From the NCBI RefSeq assembly GCF_010692555.1, contig NZ_JAAHHG010000027.1:1-44598 (forward strand): DNA of 44,598 nt. The letters are read 5' to 3'. This stretch comes from Okeania sp. SIO3B5. GTDB taxonomy: Bacteria > Cyanobacteriota > Cyanobacteriia > Cyanobacteriales > Microcoleaceae. The notes under the pieces were generated by a model that made no database searches, was not told the DNA's origin, and was given only the letters and a program-made list of their open reading frames with translations. Shown here one piece after another: positions 1-44,598 of this stretch; position 1 is the first letter of the stretch; every line of letters starts with the position of its first letter. The translations under genes and the position numbers were made by a program.

Positions 1-103
1 GGAGTTGGGTAAAACCTAAATTTGTACGCTTTTTCAACCATCTACTGTTTGCTTTTCGACTTTGAAATTTTAACAGATTATGTGTAAAATCGCAAGATTG
101 ATT

Positions 104-153
104 GGCATTCCCATACGGCGCTCTCCCGTAGGGAGAGCGCGGGTATAAATGCC
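104..153. repeat. Compound palindrome, possible solitary IS end
   Basis: A perfect 10-bp stem (GCGCTCTCCC at 118-127, GGGAGAGCGC at 131-140) closes a 3-base GTA loop. Outer arms extend it: ATAC at 113-116 faces GTAT at 143-146, and GGCATT at 104-109 faces AATGCC at 148-153. It is GC-rich in AT-rich surroundings. The layout resembles the hairpins at IS200/IS605-type ends elsewhere in this window, so a solitary element end is possible. A terminator for an upstream gene outside the window is an alternative, although no T-run follows it. Confidence 0.55.
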
Positions 154-399
154 AACATTTAGATAAATTTAGTCTGTCATAACTGAAAATTCAGACACAA
201 ATGGATAAATGGTCACAACTAAAAAATAAATATAAGTGATTGACAAATTTATATTAATATGGAAAGTGAAAATTATATAGCGGTGCTAACTTATCCTAAT
301 CAATATTAGACCTGTTTAAATTAGCAAGTTTTGTACAAAATATTAGACATCTCCAAAAATCAAAAATCAAATCAATTCTTATCCATAAATTATCAATTA

Positions 400-437
400 T
401 TTCTCCCTGTTGCCTGTTGCCTGTTGTCTGTTGCCTC
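400..437. repeat. Heptamer tandem repeat (GTTGCCT)
   Basis: About four units of GTTGCCT, one with a single change (GTTGTCT), lie about 100 bases upstream of the gene at 537. Seven-base short tandem repeats (STRR) are a known feature of filamentous cyanobacterial genomes. The rest of the 1-536 gap is AT-rich, and I see no gene in it. Confidence 0.6.
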
Positions 438-536
438 TTTTTTGGAGGTTTATATTAATTCCCGAGCAATACCAAAAATTGACGGTTGAAAAAATAATCT
501 AGTAATATCAATAACTAATACATAACCAAAATCAAT

Positions 537-3536
537 ATGATCCAAAAAACAGAAAAATCAACTCTAATTATTACCAGTATGCACCGTTCTGGAAGTTCCT
601 TAACAGCTTCCATCCTCCAAAGTTCTGGTTTACATATTGGTCGGAAATTAATGGAGGGAACAGAAGATAATCCTCAAGGATATTTTGAAAATTTAGACTT
701 CTATGAATTTCATCAACAAGTATTAGAATCTCAAGGAATAGATAGAGATGGTTGGACACTCCAAGAAAGAATAGATATAGAAGAAAATTTTGTAGAAAGA
801 GCAAAAGAAATTATCGCCAAAAATTCTATAAGTGGAAATTGGGGATGGAAAGAACCCCGTACAACTTTGTTCCTAGATTTTTGGGCAAATCTACTGCCAA
901 ATGCCAAATTTTTATTAATTTATCGTTCTCCTTGGGAAGTAGTTAATTCTCTGTATAGTCGGCAAGATAAAATATTTCAAAGTCAACCAGAATTAACAGT
1001 AAAATTATGGTTACACTACAATCAAAAAATTATTGATTTTTATAATCATGCTGCTAATCGTTGTTTATTGATAAATATTCAAACAATCATAAATAACCAA
1101 CAAGTATTTATTGAAGCGATAAATCAAAAATTCAAGACAAACTTTAATTATCCCCCTGCCAATATCTACGAACCATCATTATTTAATAATCAATTATCAG
1201 CAGAGGACCATAGATCCACCCTCATAGATTATTACTTTCCTGAAGCGATAGAAATGTACCAGGAATTAGAAGCAAGAGCTTGGAAACCTGCCGATGAAAC
1301 ACCAGACTTTTCTTGGCAAGAAAAAATTAAATCATCTCCCTATAGAATTTGGGCTTTTCAAGACTGGATGAATTTTTGTAGTTTAGAAAGTCAGAATAAA
1401 AACTTATTAGCAGAGGTAGAAAAATATAAAGATCAATATCAACAAAGTCAATTAGAACTAACACAAACCAAGTCTCAATTAACACAAACACAAGATGAGT
1501 TAGAAAAATATGTTTCTCAACTCGATACCACCGAAACAACATTATTAGAATCTCAAAAACAACTCCACACCACAGAAACAGCATTAGAAGAAACTCAGTC
1601 TCAACTGAAAAAGGTTGAACATATTCAAACCAGATTTGACCAAACAGAAAAAGAACTAGCTACAGCAAAATCTCAATTACATCAAACTCAAACTGAGCTA
1701 ACACAATGCCAGTCAAAACTACATCAGACTGAAAGTGAATTAAAAAAAGACCGGGAAATAGAAAAAGAACTTATACAAACAAAATCTGAATTACAGCAAA
1801 CCCAAGGAGATCTAGTACAAAATCAGTCACAACTACATCAAACTCAAGAAGAACTAGAACAATTTACTTATAGACTTCAGCAAACAGAATTAGTATGGAA
1901 AAACTCTCAATCTCAGCTAGAGAAAACAGAAGTATTATTAGAAAAATCTGAATCTCAAAATAAACAAACTCAAGCAGAATTAGGGAAAGTAAAACATAAT
2001 TTGTATGAGACTCAAGCCATATTAAAAGTTTATCAAAATCAACTACATCAAACTCAAGAAGAGTGGGAAAATTCTCAGTCTCAGTTAATAGTAACTGAAG
2101 CAGCATTACAACAAGACCGAGAACAGTTAAAAAATGCAGAAAAAGCATTAAAAAAATCCCACTCGCAACTGAAACAAACTCAGGCAGAATTAGGAGTAAC
2201 AAAACATAATTTATGTGAAGCTAGAGGTGAATTAGTAGTTTATAAAAATCAGTTACACCAAACTCAAGAAGAGTGGGAAAATTCTCAATCAAAACTCACA
2301 ACAACCGAGGCAATATTACAAGAATCTCAGTCAAAATTACAGGTAAAACAAGCCGAGTTAACAGAATCTAACTCTCAATTACAAAAGCATAAACAGGAAT
2401 TAGAAAAGTCTGAATCTGAGCTGCAAAAAACTAGCCAAGAATTACAACAAACTCAATCTCATCTAAATCAAACTCAAGGGGAGTTAACAGAATCTAACTC
2501 TCAATTACAAAAGCATCAACAGGAATTAGAAAAATCTGAATATGAGCTGCAAAAAACTAACCAAGAATTAGAACAAACTCAATCTCAACTAAATCAAACT
2601 CAAGGGGAGTTAACAGAATCGAACTCTCAATTACAAAAGCATCAACAGGAATTAGAAAAATCTGAATATGAGCTGCAAAAAACTAACCAAGAATTAGAAC
2701 AAACTCAATCTCAACTAAATCAAACTCAAGGCGAGTTAACAGAGTCTAACTCTCAACTAGAACAAAAAGAAACAATATTGCAACAGTCAGAAACACAACT
2801 CAAAGAACTTCAAAAAAATCAGCAGGAATGGGAAATATCCAAATCTCAATTACATAAAACAAAGCAAGAATTGAAGCGCACTAACCTACAAATGCAAGAA
2901 CTTCAAACAGAATTAGTAGAATCTAATTCACAACTACAACAGACAGAAATACTATTGGAACAATCTCACTCTCAAATAAAACAGACAAAAACATTATTAA
3001 AAGAGTTTCAAACTCAGCTACATCAAACTGATGAAGAACGAAAAAATCAGCAACTACAATTACAGGAAACTCAGACAGTATTGCAACAAGTTCAGACTCA
3101 ATGGAGACAGACAGAAATATTATTGCAACAATCTCAATCTCAACAACAAAACTCACAAAAAGAATTAGTAAAAACAAAGTCTCAACTAACACAAACTCAG
3201 TCAGAATTAGAAAAATTGCAGTATCAACAAGCTATTCTGAGAAATTATAAATCCGAGAGTCAAACCGAATATCAACTATTAGTTTGGGAAGCTTGGTATG
3301 CTTATCAAAAAGATGATTTAGTTGAAATGCAAGATCGTCTTCAGAAATCTTTGAAATATACTGAAAATTCTCGGACAGAAATAGTAATGGAATGGTTAGA
3401 TAGTTTTGCTAATTTCTCTCAGCAAAAAGGTATAGAGTTTGATAGTGAAAAGCTCACTAATTCCGAAGAATGGCAAAAGTTAATGAAGCGGACAATGAAA
3501 ATTCAGAATAAAGTTTTAGTAGGTAGTGAAAAATAA
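537..3536 (+). CDS. Sulfotransferase with giant coiled coil
   Basis: Protein of 999 residues. Residues 1 to about 270 look like a PAPS-dependent sulfotransferase: a P-loop-like 5'-phosphosulfate motif SMHRSGSSLTASIL lies near residues 14-27, and a YRSPWEVVNSLY segment near 129 fits the 3'-phosphate-binding region. Residues about 280-910 are continuous coiled coil rich in Q, T, S, E and L with L every seven residues. They include three near-identical 42-residue repeats (see the 126-bp repeat). The last 85 residues are a separate helical, tryptophan-containing domain that I do not recognise. There is no signal peptide or membrane segment, so it should be cytoplasmic. The substrate is unknown; a surface glycan is likely from the neighbours. 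The start at 537 has a weak ribosome site but lies directly before the conserved sulfotransferase N-terminus. Confidence 0.8.
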   Translation: MIQKTEKSTLIITSMHRSGSSLTASILQSSGLHIGRKLMEGTEDNPQGYFENLDFYEFHQQVLESQGIDRDGWTLQERIDIEENFVERAKEIIAKNSISGNWGWKEPRTTLFLDFWANLLPNAKFLLIYRSPWEVVNSLYSRQDKIFQSQPELTVKLWLHYNQKIIDFYNHAANRCLLINIQTIINNQQVFIEAINQKFKTNFNYPPANIYEPSLFNNQLSAEDHRSTLIDYYFPEAIEMYQELEARAWKPADETPDFSWQEKIKSSPYRIWAFQDWMNFCSLESQNKNLLAEVEKYKDQYQQSQLELTQTKSQLTQTQDELEKYVSQLDTTETTLLESQKQLHTTETALEETQSQLKKVEHIQTRFDQTEKELATAKSQLHQTQTELTQCQSKLHQTESELKKDREIEKELIQTKSELQQTQGDLVQNQSQLHQTQEELEQFTYRLQQTELVWKNSQSQLEKTEVLLEKSESQNKQTQAELGKVKHNLYETQAILKVYQNQLHQTQEEWENSQSQLIVTEAALQQDREQLKNAEKALKKSHSQLKQTQAELGVTKHNLCEARGELVVYKNQLHQTQEEWENSQSKLTTTEAILQESQSKLQVKQAELTESNSQLQKHKQELEKSESELQKTSQELQQTQSHLNQTQGELTESNSQLQKHQQELEKSEYELQKTNQELEQTQSQLNQTQGELTESNSQLQKHQQELEKSEYELQKTNQELEQTQSQLNQTQGELTESNSQLEQKETILQQSETQLKELQKNQQEWEISKSQLHKTKQELKRTNLQMQELQTELVESNSQLQQTEILLEQSHSQIKQTKTLLKEFQTQLHQTDEERKNQQLQLQETQTVLQQVQTQWRQTEILLQQSQSQQQNSQKELVKTKSQLTQTQSELEKLQYQQAILRNYKSESQTEYQLLVWEAWYAYQKDDLVEMQDRLQKSLKYTENSRTEIVMEWLDSFANFSQQKGIEFDSEKLTNSEEWQKLMKRTMKIQNKVLVGSEK
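2355..2757 (+). repeat. 126-bp in-frame tandem repeat in coiled coil
   Basis: Units start at 2355, 2481 and 2607, each exactly 126 bp, with a partial fourth unit from 2733. Each unit encodes 42 residues (six heptads) starting ELTESNSQLQK. Units two and three differ by very few bases, which suggests recent duplication. Unit length is a multiple of both 3 and 21, so frame and heptad phase are both kept. Confidence 0.9.
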
Positions 3537-3728
3537 ACAGGTAGAATACAGATTTAATTAAATAATATTAGACAAATAAAAAATGAGCAAAGATACATGA
3601 ATATTCAACAGAAGAAATTACATCAGAATTTTTGTGAAAAAAATTAAGAATATTTGGAACAAATATAGGTAAGATAAAGTCACTTACTCAGACATAGTTA
3701 AATAATTTAATTTTTAGCTGAATCGGCG

Positions 3729-3763
3729 ACAAATTGAATGGGCATCGAACCTATTCAATTTGT
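3729..3763. repeat. 11-bp stem upstream of tnpB, likely IS left end
   Basis: ACAAATTGAAT at 3729-3739 and ATTCAATTTGT at 3753-3763 form a perfect stem with a 13-base loop, about 80 bases before the tnpB start. IS200/IS605-type elements carry subterminal hairpins at both ends, so this probably belongs to the left end. The exact tip is not defined. The rest of the 3537-3815 gap shows no gene. Confidence 0.55.
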
Positions 3764-3842
3764 ATGCTATCCCAGCAGAAGCTTTCGCCCTGGTTGAAAA
3801 ACTTGTATTATTATCTTGCTATCGCACCGGAAATTTTCCACA

Positions 3843-5258
3843 ATGCGCACTGCCTACCAATATAAATTAAGGCCCAACTCATACCAAATAGCCACAATAG
3901 AATTGTGGTTGGAATTGTTGCGTCGGCAGTATAACTATCGGTTAGGTGAAAGATTCTCATGGTGGTCAGAAAATCGTTGTCCAGTTAACGCCTGCCCCTT
4001 GGTGATGCCCATTCCTCAACTAAGAGATCATCCAGGTTATTACTCTCAAAAACTAGATTTAGTCAATACCAAGGACAAGTTTCCTGAGTATAAGCTAATT
4101 CATTCTCAGGTTTTACAGGATTGTATAAAACGAGTAAAACTTGCCTTTGATAGATGGTTTAAAGCAGACAAAAATGGACAGAAATTAGGAAAACCAAGGT
4201 GTCATTTCAGTTATCAGTTATCAGTTATCAGTTATCAGTTTTTAGCTATCAGTTTTAAGTTATCAGTTTCCAGTACCTCTAGCTGTAGCTTTGGGATTAA
4301 AAATACGGAATATTCTTTTTTTTATCCTCTTAAAAGAGGAGAATTTAGACCACAATTTTTCGGTAAAATAAAAGGACGTTATCGTAGTTTTACTTATCCT
4401 CAAATCAAACTTGACTGCATAGAAGAAAATCAAATTAATTTGCCCAAAATTGGAAAGGTAAAGTTAATTAAGCATCGTCCAATACCAGAAGGTTTTATAA
4501 TTAAAACAGTGACGATTAGTCGTAAAGCAGATGGTTATTATGTAACTTTATCCTTAGAAGATAAATCAGTTCCAGCTTTGACAACTAAAGTTGAACCTAC
4601 ATTAAAAAATACTCTGGGAATTGATATGGGGTTGAAGGAATTCTTAGTAACAAGTGAAGGAGAATCAGTCCCCATCCCTCAATACTATCGAAAATATCAG
4701 AAGCGATTAAAAACTTTGCAAAAACGTTTATCTCGAAATAAAAAAGGAAGTAAAAGGAGGCTCAAGGATATTAAAGCTGTAGCTAAACAACATAAAAAGG
4801 TTGCCGATAAACGTAAAGATTTTCATTTCAAAACAGCAAATGAGTTATTGTCAAAAGCTGAAGTTATTGCCCATGAAAACTTAAACATTAAAGGGCTAGC
4901 AAAGACTCGTTTGAGTAAATCAATTAACGATGCTGGATGGGTCAAATTCTTGTCTATTTTAACTGTCAAAGCCGTTAGCGCAGCTCCTCCGCAGGAGGCA
5001 AATGCTGGACAGAAGACTATAGCAGTAAACCCCAAAAATACCAGCCAAGATTGCTCAAATTGTGGTGAAAAAGTTCCCAAAGAATTAAACATACGAACTC
5101 ATTCCTGCCCACATTGCGGTATTGTAATAGACCGCGACTTGAATGCAGCGATAAATATAAAAAATAGGGCGGTAGGGCATTCCGTCCTGAAAGCTCGTGG
5201 AGTTCGATGCAATGGCAGGGCTACGAAACGAGAAGCCGACACTATAGCGCCAGCTTAG
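3843..5258 (+). CDS. tnpB: IS200/IS605-family TnpB with two in-frame insertions
   Basis: RNA-guided endonuclease of the TnpB family, about 471 residues from the preferred start at 3843 (MRTAYQYKLRPN is the usual TnpB opening; an ATG at 3816 adds nine unrelated residues). RuvC acidic residues are all present: D in GIDMGLKEF, E in AHENLNIKG, D in DRDLNAAINI. The zinc finger CSNCG...CPHCG is intact. Two segments are foreign to the family. One is a stretch of about 50 residues after GQKLGKPR, beginning with heptamer-repeat sequence. The other is eight residues (VSAAPPQE) from a 24-bp palindromic insert. Both keep the frame. Whether the protein is still active is open, because the first insert falls in the region preceding the RuvC core. 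The 3' end should also encode the guide RNA scaffold, as is usual for TnpB. Confidence 0.85.
   Translation: MRTAYQYKLRPNSYQIATIELWLELLRRQYNYRLGERFSWWSENRCPVNACPLVMPIPQLRDHPGYYSQKLDLVNTKDKFPEYKLIHSQVLQDCIKRVKLAFDRWFKADKNGQKLGKPRCHFSYQLSVISYQFLAISFKLSVSSTSSCSFGIKNTEYSFFYPLKRGEFRPQFFGKIKGRYRSFTYPQIKLDCIEENQINLPKIGKVKLIKHRPIPEGFIIKTVTISRKADGYYVTLSLEDKSVPALTTKVEPTLKNTLGIDMGLKEFLVTSEGESVPIPQYYRKYQKRLKTLQKRLSRNKKGSKRRLKDIKAVAKQHKKVADKRKDFHFKTANELLSKAEVIAHENLNIKGLAKTRLSKSINDAGWVKFLSILTVKAVSAAPPQEANAGQKTIAVNPKNTSQDCSNCGEKVPKELNIRTHSCPHCGIVIDRDLNAAINIKNRAVGHSVLKARGVRCNGRATKREADTIAPA
4203..4290 (+). repeat. CAGTTAT heptamer repeat inserted in tnpB
   Basis: Several units of CAGTTAT, some degenerate, followed by CAGTACCTCTAGCTGTAG. 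A closely similar block (TGTCATTTCAGTTATCAGTT, then CAGTACCTCTGCCTG) lies upstream of the Uma2 gene at 17413-17455. The same dispersed repeat therefore occurs once in a gene and once between genes. Inside tnpB it reads SYQLSVISYQ and stays open. Confidence 0.75.
4974..4997 (+). repeat. 24-bp palindromic insert in tnpB
   Basis: A 24-bp segment containing CTCCT-CCGC-AGGAG interrupts what would otherwise read TVKA-ANAGQKTIAVNP. It adds eight codons and keeps the frame. It resembles the small GC-rich palindromic repeats scattered in many cyanobacterial genomes. Confidence 0.6.
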
Positions 5259-5332
5259 TGTGGGAGTATGTCACATTTTGATTTTATCAAGACCTTGGGA
5301 ATATTTGAAAAAATTAAGGGGAAAATAAATTA

Positions 5333-6430
5333 ATGGCAGCAACAATAGAAAAAGAACTAGAAGAAGCTAAGACTAAGTGGCAACAAACTCAGCAGGAGTT
5401 GGATAAAACTAAGTCAGAGTTGCATGATGTCAGAGAAGAATTGGAGCGGGCGCAATCTCAGTTAGATGAGGTATTAGGAGAGTTGGAGCAAACCCACTTT
5501 GAGTTACATCAGCTTAAGGAAAAGGGGGAGCAACAACAGTTGGATTCAGATGGGAAAGTCAAGCAGGAGTTGGCAGAAACTAAGTCCAAGTTACAGGAAA
5601 CTGAGCAGTTGTTGGAGCAGTCCCAGTCACAATTAGGTGAGACTATGGGGGTATTGGAAGAGTATCAGTCTCAGATGGAACAGACGATGGGAACTTTGGA
5701 AGAGTCACAGGGGAAGTTGCAGCAGAAGCAGGAAGAGTTAGAGCAAGTAAAACAAGAGTCGGAACAAACGAAACTTCAACTACAACAGACTAAAATAGAA
5801 CTAAGAAAATTAAAGGGTGACTATAAACCTGAATCTATTATCAAAGATTTGGTCAATATTCTTCAGGAAACAACAAAAGAAGAAAAAATAGATATGCCTC
5901 AAAATTTTAATAGAGGCAGTTTTCATCAGCGACAAAGAATTACTAGAGTAGCAGAATATTGCGTAGAAACATGGACTGGCGATTTGATAGAAATAGGTTG
6001 TTTTAAAGGAGAGACAACAAAGTTATTAGCTGAGGTTGCACAAAAATATAACAGAAGATTAATAGCAGTAGATCCTTGGGAAATAGGAACTCAAAATTGC
6101 CAAGGTGGAGAATATGAAACTTTCTTGAAAAATATTGAACCATATAAAAGTAATGTAGATATTGTCAGATTGTCTTCTTTAGATAAAAAAGCTATTGAGC
6201 TGATTAAAAATCGAGAATTATGTTTTGCATTTGTAGATGGTTTATACACTTACGATGCTTGTTTATCTGACATAAAAACAGTTGATCATTGTCAAGGTGT
6301 TATAGCTGTAGATGATCTATTGTGGAGTCCTGAAGTTGATAGTGCTTTTCATAAGGGTGCTGAAGTTACGAAGAGTCGTAAACTCTATCTTCCTATTTGT
6401 AGGGAAGGTTATCTGCTACCAAATATTTAG
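5333..6430 (+). CDS. Coiled-coil SAM-dependent methyltransferase
   Basis: Protein of 365 residues. Residues 1 to about 165 are coiled coil; roughly the first 135 are nearly identical to the start of the protein encoded at 7807. Residues about 185-365 are a class I methyltransferase of the Methyltransf_24 type: SAM-binding LIEIGCFKGET near 217, an acidic strand end in AVDPWE, and FVDGLYTYDACLSD near 298, where macrocin-O-methyltransferase-like enzymes carry an acidic active-site segment. The substrate is probably a sugar hydroxyl, inferred from context. A good ribosome site (AAGGGG) lies about 15 bases before the ATG. It sits directly downstream of the tnpB element, which separates it from the sulfotransferase gene at 537 on the same strand. 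Confidence 0.82.
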   Translation: MAATIEKELEEAKTKWQQTQQELDKTKSELHDVREELERAQSQLDEVLGELEQTHFELHQLKEKGEQQQLDSDGKVKQELAETKSKLQETEQLLEQSQSQLGETMGVLEEYQSQMEQTMGTLEESQGKLQQKQEELEQVKQESEQTKLQLQQTKIELRKLKGDYKPESIIKDLVNILQETTKEEKIDMPQNFNRGSFHQRQRITRVAEYCVETWTGDLIEIGCFKGETTKLLAEVAQKYNRRLIAVDPWEIGTQNCQGGEYETFLKNIEPYKSNVDIVRLSSLDKKAIELIKNRELCFAFVDGLYTYDACLSDIKTVDHCQGVIAVDDLLWSPEVDSAFHKGAEVTKSRKLYLPICREGYLLPNI

Positions 6431-6487
6431 TATTTATTGGTTGAATTAGATAGGTTAAGATAAGTTTGTTAGATTTTTTTTAAGAAT

Positions 6488-7603
6488 ATGAGCTATATAA
6501 AAAAAGGAAATGAATATCTCCGTCAGGGTAAAATTGATGAGGCTATTGAAGCTTACCAGATATCTATTCAATTAAATCCTAACTTTCACTGGGCTTATTA
6601 CAAGTTAGGAGATGCTCTCAAAAGAAAGGGTAAGATACAGGAAGCAGAAGAAATTTATCACAAAGCTAACACTCTGCAAAATAAGCTAGAAAATAATCAA
6701 TTTAATCCTCAAATTAAATATGAAAAACTAATTCAGGAAATACATCAAGAAAACATTAGCTTAAAAACAGAAATAGATCAATTAAGGGGTATTTTATCTC
6801 AAATAGTCAATACTTCACTCAGTCAACTTTCTGCTTATTTTGATATATCAAGTAGACAGGGTAGAGCTTTATCAAATAAGATGTTAGTAGATTTTTTCTT
6901 GAATACTACAAAACTACTAAAACCTAATTATTTTTTTGACATTGGTTCTCGTGACGGTAGTACAAGTATCGCAGTTAAGAAAGGACTCCCAACAGTCAAG
7001 TGTTGTGCATTTGAAGCAAACATCAATAACTATGAAAGTTTTAAGGAGAGGAAAGAATTTAACGAGTTATCTATTGATTATAAATATTTAGCAATATCCA
7101 ACCATAACGGGTTTGCGGACTTTCATATTCCAACTGAACTCAATGGACAGAAACTTGATAAGAATATAGGAAATTCCTCACTAATGATTAGTACACATCC
7201 AAGTTGTAAATATCAAGTTACAAGAGTAGAATGTTCTAAGCTTGATAATTTTTGTTTGAATAACAGAATTAATATAGATAAAGATCAAAATTTAGCACTT
7301 TGGATTGATGTTGAAGGAGCAGCACTACAAGTTCTAGAAGGTGCTAATAAGTGCCTTACTCAAACATCAATAATTTTAGTAGAAGTGGAAGAATACCCAC
7401 ATTGGACTGGTGCAGCATTAGCAGATGAGATAACCAGTAAACTTATTTCAAATAACTTTATACCTGTTGCTAGAGATTTTGAATATTCGATGCAATACAA
7501 TCTAATTTTTATACACTCTAACTACCTCAATAAATGTAAAGGATTAGTATATAATTTTTTTAGTAATATTGGTAACAGAAATTATATTGGAGGAAGAAAA
7601 TAA
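6488..7603 (+). CDS. TPR-FkbM family methyltransferase
   Basis: Protein of 371 residues. Two TPR units (residues 1-70, with GNEYLRQGKIDEAIEAYQ and the -LNPN- helix end) are followed by a short coil (75-105). An FkbM-type methyltransferase domain (Methyltransf_21) covers about 130-350: FFDIGSRDGSTS near 150 is the SAM loop, and WIDVEGAALQVLEGA near 272 is the FkbM hallmark (usually K/W-x-D-V-E-G-x-E). FkbM enzymes O-methylate sugars and polyketides. It lies 57 bases after the preceding methyltransferase gene on the same strand, so co-transcription is likely. The ribosome site is weak. Confidence 0.82.
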   Translation: MSYIKKGNEYLRQGKIDEAIEAYQISIQLNPNFHWAYYKLGDALKRKGKIQEAEEIYHKANTLQNKLENNQFNPQIKYEKLIQEIHQENISLKTEIDQLRGILSQIVNTSLSQLSAYFDISSRQGRALSNKMLVDFFLNTTKLLKPNYFFDIGSRDGSTSIAVKKGLPTVKCCAFEANINNYESFKERKEFNELSIDYKYLAISNHNGFADFHIPTELNGQKLDKNIGNSSLMISTHPSCKYQVTRVECSKLDNFCLNNRINIDKDQNLALWIDVEGAALQVLEGANKCLTQTSIILVEVEEYPHWTGAALADEITSKLISNNFIPVARDFEYSMQYNLIFIHSNYLNKCKGLVYNFFSNIGNRNYIGGRK

Positions 7604-7683
7604 ATTATTCATTAATGAAGAAATAAAGGCTGGTTAATAGCGATTATGTACTTTAGTTTGCAAAAAATCCAGGAGGATATGAA

Positions 7684-7722
7684 ATGAATGGGGATAGGAT
7701 AAAGTTTTACTTTGATAGATAA
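7684..7722 (+). other. Possible 12-codon ORF with ideal ribosome site
   Basis: AGGAGG at 7671-7676 stands seven bases before an ATG that opens a 12-residue reading frame (MNGDRIKFYFDR) ending in TAA. It may be a leader peptide or the remnant of a lost gene. The rest of the 7604-7806 gap is AT-rich and shows nothing else. Confidence 0.25.
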
Positions 7723-7806
7723 ATGCTTACTTTAGGAAAATGTGATTTTTTTTCACTAACTAAATTGTAATTAGAATTGTATTAATAGTTAAAGGAATGT
7801 AAATTA

Positions 7807-10800
7807 ATGCCAACAGGAATAGAAAAAGAGTTAGAAGAAGTTAAGAGTAAATGGCAACAAACTCAACAGGAGTTGGACAAAACTAAATCCGAGTTGCATG
7901 ATGTCAGGGAAGAGTTGGAGCGATCGCAATCTCAGTTAGATGAGGTATTGGGGGAATTGGAGCAAACCCATTTTGAGTTACATCAACTTAAGGAAAAGGG
8001 GGAGCAACAGCAGTCTGAGTCAAATGGGAAAGTTAAGCAGGAGTTAGAGGAAACTAAGTCCAAGTTGCAGGAAACTGAACAGTTGTTGGAGCAGTCGCAG
8101 TCACAGTTAGGTGAGACGATGGGGGTATTGGAAGAGTATCAGTCTCAGATGGAAAAGACGATGGGGACTTTGGAGGAGTCGCAAGGGAAATTGCAGCAGA
8201 AGCAGGGCGAGTTGGAGCAGATTAAGGCAGAGTTAGCACAGAAGCAGTCGGAGTCAGATTCAGAATTGCAGAAAGAGTTGGAGGAAACTAAGTCTCAGTT
8301 GCGGGAGAGTGAGGAGTTATTGGAGAAGTATCAGTCGCAGTTGGAGGAGACGATGGGAATATTGGAGGAGTCTCATTCTAAACTTGGGGAAACAATGGGA
8401 GTATTGGAACAATCTCAATCCCAATTGCAACAAAAAGATCAAGAATTAGAAGATGCAAAATCTCAGTTATTACAGACTAAAAAAGAACTAGAGCAAGTTC
8501 AAAATATTCAACCTCAACCCTATCTAGAAAATACGAAAAATCAGACAGTACCTCTTGATTCAATACCAGCAAAAGGAGCAATTACAGGTCCGGAAATTGC
8601 GATTATTAAAAAGTTTATTACTGAGGGTAATGTCATATTTGATGTTGGTGCAAATGTTGGTAAGTGGACAGAAGAAGTTTTTAATTACTGCTCAAACGTG
8701 AAGCTACATTTATTTGAACCAGCTCCCCAGACATATAAAGTTCTAGATATAAAAATAGCGGAGCAAAAATTTAGGAAACAACCCGTTACTAATTGTATAG
8801 GAATTGCAGAAGATAATGTTGTCAAGCAATTTTATTACTACGATAAACATAACGTATTAAGCACATTTAAGCGCCGTCTTAGTATTGACAAGATAGGTAA
8901 ATATGGATTTCCTAGAGAAATTAAAGCTTTAACAACTACTATTGATAGTTACTGTCAGCAGAAGGCAATTAGAAGAATTAATTTCCTGAAAATAGATACT
9001 GAAGGGAGTGAATTAGATGTTTTATTGGGGGCAAAACAAAGTTTACAGAGAGGAAAAATAGACTACATTCAATTTGAGTATGGTGGTACATATAAAGACG
9101 CTCAAATAACTCTTAAGCAAGTATTTGATTGTCTGCAAAAATATCGTTACTCAATCTTTAAAGTTTTACAAGACAGACTAGAATATAAACCAGAGTTTGT
9201 TCCAGGTGATGAAAACTATCAGTATAGTAATTACTTAGCAGTAAATGAACGTTTTCTAGATAATGTATTAGGTGAAAAGCCGAGACTATTAGATGTACCT
9301 CAACTCTGCATTGAACACTCAATTAACCCTAAAGGTGTAATTCATGTAGGAGCACACGAAGGTCAAGAATTCAATTACTACAAAAAAATGGGAGTCAAAA
9401 ATGTATTATTTATTGAAGCTAATCCTGTTGTCTGTGAACGATTACAAACTAAGGTAGCATCTTATCCAAATGTCAAAACTGTCAATTGTGCAATTAGTAA
9501 TGAAAACGCTACGGTTGAACTCCATGTAACTTCTAATGAACAAAGTAGTTCAATTCTTCCTCTGAAAAAGCATCAAGAGATTTATCCTCACATTAAAGAA
9601 ACTCATAAAGTTAAAGTAGAATCTAAAAAGTTAGACACATTATTACAAGAACTCAAGCTTAATGCTTCGGACTACAATATACTAAATATTGACATCCAAG
9701 GTGCAGAGTTATTGGCTTTGCAAGGTGCAACTAATTGGTTACGATATGTTGATGCAATTAATACGGAAGTTAATTATGAAGAACTTTATGAAGGATGTGT
9801 ATTAATTGATGAATTAGACGAGTTTCTAGACCAAAATGGTTTTCAAAGAGTAGCAACAAAAACTCCTCACCCATCTTGGGGAGATGCTTTTTATATCAAA
9901 AAGCCATTGGTTACGATGTCCCTCCTAAGTAAAGCTCGCTTTGGCAATCAGATATTTTTATATACTCTCTTAAAAATTCATCAAAAAGAACATGATGTAC
10001 GAGTAGAAACAACACCCTGGGTAGGTCAATATTTATTTGGTCATAACGATCCACCAATTTCTAAAACTTTGCCTGAGTTTACTGATTCTGGTTTGGCCAT
10101 TCTTAATGCTAAAGAACCCTACAAAAATGTAGAATTTAGTGGTCCAGTTTATCAACTTCATACTCAATATTATGCTCCTTATAAAGAGTTCTTTCAGTCC
10201 CTGTTTCAACCAGTGCCACAAGTAGAAGTCAGAATGAGGGATGCTGTAAATAAGTTACTAGAGCGTGGCAAAACTATTGTTGGCATACATTTACGACGTG
10301 GTGATTACCAAAAACTAAAGAGGAGTTACACTTTTGTTGCTCCTACTGCTTGTTACAAAAAATGGCTAGAAGGTTTGTGGGAAACTTTAGATAAACCAGT
10401 ATTGTTTATTGCAAGTGATGACTTAGCAGGAGTTGTAGATGATTTTGCTGATTATAATCCAATAACAATTAAAGATTTAGGTGTTCAACTGCCAGAGGCA
10501 GATTTTTATCCAGAGTTTTATATTTTGACCAAATGTGATGTTTTAGCTATTTCTAACAGCACTTTTTCTTTTACAGCAGCCATGCTAAATGAAAATTGTA
10601 AGTTTTTCTTCCGTCCTCACTTACAAGCTAAAAAGTTGATTCCTTTTGACCCCTGGAATAGTGAACCTTTATATAAGCATGGCTATGGAACTTGGGAAGA
10701 ACCGACTCAACAAAGCTATAGTCAATTCTCAACAGAGGTTGTAACTAAGTCTCAGAGTTCTATCCACAATTTTATCGGCCAATTTGTTAACAGAGGAGAT

Positions 10801-11418
10801 TTAGTTTTTGATGTTGGGGCAAACCAAGGTTTGAAAACAGACTTATATTTAAGTATTGGTGCCAAAGTAATATGTTTTGAACCTCAACCACATTGCGTGG
10901 AAATTCTGAATCAAAAATATCAGAATCATCAAAATGTAGCGATTGTCAACAAAGGTTTAGCAGCAAAGTCAGGACAATTAGAGTTGTCAATATGCGATCG
11001 AGCAAATGTGTTATCAACTTTTTCTGAACAATGGAAAACAGGTCGTTTTGCTAACCAAAAATGGGAGAAAAAAGTCACGGTAGAAGTGACAACTCTAGAC
11101 GAAATGATTCAAACTTGGGGTCTGCCACAGTTTTGTAAAATTGATGTAGAGGGTTTTGAGCATCAAGTATTACAAGGACTTTCACAACCTATACCTTATT
11201 TATCATTTGAATTTACTATCGAGTTTATCGATAATGCGAAAAAAAGTATTCAATACTTAGTAAGTTTAGGATACAATCTGTTCAACTTTACTCAAGAAGA
11301 CCAGTCAAAGCTAACAATGTCAGAATGGGTGTCTGAAACACAGCTTTTTGATTCTATAGAGTCTAAGTCTACTCATCAAAAATCATTATGGGGAAATATT
11401 TATGCAAAATATGAATAG
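7807..11418 (+). CDS. Coiled-coil / FkbM / FkbM / GT11 / FkbM fusion
   Basis: Protein of 1203 residues with five parts. Residues 1-240 are coiled coil. FkbM methyltransferase 1 spans about 255-480 (FDVGANVGKW near 278, KIDTEGSELDVLLGA). FkbM 2 spans about 485-695 (IHVGAHEGQE near 512, NIDIQGAELLALQGA). A GT11-type domain spans about 700-960: ARFGNQIFLY at its start, the GDP-sugar-binding motif GIHLRRGDY near 825, and the late SNSTFSFTAAML segment typical of alpha-1,2-fucosyltransferases. FkbM 3 spans about 985-1195 (VFDVGANQGLKTD near 1001, KIDVEGFEHQVLQGL). The simplest reading is a cytoplasmic enzyme that adds a fucose-like sugar and methylates several positions of the same glycan; the substrate is inferred. 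AAGGAA precedes the start at good spacing. The gene at 11455 follows after 36 bases. Confidence 0.85.
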   Translation: MPTGIEKELEEVKSKWQQTQQELDKTKSELHDVREELERSQSQLDEVLGELEQTHFELHQLKEKGEQQQSESNGKVKQELEETKSKLQETEQLLEQSQSQLGETMGVLEEYQSQMEKTMGTLEESQGKLQQKQGELEQIKAELAQKQSESDSELQKELEETKSQLRESEELLEKYQSQLEETMGILEESHSKLGETMGVLEQSQSQLQQKDQELEDAKSQLLQTKKELEQVQNIQPQPYLENTKNQTVPLDSIPAKGAITGPEIAIIKKFITEGNVIFDVGANVGKWTEEVFNYCSNVKLHLFEPAPQTYKVLDIKIAEQKFRKQPVTNCIGIAEDNVVKQFYYYDKHNVLSTFKRRLSIDKIGKYGFPREIKALTTTIDSYCQQKAIRRINFLKIDTEGSELDVLLGAKQSLQRGKIDYIQFEYGGTYKDAQITLKQVFDCLQKYRYSIFKVLQDRLEYKPEFVPGDENYQYSNYLAVNERFLDNVLGEKPRLLDVPQLCIEHSINPKGVIHVGAHEGQEFNYYKKMGVKNVLFIEANPVVCERLQTKVASYPNVKTVNCAISNENATVELHVTSNEQSSSILPLKKHQEIYPHIKETHKVKVESKKLDTLLQELKLNASDYNILNIDIQGAELLALQGATNWLRYVDAINTEVNYEELYEGCVLIDELDEFLDQNGFQRVATKTPHPSWGDAFYIKKPLVTMSLLSKARFGNQIFLYTLLKIHQKEHDVRVETTPWVGQYLFGHNDPPISKTLPEFTDSGLAILNAKEPYKNVEFSGPVYQLHTQYYAPYKEFFQSLFQPVPQVEVRMRDAVNKLLERGKTIVGIHLRRGDYQKLKRSYTFVAPTACYKKWLEGLWETLDKPVLFIASDDLAGVVDDFADYNPITIKDLGVQLPEADFYPEFYILTKCDVLAISNSTFSFTAAMLNENCKFFFRPHLQAKKLIPFDPWNSEPLYKHGYGTWEEPTQQSYSQFSTEVVTKSQSSIHNFIGQFVNRGDLVFDVGANQGLKTDLYLSIGAKVICFEPQPHCVEILNQKYQNHQNVAIVNKGLAAKSGQLELSICDRANVLSTFSEQWKTGRFANQKWEKKVTVEVTTLDEMIQTWGLPQFCKIDVEGFEHQVLQGLSQPIPYLSFEFTIEFIDNAKKSIQYLVSLGYNLFNFTQEDQSKLTMSEWVSETQLFDSIESKSTHQKSLWGNIYAKYE

Positions 11419-11454
11419 TCAATACAGATATTTTTTTACTAACTAGGGAGAATA

Positions 11455-12384
11455 ATGATGAAATGGTTTTTTGGAATTAATGATTTTTCTAATTACTTTG
11501 AAAATTACTCACAACTAATTAAAGTTGCTGTATATACAGCAAATCAAAATACTACCTTGGAGCCATTTTGTATTTATGATGGTGAAGAAAATGAGTTGAC
11601 TAAATGGCTAAGAGAAAATAATGTCAATATTATTTTTCACCGTACTCCTCACTATCAACAATTAAAACAATCTTTTTCCCATGCTTTACCTACTGCGGCA
11701 GGAGCATTTTTGAGAGTAGAAATCCCTAAAATAGTTGAAATTCACGGTATCAAAGATGAATATGTTTTGTACACAGATTGTGATGTAATGTTTTTTAATG
11801 ACGTAGTTGATTATCTAAAGAATTTAACGTGCAAATATTTTGCAATAGCACCACAAGAAAACCCTGATGATTGGGTTAATCAAGTTAATACCGGTGTGAT
11901 GTATATGAACACTAGAAATCTTTTAGATGTTCATGAAGATTTCAACAAATTTATAGATCAAAATTTAGGTGAATTGTTGAACCAATCTTACGATCAAGGA
12001 GCTTATAAAAGATATTTTCGGGGAAAGTGGGATAGGTTAGACTTAACAATGAATTGGAAACCTTATTGGGAAATTAATCAAGATATTAAGATACTTCATT
12101 TTCACGGACCTAAACCTATTTCTAGTCAATTAGAAGCAATAAAAAATAATCAGTTGCCTTCCAATCATCCCTACATTACTATGGGATTGATTAACAATAA
12201 TTTCTGGTATTATACAAGAGTTTGGCAAGAAGCTTATCAATCAATGACTGCTCAGACAAAAACAGAATCAAACTATATAGATAGAGGGATAGATCTGCTA
12301 TCATCCCGATTACAAAAAATTAAAATTGAAATGAATGCTTATAACTCTAAATTAACACAATTTAAAACACAGCTATTAAAGTAG
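11455..12384 (+). CDS. GT8-like glycosyltransferase
   Basis: Protein of 309 residues with a GT-A fold pattern: a DxD-type motif in LYTDCDVMF near residue 109, then VNTGVMYMNTRNL near 145 and LHFHGPKPI near 215, the order seen in GT8/lipopolysaccharide-glycosyltransferase-like enzymes. A short coil closes the C-terminus. Two ATGs stand side by side (11455 and 11458); a GGGAG ribosome site serves either. It is the last gene of the plus-strand run and converges on the minus-strand gene ending at 12433. Donor and acceptor sugars cannot be read from sequence. Confidence 0.78.
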   Translation: MMKWFFGINDFSNYFENYSQLIKVAVYTANQNTTLEPFCIYDGEENELTKWLRENNVNIIFHRTPHYQQLKQSFSHALPTAAGAFLRVEIPKIVEIHGIKDEYVLYTDCDVMFFNDVVDYLKNLTCKYFAIAPQENPDDWVNQVNTGVMYMNTRNLLDVHEDFNKFIDQNLGELLNQSYDQGAYKRYFRGKWDRLDLTMNWKPYWEINQDIKILHFHGPKPISSQLEAIKNNQLPSNHPYITMGLINNNFWYYTRVWQEAYQSMTAQTKTESNYIDRGIDLLSSRLQKIKIEMNAYNSKLTQFKTQLLK

Positions 12385-12390
12385 CCAAGA

Positions 12391-12413
12391 TTCGTTCTTT
12401 CTAGAAAAGAATT
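12391..12413. terminator. Possible bidirectional stem between convergent genes
   Basis: TTCTTTCTAGAAAAGAA centres on the palindrome TCTAGA and can fold with one bulge. It lies in the 48-base gap between two convergent genes, where a shared terminator would be expected. The stem is weak and AT-rich. Confidence 0.3.
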
Positions 12414-12432
12414 AACCATAGCTGTAAATTAA

Positions 12433-13416
12433 CTACTTTATTGAATCAGCGTATTGGTGAGGTACTTCTGGTGGCTGAGGAAATAATAACTCTTGTTTGC
12501 AATCGTTAATGAATCTAAAAGCAGAGTATCTATTGTGATACCATGGGTTATTAGTTTCTGCCATTAAGCTTTTTTTCAACTCATCATATTTATTGTCAAC
12601 GTAATCCCAAGTTAGATGATAACATTTAGACTTTAGAGTAGTAGCAGAGCGCATATTTCTGTTGATATTGGCATAGTAGTGAACTGAGCAATCATGGAAG
12701 TAAACGTTATTTTTTTTCCGAAAATTTAAAAAGTCTTTCCAGTCTGAAGCTCTAAATGTTTTGACTACCCATCCAGCATTACGCTCCTTGTATAAATCGT
12801 TTTTGAATTTAACATTATTTTGTATTTGTAGAATTTTATGTCTGAGAGGAACACTGGCATTACCTAAATGTAACTCACCACTAACAGAAAATACTTCTGG
12901 ACACTTTTCTAAAATCACAATCTGTTCATCTAGCCATCCTTTATCTGGAACTAAATCCCCATCTGTAACTATTATATACTCATAATCTAAATCTAATAAA
13001 TTACTATCAAAGGCAATTTCAAAAGCATTAGTACCTATATTTTTATCAAAAATAAAATGATTTTTAACTAAACCTTTTTCTCTATATAAATCTACAACTT
13101 TTTGAATAGTATTAGAATAGACACTACTATTTTCTATCACACTTACATCTATTCTGTCCTTTTCCGGTAATAATCCCTCTAAACAACGTTCTAATACTTC
13201 ATTAAAATAAAAAGTTAAAAGTATACAATGCACTAATTTCTTCTGTATTGATATTTCTACTTCTTGACTTTCTTTAATTGAAGAACATGATAAATTTTTT
13301 AATTTAGTCTCTACTTGTTGTAAAAACTTCCTATGATAATCCAGAGACTGAGCAGAGCTGTTCAACTCTAATCTAGTTTTTTGAATATTAGCTGATGATT
13401 GTGGTGTTTTTGACAT
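12433..13416 (-). CDS. GT2-like glycosyltransferase
   Basis: Protein of 327 residues. A short coiled N-terminus (about 1-65) precedes a GT-A domain: HCILLTFYFNEVLERCLEGL at the first strand, SVIENSS near 107, FDKNIGTNAFEIAF near 130, and the acidic metal-binding motif VTDGDLVP near 150. This order matches family 2 glycosyltransferases. The C-terminal 120 residues are less typical. It is the last gene of the minus-strand cluster, 45 bases after the 13462-16116 gene, and probably acts on the same glycan. Confidence 0.7.
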   Translation of the reverse strand: MSKTPQSSANIQKTRLELNSSAQSLDYHRKFLQQVETKLKNLSCSSIKESQEVEISIQKKLVHCILLTFYFNEVLERCLEGLLPEKDRIDVSVIENSSVYSNTIQKVVDLYREKGLVKNHFIFDKNIGTNAFEIAFDSNLLDLDYEYIIVTDGDLVPDKGWLDEQIVILEKCPEVFSVSGELHLGNASVPLRHKILQIQNNVKFKNDLYKERNAGWVVKTFRASDWKDFLNFRKKNNVYFHDCSVHYYANINRNMRSATTLKSKCYHLTWDYVDNKYDELKKSLMAETNNPWYHNRYSAFRFINDCKQELLFPQPPEVPHQYADSIK

Positions 13417-13461
13417 ATCTAATTTTGTTAAGAATCAATAAAAAATAATATGAGTAAAACA

Positions 13462-16116
13462 TTAATGAATTACCCCTGCTAGCTGAAGTAATTTTGATAG
13501 TAAGTCTACATTAATTATTATGTCTAAATCCCTATTTGGTGGTAAATCGTGTCTGCTGCTAGAAGACTCACCTATCATATAATAGTGTTCTAAATTACAG
13601 TGATTAGCAATTGTATAGTAAGAGTTTCTCACAGCATCAGGTCCAAATAACTCAATTACTTTAGTTCCAGACTTACAGAATACTATATTAGTAAGTGCTG
13701 CACCATGAACTGCAACTAGAACTTTTACGTTAGCCAATAAAGAAACTTGCTCTGTCACAGAAATGGAAGAGAAATTTACAGTTTTAAAACCAAGAGTTCC
13801 TAAAAATTCAATTACCTCAGTTTCATTAATAACACAGCGTACATTACTATCTTGTCTACTAATATAAATACGTTCTGGATATTCTGCTAACTCTACCTCT
13901 TCTTTCAGTGGCATTAACTCTCTCCTAAGAAATTCACAATTCCATTTTGAAGGAACTGCTAAAGGTAAAGATGGCACAACTAGCCGATCGGCTCTAATTT
14001 GATGATGTTGATAACTTTCTACTATTTTTGTTTGAGGAATACCTAAAAATTCTAATACTTCTCTTTGAAATTTTTTTTGATAAGAATTAACTATAAATTT
14101 ATCTACAAAGCTTAGATTTATGCCACTCTTAAGGATTAATTCTAAGCGGGAAATTACATCAAACATCCAATGATAATAATTATCTCCCCACCGAGATGAT
14201 AAAAATACTGCCATTCCTTCTAAATTTAAAATTGGTGGTAAATTTTTTATTGGCCTCAAGTCAGTAATATCAGGTTCTCTAAACATCCTTTTAGTTAAAA
14301 TTTCATCTTCAGAGTTAGTGACAACTACACCCCAAGAATCATTAGTCCAAACTCTTCCTTTGGAGATTAAAACAACAAAATTTTTAGCACTAGGTTGAGG
14401 AGCAGTAAAGTTAGGATGAATAGTTGGATGTATTGTAATTGTTGGCTTAATTTGAGTTTGATTTTGGAGCGGTATATCTATGTAACTAATTTTATGATTT
14501 GTGGATTCTGAATAACTTATATTATTGGCTAACTCACCTAGATTATTAGGAAAAATAATTGGTAGTTCCATTGCACGCTCAGGATTAATCTCTATAAGTT
14601 GGCGATATAAAGCTATAAGTTGAGAGAATAAACCTTTTTTTTGCAAAGCTAGTGCAAAACTTCCTAAATTTTTATCTAACAATTGTGGTTTCAAATCAAA
14701 AGCTTTTTGATAAAAGATTATGGCTTCATCCCATTTTTCAATCTTTGACAAAACATTAGCTATACTTTGATATGAATAAGCAAATTTAGGATTGAGTTCT
14801 ACTGCTTTTTTCAAGGAAATAATAGCTTCATTGAAAGTCTCTTTTTTTATTAACGCTAACCCCAAATTGTAGTGAAACTCATAATAATCTGGATTAATAC
14901 TAATTGCTTTTCTATGATTTTCTATACCTTCATCTAAGACTCCCAATCTGACAAGAACTTTTCCTAAATTATGACAAAACCAAGCTGAGTCAGGATTCAA
15001 ACTTGAAGCAAAACGATAGCAACTAGCAGCTTCTTGAATTTGATTTGTTTCTATTAATGCTCCTCCTAATTTATAGTAAGACAAAGCTGAATTAGGATTG
15101 AGTTTTAAAGCAAAATTATAGGCTGCAATCGCTTCTTTTAATTTACCTTGATGCTTCAATTTATTAGCGTTTTTCAGTTCCTCTACAGATGTTAAAGATA
15201 GGATATCTTTCCGTTGCTGAATCAGAGATTTTTCGTATTTATTCCTAGTCTCTTGTGTTTGTGCTTCAATGCTGCTTAAATCTGCTAAAGTCACTAAATT
15301 TCTAATTTCTTTTTTTGTTTCTTCCAAATATTTTAGGATGCTCAAATCTTCTGTTTCATTTCTATCATGCATATCAAAACTACATTCTGGTCTAACTTTT
15401 TCAGGTGCTTGATCTGCCATTCCTCTTAATCTTTTTAAAGTCCATTCTTCTAGTGACTTAGTAAAATAGTGATTAATTTGTATGATGCTATGATTAATAT
15501 GATGATTTACTTTTCCTTTGAGTTGAACGGGTGTTCTGTCTGGATATACATATTTACAATCATCTCTTACATAGCTACAATTATGCACGCTTACACCTTT
15601 AATTAGGTTAATTCTGGCAATTGTTTTATATAGAAGATGGGTATGAAAATTTGGCTCGGCACATTTAGAGAATCTTTCTAAGAGCAAACCATTGAGTTTA
15701 TATCTATTTCCTGACGAACCAAATAGCTTCCAGTTTATAGCTATTCCACCTACGTCATTATAATTTGATAAAAAACTATGAATATCTGGATGTTGATGAG
15801 GTAGAATAAATTCGTCAGCATCTATGAAAGCAATCCAATCAGTTTGTTCTTTAGCTCGATGTACGGCATTCCAATAAGCAAAAACTTGACTATTTTGATT
15901 TCCCTGTCTAGGCCAATATATATAATCAATTACATCTAGTTTATCCAACCTTTTCAACAATTCTGTAGAGCCATCCGTACTGCCATTATCGTATATATAA
16001 AAATTATCTACACCAATAACTCTGTGGTAAGCAATCCATTCTAATAAGTAAGGTAATTCATCTTTAATAATTGCACATATCGAAACTTTATACTTTTTTT
16101 TTTGGTATTTTTCCAT
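13462..16116 (-). CDS. GT2-type / TPR / GT61 fusion glycosyltransferase
   Basis: Protein of 884 residues with two different catalytic modules joined by TPRs. Residues 1-240 match the Glyco_tranf_2_4/GT92-like type: SICAIIKDELPYLLEWIAYH, IYDNGSTDGS and AFIDADEFILP near 96. Residues about 315-510 hold about five TPRs. Residues about 575-880 match GT61 (DUF563): GRVWTNDSWGVV, YYHWMFDVISRLE, RIYISRQDS and VAVHGAALTNIVF near 801 appear in the family order. GT61 includes xylosyl- and capsule glycosyltransferases. Lies 18 bases downstream of the methyltransferase gene, so it is probably co-transcribed. No signal peptide. Confidence 0.83.
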   Translation of the reverse strand: MEKYQKKKYKVSICAIIKDELPYLLEWIAYHRVIGVDNFYIYDNGSTDGSTELLKRLDKLDVIDYIYWPRQGNQNSQVFAYWNAVHRAKEQTDWIAFIDADEFILPHQHPDIHSFLSNYNDVGGIAINWKLFGSSGNRYKLNGLLLERFSKCAEPNFHTHLLYKTIARINLIKGVSVHNCSYVRDDCKYVYPDRTPVQLKGKVNHHINHSIIQINHYFTKSLEEWTLKRLRGMADQAPEKVRPECSFDMHDRNETEDLSILKYLEETKKEIRNLVTLADLSSIEAQTQETRNKYEKSLIQQRKDILSLTSVEELKNANKLKHQGKLKEAIAAYNFALKLNPNSALSYYKLGGALIETNQIQEAASCYRFASSLNPDSAWFCHNLGKVLVRLGVLDEGIENHRKAISINPDYYEFHYNLGLALIKKETFNEAIISLKKAVELNPKFAYSYQSIANVLSKIEKWDEAIIFYQKAFDLKPQLLDKNLGSFALALQKKGLFSQLIALYRQLIEINPERAMELPIIFPNNLGELANNISYSESTNHKISYIDIPLQNQTQIKPTITIHPTIHPNFTAPQPSAKNFVVLISKGRVWTNDSWGVVVTNSEDEILTKRMFREPDITDLRPIKNLPPILNLEGMAVFLSSRWGDNYYHWMFDVISRLELILKSGINLSFVDKFIVNSYQKKFQREVLEFLGIPQTKIVESYQHHQIRADRLVVPSLPLAVPSKWNCEFLRRELMPLKEEVELAEYPERIYISRQDSNVRCVINETEVIEFLGTLGFKTVNFSSISVTEQVSLLANVKVLVAVHGAALTNIVFCKSGTKVIELFGPDAVRNSYYTIANHCNLEHYYMIGESSSSRHDLPPNRDLDIIINVDLLSKLLQLAGVIH

Positions 16117-16134
16117 ATCTTTTATTCAAATTAA

Positions 16135-16809
16135 TTAATGACCAGACCTAACATAACTCACATAAGACTTATCCAGTAATTTCTGATAAGACAAAACACT
16201 AGACTCTGAACGACCATCCCCTCGCGTACCTTCTACAATCCAAACATTAGGATATCCATTATCAACTTTATATCCACCATGACGTTCAATACCTTTTAAA
16301 CTTGAATGTTCACTTTTTCCATATTCAGAAAATATTACTTTTTGCCATCCTAAATTATCAAGTAAAGATTGCAAAAAATCTTTTGAATAAATGAACTGAT
16401 GACCCCATCCATGAAAGGCACGATTCATAGAAAATGTAGAATCAATCCGTCTTTGGGGATTAGTTTCTGACAAATTAAAATGAGTAGAAAGTACCCACTC
16501 TAGGGATGGAGTAGAAAGTCGAATTATTCCACCGGGTTTGAGACTTTTCCAAGCATTATTCAAGAAAGCGATCGCTCCTTCGAGACTTAGATGTTCGAGA
16601 AAGTGTTCCCCATACACATATTCCAAACCATTAAAAGGCCAAGGTTTCGTAACATCCATCACTTGGTCTATACCAGGAAAAGAGCGAATGTCCACATTCC
16701 ACCAGTCGGCCATGATATTATGGGGACCACAACCCACTTGGACTTTTTTGATGCCATTTGGATGATTTGGGCTATTACGAGAGGTATGATTTTTAATTGA
16801 TAGATTCAT
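16135..16809 (-). CDS. SAM-dependent methyltransferase (Methyltransf_11 type)
   Basis: Protein of 224 residues. VQVGCGPHNI near residue 24 is the SAM-binding loop, NVDIRSFPG follows at the second strand, and AWKSLKPGGIIRLSTPS near 85 is the usual post-motif of class I methyltransferases. GEHFLEHL supplies the H-x-x-E-H pattern seen in predicted SAM-dependent methyltransferases of glycan clusters. It overlaps nothing and sits between a Uma2 gene and the GT fusion, all on the minus strand. The substrate is unknown. Confidence 0.78.
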   Translation of the reverse strand: MNLSIKNHTSRNSPNHPNGIKKVQVGCGPHNIMADWWNVDIRSFPGIDQVMDVTKPWPFNGLEYVYGEHFLEHLSLEGAIAFLNNAWKSLKPGGIIRLSTPSLEWVLSTHFNLSETNPQRRIDSTFSMNRAFHGWGHQFIYSKDFLQSLLDNLGWQKVIFSEYGKSEHSSLKGIERHGGYKVDNGYPNVWIVEGTRGDGRSESSVLSYQKLLDKSYVSYVRSGH

Positions 16810-16845
16810 ATATTTTTTCTTGATATATATTGGGAAATTATATAA

Positions 16846-17415
16846 TTATAACTCCATATCTAAAACAAAACCAGGCAATATATTTTCCCCTGATAAGTTT
16901 GTGGGATAGTCTAATATTTCTACTTCTTTTCCTTGGCGATAAATTTCCACGCGACGATTTTTTCTATCAATTAGCCAACCTAATTTTACTCCTCCATCTA
17001 TATATTCTTGCATCTTTTTTTGCACATCCTTTAAAATGTCAGATGGTGACATTAATTCTAATACAAAATCTGGTGCTATAGGAGGAAATTTTTCTCTTTG
17101 TTGGGGAGTTAGTTGATTCCATCTTTCTAATTTAATCCATGATACATCGGGAGAACGATTAGAATTATTGGGAAGTTTGAAACAGGTGGAGGAGTCGAAT
17201 ACTTTTCCTGATTTTGTTTGACGATTCCATATTACAAAATCAGCAATAAGAGAGGCATTATATTCTCCTGTTTCTCCTCCTGTGGGTGGCATTATTGTTA
17301 TTTCTCCTCTGATGTTACGTTCAAATTTGATTTCGGGATTATCTCGACATAATTGATAGAATTGGTCGTCGTTAAGTTTCAGTATATTGTTAAAGTTGAT
17401 GGTTATAGCTGTCAT
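16846..17415 (-). CDS. Uma2 family (DUF820) restriction-endonuclease-fold protein
   Basis: Protein of 189 residues, the usual family size. PPTGGETGEYNASLIADFVIWN, RSPDVSWI, PDFVLELMSPSD and KLGWLIDRKNRRVEIYR are the conserved blocks of Uma2/DUF820, with D of SPDV, E of VLE and the following lysine-containing helix forming a PD-(D/E)XK-like site. These proteins are very abundant in cyanobacteria and their roles are mostly undefined. It may be unrelated to glycan synthesis. The ATG lies directly beside the CAGTTAT repeat block at 17413. Confidence 0.85.
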   Translation of the reverse strand: MTAITINFNNILKLNDDQFYQLCRDNPEIKFERNIRGEITIMPPTGGETGEYNASLIADFVIWNRQTKSGKVFDSSTCFKLPNNSNRSPDVSWIKLERWNQLTPQQREKFPPIAPDFVLELMSPSDILKDVQKKMQEYIDGGVKLGWLIDRKNRRVEIYRQGKEVEILDYPTNLSGENILPGFVLDMEL

Positions 17416-17470
17416 TTCAGTTATCAGTTATCAGTTACCAGTACCTCTGCCTGTTTGCGTAGCATGACCT
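17413..17470. repeat. Dispersed CAGTTAT repeat block, second copy
   Basis: TGTCATTTCAGTTATCAGTT followed by a CAGTACCTCTGCCTG tail, shared with the insert inside tnpB at 4200-4290. Here it sits at the 5' boundary of the Uma2 gene. The following gap to 17654 is AT-rich and holds no gene that I recognise. Confidence 0.7.
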
Positions 17471-17654
17471 AGAAAAGTAAAATGAATTGAAATATTGAAC
17501 TTGATTTTCTCATAGTATAATTTTTTTCAACAATAATAGTAATAGGTATTGTGCTTATTTATTTGTATAATAGTCAAGGTATTAGATATTCAAAATTTCC
17601 TTGATTTAGAGGTTATAAGTATGATTAGTCTGTAGATTATTGGGAATTTCATTA

Positions 17655-17930
17655 ATGTCTAATAATGACAAAAATCCTGAAAGTATTCATTAAAATATTC
17701 ATTCTGAGACAACTCCAGAGGAATGTGAAAAAATGGAACAAAAAAAAATATGGATGATGGAAAACAAACATCATTGGGAAGAGCGGGTGCTTATGCCTAG
17801 AGTAAACTTTGACCAACATTATTTGGGAAAATTGGAGCTATCAAGAAAAACCTACTATTCCTGAAATAGGGGATAGAACACGAAATTACAAATCAGAATC
17901 AGAAAATGGTTTTACCGAAAAATTGGGTTT
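17655..17930 (+). pseudogene. Possible 5' remnant of a hypothetical gene
   Basis: An ATG at 17655 opens a frame (MSNNDKNPESIH) broken by one TAA at 17691. The same frame then runs on (NIHSETTPEECEKMEQKK) to a TGA at 17862. In the next frame IPEIGDRTRN continues up to the IS left end. This looks like a degraded gene start; its continuation may be the fragment at 19290-19466. No family is recognised. Confidence 0.35.
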
Positions 17931-19288
17931 AAAGCCCCGTCCTTCGCTGGACGACTTTTGATTGCAGTTGCTAATATTTTGAGTATATGTCATAATTTTA
18001 TCGTATCACTAAACGATAAAACTTTCTATGCTCACCTATGAAATGAAAATGCAAGGCACACCAAGTCAGTTGAGAAAGCTAGATTCAGCTATTCGTACTG
18101 GTAGATTTGTGCGTAACAGCATTATTAGGGCATGGATGGATCGAGAAATCAAAAGTCGCAATGATGCCTATAAATACTGTGCCAAATTAGCTCACAATAT
18201 TGAATTTCCTTGGGCAAAACAACTAAACTCTATGTCTAGGCAAGCTCATGCTGAGAGAGCTTGGGCAGCCATAGAACGGTTCTATAAAAACTGCAAAGCC
18301 AAGGTTGTAGGTAAAAAAGGATACCCAAAGTTTAAAAAATATCAAGTTAGAGCGTCAGTTGAATACAAAACTAGCGGATGGAAGTTATCTGAAGATAGAC
18401 GCTATTTAACTTTTACGGATGGTTTTCAGGCAGGTACTTTTAAGCTTTGGGGAAGTCGCGACCTTCACTTCTATCAACTCAAGCAAATAAAACGGGTCAG
18501 AGTTATCAGGAAGCACGATGGCTATTATGCTCAATTTTTGATAGACCACACTAGGGAGGAAGATAAAAATCTCACAGGAACTCAGGTAGGAATAGACTTA
18601 GGTTTAAATCATTTCTACACTAACTCGGCCGGTGAAAAAGTAGATAATCCAAGATTTTTGAGAAAAGGTGAACGTAAAATCAAAAAACTACAACGTCGCT
18701 TATCTCGCACTCAAAAGGGTAGTCAAAATAGGAGTAAAGCTAGAAATAGGTTAGGTAGAGCATATCTAAAGGTTTCACGCAGACGTAACGACTGGGCTTG
18801 TAAATTAGCACAGCGCGTCATACAGTCTCACGACTTGGTAGCGATAGAAAACCTGAAAGTGCGTAACATGATCAAAAACCACAAGTTGGCCAAATCAATA
18901 GCAGATGCAGCATGGTACAAGTTTAGAGAATGGTTGGAGTATTTTGGCAGTATTTATGGCGTACCTGTGGTAGCAGTAGAGCCTGCATATACTTCTCAAA
19001 ATTGTTCAAATTGTGGTGAGATAGTTGTAAAAACTCTTAGCACCAGGACTCATAAATGTCCTCATTGTGGTTACTCAGCAGACCGGGACAAGAATGCGGC
19101 CATCAACATACTTAAATCTGCCCTCAAGCAACTATCAACTACCCTGGGGCACAGGGAAAGTAACGCCTCTGGAGAGAACGACCTCTGCTTGAATGGAGAA
19201 ATCCACAAAAGTAAGCCGACTCGCAAAAAGAGGAAACTCTCGCAGTGATGTGGGAATCTCCCGTGCTTCAGCCGGGGGAGGATGTCAA
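17931..19288 (+). mobile_element. IS200/IS605-type element, tnpB only
   Basis: The left end carries CGTCC-TTCGCT-GGACG (17938-17953) and a second stem TTTATCGT (17997-18004) with ACGATAAA (18013-18020) just before tnpB. The right end carries a CTCCC...GGGGGAG hairpin followed by GATGTCAATA near 19278-19290. No tnpA is present, so movement would need a transposase in trans. Tips are approximate. Confidence 0.65.
18028..19248 (+). CDS. tnpB: TnpB RNA-guided endonuclease, apparently intact
   Basis: Protein of 406 residues, normal for TnpB. It belongs to a different subfamily from the copies at 3843, 20947 and 39249: it starts MLTYEMKMQGTPSQLRKLDS and has no RRxW start block. RuvC residues are D in GIDLGLNHF near 190, E in VAIENLKVRN near 273 and D in DRDKNAAINIL near 351. 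The zinc finger is CSNCG...CPHCG. The core is complete, so this is the best candidate for an active TnpB in the window. Its 3' end and the right end should carry the guide RNA scaffold. The start is fixed by the LE hairpin that ends eight bases upstream. Confidence 0.9.
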   Translation: MLTYEMKMQGTPSQLRKLDSAIRTGRFVRNSIIRAWMDREIKSRNDAYKYCAKLAHNIEFPWAKQLNSMSRQAHAERAWAAIERFYKNCKAKVVGKKGYPKFKKYQVRASVEYKTSGWKLSEDRRYLTFTDGFQAGTFKLWGSRDLHFYQLKQIKRVRVIRKHDGYYAQFLIDHTREEDKNLTGTQVGIDLGLNHFYTNSAGEKVDNPRFLRKGERKIKKLQRRLSRTQKGSQNRSKARNRLGRAYLKVSRRRNDWACKLAQRVIQSHDLVAIENLKVRNMIKNHKLAKSIADAAWYKFREWLEYFGSIYGVPVVAVEPAYTSQNCSNCGEIVVKTLSTRTHKCPHCGYSADRDKNAAINILKSALKQLSTTLGHRESNASGENDLCLNGEIHKSKPTRKKRKLSQ

Positions 19289-19289
19289 T

Positions 19290-19466
19290 ACTCATGGAAG
19301 GGATGGAGATTGGGTTGTCACAAGAGTTGAAAAATTTGTTAGCCCTGACACAGACAAAAAAGTATTTGTGTGCTATTGCAAGTATGACCCTGTAGAGCCA
19401 GAATGGAGTTTAATAAATCGTGGGGTTAATGCATCGGAGTTATTGGAGGAAAAAGCAGAAATTTAA
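19290..19466 (+). pseudogene. 3' remnant of an IS-interrupted hypothetical gene
   Basis: The open frame 19245-19466 begins inside the IS right end, but from about 19290 it changes character: HGRDGDWVVTRVEKFVSP, then CKYDPVEPEWSLINRG and a short acidic helix before the TAA. This looks like the C-terminus of an ordinary protein whose front was removed or displaced by the IS. The fragment at 17655-17930 is the natural candidate for the missing front. The family is unknown. Confidence 0.45.
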
Positions 19467-19510
19467 CCATATTTAACTGAGAAGAACTTGCCATTCTTAG
19501 AAGCCTACTA

Positions 19511-20713
19511 CTATCCATTATTAATTAATGAGGAGTCAGTTCGTTGAAATTTAAACCATTTATCTTTTAAATAAGTGTCTTTTCCTCTATATAATTTTAA
19601 TTCTAGATAATCTGACCATTGTGACGATAAAATTTCCAGTACAATTCTACTATTATCAACATTTGCATTAATTTTCATACTCAGATTTTCTAATTTTTTT
19701 TCAGATATAAATACAGCTAAAAAATGAGGATTTATGGCTCTGATGCTAAATCGCAATAAATTATGATTTGCAAAGTTATGGTGATGTTTTGATTGAAATT
19801 GTTCGATTTTAAGCTCTAGTTTTTCTTGGTTAAAAAATTGCAGAATAAATGAGTAAATATTTCCTGCTTCTAGTAGCTTTAGTCTAAATTGATTGTGATT
19901 AATTTTTTCTACATTGAAGCTTTTAGGGATATGCAATAAATACTCATATAGATGAATTTTTCCATCAGAAAAATAAGATGACTCAATATCATCAAATGTG
20001 ACTAGATAAGGAAAAGGTTTTCTTACAAAACATAAATGTCTAATGGCAAAATTAACAGGATTATAATTATGTAAATTATATGATTCAGTTGCATCTCCGA
20101 TAATATAATCAAACACTTCAGAATAATCATATTTTATTATTTTCCCTGATACACCATTCCCTCTTCCTGAAAATCTTTGACCTTTACCATCAATTAAAAC
20201 TAAGTTATGACCGAGGGAGGATGATGGAGAATTTTCCCTTGTATCATTAGCAGCACCAGAGTCAATAACTAGGGGTTGACCTTCAAATATTAATGTAAAA
20301 GAATTATTATCTGATTGGTCGTGAATACCCTCAATATATTTACCACAATTGAAACTAACAATTGTTGCTGCTGATGACCAATAATTTCTAATGTTTAAAT
20401 AACCAATATCGGAGCAAAAGCGACCTATTGATAAGTTAGTATTTTCTAGTTTAAATTCTGCTACTGGTGGTTGAGGTAAAAATAAGTAGGCATCAAATAA
20501 AGAAGAGAAGTTTAAATTAGGATCTCTGCCATAAGTTTTTAATCCTTTGCTACCTACTAATAATTCCCAAACATAAGTAACAAGACTAGGATTTTTGTTA
20601 CCTATTATCGTTAAATATCCCCATAAACCAGGATGGGGATTCCAACTAGATTCGGCAAGGGGTCTCCCGTTATAATCGAGCCATTTAACGGGAGGGGAAT
20701 TGCCGAGCTGCAA
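19511..20713 (-). pseudogene. Heparinase II/III-like lyase, 3' fragment
   Basis: The 400-codon frame encodes the beta-sandwich part of a heparinase II/III-like (alginate-lyase-type) enzyme. GIHDQSDNNSFTLIFEGQPL followed by VIDSGA, and SLGHNLVLIDGKGQRFSGRG, are the family's core blocks. The first roughly 25 codons (MQLGNSPPVKWLDYNG and after) are only the IS left end read in frame, so the natural start is missing. The helical N-terminal half lies at 22572-23460 on the same strand, beyond an IS. Such enzymes cleave uronic-acid polysaccharides, fitting turnover of the glycan made by the neighbours. Whether the 3' half is expressed is doubtful. Confidence 0.75.
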
Positions 20714-20714
20714 A

Positions 20715-20909
20715 TTAAATAGGTGTCGATTGATGTTTTTCTTCTGATTTCTTGTCTTTAAGTCTGAGTGAATCTATGAAATCACTTATTACTTGGGTCA
20801 TCGTTTTTTCATTTTCTGCTGCATATAATCTCAGCTTATTTAATCTGTTATGACTTATTCGTATATTTAATCCTGTTTTCTTTATTATGTATAGACAAAG
20901 TCTACACAA
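20715..20909 (-). CDS. Small ribbon-helix-helix (CopG/Arc-like) protein in the IS
   Basis: Protein of 64 residues. LNIRISHNRLNKLRLYAAEN gives a beta-strand then helix, and KTMTQVISDFIDSLRL the second helix: the Arc/MetJ/CopG ribbon-helix-helix pattern. The tail is charged and probably disordered. It is divergent from tnpB, with 37 bases between the starts, so it could bind the shared promoter region and repress both. Copy B of this IS has lost the ORF: there its left end joins the tnpB start region within 60 bases. Confidence 0.6.
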   Translation of the reverse strand: MCRLCLYIIKKTGLNIRISHNRLNKLRLYAAENEKTMTQVISDFIDSLRLKDKKSEEKHQSTPI

Positions 20910-20946
20910 ACTATTATGATAAAGCTCTGGTCGAAAAGGAAATAAA

Positions 20947-22386
20947 ATGATCGTAAGTCATTGTTACAAAATTAAACCAAATCAAGAACAAATAGCTAAG
21001 ATAGATAATTGGTTAGAACTCTTGAGGAGACATTGGAATTATGCGTGATAGTCAAAGATTAGATTGGTTAAATAGAACTAGATGTCAAATAGACCGATGC
21101 TCAATAATTTCATGTCCTATTGGCGAGATTCCTTGTAGACCAGATTATTATTTTCAGCAATCAGCACTTAAAGAAACAAAACAGTTATTTCCTGAGTATA
21201 AAGAAATTTACTCTGAAGTTCAACAAATTAATTTACAAAGACTAGATCAAGCTTGGAAACGTTGGTTAGTTCCTGACAAAACAGGTAAAAAATTTGGTAG
21301 ACCAAGGTTTAAAAAGTCTGGCAAACTAAGGTCATTAAGCTTTAGTAGAGTAAATCATCCTAAAGCAGCAGTTAAGTTTGATGATAAGCAAATTATGATT
21401 AGCAGATTTGGTGCTATTCCAGTGATAGTGCATAGACCTATTCCAGATGGATTTACAATTAAAACTGCAATTATAACAAAAAAAGCTGACGGCTATTATA
21501 TTAGTTTTAGTTTGGAAGATAAGTCAGTTCCTAGTTTAATTCCTACTGATAATATCAAAACTGCTGTAGGTGTTGATGTAGGTTTAAAAGAGTTTTTAAC
21601 TACTAATACTGGTGAGACTGTTTCTGTTCCAAATTTCTATAGAAAAGCACAATCTAATTTAGCTAGAAAGCAAAGTAAAGCAGCTAGAAAAGAAATTGGG
21701 TCTAATAACTGGCAAAAAGCACAGAATAAAATAGCTAGATTGCATCAACATATTGCTAGACAAAGAGAAGATTTTCATTATAAAACTGCTCATAAATTAG
21801 TTAAAGAGTATGATTTAATTGCTGTAGAAGACCTTAATATAAAAGGTTTAGCTAAAAATACTAAACTCTCAAAATCAATTTACGATGTAGGTAAATAATG
21901 AATAATGAATAATGAATAATGAATAATGAATGATATCAAATCCGTTGGCTTCACAGTAGTATAATACTGTTGATCGTCATACAATCGGTAAGGAAAAATG
22001 GCCATTCTTCCTACAATATAGACTCTTATCTTTAAAGATTAAATAACACCGATGCTACCGGATTTGATATGATTCTTTAATTATTAATTATTAATTATTA
22101 ATTATTAATTATTTAAGGTGTTCATGTGATTAAAGTTAATCCTCACAATACATCACAAAATTGTAGTAATTGTGGTCAAAAAGTACCTAAAACTTTATCA
22201 GTGAGAACTCATTCTTGTCCTAAATGTAAAACAGTTTTAGATAGAGATGAGAATGCAGCAATTAACATATTAAATAAAGCGTTAAACGAGGTGGGTATCA
22301 TCTTGTCTGCTTGTGGAGGCTTAGGCGTTAGTCAGCCTGTGAGACAAGAAACTTCTGAAACTTGGGTTCAATTATCTTTGTTTTAG
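20947..22386 (+). pseudogene. tnpB: tnpB copy A, frameshifted and split by an insert
   Basis: The gene starts at 20947 (MIVSHCYKIKPNQEQ) and runs to a TGA after RRHWNYA. It resumes one frame over from an internal ATG at 21041 (MRDSQRLDWLNRTRC). The frame then runs through the RuvC aspartate (GVDVGLKEF) and glutamate (AVEDLNIKG) to SKSIYDV, where a 138-bp-core insert replaces 16 codons present in copy B (AWGAFIEKLNAVAVKR). The last part resumes at about 22120 (GVHVIKVNPHNTSQ) with CSNCG...CPKC and DRDENAAINI. It cannot make a full-length protein without repair. Confidence 0.85.
21894..22113. mobile_element. MITE-like insert flanked by heptamer repeats
   Basis: Terminal inverted repeats ATATCAAATCCG (21933-21944) and CGGATTTGATAT (22059-22070) bound a 138-bp core with no ORF. 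Outside the left end are five units of AATAATG (21894-21928); outside the right end are five units of TTAATTA (22077-22111). The whole block replaces 48 bp of tnpB. It is too small to encode a transposase, so it would be non-autonomous. Confidence 0.7.
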
Positions 22387-22430
22387 AAGCTCCCGTTATA
22401 ATCTCCGATTTAACGGGAGAGAACTTCACT

Positions 22431-22571
22431 ATGAATCATTCCAGTTATTTAGATATTTTCCACGGGGGAATTATTCATACAAATACCATTCAGCTAAACG
22501 GTCTAATACCAAATTGATAAATGTTTGCTACAAATAGTTAGGGTATTTATTTTAATGCGCGAATTTAGAAT
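22431..22571 (-). pseudogene. Decayed middle of the lyase gene, uncertain
   Basis: Read on the minus strand this stretch gives short coding-like pieces (LDRLAEWYLYE, then a stop, then FPRGKYLNNWND) just before the IS right end. It may be the part of the heparinase-like gene between the two recognisable fragments, with extra decay and an ATTCTAA-type repeat near 22560-22580. Confidence 0.3.
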
Positions 22572-23460
22572 TTAGAATGCATAATGGATAGATTTAATAC
22601 CATTTTTGATGTTGCAAATCACCTTTTTCGTGAAACAGACTTTATCTGAAAGTCTTTTTATGGTGCTTATTATTCGTAACATTCTTTTTTCAAATTGGTA
22701 TAATTTATCACTATATTTATCATCTAAAAATTCTCCATTAACTTTAATATTTTTCTGGCGACAAATGCGAAGTAAAATCCCTAATATTTTAGAAACAAAT
22801 CCACAATACCAGAGACCTTCCCTTGTCATTCCTTGGTCGGTTATACCATCGATAAAAAAGTCTTCCACACGACTCATTGCTACATTTAGCCATTCTTGTG
22901 CTTCGGGTAGATAATTACCCAGACTAATAGTAGCGATCGCTAAACCGGAAAAAGCTATTATTCGATGATTCCAACTATTAAGTTGTTTTTCTTTTCCTCC
23001 CCAAAGTTTACTGTGAGATTCTTGCCAAGTTTCTATGGTTTTTTTCTCAATAAATTCTACTAGGCAAAGATGTTCTTCCACAGTAAATAATTCAGGAGCT
23101 ATATCTCTAAATAGGATAATTGCAGTTAGCACAAAAGCTCTGTGAATTTCCTCACTAAATAAGTTAGGATATCTAGAAGAATTTTGGCTAATTTTGTTGA
23201 CTATATTTTTGGCTAATTTACCAGCTTCCTTATCCTCTACCAACTTATAGGCTAAACATAATTCCATCAAAACATTATAAATAACAAATAAGCTGGAAGA
23301 TTCAGGTGTTTGTAAAATAGCTTCGGAGCCTAATTTTTTGGCATAATTACAGTTAGCATTTATTTGGGCAAGAATATTTTTGTATGGATAGACATCAGTG
23401 AGTTTTCTTAAGGTTGTTACTTCTGTTTCACTAATCAGCAGAAATTCTAGATTTCTGTTT
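22572..23460 (-). pseudogene. Heparinase II/III-like lyase, 5' fragment
   Basis: An open minus-strand frame from just inside the end of the 2199-residue gene (LEFLLISETEVTTLRKL, VYPYKNILAQINANCNYAK) continues through SSSLFVIYNVLMELCLAYKL and GLWYCGFVSKILGILLR. This is the all-helical N-terminal half of heparinase II/III-like lyases. No ATG, GTG or TTG occurs before a TTG at 23270, which would cut off about 60 conserved-looking residues, so the true start is lost or non-standard. After about 22690 the reading frame no longer looks like the family (KRMLRIISTIKRL onward). The rest of the enzyme is at 19511-20640. Confidence 0.6.
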
Positions 23461-23461
23461 C

Positions 23462-30061
<6,600 letters not shown>

Positions 30062-30283
30062 TAAAGATTACTACTTATGGCATTAGGTGACAAATTCAAG
30101 ATATTATAAATTGTTATCTTGTATTGTTTTAGGATATCTGAAATTTTGCTTTTAGATTATTCAAAGTAAAAAATACTAATCAAGACTAATGTCTGTAGAT
30201 CGAATGTTCTTGAATATTGTCAATATCTAATTTTTTTTTATTTTTTAAAGTAAATTTAACGAATCATTAAATAAGATTATATT
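30062..30283. promoter_or_regulatory. Divergent intergenic region
   Basis: 222 bases separate the starts of the giant TPR-GT gene (minus) and the 30284 gene (plus). Promoters for both must lie here or overlap it. It is AT-rich with a long T-run near 30230. I could not single out convincing -35/-10 pairs. Confidence 0.4.
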
Positions 30284-32257
30284 ATGCTACCGGAAGAAAA
30301 ACTTATAAAATCGAAAGAGTTATTAGAAATTAATAGAAAAAAGCTAGAAGCTGCTCAAATAAAATTTTCTCAACTCAATCCCAGTTATCAAGTTTTGGAT
30401 GTAGTCAAAGAATCAAAACTAACTACTATTCAAAAAAAAATTATCAAGGATGAACCAAAAACAACAGAAAAAAAACATCATCAAATCTCCCAGTCAGTGC
30501 CAATCTTGATTGAAACCTACGACCGGAATTTGAGTGAAATTTATGATCAATTATTTTGGGGATATGAAATCAATGATATTCAGGAACAAACTTATAAAGA
30601 AGATACCATTAAAATTTCTGGGTGGGTATTGGGTAAAAAGTGTTCTATCGTTGCTGTAGAAGTAGTATTTTTGCACAGTATTATCAAAAAAGTATCTGTA
30701 GATCGGTCATATCCCGATATAGTTAAACGTTATCCCCAAGCATCCCAACTAACAGAAATAGGTTTCAATATAGAGTTTATCCTCAAAGATTTGCCTCCTA
30801 AATTTAACTGGCTAATCCAAGCAGTATTTATTGATGAAACTCGGATGCCAATAGGTTGTATAGGTAGAAATAATAATAAGTCACTAAATATTCATAAAAC
30901 TCCTCTATTGACAAAAGAAGCTATTCAATTTTTAGAAAATTTTTTCCAGCAAAAAACTGATGCTAGAGTATTAGAATTTGGCAGTGGCGGTTCTACTATA
31001 TGGCTTTCTAAACTAACAAAAAATCTGACTTCTATCGAGCATGATGCTAAGTGGTTTCAGCAGATTAAAAATTATATTGAGAAGCAGAAAAATTGTCATC
31101 CAGTTGATATCAAACTATTACCAAGACCGTACCATACAATATGTGAAAAATTGCCTGAAGCATCTTTCGATTTAATTATTGTAGATGGTCGTGATCGAAT
31201 GAAATGTTTTGAAGCATCAATTAAACTTTTAAAACCAGGTGGAATATTGATGTTGGATGATGCACAAAGGGGGAGATATAAACAATGCCATAATTTGTCA
31301 AAAGATTGGCAATTCACCAAAACCGTTACTCAGGCTAGGCACACTTATTGGTGGGAAAAACCATTTGAACAAAATAAATTTATAGGCAGAAGCCAATCAA
31401 TTCCTAATCAAAAGCCAGTATCTGAGGAATTTGAAGAAAGTGCGGTTATCGCTGGTGTGGCAATGGTAAAAGATGAAGAGGATATTATCTACTACACTCT
31501 AGCTGGAAATTATAGAGAAGGTATAAAAAAATTTGTGGTGTTGGATCATCTATCCTCAGATGGAACTAGAGATGAAATTAGACGCTTCGCTGATGACCAC
31601 CCAGAAGCAATGGTTTATCTGATAGAAGATAGAGATCCCCTTTTTCATAAGTCTAGGAAGAATTCAGCAGCGGCTGAGTTTGCTAACAAAATTTGGGGGG
31701 CAGAATGGATATTTCCATTTGATGCAGATGAAATAATTTCTGCATCAGATAAACCCCTACCAAAAATTCTGAGTCAATTGGATCAAAAACATATCTGTTT
31801 AGGTCTTCAACATAGAAACCACTTGCTCAGAGCATTCTACGATCAGTCTGAAGCTAATCCTCTTAAAAGAATGACTCACAGGAAAAAGGAAGATCGTTCT
31901 ATTTTTCCTCAAGGCTACAGTAAGATTATGGTTCGCTGGCACTCAGGCATGAGGATAGGTCAGGGGCAGCACAAAGTAAATTTTCAGGGAAAGCAGCTAC
32001 CTGTAACAGTGCTTGGAAAAAATCATGGACTTATCCTCAGACAATACAGATATCGTTCTAGGGAACAAATCAAACAAAAAATTGTGAATGGAGGAAAAGC
32101 TTATGAGGTAACGCCAAATATGTCACAAAAATGTGGTGGTTTCTGGCAAAAACAGTACAACCAATACAAGAAAAAGGGAGAAAAATTTATTGATGAATTC
32201 TACGAGTCTGAGCTTAGGGGAGATTCAGATGCTATCTACGATCCTGTCTGGGTTTAA
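30284..32257 (+). CDS. SGWV-domain / methyltransferase / GT2-type fusion
   Basis: Protein of 657 residues. A short coil (1-40) is followed by an SGWV beta-domain (about 90-200: IKISGWVLGKK, then YPDIVKRYP). The methyltransferase (about 205-365) has VLEFGSGGSTIW near 231 and DLIIVDGRDRMKC near 298, then LLKPGGILMLDDAQR. A Glyco_tranf_2_4-type domain (about 390-650) has AGVAMVKDEEDI and IFPFDADEI near 478. The methyltransferase domain is closely similar to the C-terminal one of the 32682 protein. It probably elongates and methylates the same glycan. The start lacks a strong ribosome site but is the only ATG before the coil. Confidence 0.8.
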   Translation: MLPEEKLIKSKELLEINRKKLEAAQIKFSQLNPSYQVLDVVKESKLTTIQKKIIKDEPKTTEKKHHQISQSVPILIETYDRNLSEIYDQLFWGYEINDIQEQTYKEDTIKISGWVLGKKCSIVAVEVVFLHSIIKKVSVDRSYPDIVKRYPQASQLTEIGFNIEFILKDLPPKFNWLIQAVFIDETRMPIGCIGRNNNKSLNIHKTPLLTKEAIQFLENFFQQKTDARVLEFGSGGSTIWLSKLTKNLTSIEHDAKWFQQIKNYIEKQKNCHPVDIKLLPRPYHTICEKLPEASFDLIIVDGRDRMKCFEASIKLLKPGGILMLDDAQRGRYKQCHNLSKDWQFTKTVTQARHTYWWEKPFEQNKFIGRSQSIPNQKPVSEEFEESAVIAGVAMVKDEEDIIYYTLAGNYREGIKKFVVLDHLSSDGTRDEIRRFADDHPEAMVYLIEDRDPLFHKSRKNSAAAEFANKIWGAEWIFPFDADEIISASDKPLPKILSQLDQKHICLGLQHRNHLLRAFYDQSEANPLKRMTHRKKEDRSIFPQGYSKIMVRWHSGMRIGQGQHKVNFQGKQLPVTVLGKNHGLILRQYRYRSREQIKQKIVNGGKAYEVTPNMSQKCGGFWQKQYNQYKKKGEKFIDEFYESELRGDSDAIYDPVWV

Positions 32258-32509
32258 CGTGCGTCAGAAGTTGTTTTTGTAACAGGGATTTGAAGCAAGC
32301 TTCCAAAAACATTTTGCCTTAAAAAGCGGGGTTTTAGACCCAATTATTTTGATAAATCTTGTTGCTTTTTCTATAGTAAATCAAAATCATTGCTAATTTA
32401 TTTGTCTCACCAATAAAAACCTTAGTCATTTCCTGTTTAGCAGTACAAAAAATTGAGATAATAGGCAAAAATCCTAACATAATTTACCTCTAGCAAATGT
32501 ATGTATGTT
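32258..32509. other. Intergenic stretch without a recognised gene
   Basis: AT-rich DNA between the 30284 gene and the solo IS end. It includes a short GC-richer piece around 32325 (GCGGGGTTTTAGACCC) that may be another element fragment. No ORF or RNA is supported. Confidence 0.4.
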
Positions 32510-32570
32510 CCAACTTGATTCGGCAAGGAGTCTCCCCTTATAATCTGCGATTTAACGGGAGAGAACTTCA
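32510..32570. mobile_element. Hybrid solo end of the CTCCCGTT-hairpin IS
   Basis: The left flank (TTCCAACTTGATTCGGCAAG) matches the left ends at 20641 and 39121. The hairpin is CTCCCCTT (32532-32539) with AACGGGAG (32554-32561). The right flank GAGAACTTCAC matches the right ends at 22420 and 40568. It is therefore a left end joined to a right end through one shared hairpin, with no internal sequence. Confidence 0.8.
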
Positions 32571-32681
32571 CTTAATAAAATGGTAATGTTTTATGAGCTT
32601 GTAGCTAAGGAACTCTCAAACAAAACAGTTAACTAAATTTATTCCTTGACTGGAGTAATATAACCACGGAGTTTTTAATTT

Positions 32682-35264
32682 ATGTCTGAAATAGAATCAG
32701 AAGAAAAATCACAAAATTCACTAGAACGACTTGGTCAAAAAAAGAAACTACTATCAGAATATAAATCTCAATTGAGTCTGGCTAAAACTAGCTTGGGAAA
32801 ATACCAGTCTCTACAGCATGAAACTACTGAAGAAAAGCTAAAATTAACTACTAATCAGCCTACATCAATCAAATTTCGCGATCGTGCAGTAACGAATACT
32901 GTCCCTCTCCAGAAATATACTACTGATGCTCAGAAGTATATTTTACCTAGTGAAAAATATAAAAATAAACTATCTAAATTATCCGGCTGTCATATTGATG
33001 AATATTCATACATCATCAATACAATCACTCCAAAAACGCCGATTAATTTTTTAATATTTGGTGTTGGGAAAGACAGTCATATCTGGATGAATGTCAACAA
33101 ACAGGGAAAGACTGTATTTGTAGAAGATAATCCAGAATGGTTTAAATGGGCAAAAGAAACTTATCTAGGAATGAAAGCTTACCTAGTTAATTATGGTACA
33201 AAAAGGAAAGACTGGCTGAATTTACTAACTCAATATAGTCAGGGAAAAGAATGTCTCTCAATGGTATTACCAGATGAGATTGTGGAAACAAAATGGGACG
33301 TTATTTTTGTGGATGCGCCTGCTGGATATTCAGAAGAAATGCCAGGCAGAATGAAGAGTATATACATAGCTGCCAAACTAGCTTTTGAAGCTCGAAGTAC
33401 AGATGTTTTTGTACATGATTGTCATCGCCAAGTAGAAAATATTTATAGTAGCTATTTTTTCCATCAAAAAAACTTAGTTACCGAAATTCGGAGATTGAGA
33501 CATTATAAAATTATTGGTGGAGAAGATTTATTACATCAAAAATCTATAAAATTCGTAAATAAAGAGCAATATCAGTCAGGAAATATTCAAGTAGAAGTTG
33601 CTGGTGTTGAGTTATTAAAGCCTGTGTCAAGTTTATTACATGGGTGTTATTTAGATAGACCAAAAAAAGGACAAATTTTTCAGCAAAATACAATTAAATT
33701 AGCGGGGTGGGTAGTTGGTAACAATTCTCCGGCTGTAGCAGTAGAAATTATCAGTAATGGTCAAGTAATTCAAACAGCATCTATCAACAAACAACGTTCT
33801 GGTGTAGCAAAGGCTTATCCTCAAGTTGCTCATGCAAAAACAAGTGGTTTTTCCACAGAAATACAAGTAATTAGTTTACCAAAAGAATCTGAATTAACAT
33901 TACAAGCCATACTTAAAGATAAAAGTCGTGTACCTCTAGGTTCTTTAAAGTTACAGTCTAAATATCAAAGTTCGATAGGAGTAATTTATATTGCAACTGG
34001 AGAAAAATTTATTCGTGAAGCTTGTGAATCAGTAGCTAGTTTAAAAGCAAAAATGCCTAATCTACCAGTAACAATTTTTGCTAGTGAAGACATTAAAAAT
34101 TCTAACTTTGACCAAGTAATAGTAATAGAAAAACCAGATTACAATCATGTAGATAAAATCAAATATATGTATGCTTCGCCTTACGATTACACATTATTTC
34201 TAGATACAGATACCTACATATCTGCTAACTTTTCAGAAATATTTACACTCTTAGATAAATTTGATATGGGAGTAGCTCATGCTCCCCTAAATATTAGAGG
34301 TTTTGTTAATGGTGTACCAGAAAGTTTTCAACAGTTAAATACAGGAGTAATCTTATATAAAAAATCTCCTCAACTAGAAAAGTTTTTTGTCAAATGGTTA
34401 GAATTATATAAACCACCTAATGCCGACCAACCTACTTTTAGAGAAGTTTTGTATAACAGTAAACTCAGAATTTCCACTCTTGCCCCAGAATATAACTGTA
34501 GATTTCCTTTTTCTGGAGTTATTTCTGGAACTGTAAAAATACTACATGGAAGGCATAAAAATTTACCATTAGTAGCTGAAAAAATAAATTCAGGAAAAGG
34601 CTTGCGATTTATCAATCCTGAAGAATTTAAACATCTGGAAAAAAATCTCAAGCAATCTACTCAAGTAACTAATAACTCATTGCCAAACTCTAGCCATAAT
34701 AAGTTAGCTAATCTTCAAACAGAAGTTGTCACAAATAATATCAAATCCCCAAAAAATAAATCATCAAGTATCAGAGATACTCCCATGTTAACTCCAGAAG
34801 CTACTAATTTTTTAGAGAATTTTCTCAAACAAAAACCAGATGCTAATGTATTAGAATTTGGCAGTGGTGGCTCTACAATATGGATGTCTAAATTGACTAA
34901 AAAACTTATTTCTATTGAACATGATACTAAGTGGTACAAGAAAGTAAAAGATAATCTTCAGCAAGATGCAACTTGTAATCCTGTAGACTTAAGACTTTTA
35001 TCTAAGCCATATCACACAGTATGTGACAAATTTCCTCAAGAATTTTTCGATTTAATTATTGTTGATGGCCGCGATCGAATGAAATGTTTAGAAGCATCAA
35101 TTAAGGTTTTAAAAAAAGGAGGAATATTAATGGTAGATGATGCGCAAAGAGAAAAGTATAAACCAGCTTATGATTTACTCAAGGATTGGCTAATTACAAA
35201 AACTATGAGTAAACCTAGAGATACTTATTGGTGGCAAAAGCCATTACCAATGGATAATGGATAA
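32682..35264 (+). CDS. DUF579-like MT / SGWV / GT-A / MT four-domain protein
   Basis: Protein of 860 residues. After a short coil, residues about 100-290 resemble the DUF579/glucuronoxylan 4-O-methyltransferase family: FLIFGVGKDSHIW near 124, VFVEDNPEW, then VDAPAGYSEEMPGRMKSIY near 210 and FVHDCHRQVE. An SGWV domain follows (about 315-425: IKLAGWVVGNN). Residues about 430-645 are a GT-A domain with LFLDTDTYIS near 507 and QLNTGVILYKKS, as in GT8/GT77-like enzymes. Residues about 705-860 are a methyltransferase with VLEFGSGGSTIW near 723 and IIVDGRDRMKC near 793. The last codons (MDNG, stop) come from an ATGGATA repeat array, so the natural C-terminus may have been replaced. A CGGAG ribosome site precedes the start. 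Confidence 0.82.
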   Translation: MSEIESEEKSQNSLERLGQKKKLLSEYKSQLSLAKTSLGKYQSLQHETTEEKLKLTTNQPTSIKFRDRAVTNTVPLQKYTTDAQKYILPSEKYKNKLSKLSGCHIDEYSYIINTITPKTPINFLIFGVGKDSHIWMNVNKQGKTVFVEDNPEWFKWAKETYLGMKAYLVNYGTKRKDWLNLLTQYSQGKECLSMVLPDEIVETKWDVIFVDAPAGYSEEMPGRMKSIYIAAKLAFEARSTDVFVHDCHRQVENIYSSYFFHQKNLVTEIRRLRHYKIIGGEDLLHQKSIKFVNKEQYQSGNIQVEVAGVELLKPVSSLLHGCYLDRPKKGQIFQQNTIKLAGWVVGNNSPAVAVEIISNGQVIQTASINKQRSGVAKAYPQVAHAKTSGFSTEIQVISLPKESELTLQAILKDKSRVPLGSLKLQSKYQSSIGVIYIATGEKFIREACESVASLKAKMPNLPVTIFASEDIKNSNFDQVIVIEKPDYNHVDKIKYMYASPYDYTLFLDTDTYISANFSEIFTLLDKFDMGVAHAPLNIRGFVNGVPESFQQLNTGVILYKKSPQLEKFFVKWLELYKPPNADQPTFREVLYNSKLRISTLAPEYNCRFPFSGVISGTVKILHGRHKNLPLVAEKINSGKGLRFINPEEFKHLEKNLKQSTQVTNNSLPNSSHNKLANLQTEVVTNNIKSPKNKSSSIRDTPMLTPEATNFLENFLKQKPDANVLEFGSGGSTIWMSKLTKKLISIEHDTKWYKKVKDNLQQDATCNPVDLRLLSKPYHTVCDKFPQEFFDLIIVDGRDRMKCLEASIKVLKKGGILMVDDAQREKYKPAYDLLKDWLITKTMSKPRDTYWWQKPLPMDNG

Positions 35265-35371
35265 TGGATAATGGATAATGGATAATGGATAATGGATAAT
35301 GGATAATGGATAATTGATAATGGATAATGGATAATGGATAATGGATAATGGATAATGGATAATTGATAATT
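35250..35371. repeat. ATGGATA heptamer array, about 17 units
   Basis: Nearly perfect tandem ATGGATA units, with two carrying TTGATA. The array begins inside the last codons of the 32682 gene and supplies its TAA stop. It is followed by AGGGCTTGCTGATTAAAC, which may be the remnant of a transposon end. No gene lies in 35265-35462. Confidence 0.9.
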
Positions 35372-35462
35372 AGGGCTTGCTGATTAAACCTAAACGTTTT
35401 TAAAGATAAAGGTAAGTGCCTTTTTAAGTATCAAAAAGTTCAAGGTTTTAAGTGGTAATGGT

Positions 35463-36626
35463 TCAAAAATAAGGAACTATAGCAACAAATGTTTCAGGGG
35501 AAGTTAAATGATTTGTAGTGAAATTCTTATGGATATTCTGTTTGACAGTTTTTGGAGGTATTAAATGGCATTGATAAGCTGAACTAATTTTTATGTGAGT
35601 GATATTGTTATTAGGGCTGTTAATAGATGTAATTTCCCAGTCTATGAGCTTCTTTAAAAGCTTAACTGGAAGACATAACTCATAACAAGAAAGAGCTTCT
35701 TCGGAGTAGCCAAGTTGTTTGAGAGTATCTCCCAAATATTGGTAAATTTTCTTAGATTTTGGGTTAATATTAAGCCCTTGTAAATAGCAATTAATCGCTT
35801 CAGTCCAATTATTTTGCTCGGCAAGAATAAGTCCTAAATTACAATAATCTTCTACTTTTGGCTTCAGTTCAATAGCACAACGGTAAGAAGCAGCAGCTTG
35901 CTCTAAATTCCCTAGTCGCTGGAAAACATTTCCTAAATGACGGTGAAGTAAATCTGTTTTCGGACTAAGTTTTATGGCATACTGATACGATGCTACAGCT
36001 TCCTCCAAATTCCCTAATTTTTGTAGAGTATCTGCCAAATTATGATGAAGTTTAGGTATATTTGGATTCAGTTCTATGACATATCTATATGTAGCAATAG
36101 CCTCTTTTAATCTACCCTGTTTTTTGAAAGCTATTGCTAATTTATAACTATCTCTAAATAAGCATGGATGAAGTTGAATAGCTTTTTGATAGAAAGTAAC
36201 AGCCTCATACCATTTTTTTTGTTGAAATAATACCTCTGCCAAGTTGTAGTAAGGCCAGCTAAAATCTGGGTTCAAGCTTATAGATTCACGAAAAAATGTG
36301 ACTGCCAGATCTAGTAACCCTTTTGTAGCAAATAATTCTCCTAATTTGTTATATGATTGATACATATTAGGATTAATTTTTATAGCAGATTGGAAACAAG
36401 CAACTGCATCATCTCTTAACTTTTTCTCTAGCAATACTTCTCCTAATTTGTGATGGTGCCAAGCAGAGTTATAGTTAAGTTCTATTGCTTGAGTATAAGC
36501 TTTCACAGCTTCATCTAAGCGACCTAATTTTGTTAATACTTTTCCTAATAGGTTTTCAAGAATCTTTACTAATTGATTGGATAAAAGAGAGTGGTTTAAA
36601 TATTGTAGGGAAATATTATGGTTCAT
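35463..36626 (-). pseudogene. TPR protein truncated at both ends (lost GT61 domain)
   Basis: The 387-codon frame holds about eight TPRs (LDEAVKAYTQAIELN and relatives). After the TPRs comes a linker ending HKNFTTNHLTSPETFVAIVP, which aligns with the 884-residue protein's linker just before its GT61 domain (PNFTAPQPSAKNFVVLISKG). Here the frame stops two residues later, so the GT61 module is gone. At the other end, the first roughly 26 residues (MNHNISLQYLNHS and after) are antisense to a methyltransferase remnant, and true TPR sequence begins only at GKVLTKLGRLDEA. The ORF may still be translated as a TPR-only protein. Confidence 0.65.
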
Positions 36627-36796
36627 GGTGTGGGCGCAAATCTTTTACTTATCAAGATTTGCTAATTGTAGAAAAAAAAACTGAATTTAAGTCAAAGTTA
36701 TCTAACTACCAGATGGTCTTAAAAAAATACAAGTCTAAATTAGAAAGAATTAAGATTCAAATTGATGCATCAAAATCTCAAATCAACCAGACTTAA
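36549..36796 (+). pseudogene. C-terminal fragment of a methyltransferase
   Basis: From about 36549 the plus frame reads GFQESLLIDWIKESGLNIVG and then KYYGSWCGRKSF, aligning with the end of the 36830 protein (GFRENLLLQWINERGFNVLE, SYGSWCGRTSSF). It then adds a 35-residue coil to a TAA. The SAM-binding half is missing. Sequence before 36549 is the TPR gene on the other strand, so this is one side of a deletion or recombination junction. Confidence 0.7.
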
Positions 36797-36829
36797 GCAA
36801 AATATTATTCTTCAATCTTTAACCGAAAA

Positions 36830-38698
36830 ATGAGACAGATAAATCAACCTCACCGACCACAAGAAGTAAAGGCAAAAATTATTTCAATTCATGTACCAAA
36901 AACTGCTGGTACAACATTTAAAAAAGTTTTGAGACAAATATATCATCCAGAAGAGATTTTTTTTGACTATCCTCACAAGGGTGATTTCCGCCATAAAATG
37001 TTAATTAATCCTAAACCAGAAGTAAAAGTAATTCATGGTCATTTTCCTGGCAATAAATATGATTATAAATTTCCAGAATATAGAAAAATTATTTGGCTAA
37101 GAGACCCGATAAAACGGTTAATTTCTCTTTACTTTTTTTGGAAGACTTGGCAAATTTTATTAGAAAGTGATGAACAAAATTTATCACCGATAAAAGAGTC
37201 TAATTTGACATTTATAGAATTCGCCGAAAAACCAGAGATGCAGAATGTAATTAAATCAAAATTTGTTCAAGAGCAAAAATTAACAGAATTTGATTTTGTT
37301 GGGATTCAAGAATTTTTTCTTGAAGATTTACATGAACTAAAATTAATACTAAATTGGCCGGAATATCAGCTTGAAACTCAAAATACCAATCCCTATCCAG
37401 AATATAAGTCATTATTAGAAGAAGTCTTATCTAATCAAGAAATAGTCAATAAAATATCAGTGATAAATCAGGAAGATATAGAACTTTATCGAGAAGCGCT
37501 AAGTTTACGGAAGAACCGGAGAAAAACATCGAAAATACAATATTATACTCAAGAGAATCTCGAAAATTTATCATCTGGAAAACAACAAATTCCCCACAAA
37601 ACAACAAAAACTAATCCTCTACTTACTTGGGGTTCTATTGACCGGGCAGTTATTAAAAATCAAGTGTTGCGGTTGTCTGGTTGGGTTGCCTCTCTTGATG
37701 CTGGTATGGTGGAAGGATTTAAAGTTGTTATTGCTAATCAAGTGTTTAGTTTTTTTGAACAAACTCTCAATATACCCAGTCCAGATGTAGAAAAAGTTCA
37801 TCCTAATTTAGATAGTTCAAGTAATGCTAGATTCCGGCTCAAAATTCTTTTAAATCAACAACAAATCAACCAATTAAAGTATTCATTAATCGCTTTAACT
37901 CCTCAATTTCAACGTGGTGAGGGGATAATTTTATTAAAGGTATTAGCACCACTTTTGCCACTGCCTGAAGAGAAAGATATAAAAATAACTGACATTGATG
38001 GAAGTGGTCAATTTATTCGGAGTTCCTTCAAATTACTAGGAGATTTAATTCAGAGATTAGGTTTAGAACCCAAAGACCATATTCTGGATGTTGGTTGTAA
38101 TATTGGTACTGTTGCTTATGCCTTAGTTCATTATTTACATCCTTCTGGTCGTTATGAAGGTTTTGATATGGTAAAAAATTTGATTTCCTCGGTACAAAAA
38201 GAAATTACAACACGCAAACCTAATTTTAATTTTAACTGGCACAATATTCATCATCCTCTGTATAATCCCACTGGCACAATATTAGCAATTAATTTTACTT
38301 TTCCTTATCCTGATGAAAGTTTTAACTGTGTCTGTATTCCTCATTTATTAACTCATTTACAAGGTCTGGAGGTTATGCACTATCTTGATGAAATACATAG
38401 AGTTTTGAAACCTGGAGGGAGGTGCTTATTAATTTGCTTTTTAATCAACTCGGTATCAGAACAGTTGATGGCTAAAGGCAAGAATTTTCAACAGCTTATT
38501 TATGAAACAGAATATGGTTTTACTAAAGATATTAATTTGCCAGAAAAAGGAATTGGCTTTAGAGAAAATCTACTATTACAGTGGATAAATGAACGAGGGT
38601 TTAATGTTCTAGAAAAGTCTTATGGTTCTTGGTGTGGTCGTACCTCATCTTTTAAAGAAGATTTGTTGATTTTGGAAAAAAAAATAGACTTCTTGTAG
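36830..38698 (+). CDS. Sulfotransferase / SGWV / methyltransferase fusion
   Basis: Protein of 622 residues. Residues about 10-225 are a Sulfotransfer_2-type sulfotransferase: the PAPS 5'-phosphosulfate loop SIHVPKTAGTTFKKVL near 19-34, HGHFPGNKYDY, and the 3'-phosphate motif WLRDPIKRLISLY near 90. The SGWV domain (about 262-380) reads LRLSGWVASLDAG, then PSPDVEKVHPNL. The methyltransferase (about 395-622) has ILDVGCNIGTVAYAL near 418 and RVLKPGGRCLLI near 525. The protein should sulfate and methylate one glycan. The substrate is unknown, although Sulfotransfer_2 members act on polysaccharides and glycolipids. Lies 33 bases after the methyltransferase remnant. Confidence 0.83.
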   Translation: MRQINQPHRPQEVKAKIISIHVPKTAGTTFKKVLRQIYHPEEIFFDYPHKGDFRHKMLINPKPEVKVIHGHFPGNKYDYKFPEYRKIIWLRDPIKRLISLYFFWKTWQILLESDEQNLSPIKESNLTFIEFAEKPEMQNVIKSKFVQEQKLTEFDFVGIQEFFLEDLHELKLILNWPEYQLETQNTNPYPEYKSLLEEVLSNQEIVNKISVINQEDIELYREALSLRKNRRKTSKIQYYTQENLENLSSGKQQIPHKTTKTNPLLTWGSIDRAVIKNQVLRLSGWVASLDAGMVEGFKVVIANQVFSFFEQTLNIPSPDVEKVHPNLDSSSNARFRLKILLNQQQINQLKYSLIALTPQFQRGEGIILLKVLAPLLPLPEEKDIKITDIDGSGQFIRSSFKLLGDLIQRLGLEPKDHILDVGCNIGTVAYALVHYLHPSGRYEGFDMVKNLISSVQKEITTRKPNFNFNWHNIHHPLYNPTGTILAINFTFPYPDESFNCVCIPHLLTHLQGLEVMHYLDEIHRVLKPGGRCLLICFLINSVSEQLMAKGKNFQQLIYETEYGFTKDINLPEKGIGFRENLLLQWINERGFNVLEKSYGSWCGRTSSFKEDLLILEKKIDFL

Positions 38699-38704
38699 AA
38701 GTCA

Positions 38705-39080
38705 GGGAATAGGGGGATGGGGAGATGGGGGGATGGGGAGATGGGGATATTTGCACAATTAAATGTATTTCATATTAATATTCTCTGACAACAATGAATT
38801 AGCCCTGGGAAGAGCTATGCTTTATAAACATCTTTCTTAACATAAAACGTAGACATTATAGACAAATTATGTTCAAGACTTTAAAAGCCTTTTTCTAGAG
38901 AGAAAATGTATTTAAAAGTACATTGATTTTGACGAATTAAGTAGTTTTACTTGGACGCTATGACTATTTCTCCCTGCTCCCCTGCTCTCCGTGTCCCCGT
39001 GTCTCCGCGTCTCCGTGTCCCCGTGTCTGAGGAGTTCCTTATAAGGGATAGGTGGGGGGAGTGGGGAAGTGGGGAGTGGA
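38705..39080. repeat. Intergenic cluster of G-rich and C-rich short tandem repeats
   Basis: GGGGAGAT-type units (about four, 38712-38745), then CCGTGTCT-type octamers (about five, 38987-39030), then GGGGAGTGGGGAAGTG-like sequence near 39055-39078. The strand bias flips from G-rich to C-rich and back. No gene is supported in 38699-39120. Confidence 0.7.
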
Positions 39081-39120
39081 AAAAACTGTGAGTAGGAAAT
39101 AAACCGAAGTACATCCTCTT

Positions 39121-40577
39121 ATCCAACTTGATTAGGCAAGGGGTCTCCCGTTATAATCTGTGATTTAACGGGAGGGGAATTGCCGAGCTGTAAATTAAAA
39201 AGGTGTCGATTGCTGTATAAACATTGCATTAAAGAGTAGTCTAAAATTATGATAATTACTCATTGCTACAAAATTAAGCCCACTCCTGAACAGTCAGTAA
39301 AAATTGATTATTGGCTAGAACTATTACGAAGACATTGGAATTATGCACGCTTGTCAAAGACTAGACTGGTTGAATAGAACTAGATGTCAAGTTGACCGTT
39401 GCTCATTAATTTCATGTCCTATTGGTGAAATTTCTAGTAGACCAGATTATTATTTTCAACAATCAGCACTTAAACAGACAAAAAAGTTATTTCCTGACTA
39501 CAAAGAAATCTCCATACGAAGTCCAGCAAATTAACTTACAAAGACTAGATAAAGCTTGGAAACGTTTCGGCTAAGAGCCGACATGAAAGGCTAATACCTG
39601 ATAAAACTGGTAAACGTGGAGGACGACCAAGATTTAAAAAATCAGGGTTTTTAAGGTCATTTTGTTTCAGTAGAGTTAATCACCCCAAAGCAGCAATAAA
39701 ATTTGACGGTAAACAAATAATTATTAGTAGGTTTGGTACTATTCCTGTAATAGTTCATAGACCAATTCCAGATGGTTTTGTTATCAAAACTGCAACTATA
39801 ACCAAAAAAGCTGACGGTTATTATGTGAGTTTTAGTTTAGAAGATAAGTCAGTACCTAGTTTAATTTCTACAGAAAATATCAAAACTGCTGTAGGTATTG
39901 ATGTAGGCTTAAAAGAGTTTTTAACTACTAATGCTGGTGAAACTGTTTCTGTTCCTAAATTTTATAGAAAATCCCAATCTAATTTAGCAAGAAAGCAAAA
40001 AAAAGTATCTAGAAAAGAAATTGGGTCAAACAACTGGAGGGCAGCACAAAATAAAATAGCTAGACTACATCAACATATTGCCAGGCAAAGAGAAGATTTC
40101 CATTACAAAACTGCTCATAAATTAGTTAAAGAATATGATTTAATTGCTGTAGAAGACCTTAATATTAAAGGTTTAGCAAAAAATACTAAACTATCAAAAT
40201 CAATCTATGATGTAGCCTGGGGAGCATTTATTGAAAAATTGAATGCAGTAGCGGTAAAACGCGGTGTTCATGTCATTAAAGTTAACCCTCACAATACATC
40301 ACAAAATTGTAGTAATTGTGGTCATAAAGTGTCTAAAACTTTATCAGTTAGAACTCACTCTTGTCCTAAATGTCAAACAGTTTTAGATAGAGATGAGAAT
40401 GCAGCAATTAACATATTAAATAAAGCGTTAAACGAGGTGGGTATCATCTTGTCTGCTTGTGGAGGCTTAGGCGTTAGTCAGCCTGTGTTCGCGTAGCGTT
40501 GCGCCAGCACTCGCAAGAAACTTCTTTGCTTAAGAAGCTCCCGTTATAATCTCCGATTTAACGGGAGAGAACTTCAC
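39121..40577 (+). mobile_element. IS200/IS605-type element copy B
   Basis: The left hairpin is CTCCCGTT (39145-39152)/AACGGGAG (39167-39174); the right hairpin is 40538-40545 with 40560-40567, then GAGAACTTCAC. Ends match copy A (20641-22430). The small ribbon-helix-helix ORF of copy A is absent: GGTGTCGATTG is followed within 60 bases by the tnpB start. Confidence 0.75.
39249..40494 (+). pseudogene. tnpB: tnpB copy B, several frameshifts
   Basis: The gene starts at 39249 (MIITHCYKIKPTPEQ) and passes into the next frame at an internal ATG at 39343, exactly 94 bases on, as in copy A. It has a further frame break near 39512 (KEIS versus KEIY in copy A) and a 23-bp insert near 39566-39588 holding TCGGCT-AAG-AGCCGA. 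From about 39590 one frame continues to the end: GIDVGLKEF, AVEDLNIKG, SIYDVAWGAFIEKL, CSNCG...CPKC, DRDENAAINI. Close to the stop, a GC-rich palindromic repeat (TTCGCGTAGCGTTGCGCC) replaces the copy A tail. It cannot make a full-length protein. Confidence 0.85.
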
Positions 40578-40589
40578 CTGTTTACCTAA

Positions 40590-42141
40590 ATAACACGGGA
40601 GCATGAAAGCCATCGTCTTTTAAGCGATGGATGAAAGGCGAGTTGTCGGATTTTAATCCGAAGTATTTTATTTTACTGAAAAGCAACGTTGAAGCTCCCC
40701 CGTTTTTGAACCGGGACATGAAAACAAGGGAGTTGTTTGGATTAGACAATTTTAGTTGTCCTCTGTTACTATGATTGACAATAAGTTTTCGTTCCGCCCG
40801 TTTAAAATGTACTATTGTCAGCAAGTTTTAGTAGGTAAAAATCCTGAATTAATTTCTATCTTAAAATTCTTGTGTGAACAGTCTCACAAGCTAACTAATA
40901 TGGGAATATATTATGCCAGACAATTATATTTTAAGTCTTACAAAACTCTGGGTAAGTATGACTTGGAAAAAGTCTACAAAAAGAACAATCACTATAAAGT
41001 TTTATATTCGCTCTTCAGCACAACAAATATTGAGAACCGTAGCTGAATCATTTAGGTCTTACTATGGTCTTATAATTGCCTATAGTGAAGGAAAAATCTC
41101 AGACAGACCAAGTATTCCTAACTATAGAAAAAAAGGGGGAATGGCTACAGTTAGTTACCCCAAGCAAGCATTAAAACTCAAAGGTAATCAAATTAGAGTA
41201 CCATTAGGCAATACCTGTAAACGCTGGTTTGGTCTAGATAGCTTTTTAATTCCAATGCCGAGTATAAGAGAATTTTCATCTCTGAAAGAACTGAGAATAT
41301 TACCCAGAAATAGATGTTTTACCCAAGAATTTGTCTATGAAAAAGAAGTGGTAATTAAACCTCAATTAAACCAAGGCAATGTATTAGGAATAGACCATGG
41401 TGTAAATAATTGGTTGACCTGTGTATCTAATGTAAATACAAGCTTAATTGTAGATGGTAAACATCTCAAATCAATGAATCGTTGGTACAACAAACAAGTA
41501 TCAACTATTAAAGAAAATAAACCGACTGGATTTTGGTCAAATAAACTAGCTGCCATTACAGAAAAGCGTAACCGCCAAATCCGTGACGGTATAAATAAAG
41601 CAGCTAGAATCGTAATTAATCATTGTTTAAAAAAATCTATTGGTACAATTGTATTTGGTTGGAATAAAGGTCAGAAAAATCAAATAGAATTAGGAAAAAA
41701 AAATAATTCAGAATTTGTACCAATTCCCACAGCTAGACTCAAAGAAAGAATAGCTCAATTATGTGAAGAGTATGGGATTATATTTATAGAAACTGAGGAA
41801 AGTTATACAAGTATTGCTTCATTTTTAGATGGTGACGATCTGCCTATTTATGGTGAAAAACCCGATGATTGGAAACCATCACCGAAAAGAATAAAGCGTG
41901 GTTTGTATAGAACAGGTAATAATTGGTGCGTGAATGCAGACTGTAATGGGGCTGCAAATATAATTGCAAAAGTAAGCAGAAAGCTAAGTTTAGACTTAAG
42001 CCGACTGTGTAGGGGCACCGCGGAAATTGTCCCCAGAGAGTGCATCTTTGGTCAGCTAAGAAAAAACGGAGCAACATGGATTTATCCTGTTGCGTAGTAT
42101 CTGCTTAGAATCCCCTTGGCAACAGCTGCGGGGAGTAGTCA
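40590..42141 (+). mobile_element. Third type of tnpB element, ends approximate
   Basis: The left region has CCATCG (40610-40615)/CGATGG (40625-40630) followed by ATGAAAGGC, and a second stem CGGAT-TTTA-ATCCG near 40650. The right end has GAATCCCC...GGGGAGTAGTCAAT near 42109-42141. It begins directly after copy B, so two different elements lie back to back. Confidence 0.6.
40771..42097 (+). pseudogene. tnpB: TnpB-family gene with a one-base frameshift
   Basis: The first frame from the ATG at 40771 (MIDNKFSFRPFKMYYCQQ) runs to KNNHYKVLYS. The next frame continues with SSAQQILRTVAESFRSYYGL to the stop at 42097. The join near 41015 needs removal of a single C, so one extra base probably broke the gene. 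This is a third TnpB subfamily: RuvC D in GIDHGVNNW, E in IETEESYTS, D in NADCNGAANII, with no CxxC...CxxC finger of the usual spacing. The shorter second frame alone (from 40913) lacks the N-terminal domain. Confidence 0.75.
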
Positions 42142-42171
42142 ATAAAAAATAATTTACAGAATCTTATTAAT

Positions 42172-44598
42172 ATGGAAAAAGTTGAAATAGTACAGAAAAC
42201 AAACACACAACTAGCAGCAACTACTGGATTTTTAGACCAAGTAGCAATAGAAAATGAAACTGTTTGTTTAAGTGGATGGGTTCTCTCTTTCGAGCCTGAG
42301 TCTGTCACTAATTTTAAGGTTTTATTTGGCAGTCAACAATTAGTAGGATTTGAATTAACTCAAGGTCTTCCTAGCCCTGGAGTGAAAAAAGCACATCCAA
42401 ATATTTCTGCTGCTAATAATGCTCGGTTTATTATTAGACTGCCAATGAATAAACAGCAGCAACAACAATTTAAAGATGCTCTGATTATTTTAATTCCTCT
42501 TGTGGCTGACCGTGAAGGAGAACCTTTATTAAATGCTGTTAATCCGGCTTTATCTAGTTTAGTTCAAACACCAGAAGCAAATAATTTACCAACTCAAACT
42601 CCTCAAGTAGAACTTATTTCTGTTCATGTGCCAAAAGCAGCCGGAACAGCTTTCAGACAGGTTTTATTGCAGGTTTATGGAACTCAAGGAGTTCTGACAG
42701 ATAAAACTAATATGTTTGAAGATAATATGCCAGCTACTATTCATTGGCAGGCTAAAGTTATTGAGGGTCATTTTCGCGCGGGTAAGTACGATCAATTATT
42801 TCCTCAGGCTAAGAGAATTACATGGTTAAGAGAACCTATCCACAGATTAATTTCTGATTATTGTTTTCGCCACATATCGAATCCTACAAAAGATTATCTA
42901 AATAAAGAAGGTTTACTGAAGTTTGTTCAAGGCAACAGTAATCTTATGGCTTATTGTGTGAATGGTAAATCTCTGGATTATTTTGATTTTGTCGGAATTA
43001 CAGAATATTTTGAGGAGGATTTACTGGCACTCAAAAATCTTCTTGATTGGTCAGATTATCAAGTTATTTACCAAAACAGAAATCCTTATCCAGAATATCT
43101 TGACTTTCGGAAAGAGGTTTTATCAGACAAAAAATTAATGGATGAATTGGCAAATGCTAATAGTCAAGATATGGAACTTTATGCAGCAGCTTTAAAAAGA
43201 AGAATTCAAAATTCAAAAGTCAAAAGTCAAAAGTCAAAAGTTAGAAGTGAACAGGAAAGGAAAATTCAAAAGTCAAAATTCAAAAGTCAAAAGTTAGAAG
43301 TTGGAAGTGAACAAGAAGTTAGAAGTGAGGAGGAAGGCAAAAGTGGAATTGATTTACCTGAAAAAAATGTAGTTGATTTGCAACCATATACAGTGCCAGA
43401 AAAAACAAAAATATTAGCAACGTTGGGTTCTCTGGATAAGGTAGAATTTGACCGCGAAGAATTATTACTAATAGGTTGGGTAGTTTCTCGTAATTTAGGA
43501 GCAGTAAAAAGCTTTCAATTAACTATTGCAAATACTGAAATAGAAAATTTTGAAACTGCCTTAGATTTACCAAGCCCAGATGTGAGGAAATTACACCCCA
43601 ATCTTAATCATTCTGACAAAGCAAGATTTCGTCTCAAGGCATTTCTTAACACAGAACAAATTTCACAATTCCAAAATGCTGAGATTGCTTTAACTCCTAT
43701 ATTTAAAGATGGTAAAGGTCAGGTTTTGTCTAAAGTATTAGATAATCCCAAACAAATAACTTTAGTTAGAAGTGAACAGGAAAAAATCAAAAGTCAAAAG
43801 TCAAAAGTTAGAAGTGAACAGGAAGTTAGAAGTGAGGAGGAAGGCAAAAGTGGAATTGATTTACCAGAAAAAAATGTAGTTGATTTAGAACCATATACAG
43901 TGTCAGAAAAAACAAAATTATTAGCAACATTGGGTTCTCTGGATAAGGTAGAATTTGACCGTCAAGAATTATTACTAATAGGTTGGGTAGTTTCTCGTAA
44001 TTTAGGAACAGTAAAAAGTTTTAAATTAACTATTGCAGATACTGAAATAGAAAATTTTGAAACTGCCTTAAATTTACCAAGTCCAGATGTGAGGAAATTA
44101 CATCCCAATCTTCATAATTCTGACAAAGCAAGATTTCTTATCAAGGTATTTCTTAAACCAGAACAAGTTTCACAATTCCAAAATGCTGAGATTGCTTTAA
44201 CTCCTATATTTAAAGATGGCAAAGGTCAGGTTTTGTCTAAAGTAAAAGAAGGAAGAGGGAAGAAGCGGTGCGACCCCGCGTCGGCGTCAGACGCAAGGGA
44301 ATGCGCACCAAGAGAGGAAGAAGGAAGAAGTAATGAAGTCAGAAGTGAACAAGAAGTTAGAGGTGAGGAGGAAAAAGTCAAAAGTCAAAAGTCAAAAGTT
44401 AGAAGTGAACAAGAAGTTAGAAGTGAGGAAGAAGGCAAAAGTGGAATTGATTTACCAGAAAAAAATTTAGTTGATTTAGAACCATATACAGTGTCAGAAA
44501 AAACAAAATTATTAGCAACATTGGGTTCTCTGGATAAGGTAGAATTTGACCGTCAAGAATTATTACTAATAGGTTGGGTAGTTTCTCGTAATTTAGGA
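42172..44598 (+). CDS. Sulfotransferase with repeated SGWV domains, runs off window
   Basis: Open for 809 codons from the ATG at 42172 to the window edge without a stop. SGWV domain 1 covers about 20-130 (VCLSGWVLSFEPE, PSPGVKKAHPN). A Sulfotransfer_2-type domain covers about 145-340: SVHVPKAAGTAFRQVL near 151, GHFRAGKYDQLF, WLREPIHRLISDY near 220. A repeat linker (SKVKSQKSKVRSEQE) leads to SGWV domains 2, 3 and the start of 4 (LLLIGWVVSRNLG near 433, 602, 799), each preceded by the same linker type. Domains 2-4 are nearly identical at DNA level. The sulfotransferase is related to that at 36830, but the domain order is swapped. C-terminal domains beyond the edge are unknown. Confidence 0.82.
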   Translation, partial: MEKVEIVQKTNTQLAATTGFLDQVAIENETVCLSGWVLSFEPESVTNFKVLFGSQQLVGFELTQGLPSPGVKKAHPNISAANNARFIIRLPMNKQQQQQFKDALIILIPLVADREGEPLLNAVNPALSSLVQTPEANNLPTQTPQVELISVHVPKAAGTAFRQVLLQVYGTQGVLTDKTNMFEDNMPATIHWQAKVIEGHFRAGKYDQLFPQAKRITWLREPIHRLISDYCFRHISNPTKDYLNKEGLLKFVQGNSNLMAYCVNGKSLDYFDFVGITEYFEEDLLALKNLLDWSDYQVIYQNRNPYPEYLDFRKEVLSDKKLMDELANANSQDMELYAAALKRRIQNSKVKSQKSKVRSEQERKIQKSKFKSQKLEVGSEQEVRSEEEGKSGIDLPEKNVVDLQPYTVPEKTKILATLGSLDKVEFDREELLLIGWVVSRNLGAVKSFQLTIANTEIENFETALDLPSPDVRKLHPNLNHSDKARFRLKAFLNTEQISQFQNAEIALTPIFKDGKGQVLSKVLDNPKQITLVRSEQEKIKSQKSKVRSEQEVRSEEEGKSGIDLPEKNVVDLEPYTVSEKTKLLATLGSLDKVEFDRQELLLIGWVVSRNLGTVKSFKLTIADTEIENFETALNLPSPDVRKLHPNLHNSDKARFLIKVFLKPEQVSQFQNAEIALTPIFKDGKGQVLSKVKEGRGKKRCDPASASDARECAPREEEGRSNEVRSEQEVRGEEEKVKSQKSKVRSEQEVRSEEEGKSGIDLPEKNLVDLEPYTVSEKTKLLATLGSLDKVEFDRQELLLIGWVVSRNLG
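43205..44460 (+). repeat. Tandem duplications of SGWV domain plus heptamer linkers
   Basis: The marker GGCAAAAGTGGAATTGATTT occurs at 43336, 43843 and 44434, giving periods of 507 bp (169 codons) and 591 bp (197 codons). Each period contains one SGWV domain and one AAAAGTC-type linker. The extra length of the second period comes from a GC-rich insert near 44265-44311. Confidence 0.85.
44265..44311 (+). repeat. GC-rich palindromic insert inside the coding linker
   Basis: GGTGCG and CGCACC bound a GC-rich segment holding GCGTCGGCGTCAGACGC in otherwise very AT-rich coding DNA. It reads through as KKRCDPASASDARECAPREE without breaking the frame. It resembles the small palindromic repeats at 4974 and at 40487. 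Confidence 0.65.

Follow-up and report, generated by a model that had tools for sequence, protein, structure and literature searches.

The gene that begins at position 42172 of the DNA analysed here (the window, 44,598 nucleotides of Okeania sp. SIO3B5; C190:1-44598, from an 11.06-Mb genome in 789 contigs) contains a real in-frame domain array, the number of its domains has changed within the genus, and the gene is prone to repeat change. It is probably a modular glycan enzyme whose Ig-like spacer became an in-frame array of at least three units on heptamer linkers. According to this proposal, the Ig-like spacer between the sulfotransferase and the methyltransferase would have grown into a tandem array, the units of which consist of a linker, a 27-codon front and the domain (507 or 591 bp). 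The linkers would consist for the most part of STRR-type heptamers of cyanobacteria (CAAAAGT, GGAAGAA and related units), with a dispersed hairpin repeat contributing in one case. An early duplication presumably took place before the sister species separated, the second domain was probably lost in the sisters, and the lineage of the window may have undergone further duplication or homogenisation via recombination between the units of about 400 bp. The array itself is a putative spacer that could set reach or flexibility between the enzyme modules.

The multi-module gene and its tandem domains

The modules of the 42172 gene are arranged in the order Ig, sulfotransferase, Ig (three or more), Ig, methyltransferase and GT2, that is, Ig-like domains are located N-terminal to the sulfotransferase and also between the sulfotransferase and the methyltransferase. 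The sulfotransferase module matches the Pfam profile Sulfotransfer_2 (PF03567) with 34 bits against a gathering cut-off of 22, and Pfam finds a methyltransferase and a GT2 glycosyltransferase in the part of the gene beyond the assembly gap at the window end. The open reading frame continues past this gap in the same frame, as compared relative to the 127-mer shared by both flanks, and reaches a stop at C190:49046. The product is therefore a predicted modular glycan-modifying enzyme, composed of a sulfotransferase, a methyltransferase and a GT2 glycosyltransferase with Ig-like domains between or beside them. The named relatives belong to Okeania, Trichodesmium and other Microcoleaceae. Literature searches, aimed at the heptamers, the repeats and the genera and not at the gene, gave no paper on it. 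The features of the gene, with one domain of a neighbour for comparison, are as follows.

42172-44598, forward strand: open reading frame of the multi-module enzyme, ATG at 42172, open to the window end and into the assembly gap
42217-42555, forward strand: N-terminal Ig-like (SGWV) domain, HMM match
42601-43182, forward strand: sulfotransferase module (Sulfotransfer_2, PF03567), protein residues 144-337, E 4.3e-8
43183-43335, forward strand: linker L0, mostly heptamers (CAAAAGT x4 at 43214-43241 and variants)
43336-43773, forward strand: unit c1, 27-codon front and Ig-like domain (domain 43417-43773)
43774-43842, forward strand: linker L1 (CAAAAGT x3 at 43788-43808)
43843-44250, forward strand: unit c2 (domain 43924-44250)
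44251-44433, forward strand: linker L2, GGAAGAA-type heptamers, hairpin element and CAAAAGT x3 at 44379-44399
44265-44309, forward strand: GC-rich dispersed 45-base hairpin repeat in L2, translated in frame, RNA fold z -2.9
44434-44598, forward strand: unit c3, first 165 bases only
44472-44598, forward strand: sequence X of 127 bases, repeated in c2 (43881-44007) and beyond the 100-N gap (C190:44699)
37625-37975, forward strand: lone Ig-like domain of the neighbouring sulfotransferase-methyltransferase gene 36830-38698

Three tandem units, each made of a front of 27 codons followed by a domain about 110-120 aa long with a predicted fold, and each preceded by a CAAAAGT-heptamer linker, start in frame at 43336, 43843 and 44434. 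These starts confirm the tandem copies, the heptamer linkers and the periods of 507 and 591 bp given by the original prediction; that both periods are multiples of 3, which it also pointed out, is true but required by an open frame anyway. The second period is longer because of linker L2. The peptide SKVKSQKSKV expected from the repeats was found as well, since the perfect CAAAAGT arrays at 43214-43241, 43788-43808 and 44379-44399 read SKVKSQKSKV, KIKSQKSKV and KVKSQKSKV, respectively. Other claims stood only in part. What is duplicated was said to be an SGWV domain, and the domain is indeed in tandem, but the tandem copies read IGWV, SGWV being found in the N- and C-terminal relatives, and the window contains just two complete copies. 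Repeats were said to flank each copy; all three copies do have an array ahead of them, but there is none behind the last one, c4, which lies on the other side of the gap. Neither the N- nor the C-terminal Ig-like domain is directly bordered by a CAAAAGT array. The near-identity claimed for the DNA of the copies applies to c2 and c3 (1/165 bases differ in the part of c3 inside the window), but c1 and c2 differ at 24/402 bases, c1 and c4 at 20/364 and c2 and c4 at 11/364, so that these copies differ by 3-6%.

Modelled from 42 aligned copies, the repeated domain is predicted as a β-sandwich with a confident pLDDT of 88.8. In VIA-align comparisons with the PDB the best Z was 8.5 (FlaF/FlaG), followed by obscurin-titin Ig (8.0) and antibody constant domains (7.5-7.9). 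The modelled domain thus appears to resemble Ig-like domains only at the level of a common fold (Z 8.5 and below), and the antibody and FlaF matches were rejected as its identity for the same reason. None of the Foldseek matches to the model reached E 0.001, and no family of Pfam or NCBIfam covers the domain. A Pfam match of 8 residues (E 0.41) and the single match by sequence to a solved structure (E 0.77) were both taken as chance.

Neighbouring genes tested against Pfam include sulfotransferases, methyltransferases, glycosyltransferases and TPR proteins; consequently, judged by these families, the region is likely to be a surface-glycan locus. In addition, 74 bases separate the 42172 gene from a TnpB-like (OrfB_IS605) gene upstream of it (40913-42097), and three further tested open reading frames of the window match the same Pfam families as this TnpB-like gene. 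A 103-aa open reading frame at 36485-36796 resembles the tail of the neighbouring methyltransferase (YGSWCGR...) and is possibly a decayed copy of it; it has no Pfam match at E 0.01. Beyond the window, the methyltransferase motif of the 42172 gene (L021:3598-3640, at C190:45.6 kb) reads EIGCRVGN in the window species, whereas the eight relatives matched by pattern have G in place of the R. Because of this substitution, the SAM-binding loop of the enzyme may be altered.

The assembly gap and the number of domains

The sequence after position 44598 is a run of exactly 100 N, at which copy 3 is cut, and the 127 bases before the gap match exactly the 127 bases after it. Three other 100-N gaps in the regions of this genome that were covered, on C1, C4 and C22 (L093, 2596-2695; L097, 4717-4816; L104, 4418-4517), each show a flank overlap of 127 bases, so that the overlap is found in 4/4 distinct gaps measured; these regions had been chosen around heptamer arrays, so that each of the three gaps has such arrays within a few kb. 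The same overlap is present at a gap in the sister genome G003 (L065) and in Okeania sp. SIO3I5 (L024), where an N run breaks the open reading frame of the same gene in another repeat tract. A 10-N gap in a Trichodesmium record (L029) has no flank overlap, and the overlap of 0 in L033 arises because it holds merely 62 bases right of the C190 gap. The recurrence of the overlap at other gaps of the genome indicates that the window gap is a k=127 assembly-graph repeat. We infer that the 127-base overlaps result from a de Bruijn assembly with k=127, in which the assembler could not count the loop c2-c3-c2. Since the 127-mer is common to c2 and c3, a graph loop of 591 bp results, which could contain more copies. 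Relative to the 127-mer, the two flanks of the gap share one frame; taken most simply, c3 and c4 would therefore be parts of a single copy and the array would have three, although more are possible. Accordingly, the middle array has at least three copies in the window species, and the assembly itself cannot give the count. This is also a warning, because the assembled gene is broken at the array and its domain number is not readable from this assembly.

In contrast to the three or more copies of the window species, the middle array has one copy in 4/4 other species of the genus (L022, L026, L028 and L030, that is, G002, G004, G003 and G001), the genus set being five genomes including the window species, one per species. 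Each of these four sisters has three Ig-like domains in the gene (the N-terminal, one middle and the C-terminal domain). Among wider relatives, three were counted in L024 and L025, four in L027 and L029, and four before the contig end in L023; an extra methyltransferase-like segment is seen by eye among the domains of L023, L027 and L029. The contig of L031 ends just after the sulfotransferase, and L032 matches the sulfotransferase only. Therefore, domain number is not fixed. Across the family the domain occurs at E 1e-6 or better in 24/59 genomes, and in the genus g3 a single domain match was found in 9/10 genomes, the frame being 364-396 aa long.

In each of the four sisters the middle domain is followed by an apparent relic, namely a linker and a second front (GIDLPEKNVVDLEPYTVPEKTK or AIDLPEKN...). 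The second front of the sisters (IDLPEKNVVDLEPYTVPEKTK) passes almost directly into a TFSEAPI-like sequence, whereas in the last copy of the window species and in the outgroup L025 the domain's own tail (VLDN..Q) precedes that sequence. The simplest account is an early second copy, the domain of which was deleted in the sisters. The deletion spans 340 bases, as measured on the window copy, and its junction, inspected by eye, has about 2 bases of microhomology and no heptamer. Moreover, unit number differs among the five species in two other repeat tracts of the gene: pattern counts in the window species, L022, L026, L028 and L030 are 4/4/2/2/2 for 38-aa units and 10/6/7/7/4 for ..FS units.

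Age and constraint of the copies

Over 109 codons, mean dS is 0.079 among the window copies, 0.181 between window and sister copies and 0.166 among the sisters, and dS among the window copies was lower than that to the sisters in 200/200 codon bootstrap replicates. The lower dS indicates that duplication or homogenisation of the window copies postdates the split of the species. The corresponding dN/dS ratios are 0.61, 0.24 and 0.17, with the ratio among window copies exceeding that among sisters in 200/200 replicates, and the window copies, judged from this ratio of 0.61, seem to be under weaker constraint. Dating the duplication by raw identity was rejected, because the copy-copy (93.3-95.7%) and copy-sister (91.7-94.5%) ranges of DNA identity overlap; hence only dS points to recency. 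Dating by the domain tree was rejected as well, since the nodes placing the window copies have a support of only 63-70. In this tree the three window copies are not grouped and c2 falls among the sister copies, which counts against the proposal, although it would fit an old duplication followed by homogenisation. The concatenated tree has poor resolution within the genus (support 44, 60 and 90); L024 is absent from the sulfotransferase, glycosyltransferase and concatenated trees, as the segment patterns had no match in it, and the methyltransferase segments of L022 and L027 are longer than the rest. Mosaic structure or gene conversion among the copies is not claimed, because private sites can explain the differences with three full sequences. 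That c2 and c4 show no differences inside X is suggestive, but identity is the very criterion by which X was delimited, and no claim is based on it.

Heptamer linkers and competing explanations

With 534 genomic occurrences of the 21-mer made of three CAAAAGT heptamers, against 0 of its reversed control, the arrays are not due to chance. The same 21-mer is found 96, 165, 94 and 84 times in the sister genomes G001-G004. These sequences have the properties of STRR repeats, namely 7-bp units in tandem arrays (CAAAAGT x3-x4) and many dispersed arrays that are mostly intergenic: elsewhere in the genome, 33/34 heptamer arrays lie outside any open reading frame of at least 80 aa (20 sampled regions, taken in listing order and not at random). 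In the window, all 10 perfect CAAAAGT arrays are inside genes (two genes). The repeat reads KSQKSKV in all three forward frames, and its reverse strand contains a stop. What the heptamers clearly contribute is thus a linker that is stop-free in all three forward frames, and because they give a charged, stop-free peptide in each of these frames, they would be tolerated as linkers. Heptamer-like linkers between modules recur in 5/5 species of the genus. As to the hairpin repeat of L2, its 19-base core has 27 matches in the genome at up to 1 mismatch; the corresponding linker is without it in L030 and has a longer version in L022, L026 and L028.

The proposal of a spacer grown into an array has to be weighed against other explanations. 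An assembly artefact, in which strain variants or a mis-joined repeat mimic a tandem array, is very improbable: the window end does coincide with a k=127 repeat node and 100 N, and Ig arrays are known to be miscounted by short-read assemblies (the available part of PMC6868369), but according to the same text short reads gave too few, not too many, Ig repeats; moreover, c1, c2 and c3 are contiguous without N, c1, c2 and c4 are mutually distinct (24, 11 and 20 pairwise differences) with different linkers, and both gap flanks keep the same frame. It is also unlikely, if less so, that the array is actively unstable, with domain number varying between cells of one culture via unequal crossing over at heptamers. 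Array and linker lengths differ between sister species, and the 591-bp loop could hold further copies; however, copies that differ by 3-6% do not support the "actively" duplicating gene of the original prediction. The heptamers had been proposed as natural crossover sites, and as breakpoints they were not seen at the two inferable junctions, both judged by eye. The sister deletion lies outside heptamers, with its short microhomology, and the junction from the tail of c1 to linker L1 has only one side in the heptamer linker. The unit of about 400 bp, in which uninterrupted identity extends over up to 127 bases, would be a longer recombination substrate than a heptamer array of 21-28 bp. The fixed domain number and strongly diverged copies in all relatives, which would have spoken against the prediction altogether, were not found, as the count is at least three against one and the copies are not strongly diverged.

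A weightier competitor, to which we give somewhat less than an even chance, is a neutral origin: the linkers would be genomic STRR repeats inserted neutrally, and the additional domains would stem from a transient neutral duplication that has no function. A repeat that is outside open reading frames of at least 80 aa in 33/34 sampled arrays is a general genomic repeat, and the dN/dS raised to 0.61 among the copies points in the same direction, but the copies remain in frame with dN/dS below 1, heptamer-like linkers stand between modules throughout the genus, and every perfect array of the window is inside a gene. The spacer proposal could also be carried much further: heptamer arrays, stop-free and independent of the frame, would be ready-made linkers with which Okeania and its Trichodesmium relatives shuffle and multiply domains in giant glycan enzymes, domain number changing fast and reversibly and tuning the surface polysaccharide within populations. 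This extension is unlikely. If domain number did vary within a culture, a cyanobacterial genome repeat would be linked to surface-glycan variation.

Intragenic domain arrays and STRR linkers are already known, and it is the enzyme carrying them that is unusual. STRR repeats are usually 7 bp long and their function is given as not known in the excerpt available of PMC2670836, and Trichodesmium genomes are described as repeat-rich (excerpts of PMC9950141). For TAACTGA repeats, the accessible portion of MacGregor 2015 (PMC4679880) reports their presence inside hypothetical proteins of some cyanobacteria and suggests that arrays in the stop-coding forward orientation are perhaps tolerated between subunits of modular proteins. 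As described in that portion, the repeats resemble those analysed here in that they form 7-bp arrays, many per genome and mostly intergenic, and are stop-free in one orientation, then encoding one heptapeptide; they differ in that the unit here is CAAAAGT, the peptide is KSQKSKV, and the arrays connect the duplicate copies of a folded domain within a large enzyme. The part of PMC6868369 at hand describes YrIlm of Yersinia ruckeri, a surface adhesin with more than 20 DNA-identical tandem Ig-like domains, and SasG, the repeat number of which varies within a colony, and states that Ig arrays are undercounted by short reads. In-frame tandem domains, variable number and unreliable short-read assembly are common to these proteins and the present array. 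However, unlike YrIlm as described there, the array belongs to a predicted biosynthetic enzyme and has at least three copies that differ by up to 6% and heptamer linkers, and unlike the within-colony variation of SasG, the difference is seen only between species, with one genome each. Carbohydrate sulfotransferases of the Sulfotransfer_2 family (PF03567) share the catalytic module, which is above the Pfam cut-off, but here it is fused to Ig-like domains, a methyltransferase and a GT2 glycosyltransferase. The gene is of value in that the growth and loss of a domain array can be counted here in a single gene across five sister species, the relic of the loss included, and in that STRR-type heptamers join folded modules within a predicted enzyme.

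Heptamer arrays were also observed in other genes of the window. A TPR/glycosyltransferase gene at 23462-30061 contains seven CAAAAGT x3-x4 arrays in coding orientation, together with tandem units of 93 bp and 57 bp inside its open frame. A TCAGTTA array (the reverse of TAACTGA) at 4207-4268 lies in frame in a TnpB-like gene at 3816-5258 (SYQLSVISYQ...). Furthermore, an AATGGAT array of about 17 copies at 35249-35370 begins in the last codons of the gene at 32682-35264 and continues downstream of it.
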